From Bacillota bacterium (GTDB taxonomy: Bacteria; Bacillota; DTU030; DUMP01), in the NCBI GenBank assembly GCA_012735455.1, contig JAAYHG010000198.1, forward strand, positions 1 to 6,696: a stretch of DNA of 6,696 nt, in the 5' to 3' direction. A program made the translations under genes and the position numbers. The notes under the pieces are model-generated. The model was not told where the DNA came from, searched no databases, and worked only from the letters and a program-made list of their open reading frames with translations. Positions 1 through 6,696 of this stretch are shown here, in pieces; positions within the stretch are counted from its first letter, which is position 1, and each line of letters opens with the position of its first letter.

Positions 1-606
1 CCGCAGACGCCGGATGTGAACGTCCACGGTCTTGGAATCCCCAAAAAAGTCGTATCCCCAAAGGCGCTCCAGCAGCATCTCCCGGGAAAAGACACGCCCG
101 GGGTTTTTCATCAGAAGCTCCAAGAGCTCGAACTCCTTAGGGGTAAGGTCCACCAAGCGCCCACCGGCGGTAACCTGATGGCGCTCCAGATCTATCTGTA
201 GGCGGCCACGGCTGAGGACCTGGCCTTCCATTTTACCCAGGCGGTCTACCCTGCGAAGGATAGCCTTGATCCGGGCTACAAGCTCACGCGGGTTAAAAGG
301 CTTGGTGAGGTAATCGTCGGCTCCCAGCTCCAAGCCAAGGATCTTATCTATGTCCTCATCGCGGGCAGTGAGCATGATGATGGGAACAGAGGTGGTGCGT
401 CGTAGCTCGCGGCAAACCTCGAAACCGTCACGCCCCGGCAGCATGATATCCAGAACGATCAGGTCCGGCCGCTCGGAGGCGGCCAGGGCTAGGGCCTCGT
501 CACCATCGCCGGCGCTTACTACCCTGAAGCCGGCCTTCTCCAAGTTAATACGAACAAACTCCACTATGGTAGCTTCGTCATCCACCACCAGGATCTTTTC
601 GGCCAT
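1..606 (-). CDS. OmpR/PhoB-family response regulator, WalR/PhoP-like (C-terminus cut by window edge)
   Basis: DNA-binding response regulator of a two-component system, phosphorylated by a partner histidine kinase that is not in the window. The 202 visible residues start at an ATG preceded by a strong GGGGAGGT-type ribosome binding site. Receiver domain about 3-118: acidic pair D9-D10, phosphoacceptor D53 in LDIMLPG, switch T80 in MLTAR, and K102 in LTKPF. The winged-helix effector domain begins around 130 and includes LTPKEFELL (about 154-162), WGYDFFGD (183-190) and the recognition-helix segment TVDVHIRRLR (193-202), where the window ends. Full-length family members are about 230 residues, so roughly 25-30 are missing. 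The WGYDFFGD...TVDV signature resembles WalR of Bacillus, while LTPKEFELL and TVDVHI also resemble PhoP, so I do not assign a symbol. A kinase gene would be expected just beyond the left edge. Expression probably starts at the promoter at 784-812, giving a leader of about 170 nt. Confidence 0.96.
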   Translation of the reverse strand, partial: MAEKILVVDDEATIVEFVRINLEKAGFRVVSAGDGDEALALAASERPDLIVLDIMLPGRDGFEVCRELRRTTSVPIIMLTARDEDIDKILGLELGADDYLTKPFNPRELVARIKAILRRVDRLGKMEGQVLSRGRLQIDLERHQVTAGGRLVDLTPKEFELLELLMKNPGRVFSREMLLERLWGYDFFGDSKTVDVHIRRLR

Positions 607-641
607 CTCCCTACCTCCCCTGTTTGAGCTCGGCTTCTCCC

Positions 642-664
642 CAGCCGGCAAGGCCTACCGGCTG
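642..664 (-). promoter_or_regulatory. Hairpin in the response-regulator mRNA leader
   Basis: A perfect 7-bp inverted repeat, CAGCCGG (642-648) and CCGGCTG (658-664), encloses a 9-nt loop. It lies about 20 nt upstream of the Shine-Dalgarno of the response regulator, inside the predicted leader. There is no U-run after it on the minus strand, so it is not a terminator. It may affect mRNA stability or translation, or it may have no role. Confidence 0.4.
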
Positions 665-783
665 ATCGCCTTCTTTTCCACCTAGCCCCCATCTCAACCC
701 ACTGCAGGACAGTCCGCCTAAAGGCTCAGAGCTCATAATCAGTCATTATCGAATGAGTTTGATTAGAAATTATTCCTTATTTA

Positions 784-812
784 AGTATACCGGGCGGGAC
801 AAGCAGCTTCAA
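784..812 (-). promoter_or_regulatory. Sigma-A-type promoter for the response regulator
   Basis: On the minus strand a -35 element TTGAAG (812-807) is followed after exactly 17 bp by a -10 element TATACT (789-784). This predicts a start near 777 and a 5' leader of about 170 nt before the response-regulator ATG at 606. The promoter lies just downstream of the minus-strand terminator at 827-851, which would insulate it from upstream transcription. Confidence 0.6.
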
Positions 813-826
813 TGGAAGGTAGTAAC

Positions 827-851
827 AAAAAAAGAGCGCGGTTAGCCGCGC
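827..851 (-). terminator. Intrinsic terminator, minus strand
   Basis: Read on the minus strand, the stem GCGCGG and CCGCGC closes a 4-nt loop CTAA and is followed by TC and then seven T residues (833-827). This is a textbook rho-independent terminator. No protein gene on the minus strand ends nearby: the closest upstream minus-strand gene is cheR, which ends at 1807. The terminator therefore ends either a short RNA that starts inside this intergenic region or antisense read-through from cheR across the deacetylase gene. Confidence 0.75.
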
Positions 852-889
852 ATATCTGAGAGGGGGTTCAAAGGTTTTCGCTTGGGTTC
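827..889 (-). ncRNA. Candidate small RNA of about 63 nt
   Basis: A minus-strand extended -10 (TGGTATTAT, 904-896) predicts a start near G889, and the intrinsic terminator ends at about 827. The RNA between them would be about 63 nt. It has a mostly unstructured 5' part with two UUGAACCC motifs exactly 20 nt apart (complements of 864-871 and 884-891), then a CCCCCUCUC segment, then the terminator hairpin. C-rich single-stranded segments of this kind are used by some Gram-positive small RNAs to pair with G-rich ribosome binding sites. The CCCCUC run could pair with GAGGGG in the deacetylase ribosome binding site (1059-1064), but that match is short. No coding potential is seen and I do not recognise a known RNA family. 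Function is inference only. Confidence 0.4.
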
Positions 890-891
890 AA
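864..891. repeat. Pair of GGGTTCAA direct repeats, 20-bp period
   Basis: The octamer GGGTTCAA occurs at 864-871 and 884-891, two helical turns apart. A weaker TTCG at 877 lies in the same 10-bp phase as TTCA at 867 and 887. The repeats fall inside the candidate small RNA, where they read UUGAACCC, so they could matter in RNA as repeated pairing sites or in DNA as a protein site. Confidence 0.45.
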
Positions 892-895
892 TGTA

Positions 896-904
896 ATAAT
901 ACCA
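896..904 (-). promoter_or_regulatory. Extended -10 promoter element, likely activator-dependent
   Basis: The minus strand reads TGGTATTAT, an extended -10 (TGn plus TATTAT, five of six matches to TATAAT). The position where a -35 would sit, 17 bp upstream (about 919-924), has no TTGACA-like sequence and falls inside the 11-bp-phased repeat array. A missing -35 replaced by activator sites is the usual layout of promoters activated by PhoP/PhoB-type regulators. The predicted start is near 889. Confidence 0.45.
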
Positions 905-911
905 CACAGCA

Positions 912-951
912 ATTACATACCCATTACGCTATTTTTACGCTCTAATTACAT
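912..951. promoter_or_regulatory. Four-half-site response-regulator box, 11-bp period
   Basis: TTAC occurs at 913, 924, 935 and 946, exactly 11 bp apart each time. On the minus strand this reads TGTAAT, CGTAAA, CGTAAT, TGTAAT with 5-bp spacers. The pattern closely matches the WalR consensus TGTWAH-N5-TGTWAH and resembles the tandem repeats bound by PhoP. Both are OmpR-family regulators that bind direct repeats as head-to-tail dimers. The outer half-sites fit the WalR consensus fully, and the inner two differ at the first base. The array lies between an OmpR-family regulator gene and a cell-wall gene, and next to an extended -10 with no -35. Which regulator binds is inferred. Confidence 0.6.
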
Positions 952-1054
952 CATTTCCCCTATGTCCAGTTTTCTTGTTTCTGGGTCTAAAGGGCAGCTT
1001 ACGGTCATACGGTGTTTAGGAGAATAGTGGCACCAATTCGCAATTACAGAACGT

Positions 1055-1064
1055 GGAGGAGGGG
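1055..1064 (+). promoter_or_regulatory. Ribosome binding site fixing the deacetylase start at 1069
   Basis: GGAGGAGGGG precedes the ATG at 1069 with the GGAGG core 9 nt away. It favours this ATG over an in-frame GTG at 1012, which has no comparable site and would put a charged tail ahead of the signal anchor. Confidence 0.8.
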
Positions 1065-1068
1065 AACC

Positions 1069-1812
1069 ATGCGCGTCTTTTACATCCCGCTGCCCACCAG
1101 GCGGCTAAGGCGCCGTTTGTTAGCTGCTGTGTTAGCCCTGACTTTGACGGGACTGCTGGTTCTTTCACTCAAAGGGATACAAGAACTAACCCCTATTCCG
1201 GCCACTGGACAGAGCGGCGACCCTGTTTTTCAGGTTGACATCAAGGAACCTCTGGTAGCCCTTACCATTAACGTCGCCTGGGGAGAGGACTTTCTCCCCG
1301 GTCTCTTGGCTGCTTTTGAAGACTATGGCGTCAAGGCAACCTTCTTCATAGTAGGGGACTGGGCAGAGCAATTCCCGGACTTGACACGCAACATAGCCAC
1401 AGAAGGCCACGAACTGGGGAATCACTCCTGGTCTCACCCCTACCCAACCCAGATCCCGGCAGAAGAGTTGAAAAAAGAAATAGTGCGCACGGAAAAGCTG
1501 CTGGTAGAGCTGGCAGGAAAAAGGCCTGCTCTTTTTGCACCGCCCTACGGGGAGTGGGATAAACAGGTGGTACAGACAGCAGCCGAGGCCGGTTACCGCA
1601 CTATCATGTGGAGCGTGGACACCATAGACTGGCAACAGCCCGGCGTAGGGATAATTGCCGAGCGGGTACTAAACAACATTCAGCCTGGCGGGATTGTGCT
1701 TATGCACCCCACAGAGCAAACCGCCCAAGCCCTACCGCTGATTCTTGACGGCCTCAAGAAAAAAGGGCTCAAAGCAGTAACGGTAAGCGAGCTTCTTAAC
1801 GCCGCCTCATAG
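1069..1812 (+). CDS. NodB-fold polysaccharide deacetylase-like protein, membrane-anchored (YlxY/PdaB-like)
   Basis: A 247-residue carbohydrate esterase family 4 protein, expected to act on cell-wall or surface polysaccharide outside the membrane. An arginine-rich N-terminus (R11-R16) followed by a hydrophobic segment (about 17-34) forms a signal peptide or anchor. The NodB domain spans about 62-245. Motif 1 is degenerate: TINVAWGED (66-74) replaces the usual TFDDG, so the catalytic Asp position is N68. The zinc motif HSWSH (119-123) is intact. Motif 3 is APPYG (157-161) without the usual Arg, motif 4 is DTIDW (184-188), and motif 5 is LMH (211-213). The INVAWG form is, from memory, typical of the YlxY-like subgroup, so the change is probably inherited rather than a recent defect. 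Whether it deacetylates is uncertain. It is tail-to-tail with cheR, overlapping by 6 bp. The upstream region carries the regulator box, but no clear promoter for this gene was found. Confidence 0.9.
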   Translation: MRVFYIPLPTRRLRRRLLAAVLALTLTGLLVLSLKGIQELTPIPATGQSGDPVFQVDIKEPLVALTINVAWGEDFLPGLLAAFEDYGVKATFFIVGDWAEQFPDLTRNIATEGHELGNHSWSHPYPTQIPAEELKKEIVRTEKLLVELAGKRPALFAPPYGEWDKQVVQTAAEAGYRTIMWSVDTIDWQQPGVGIIAERVLNNIQPGGIVLMHPTEQTAQALPLILDGLKKKGLKAVTVSELLNAAS

Positions 1813-2610
1813 GCTACTGCGCTGATAGAAGAAGGGTGCCACTAGCTGTAGCCCGTAGCGTTGCGGCTGGAAAATCTGTTCCGTGGCTCCGGTAAAGAGG
1901 ATACCCCCTGGCCGCAAGGCGGCAGCGAACCGCTTGTAAAGGAGATCCTTTGCCTCTTCCGTAAAGTAGATAACAACATTGCGACAGAGGATCAAGTCAA
2001 AGTCACCTTCGTAGGGGTCACGCAACAGGTCATGTCGGCGAAAACGCACCCGGTCTCGCAGCTCAGGGCGCACTGTAAAGAAATCACCATCCTGCTCAAA
2101 ATAGCGCTTTTGCAGGTGCGGAGGAACATTTTTGAGGCGAGCCGCGGGATAACGCCCTATGGCGGCCTCCTTGAGTGCGTCGGCGTCCAAATCCGTTGCC
2201 AGGACCGGCAGCCGTTGACCTGGAACTGTGTCGGCAAGAAGAATTGCCAATGAGTAAGCCTCCTCTCCTGCCGCACAGCCAGCGCTCCAGGTTCTTAGCT
2301 GCCGCACGCCACGGTCCCCTACAGCACCGGAGGCGTCCTTGAGGAGCTTGGGTAGAAAGCGCTCCCTCAGTTCCTGAAAACGCTCGGGGTTACGAAAGAA
2401 CTCTGAAACATTAATGGTAAGCCGCTCCATAAACTCACGCAGCGCTTTCGGGTCTTGGCTTAAAAGACGCAGGTAAGAGCCAAAGTCCTCCACACCCCGG
2501 CTGGCCATGAGAGAAGTAAGGCGACGCAGCATCTGCCGCTCTTTATAAGCATTAAGGTCTATCCCTGTACGCTTTAATATGACAGCCTTGAATTCCGACC
2601 AGCCCTGCAT
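1807..2610 (-). CDS. cheR: CheR chemotaxis protein methyltransferase
   Basis: S-adenosylmethionine-dependent methyltransferase that methylates glutamate residues of chemoreceptors, working opposite CheB in adaptation. It is 267 residues, a normal length. An all-alpha N-terminal domain (about 1-70) contains RRL (29-31) and leads into TINVSEFFRNPERF (65-78). The SAM-binding domain has WSAGCAAGEEAYS (108-120), ATDLDADAL (138-146) and the catalytic-domain motif FDLILCRNVVIYF (204-216). A GGAGGAG ribosome binding site (2615-2621) precedes the ATG. No other chemotaxis gene is in the window, so its operon context is missing. It lies 58 bp downstream of the M23 gene with a hairpin terminator between them, and it has no obvious promoter of its own in that gap. 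Expression may come from read-through or from a promoter inside the M23 gene. Its TGA stop abuts the TAG stop of the opposing deacetylase gene. Confidence 0.96.
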   Translation of the reverse strand: MQGWSEFKAVILKRTGIDLNAYKERQMLRRLTSLMASRGVEDFGSYLRLLSQDPKALREFMERLTINVSEFFRNPERFQELRERFLPKLLKDASGAVGDRGVRQLRTWSAGCAAGEEAYSLAILLADTVPGQRLPVLATDLDADALKEAAIGRYPAARLKNVPPHLQKRYFEQDGDFFTVRPELRDRVRFRRHDLLRDPYEGDFDLILCRNVVIYFTEEAKDLLYKRFAAALRPGGILFTGATEQIFQPQRYGLQLVAPFFYQRSSL

Positions 2611-2628
2611 TGTTCTCCTCCATCCTTG

Positions 2629-2660
2629 ATTAAGAAAGGAGTCAGGCTTGCCCTGACCCC
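2629..2660 (-). terminator. Hairpin terminator after the M23 hydrolase gene
   Basis: Read on the minus strand, GGGGTCAGG and CCTGACTCC form a 9-bp stem with one G-U pair around the 5-nt loop GCAAG. It starts 8 nt after the M23 stop codon and is followed by TTTCTTAAT, an imperfect T-tract. On the plus strand the same stem carries an A-C mismatch, and there is no plus-strand gene to terminate, so the minus-strand reading is preferred. The interrupted T-tract suggests partial termination, allowing some read-through into cheR. Confidence 0.6.
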
Positions 2661-2668
2661 TGTTTTGT

Positions 2669-4057
2669 TCACTTGTGAGTAAAGTAGTTCAGGGGATTCT
2701 TTTTTACCCCACTCTGCATAATCTCAAAGTGTAGATGTGGTCCTGTACTCTTGCCCGTGGAACCAACCAGGCCTATGGTCTTCCCCTTTTCTACTTTATG
2801 CCCCTGCTGTACTAAGATCTGAGAGAGGTGGCCATAAAGGGTGGCACTACCATTGCCATGTTCTACAATGATACACTTACCGTAACCACCCTTCCAACCT
2901 GCTAGGACCACCACACCATCGTCTGCTGCCAGAACGGGGGTGCCAGTAGGAGCCGCGATATCCACACCTTCATGGAAGCTGCTGCCCCGGCGCCCAAAGC
3001 GGGAGGTTATTGTGCCGCCACGACTGACTGGCCAAACGTAACTGCCAGTACCAACAATAGTTGGCTTTTTCGTACCCACAGCCACTACCTGGGTTACGGG
3101 TTCCTTCTCCACCACGGTGTTAATAACCTCTTGTTCTAACACCTGGCCGTTTTGCCGCACTATGCTGTAAGTAACTTGTTTACTGCCAGCCTGTCCAGGC
3201 GTGCGGACTTTCTTCTCATAGGTATAAAGCGTGCTGTCCTTAACTGTTTGGGTTTCAAAGGGAATCTTTTCGGTTACCGTTTTCTCTTCCTGCGTGATCA
3301 CGTTGACATAGGGTTTGGGAACCACCAGGTTCAGCTTTTGCCCCGGCTGGAGATAACCTTTAAGCCCCGGGTTAGCCTTCTCCAGGTCTGCCACGCGCAG
3401 GTCGTGGGCGCGGGCGATACTCCACAGCGAGTCCCCTGATTTTACCTCGTACTCCTTGGTCTCGTCTGTACCCCGTAGCAAATAGGTAACAGCCTCTTCT
3501 ATACCCCTAATCTCGCTGGCTTTCACCATTTCCGCTCTAAAGGAGACCTCTTCCTGTAAAGTTACATCTTTTACTTCAACCTCAGGTCCAGAGTTGAAAC
3601 TGTCCTTAATCCCTTCTATTACTGCCTTGGCGTCCGCCTCGCTGGCCACCCTTACTAAGGGTTCACCTGCCACAGTTATGGTGTAACCTTCTCTTAGGCC
3701 CAAGAGCGTACGCGCCAGCTCTTTTCTTAAGTCTTCCTCGGCCGAGAGATTCACCTGGCGTTTAGGAACCTCGCTGTAACTGACCCTGCCTGCCGCCTCG
3801 GGAGGAGACCCATCTTCCTTAAGAATAGTGGCGCCCAAGTCAGCCACCTGCTCCTTGTCTTCGGCCCAACCAACTACCTGTCCATCCACACTTATAGCCC
3901 AAACCTTTTGTGTGAAGGGAAAAATCACTGCAACCCCAACCAAGAGCAGGGCCAAAACGCCAATAACGTAGCTGCGACGCTGCCTCCTACCTCCAGCCAA
4001 CAACCTATGCCACGGCGGCCGGAGGTGTGAAGCACCCTTCTCTATGCCTGTGGGCAC
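2669..4057 (-). CDS. LysM-G5-M23 peptidoglycan endopeptidase, membrane-anchored
   Basis: A 462-residue zinc metallopeptidase of the LytM/M23 family, predicted to cut peptide cross-links in peptidoglycan outside the membrane. From the GTG start: a basic cytoplasmic tail, a transmembrane segment at about 30-48, a region of about 150 residues with VDGQVVGWAEDKEQV-like repeats common in clostridial cell-wall hydrolases, a LysM domain at about 203-247 (YEVKSGDSLWSIA), a G5 domain at about 249-330 (EKTVTEKIPFETQTV to VVEKEPVTQVVAVGTK), and the peptidase at about 346-456. Zinc and catalytic residues are present: H362 and D366 (HEGVD), H410 (YGH), and H441 and H443 (GPHLHFE). It therefore looks active. 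The start is chosen as GTG 4057 because of its strong ribosome binding site; an in-frame TTG at 4096 would add 13 residues without such a site. A two-half-site regulator box lies upstream at 4181-4197, and a terminator follows the gene. Confidence 0.93.
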   Translation of the reverse strand: MPTGIEKGASHLRPPWHRLLAGGRRQRRSYVIGVLALLLVGVAVIFPFTQKVWAISVDGQVVGWAEDKEQVADLGATILKEDGSPPEAAGRVSYSEVPKRQVNLSAEEDLRKELARTLLGLREGYTITVAGEPLVRVASEADAKAVIEGIKDSFNSGPEVEVKDVTLQEEVSFRAEMVKASEIRGIEEAVTYLLRGTDETKEYEVKSGDSLWSIARAHDLRVADLEKANPGLKGYLQPGQKLNLVVPKPYVNVITQEEKTVTEKIPFETQTVKDSTLYTYEKKVRTPGQAGSKQVTYSIVRQNGQVLEQEVINTVVEKEPVTQVVAVGTKKPTIVGTGSYVWPVSRGGTITSRFGRRGSSFHEGVDIAAPTGTPVLAADDGVVVLAGWKGGYGKCIIVEHGNGSATLYGHLSQILVQQGHKVEKGKTIGLVGSTGKSTGPHLHFEIMQSGVKKNPLNYFTHK

Positions 4058-4063
4058 CGCACC

Positions 4064-4072
4064 ACCTCCCCC
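4064..4072 (-). promoter_or_regulatory. Ribosome binding site fixing the M23 gene start at GTG 4057
   Basis: On the minus strand GGGGGAGGT is followed 6 nt later by GTG (4057-4055). No equally good site precedes the TTG at 4096 or the GTG at 4084. Confidence 0.75.
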
Positions 4073-4171
4073 GAACTCCCGCACTATGTACCTCAACCCT
4101 GTTTACTTTTTCGTAACCAACAACTTTTATTTAAGTTCGGCGTACGGGAGTTTATTCCTTCTCAGGCAAAC

Positions 4172-4197
4172 AGGATATTTATTACCATTTTGTTACA
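4172..4197 (-). promoter_or_regulatory. Two-half-site response-regulator box upstream of the M23 gene
   Basis: On the minus strand TGTAAC (4197-4192), a 5-bp spacer AAAAT, and GGTAAT (4186-4181) give an 11-bp repeat. The first half-site fits the WalR consensus TGTWAH, and the second differs at one base. A weak -10-like TATCCT (4177-4172) follows within a few bases, without a good -35. The site is about 125-140 bp upstream of the GTG start. It has the same spacing and half-site type as the array at 912-951. A two-site match can arise by chance in AT-rich DNA, so this is tentative. No clear terminator for the speE-speB transcript was found in the same gap. Confidence 0.4.
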
Positions 4198-4210
4198 AAC
4201 TTTTCTCAGC

Positions 4211-5080
4211 TTACCTGTGTGCCCACAAAAGGAGCAACTCACGCACCAGTAGGGCTGCCAACGCCGCAGTACTTTCGCTCGGGTCAAAAGGCGGGCAAAC
4301 CTCTACAATATCCAGCCCCACCAGATTGAGCCCGCGCAGCAAGGAGAGGGCGGCTAGGACTTCGTGCGCCGACTGCCCACCGGGCTCAGGCGTGCCCACG
4401 CCGGGCGCGTAGGCCGGGTCAAAGACGTCAATGTCTAGCGTGAGGTAGAGGGGTTTTCCTACCAGCTCAGGGCGCACACGGCGCAGGGATTCCTCCACTT
4501 TAAAAGGGAAAAAGCGGGTGTTTTCGCGCCCAAACTCAAGCTCTGCCGCAGTGCCGGAGCGGATGCCAAACTGATAAATCTGCTTGGGTGGAAGAAAGTT
4601 CGCTATCTGCCGCATTACTGTGGCGTGGGAGAGTTCCTCTCCTTCATAGTCAGGACGCAGGTCTGCATGGGCATCCAACTGCAGCACAACAAGGTCGGGG
4701 TGGTGTTCAGCCAGGGCACGGACTGCCGCCAGGGTGAGAAGATGTTCACCCCCCAGCAGGAAAGGAATCTTGTCGGCACGAATTAACTCCTGGACAGCGC
4801 TGGTAATTACCTCCAGTGAGCGCCCCACGCTACCTGAAGGCAGAGCCAGATCGCCTAAGTCGGTAAAGGGGGCTGCACTGAGATCGCACTCTTGATAGAA
4901 GCTGAACTCTTCTAGATTCCAGGAGGAACGGCGAATTGCTTCCGGGCCCCGGCGGGTGCCAGGGCGGTAACTCACTGTAACATCCAAGGGGACCCCGAGT
5001 AATGCCACCACGGCAGAGGAAAGGTGCTCCTTACTGGCTAAGAAGCGAGGACTTGCTGTATCAATTTGGTTCAGAACCAT
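4211..5080 (-). CDS. speB: Agmatinase / ureohydrolase of the arginase family (SpeB)
   Basis: A 289-residue binuclear manganese ureohydrolase that converts agmatine to putrescine and urea in the cytoplasm. The metal ligands are all visible: H113 (GGEH), D136, H138 and D140 (DAHAD), and D216 and D218 (DIDVFDP). Substrate-loop residues SHA (151-153) and the family signature ending APGVGTPEPGG (225-235) are also present. Length is normal. It follows speE by 12 bp on the same strand, and its only ribosome-binding-site candidate (TGAGG) overlaps the speE stop codon, so the two are probably co-transcribed and possibly translationally coupled. The family also includes guanidinobutyrase, formimidoylglutamase and, in Thermus, an enzyme that hydrolyses N1-aminopropylagmatine. 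The speE partner favours a polyamine role, but the exact substrate cannot be read from the sequence. Confidence 0.93.
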   Translation of the reverse strand: MVLNQIDTASPRFLASKEHLSSAVVALLGVPLDVTVSYRPGTRRGPEAIRRSSWNLEEFSFYQECDLSAAPFTDLGDLALPSGSVGRSLEVITSAVQELIRADKIPFLLGGEHLLTLAAVRALAEHHPDLVVLQLDAHADLRPDYEGEELSHATVMRQIANFLPPKQIYQFGIRSGTAAELEFGRENTRFFPFKVEESLRRVRPELVGKPLYLTLDIDVFDPAYAPGVGTPEPGGQSAHEVLAALSLLRGLNLVGLDIVEVCPPFDPSESTAALAALLVRELLLLWAHR

Positions 5081-5092
5081 TATATGTTAGCC

Positions 5093-5938
5093 TCACTTGT
5101 TGGGTTCGGCACTGGAGAGAAGTTCCTCGACAAAACGGGGCAAAACAAAGGCCGCCTGGTGCAGAGCAGGCGTGTAGCAGCGAAAACCCAGCTCTGGAAT
5201 ACTGGTGGGGTCTATATCTAGGGGATCGTGCTGCTTGGAGCCTAGGGTAAAGCTCCACATCCAACCAGGGTAAGTGGGAACGCAGGTCAGGTACATGCGT
5301 GTGATGGGGAAAACGGCTTTGATCCTGGCAAAGATACCCGGGACAATATCCTGATTGCTCCACGGCGATTCAGTCTGGCCAACAAAAATGCCATCCGCCT
5401 TCAGCGCGCGGTATATGCTGCTGTAGAAGTCCTGCTTGTAAAGACCCACTGCCGGGCCTACTGGATCGGGCGAATCCACGATAATCACATCAAAGGCATC
5501 GCTGTGTTCCGCTACAAACTTAATGCCATCGGTATAGTGAATTTGAACGCGCTCGTCGGAGAGTCCAGAGCTGATCTCTGGCAGGTACTCCCGCGCTGCG
5601 GCCACCACCTCGCGGTCAATCTCAGCCAGGTGTACTTCTTCGATGGTGGGGTGTTTTAGGATCTCCCGCACCGACCCACCATCTCCCCCACCGATCACCA
5701 AGACCTTCTTTGGCTCCGGATGGGTAAAGAGGGGTACGTGAACAATCATCTCGTGATAAATAAACTCGTCCCTAATCGTGGTTTGGACGGCCCCATCCAG
5801 TACCAGAGTGCGGCCATAGCGCTCTGTATCCAGCACTACCAGCTCCTGGTACTCGGTCTTCTTCTTCTCTAGGAGTTCTTTTACCCGATAATGTACCCGC
5901 AGGTTGGGCCCGCTTTGTTCGTAAAACCACAGATCCAT
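5093..5938 (-). CDS. speE: Spermidine synthase / aminopropyltransferase (SpeE)
   Basis: Transfers the aminopropyl group of decarboxylated S-adenosylmethionine to a diamine, normally putrescine to give spermidine, in the cytoplasm. It is 281 residues from the ATG chosen here, close to the Bacillus protein. An N-terminal beta domain (about 1-60) contains LVLDGAVQTT (45-54) and YHEM (61-64). The Rossmann core has GGGDGG (83-88), AEID (105-108) for the nucleoside, YTDG (135-138), and the catalytic loop VDSPDPVGPA with D155 and D158. The C-terminus has the family-typical HQAAFVLPRFVEELL. In-frame TTG and GTG codons lie up to 18 bp upstream, but the GGAGGT at 5946-5951 is placed for the ATG at 5938. 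It is the first gene of the speE-speB operon, the same order as in Bacillus subtilis. No SAM decarboxylase (speD) or arginine decarboxylase (speA) gene is in the window. Confidence 0.96.
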   Translation of the reverse strand: MDLWFYEQSGPNLRVHYRVKELLEKKKTEYQELVVLDTERYGRTLVLDGAVQTTIRDEFIYHEMIVHVPLFTHPEPKKVLVIGGGDGGSVREILKHPTIEEVHLAEIDREVVAAAREYLPEISSGLSDERVQIHYTDGIKFVAEHSDAFDVIIVDSPDPVGPAVGLYKQDFYSSIYRALKADGIFVGQTESPWSNQDIVPGIFARIKAVFPITRMYLTCVPTYPGWMWSFTLGSKQHDPLDIDPTSIPELGFRCYTPALHQAAFVLPRFVEELLSSAEPNK

Positions 5939-5945
5939 ACGCTCC

Positions 5946-5951
5946 ACCTCC
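5946..5951 (-). promoter_or_regulatory. Ribosome binding site fixing the speE start at 5938
   Basis: GGAGGT on the minus strand lies 7 nt before the ATG at 5938. The more upstream in-frame TTG (5956) and GTG (5953) codons overlap or precede this site and so are unlikely starts. Confidence 0.8.
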
Positions 5952-6006
5952 ACCAAGACTAGTACCGCCTAACTTCGACTTCTTTCGTCGCCCTAGGCCA
6001 ACCCCT

Positions 6007-6015
6007 ATTATACCA
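6007..6015 (-). promoter_or_regulatory. Extended -10 promoter for the speE-speB operon
   Basis: The minus strand reads TGGTATAAT (6015-6007), a perfect -10 hexamer with the TGn extension. No good -35 hexamer is found 16-18 bp upstream, as expected for extended -10 promoters. The predicted start is near 6000, giving a leader of about 60 nt before speE. Confidence 0.7.
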
Positions 6016-6081
6016 AAGCAGCCAAGAAAGTACACCTTAGGGTTTGTTTACAAAGTTTTGGAATAGAAGGGGGTAGCAAGT

Positions 6082-6696
6082 ATGCAGCGTCGGCGCTTAC
6101 GCAGCTATCTTGCCACTTTAGCTTTTATCGCTACTTTTATTCTTTTGAGTATCCTCGCAGGGTTGCCTGCAGTGGAACACCTGGACTATGCCCTTCTCGG
6201 GGCAATAGTCTCCCTCCGAACAGAGCCCCTGAACGTGTTCTTTAAGTTCATGAGTCTTTTTGGCCATACGCCCTTTTTCTTTCTGGCCACTCCTTTTTTG
6301 GCAGCAGCGTATTTTTTTCGGCGTCGCTGGCCAGCCTCTTTGGCAGTGATAGTTACCATTCTCGGTGCCTGGAGCCTTATGGAAGCCCTTAAGAGCTTTT
6401 TTCGGCGCCCTCGACCTAACCTCTTCCCTTTAGAGAACGCCACCGGTTTCAGCTTCCCCAGCGGGCACGCGTGGATGGACACCGTTTTCTTTGGCCTTCT
6501 TGGGGTCTTGTTGATAGACAAGTTGCCCGATCACTACCGACTGAGAGTGCTGGTAGGAACCGGGACATTCTTGTTTCTGGTGGGACTCAGTCGCCTCTAC
6601 CTGGGGGTTCACTACCCCACCGATGTCTTGGCCGGTTATGCCGGTGGGCTAAGTATACTTACCCTTTTTATTGCCTGGTGGCGACAGACAGGCACC
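6082..6696 (+). CDS. PAP2-family membrane phosphatase (C-terminus cut by window edge)
   Basis: Integral membrane phosphatase of the PAP2/PgpB/BcrC superfamily, which removes phosphate from lipid phosphates such as undecaprenyl pyrophosphate or phosphatidylglycerol phosphate at the outer membrane face. The 205 visible residues begin at an ATG preceded by AGGGGGT. Hydrophobic segments lie at about 10-28, 64-79, 86-100, 134-146, 156-169 and after 182. All three family motifs are complete: K104 x6 RP (KSFFRRPRP, 104-112), PSGH (126-129), and SR with H177 and D181 (SRLYLGVHYPTD, 170-181). Only the last few residues should be missing. The gene is divergent from speE with 143 bp between the start codons. 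I could not identify a convincing promoter for it. Substrate choice cannot be told from sequence; undecaprenyl pyrophosphate recycling would fit the other cell-wall genes nearby. Confidence 0.92.
   Translation, partial: MQRRRLRSYLATLAFIATFILLSILAGLPAVEHLDYALLGAIVSLRTEPLNVFFKFMSLFGHTPFFFLATPFLAAAYFFRRRWPASLAVIVTILGAWSLMEALKSFFRRPRPNLFPLENATGFSFPSGHAWMDTVFFGLLGVLLIDKLPDHYRLRVLVGTGTFLFLVGLSRLYLGVHYPTDVLAGYAGGLSILTLFIAWWRQTGT

Follow-up and report, generated by a model that had tools for sequence, protein, structure and literature searches.

The DNA analysed here (the window) is the whole of contig C137, 6,696 bp in length, from an incomplete 1.68-Mb genome. At one end lies the gene for an OmpR-family response regulator, here termed RR1 (positions 1–606, minus strand), which is incomplete at the contig end, and its divergent neighbour is a polysaccharide deacetylase gene (1069–1812, plus strand), both assignments coming from Pfam and NCBIfam searches. 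The gap of approximately 460 bp between the two genes contains a compact unit on the minus strand, beginning with a direct-repeat array of four sites (950–912) that resembles the boxes of WalR/PhoB-family regulators. The half-sites, TGTAAT (950–945), CGTAAA (939–934), CGTAAT (928–923) and TGTAAT (917–912), are separated by N5 spacers and keep an exact 11-bp register (TGTAAT-TAGAG-CGTAAA-AATAG-CGTAAT-GGGTA-TGTAAT). The array has no mismatch to the four-site pattern, which none of 200 dinucleotide shuffles matched even with two mismatches allowed. An extended -10 (TGG-TATTAT, 904–896) without a -35 comes next, separated from the array by exactly 10 nt, and the predicted +1, G889, follows 6 nt past the -10.

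The small RNA predicted to start at this position would be about 61 nt long (889 to approximately 829, minus strand), as judged from the onset of conservation at the predicted +1 and from a covariance-model match. Its first part is a C-rich segment, GAACCCAAGCGAAAACCTTTGAACCCCCTCTCAGAT (889–854), which folding predicts to be largely unpaired: folded alone, positions 893–857 are unpaired (MFE 0), and a 65-nt fold contains a weak five-pair hairpin inside the 3' half of the segment. The unit closes with an intrinsic terminator, GCGCGG-CTAA-CCGCGC followed by TCTTTTTTT (851–827), recognized by a terminator scan, by folding (stem z = -2.9) and by covariation. The array, the extended -10 lacking a -35 and the terminator named in the original prediction are thus all present on the minus strand, and the unpaired state that it proposed for the C-rich segments agrees with the predicted fold. 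Taken as a single sequence the case is weak, because chance alone would give the terminator scan 0.4 such sites in this stretch, and it is comparison with related genomes that decides.

Conservation and distribution of the predicted RNA gene

When 41 genomes were searched at the DNA level, the segment turned up at 79–82% identity in each of the seven other genomes of the same family, and a shorter piece of it in two of five from another family of the class (hereafter the second family). When the eight same-family genomes are aligned, 35 of the 36 positions counted from the predicted +1 are invariant; identity outside this core is 23% upstream of the array, 49–51% between the -10 and the +1 and 28% past the terminator. 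The half-sites of the array are 84–100% conserved as against 36–56% for the spacers (seven genomes, G005 having been omitted because of one extra base between its -10 and +1), and the 10-nt gap between array and -10, together with the TGN that precedes the -10, is readable in all eight. An edge of conservation at the predicted start, and sites conserved above their spacers, are what a transcription unit would be predicted to display, and it is on this conservation, not on single-sequence statistics, that we take the RNA unit to be more than a chance arrangement.

A covariance model (R1), built from eight sequences with the window excluded, matches the window at 823–888 with 75.5 bits. Such a search had been proposed together with the original prediction, and the model finds matches in all 13 genomes of the class: a main copy in 12 of them, at 53–92 bits, and a divergent paralogue (32–33 bits) in G012, besides its main copy, and in G008, where it is the sole copy. 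The paralogue occupies a different locus, has a four-site array of its own and lies beside a gene that by eye resembles a membrane transporter. All 12 main copies from the 13 class genomes searched share a core of 20 nt, AAAACCTTTGAACCCCCTCT, without any difference; members of the second family differ in the 5' third of the RNA and keep AAAACCTTTGAACCCCCTCT unchanged. The repeated GAACCC of the original prediction stands in part: no main copy of the 12 departs from its second occurrence, GAACCCCC, but the first is lost in the second family. It had also been proposed that conservation confined to the terminator hairpin would speak against an RNA gene; the comparison shows that the array, the -10 spacing and the C-rich core are conserved as well, and the reading survives.

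Across the phylum, 29 of 398 genomes match R1 at E <= 0.001 in a search whose filters lose weak matches: the 13 of the class and 16 of the 385 beyond it. The latter matches score 22–26 bits, and scores above 26 bits are confined to the 13 class genomes. Four of the outside matches were viewed for array and core (L045, L047, L049 and L051) and have neither an exact core nor an array, L047 having a similar CCTTTTAACCCC; three others (L046, L048 and L050) match model positions 30–66 only, i.e. the terminator part. An 18-nt version of the core occurs in 14 stretches of the GTDB collection. Nine of these represent this RNA, the array being visible in eight and one being cut by a contig end; the nine public records with the same RNA are metagenome assemblies. 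The remaining five are on contigs of other organisms, where by eye neither an array nor a matching terminator is present.

In the terminator stem, 98 of 98 cells are paired across 14 sequences and four of the seven pairs have changes on both sides, counts that lean towards the model because the alignment was fitted to it. None of 500 shuffles reached the observed values for cells paired, cells with double changes or covariation score; the number of double-changed pairs was reached by 27 of the 500 and that of further pair types by 109, so that two of the five measures are not clearly above shuffles. Searches of Rfam gave no match in the window up to E = 1, and none of 13 relatives reached a gathering threshold. 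The two sub-threshold matches, CyaR (28.8 of 47 bits, E 0.21) and ncr1241 (28.5 of 60 bits, E 0.68), both lie over the RNA of locus L036. A search of openly licensed PMC papers found no description of the RNA, and the earlier remark that it was not recognised as a known family is in keeping with these results. We consider it highly likely that the unit is transcribed as an RNA gene, one that is conserved throughout the class and has no counterpart above threshold in Rfam. Its compact form, with a regulator box in front, a terminator at the end and no protein gene preceding it, is as first proposed, at a length of about 61 nt.

The regulator array and its likely regulator

The four-site pattern, with at most one mismatch, was found 13 times, distributed over 12 of the 13 class genomes (one array being counted twice, in shifted register), all of them at promoters of the RNA or of its paralogue; the reversed pattern, used as a control in the same 13 genomes, was found nowhere. 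The exception is G009, in which the array is present with two mismatches. A three-site pattern places 24 of its 28 occurrences at the same promoters, the other four being scattered, and its reversed control gave none.

PMC4168254 gives the WalR consensus as TGTWAH-N5-TGTWAH and places the Streptococcus mutans VicR site TGTAATN5CGTAAT, from gbpB, in the highest affinity class; WalR/VicR boxes are also treated in PMC9210968. The array agrees with this box, sites 1 and 4 being exact fits. Sites 2 and 3 begin with C in the window, and with T, C or G in relatives, so adjacent half-site pairs in the window carry one or two mismatches; a single mismatch is also found in the published VicR site. It is likely that a regulator of the WalR/PhoB type activates the RNA, in line with the original prediction of a response-regulator-activated RNA.

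The model closest to RR1 is that of YycF/WalR (NF040534), against which four full-length relatives score 284–294 bits, below the cut-off of 340, and the shortened copy in the window 248.9 bits. The same four relatives score 237–252 bits against PhoB (TIGR02154), also below the cut-off (296.2), and the next-nearest models after YycF/WalR are MtrA, RpaB, PhoB or VanR. The best match to a solved structure, determined for one relative, is RegX3, with whose recognition helix that of RR1, KTIDVHIRRLREK, aligns well. RegX3 is a PhoB-type regulator, and regulators of the PhoB type use 11-bp direct repeats. The kinase of RR1, here HK1, covers the whole WalK model in G009 and G010 with scores of 437–443 against a cut-off of 725, and reaches 361–368 of the 400 bits set for PnpS, 90–92% of the cut-off.

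A second regulator/kinase pair lies further along in G001, G004 and G010. Its regulator, RR2, comes closer to the YycF model (320–331 bits in G001 and G010, cut-off 340), and the genes that follow the pair are presumably yycH and yycI. In two of the loci viewed (L065, 7670–19001, and L068, 3356–11882), both WalR-type regulator/kinase pairs stand in one cluster with lipoprotein genes between them, and the second pair alone has the appearance of a canonical WalRK-YycHI system, the YycHI part being presumed. Because of the scores of RR1 and HK1 and the closer WalR match of RR2, we call RR1 a WalR/PhoB-type paralogue, whose signal may be related to the envelope or to phosphate. By eye, no Pst or Pho genes were seen around the RNA/RR1 loci viewed, nor any Pho genes around a third OmpR-type regulator in the G001 sample.

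A possible though clearly less favoured explanation is that the regulator acting at the array is RR2, the WalR of canonical appearance some 8 kb away, rather than the adjacent RR1. The fit of the array to the published WalR/VicR consensus and the higher YycF scores of RR2 are in its favour, as is G004, which keeps the array and RR2 without RR1. Nevertheless, RR1 is adjacent to the RNA in 11 of 12 loci, and its recognition helix aligns well with that of RegX3, of the PhoB type with its 11-bp direct repeats. RR1 is the most likely activator.

Candidate targets and mode of action

The ribosome-binding site of the neighbouring deacetylase gene, which had been suggested as a target, is not supported as one: 75% of 714 sampled genes of G001 do at least as well as its predicted duplex in the window's own genome (-15.2 kcal/mol), and over 11 genomes this share ranges from 3% to 90%. 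Better candidates lie elsewhere. A search for the complement of the core, GAGGNGGTTCAAAG, with at most one mismatch gave 49 places, 12 of which are the RNA itself. Such sites are overall not more numerous than reversed ones (37 versus 34 places). Among the 36 distinct other places, nine lie near starts in sense orientation, defined as up to 90 nt upstream; eight of these were assigned by script and one, L174, was added by hand, its called start being too early. Eight of the nine precede genes that by eye encode lipoproteins, as compared with none of the six near-start places among the 34 of the reversed control (Fisher p = 0.003; 0.05 with each family counted once). These genes encode GerM-domain proteins (G000, G001, G004 and G006), DUF3798 proteins (G005 and G007) and, by eye, a TctC-like and a DctP-like binding protein. 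Pfam confirms the DUF3798 and GerM ('Germane') domains, and a periplasmic-binding-protein domain in a LivJ-like protein.

Duplex energies were compared over equal windows, with 714 genes of one relative, G001, as background. For the DUF3798 mRNA (-60 to +30), pairing reaches -38.8 kcal/mol in G005 and -34.8 kcal/mol in G003, in each case as strong as in one of the 714 genes, and -31.5 kcal/mol in G007 (8 of 714); the homologue in G002 does not stand out (132 of 714), the site being present in three of the four genomes in which the gene was found. The predicted pairing spans the Shine-Dalgarno sequence and, in G005 and G003, the first codons too. The LivJ-like mRNA of G006 gives -46.3 kcal/mol between -100 and +30, a value reached by none of the 714 genes, and is ordinary between -60 and +30; its site, with 21 complementary letters approximately 50 nt before the start, is found in G006 only. 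At that locus (L066, 3446–3466; G006:C78), RNA positions +7 to +27 are matched by a perfectly complementary stretch upstream of the LivJ-like lipoprotein gene, which may represent either a target site or a fragment that was captured.

For the GerM mRNA, seven same-family genomes give -25 to -31 kcal/mol, matched or beaten by 8 to 78 of the 714 genes (the gene was not extracted from G007), and two GerM genes of the second family do not stand out (196 and 304 of 714). In the leaders of G003 and G005, positions altered from A to G can still form G-U pairs, and one change in G002 breaks a pair. The GerM 5' UTR is itself strongly conserved (GGGAGGTTCAAAGGCATATAACC..AAGGGGGTGCCC; L172, L173, L174, L176, L231, L232 and L234). 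It may form a hairpin around the Shine-Dalgarno sequence and may be a regulatory element in its own right, and its conservation may have reasons other than pairing with the RNA. No candidate target is conserved in all genomes compared.

In an unbiased 28% sample of G001, analysed with a simple ORF finder and a lipoprotein pattern that admits some false members, lipoprotein genes have the better sites (27 genes, p = 0.016; 0.03 without GerM); with a stricter lipoprotein set the two values are 0.09 and 0.16. The differences seen when GerM is left out are attained by four and seven of 200 shuffled RNAs, and an energy version of the test gives p = 0.03 (20 genes), as against 0.13 for the reversed RNA. 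A general trend towards lipoprotein targeting is thus no more than suggestive. Several individual candidates were discarded. The gene with the best ungapped score of the 714, atpD, is not conserved as a target, AtpD orthologues being found in four genomes only, and neither the PorG-like gene with the second-best score nor glyA is conserved. Apart from the RNA itself, a search with a 16-nt complement yielded 19 places, 12 of the 18 viewed being clearly inside or antisense to genes; a 19-nt search yielded nine, of which two were viewed.

The best candidate targets are accordingly mRNAs for surface lipoproteins, i.e. DUF3798, LivJ-like and GerM proteins, with putative sites at or upstream of the Shine-Dalgarno sequence. 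Antisense pairing at ribosome-binding sites is, in our estimate, somewhat more likely than not as the mode of action. It is also conceivable, though improbable, that the RNA acts by binding a protein, as a sponge or decoy, the invariant 36-nt segment being the protein site. Invariance at 35 of 36 positions exceeds what a short antisense seed needs, and no universally conserved target was found; against it stand the largely unstructured nature of the segment, the several strong complementary sites at Shine-Dalgarno sequences and a C-rich composition like that of known anti-Shine-Dalgarno RNAs.

Relation to the regulator gene and to known systems

The RNA lies on the same strand as the regulator gene and upstream of it in 11 of 12 main-copy loci, an arrangement that would also be expected of a 5' leader or attenuator, in which most transcription ends at the terminator and read-through feeds the regulator. 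We think this very unlikely. Downstream of the terminator is a promoter-like sequence for the RR1 gene, TTGAAG-N17-TATACT (812–784, minus strand), for which a scan of the window found one case with 0.8 expected by chance; the sequence is kept between terminator and regulator gene in seven of eight same-family genomes. Because the regulator gene has its own promoter-like sequence, we conclude that the RNA is not the leader of RR1. Moreover, terminator and regulator motif are 94–297 nt apart in ten loci and, with a gene intervening, 1083 nt apart in G005; G004 keeps the RNA with no regulator gene found downstream; and the paralogue sits at another locus. That the unit is instead a gene for a tiny peptide (MNPSENL) can practically be dismissed: ATG AAC CCA AGC GAA AAC CTT TGA is readable at the 5' end in G002, G003 and G007, but in place of the ATG stand TTG (the window and G004), GTG (G005), ACG (G001) and TCG (G006), the reading frame is lost in the second family, and conservation is as high at third positions and beyond the stop as elsewhere.

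Some features of these loci deserve mention in their own right. In G005 (L067, 8175–8840) the gene between the RNA and regulator genes encodes, by eye, a HypB/UreG-like GTPase, which is seen at this place in none of the other loci viewed. In G004 (L070, 7640–8062) the RNA gene and the regulator promoter are present and the adjacent regulator and kinase genes are missing downstream, which may reflect a deletion or an assembly fault. Several relatives have an inverted repeat, GCGGCC...GGCCG, in the spacer of the RR1 promoter that may be the operator of another factor.

The nearest known kind of RNA appears, by analogy, to be the CiaR csRNA family of streptococci, the likeness being one of architecture and not of membership. 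As described in PMC3091779 and PMC8186281, the csRNAs are short RNAs (50–218 nt; csRNA9 has 60 nt and one stem-loop) activated by a two-component system; their promoters are the strongest of the regulon and transporter-type membrane proteins are among the tested targets. The CiaR box is NTTAAG-N5-TTTAAG, its second repeat standing ten nt from the -10 (PMC3091779). The csRNAs have an unpaired segment complementary to the Shine-Dalgarno sequence and AUG; the C-rich segment here, predicted to be largely unpaired, has complementary sites at Shine-Dalgarno sequences, and its core contains no complement of AUG. The N5 repeats and the terminator are shared with the unit described here, in which the ten-nt distance to the -10 recurs in the aligned loci and the predicted transcript is likewise a short unit closed by an intrinsic terminator. 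The repeat itself is not that of CiaR: the half-sites here are TGTAAT/CGTAA instead of TTTAAG, and there are four of them as opposed to two. Regulator subfamily, host group and RNA sequence differ as well, and the predicted RNA of the window is encoded beside its presumed regulator.

With the WalR/VicR regulon the unit shares TGTWAH-N5-TGTWAH half-sites of the gbpB type (PMC4168254 and PMC9210968); it differs in having four tandem half-sites and an RNA gene as output. No WalR-activated small RNA was found in the search of openly licensed PMC papers. Likeness to the PhoB/PnpRS type lies in the proximity of HK1 to the PnpS cut-off, the match of RR1 to RegX3 and an activator that would replace the -35. 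PhoB activates in place of a -35. RR1 is, however, below the PhoB cut-off, and no Pst or Pho genes are seen around it. The proposed repression of uptake genes, including those for substrate-binding proteins, resembles that exerted by the enterobacterial small RNA GcvB. The targets of GcvB include LivJ and OppA, and its pairing region is GU-rich. Regulator, phylum and pairing region (C-rich in the present case) all differ, and no sequence relation to GcvB was seen.

Our working model is that a phosphorylated response regulator of the WalR/PhoB family, most likely the neighbouring RR1, would bind the four-site array, stand in for the missing -35 and switch the RNA on, whereupon the unpaired C-rich segment would pair with the ribosome-binding sites of selected mRNAs, probably including some for surface lipoproteins, and repress their translation. 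Transcription of the unit, activation by RR1 and antisense repression are what we infer from the comparisons above. As a whole, the description of a 61-nt trans-acting small RNA, switched on by a WalR/PhoB-family regulator that is most likely the adjacent one and likely to repress mRNAs by pairing, is in our view probably correct. It is tempting to speculate further, if with considerable doubt, that this two-component system has the RNA as its main and nearly exclusive output, and that the RNA silences surface lipoproteins (nutrient-binding proteins and the germination-type GerM) by pairing across the Shine-Dalgarno sequence and first codons, which would make it the Gram-positive equivalent of GcvB, under the control of a sensor for envelope state or phosphate. 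The system would then act mainly post-transcriptionally, because in these genomes full four-site arrays stand only at the promoters of the RNA or its paralogue.

Regulatory RNAs of the little-known lineages of Bacillota are, in our judgement, hardly described. Here the comparison of 13 class genomes was by itself enough to define a complete small RNA gene, from the activator array and the start site through an invariant segment for pairing to a terminator that covaries, and the covariance model could become an RNA family; lipoprotein targets that can be tested are named. The unit is also a further, seemingly unrelated instance of the csRNA-type arrangement of an N5-repeat regulator ten nt from the -10 and an anti-Shine-Dalgarno RNA, which suggests that this arrangement arises repeatedly.
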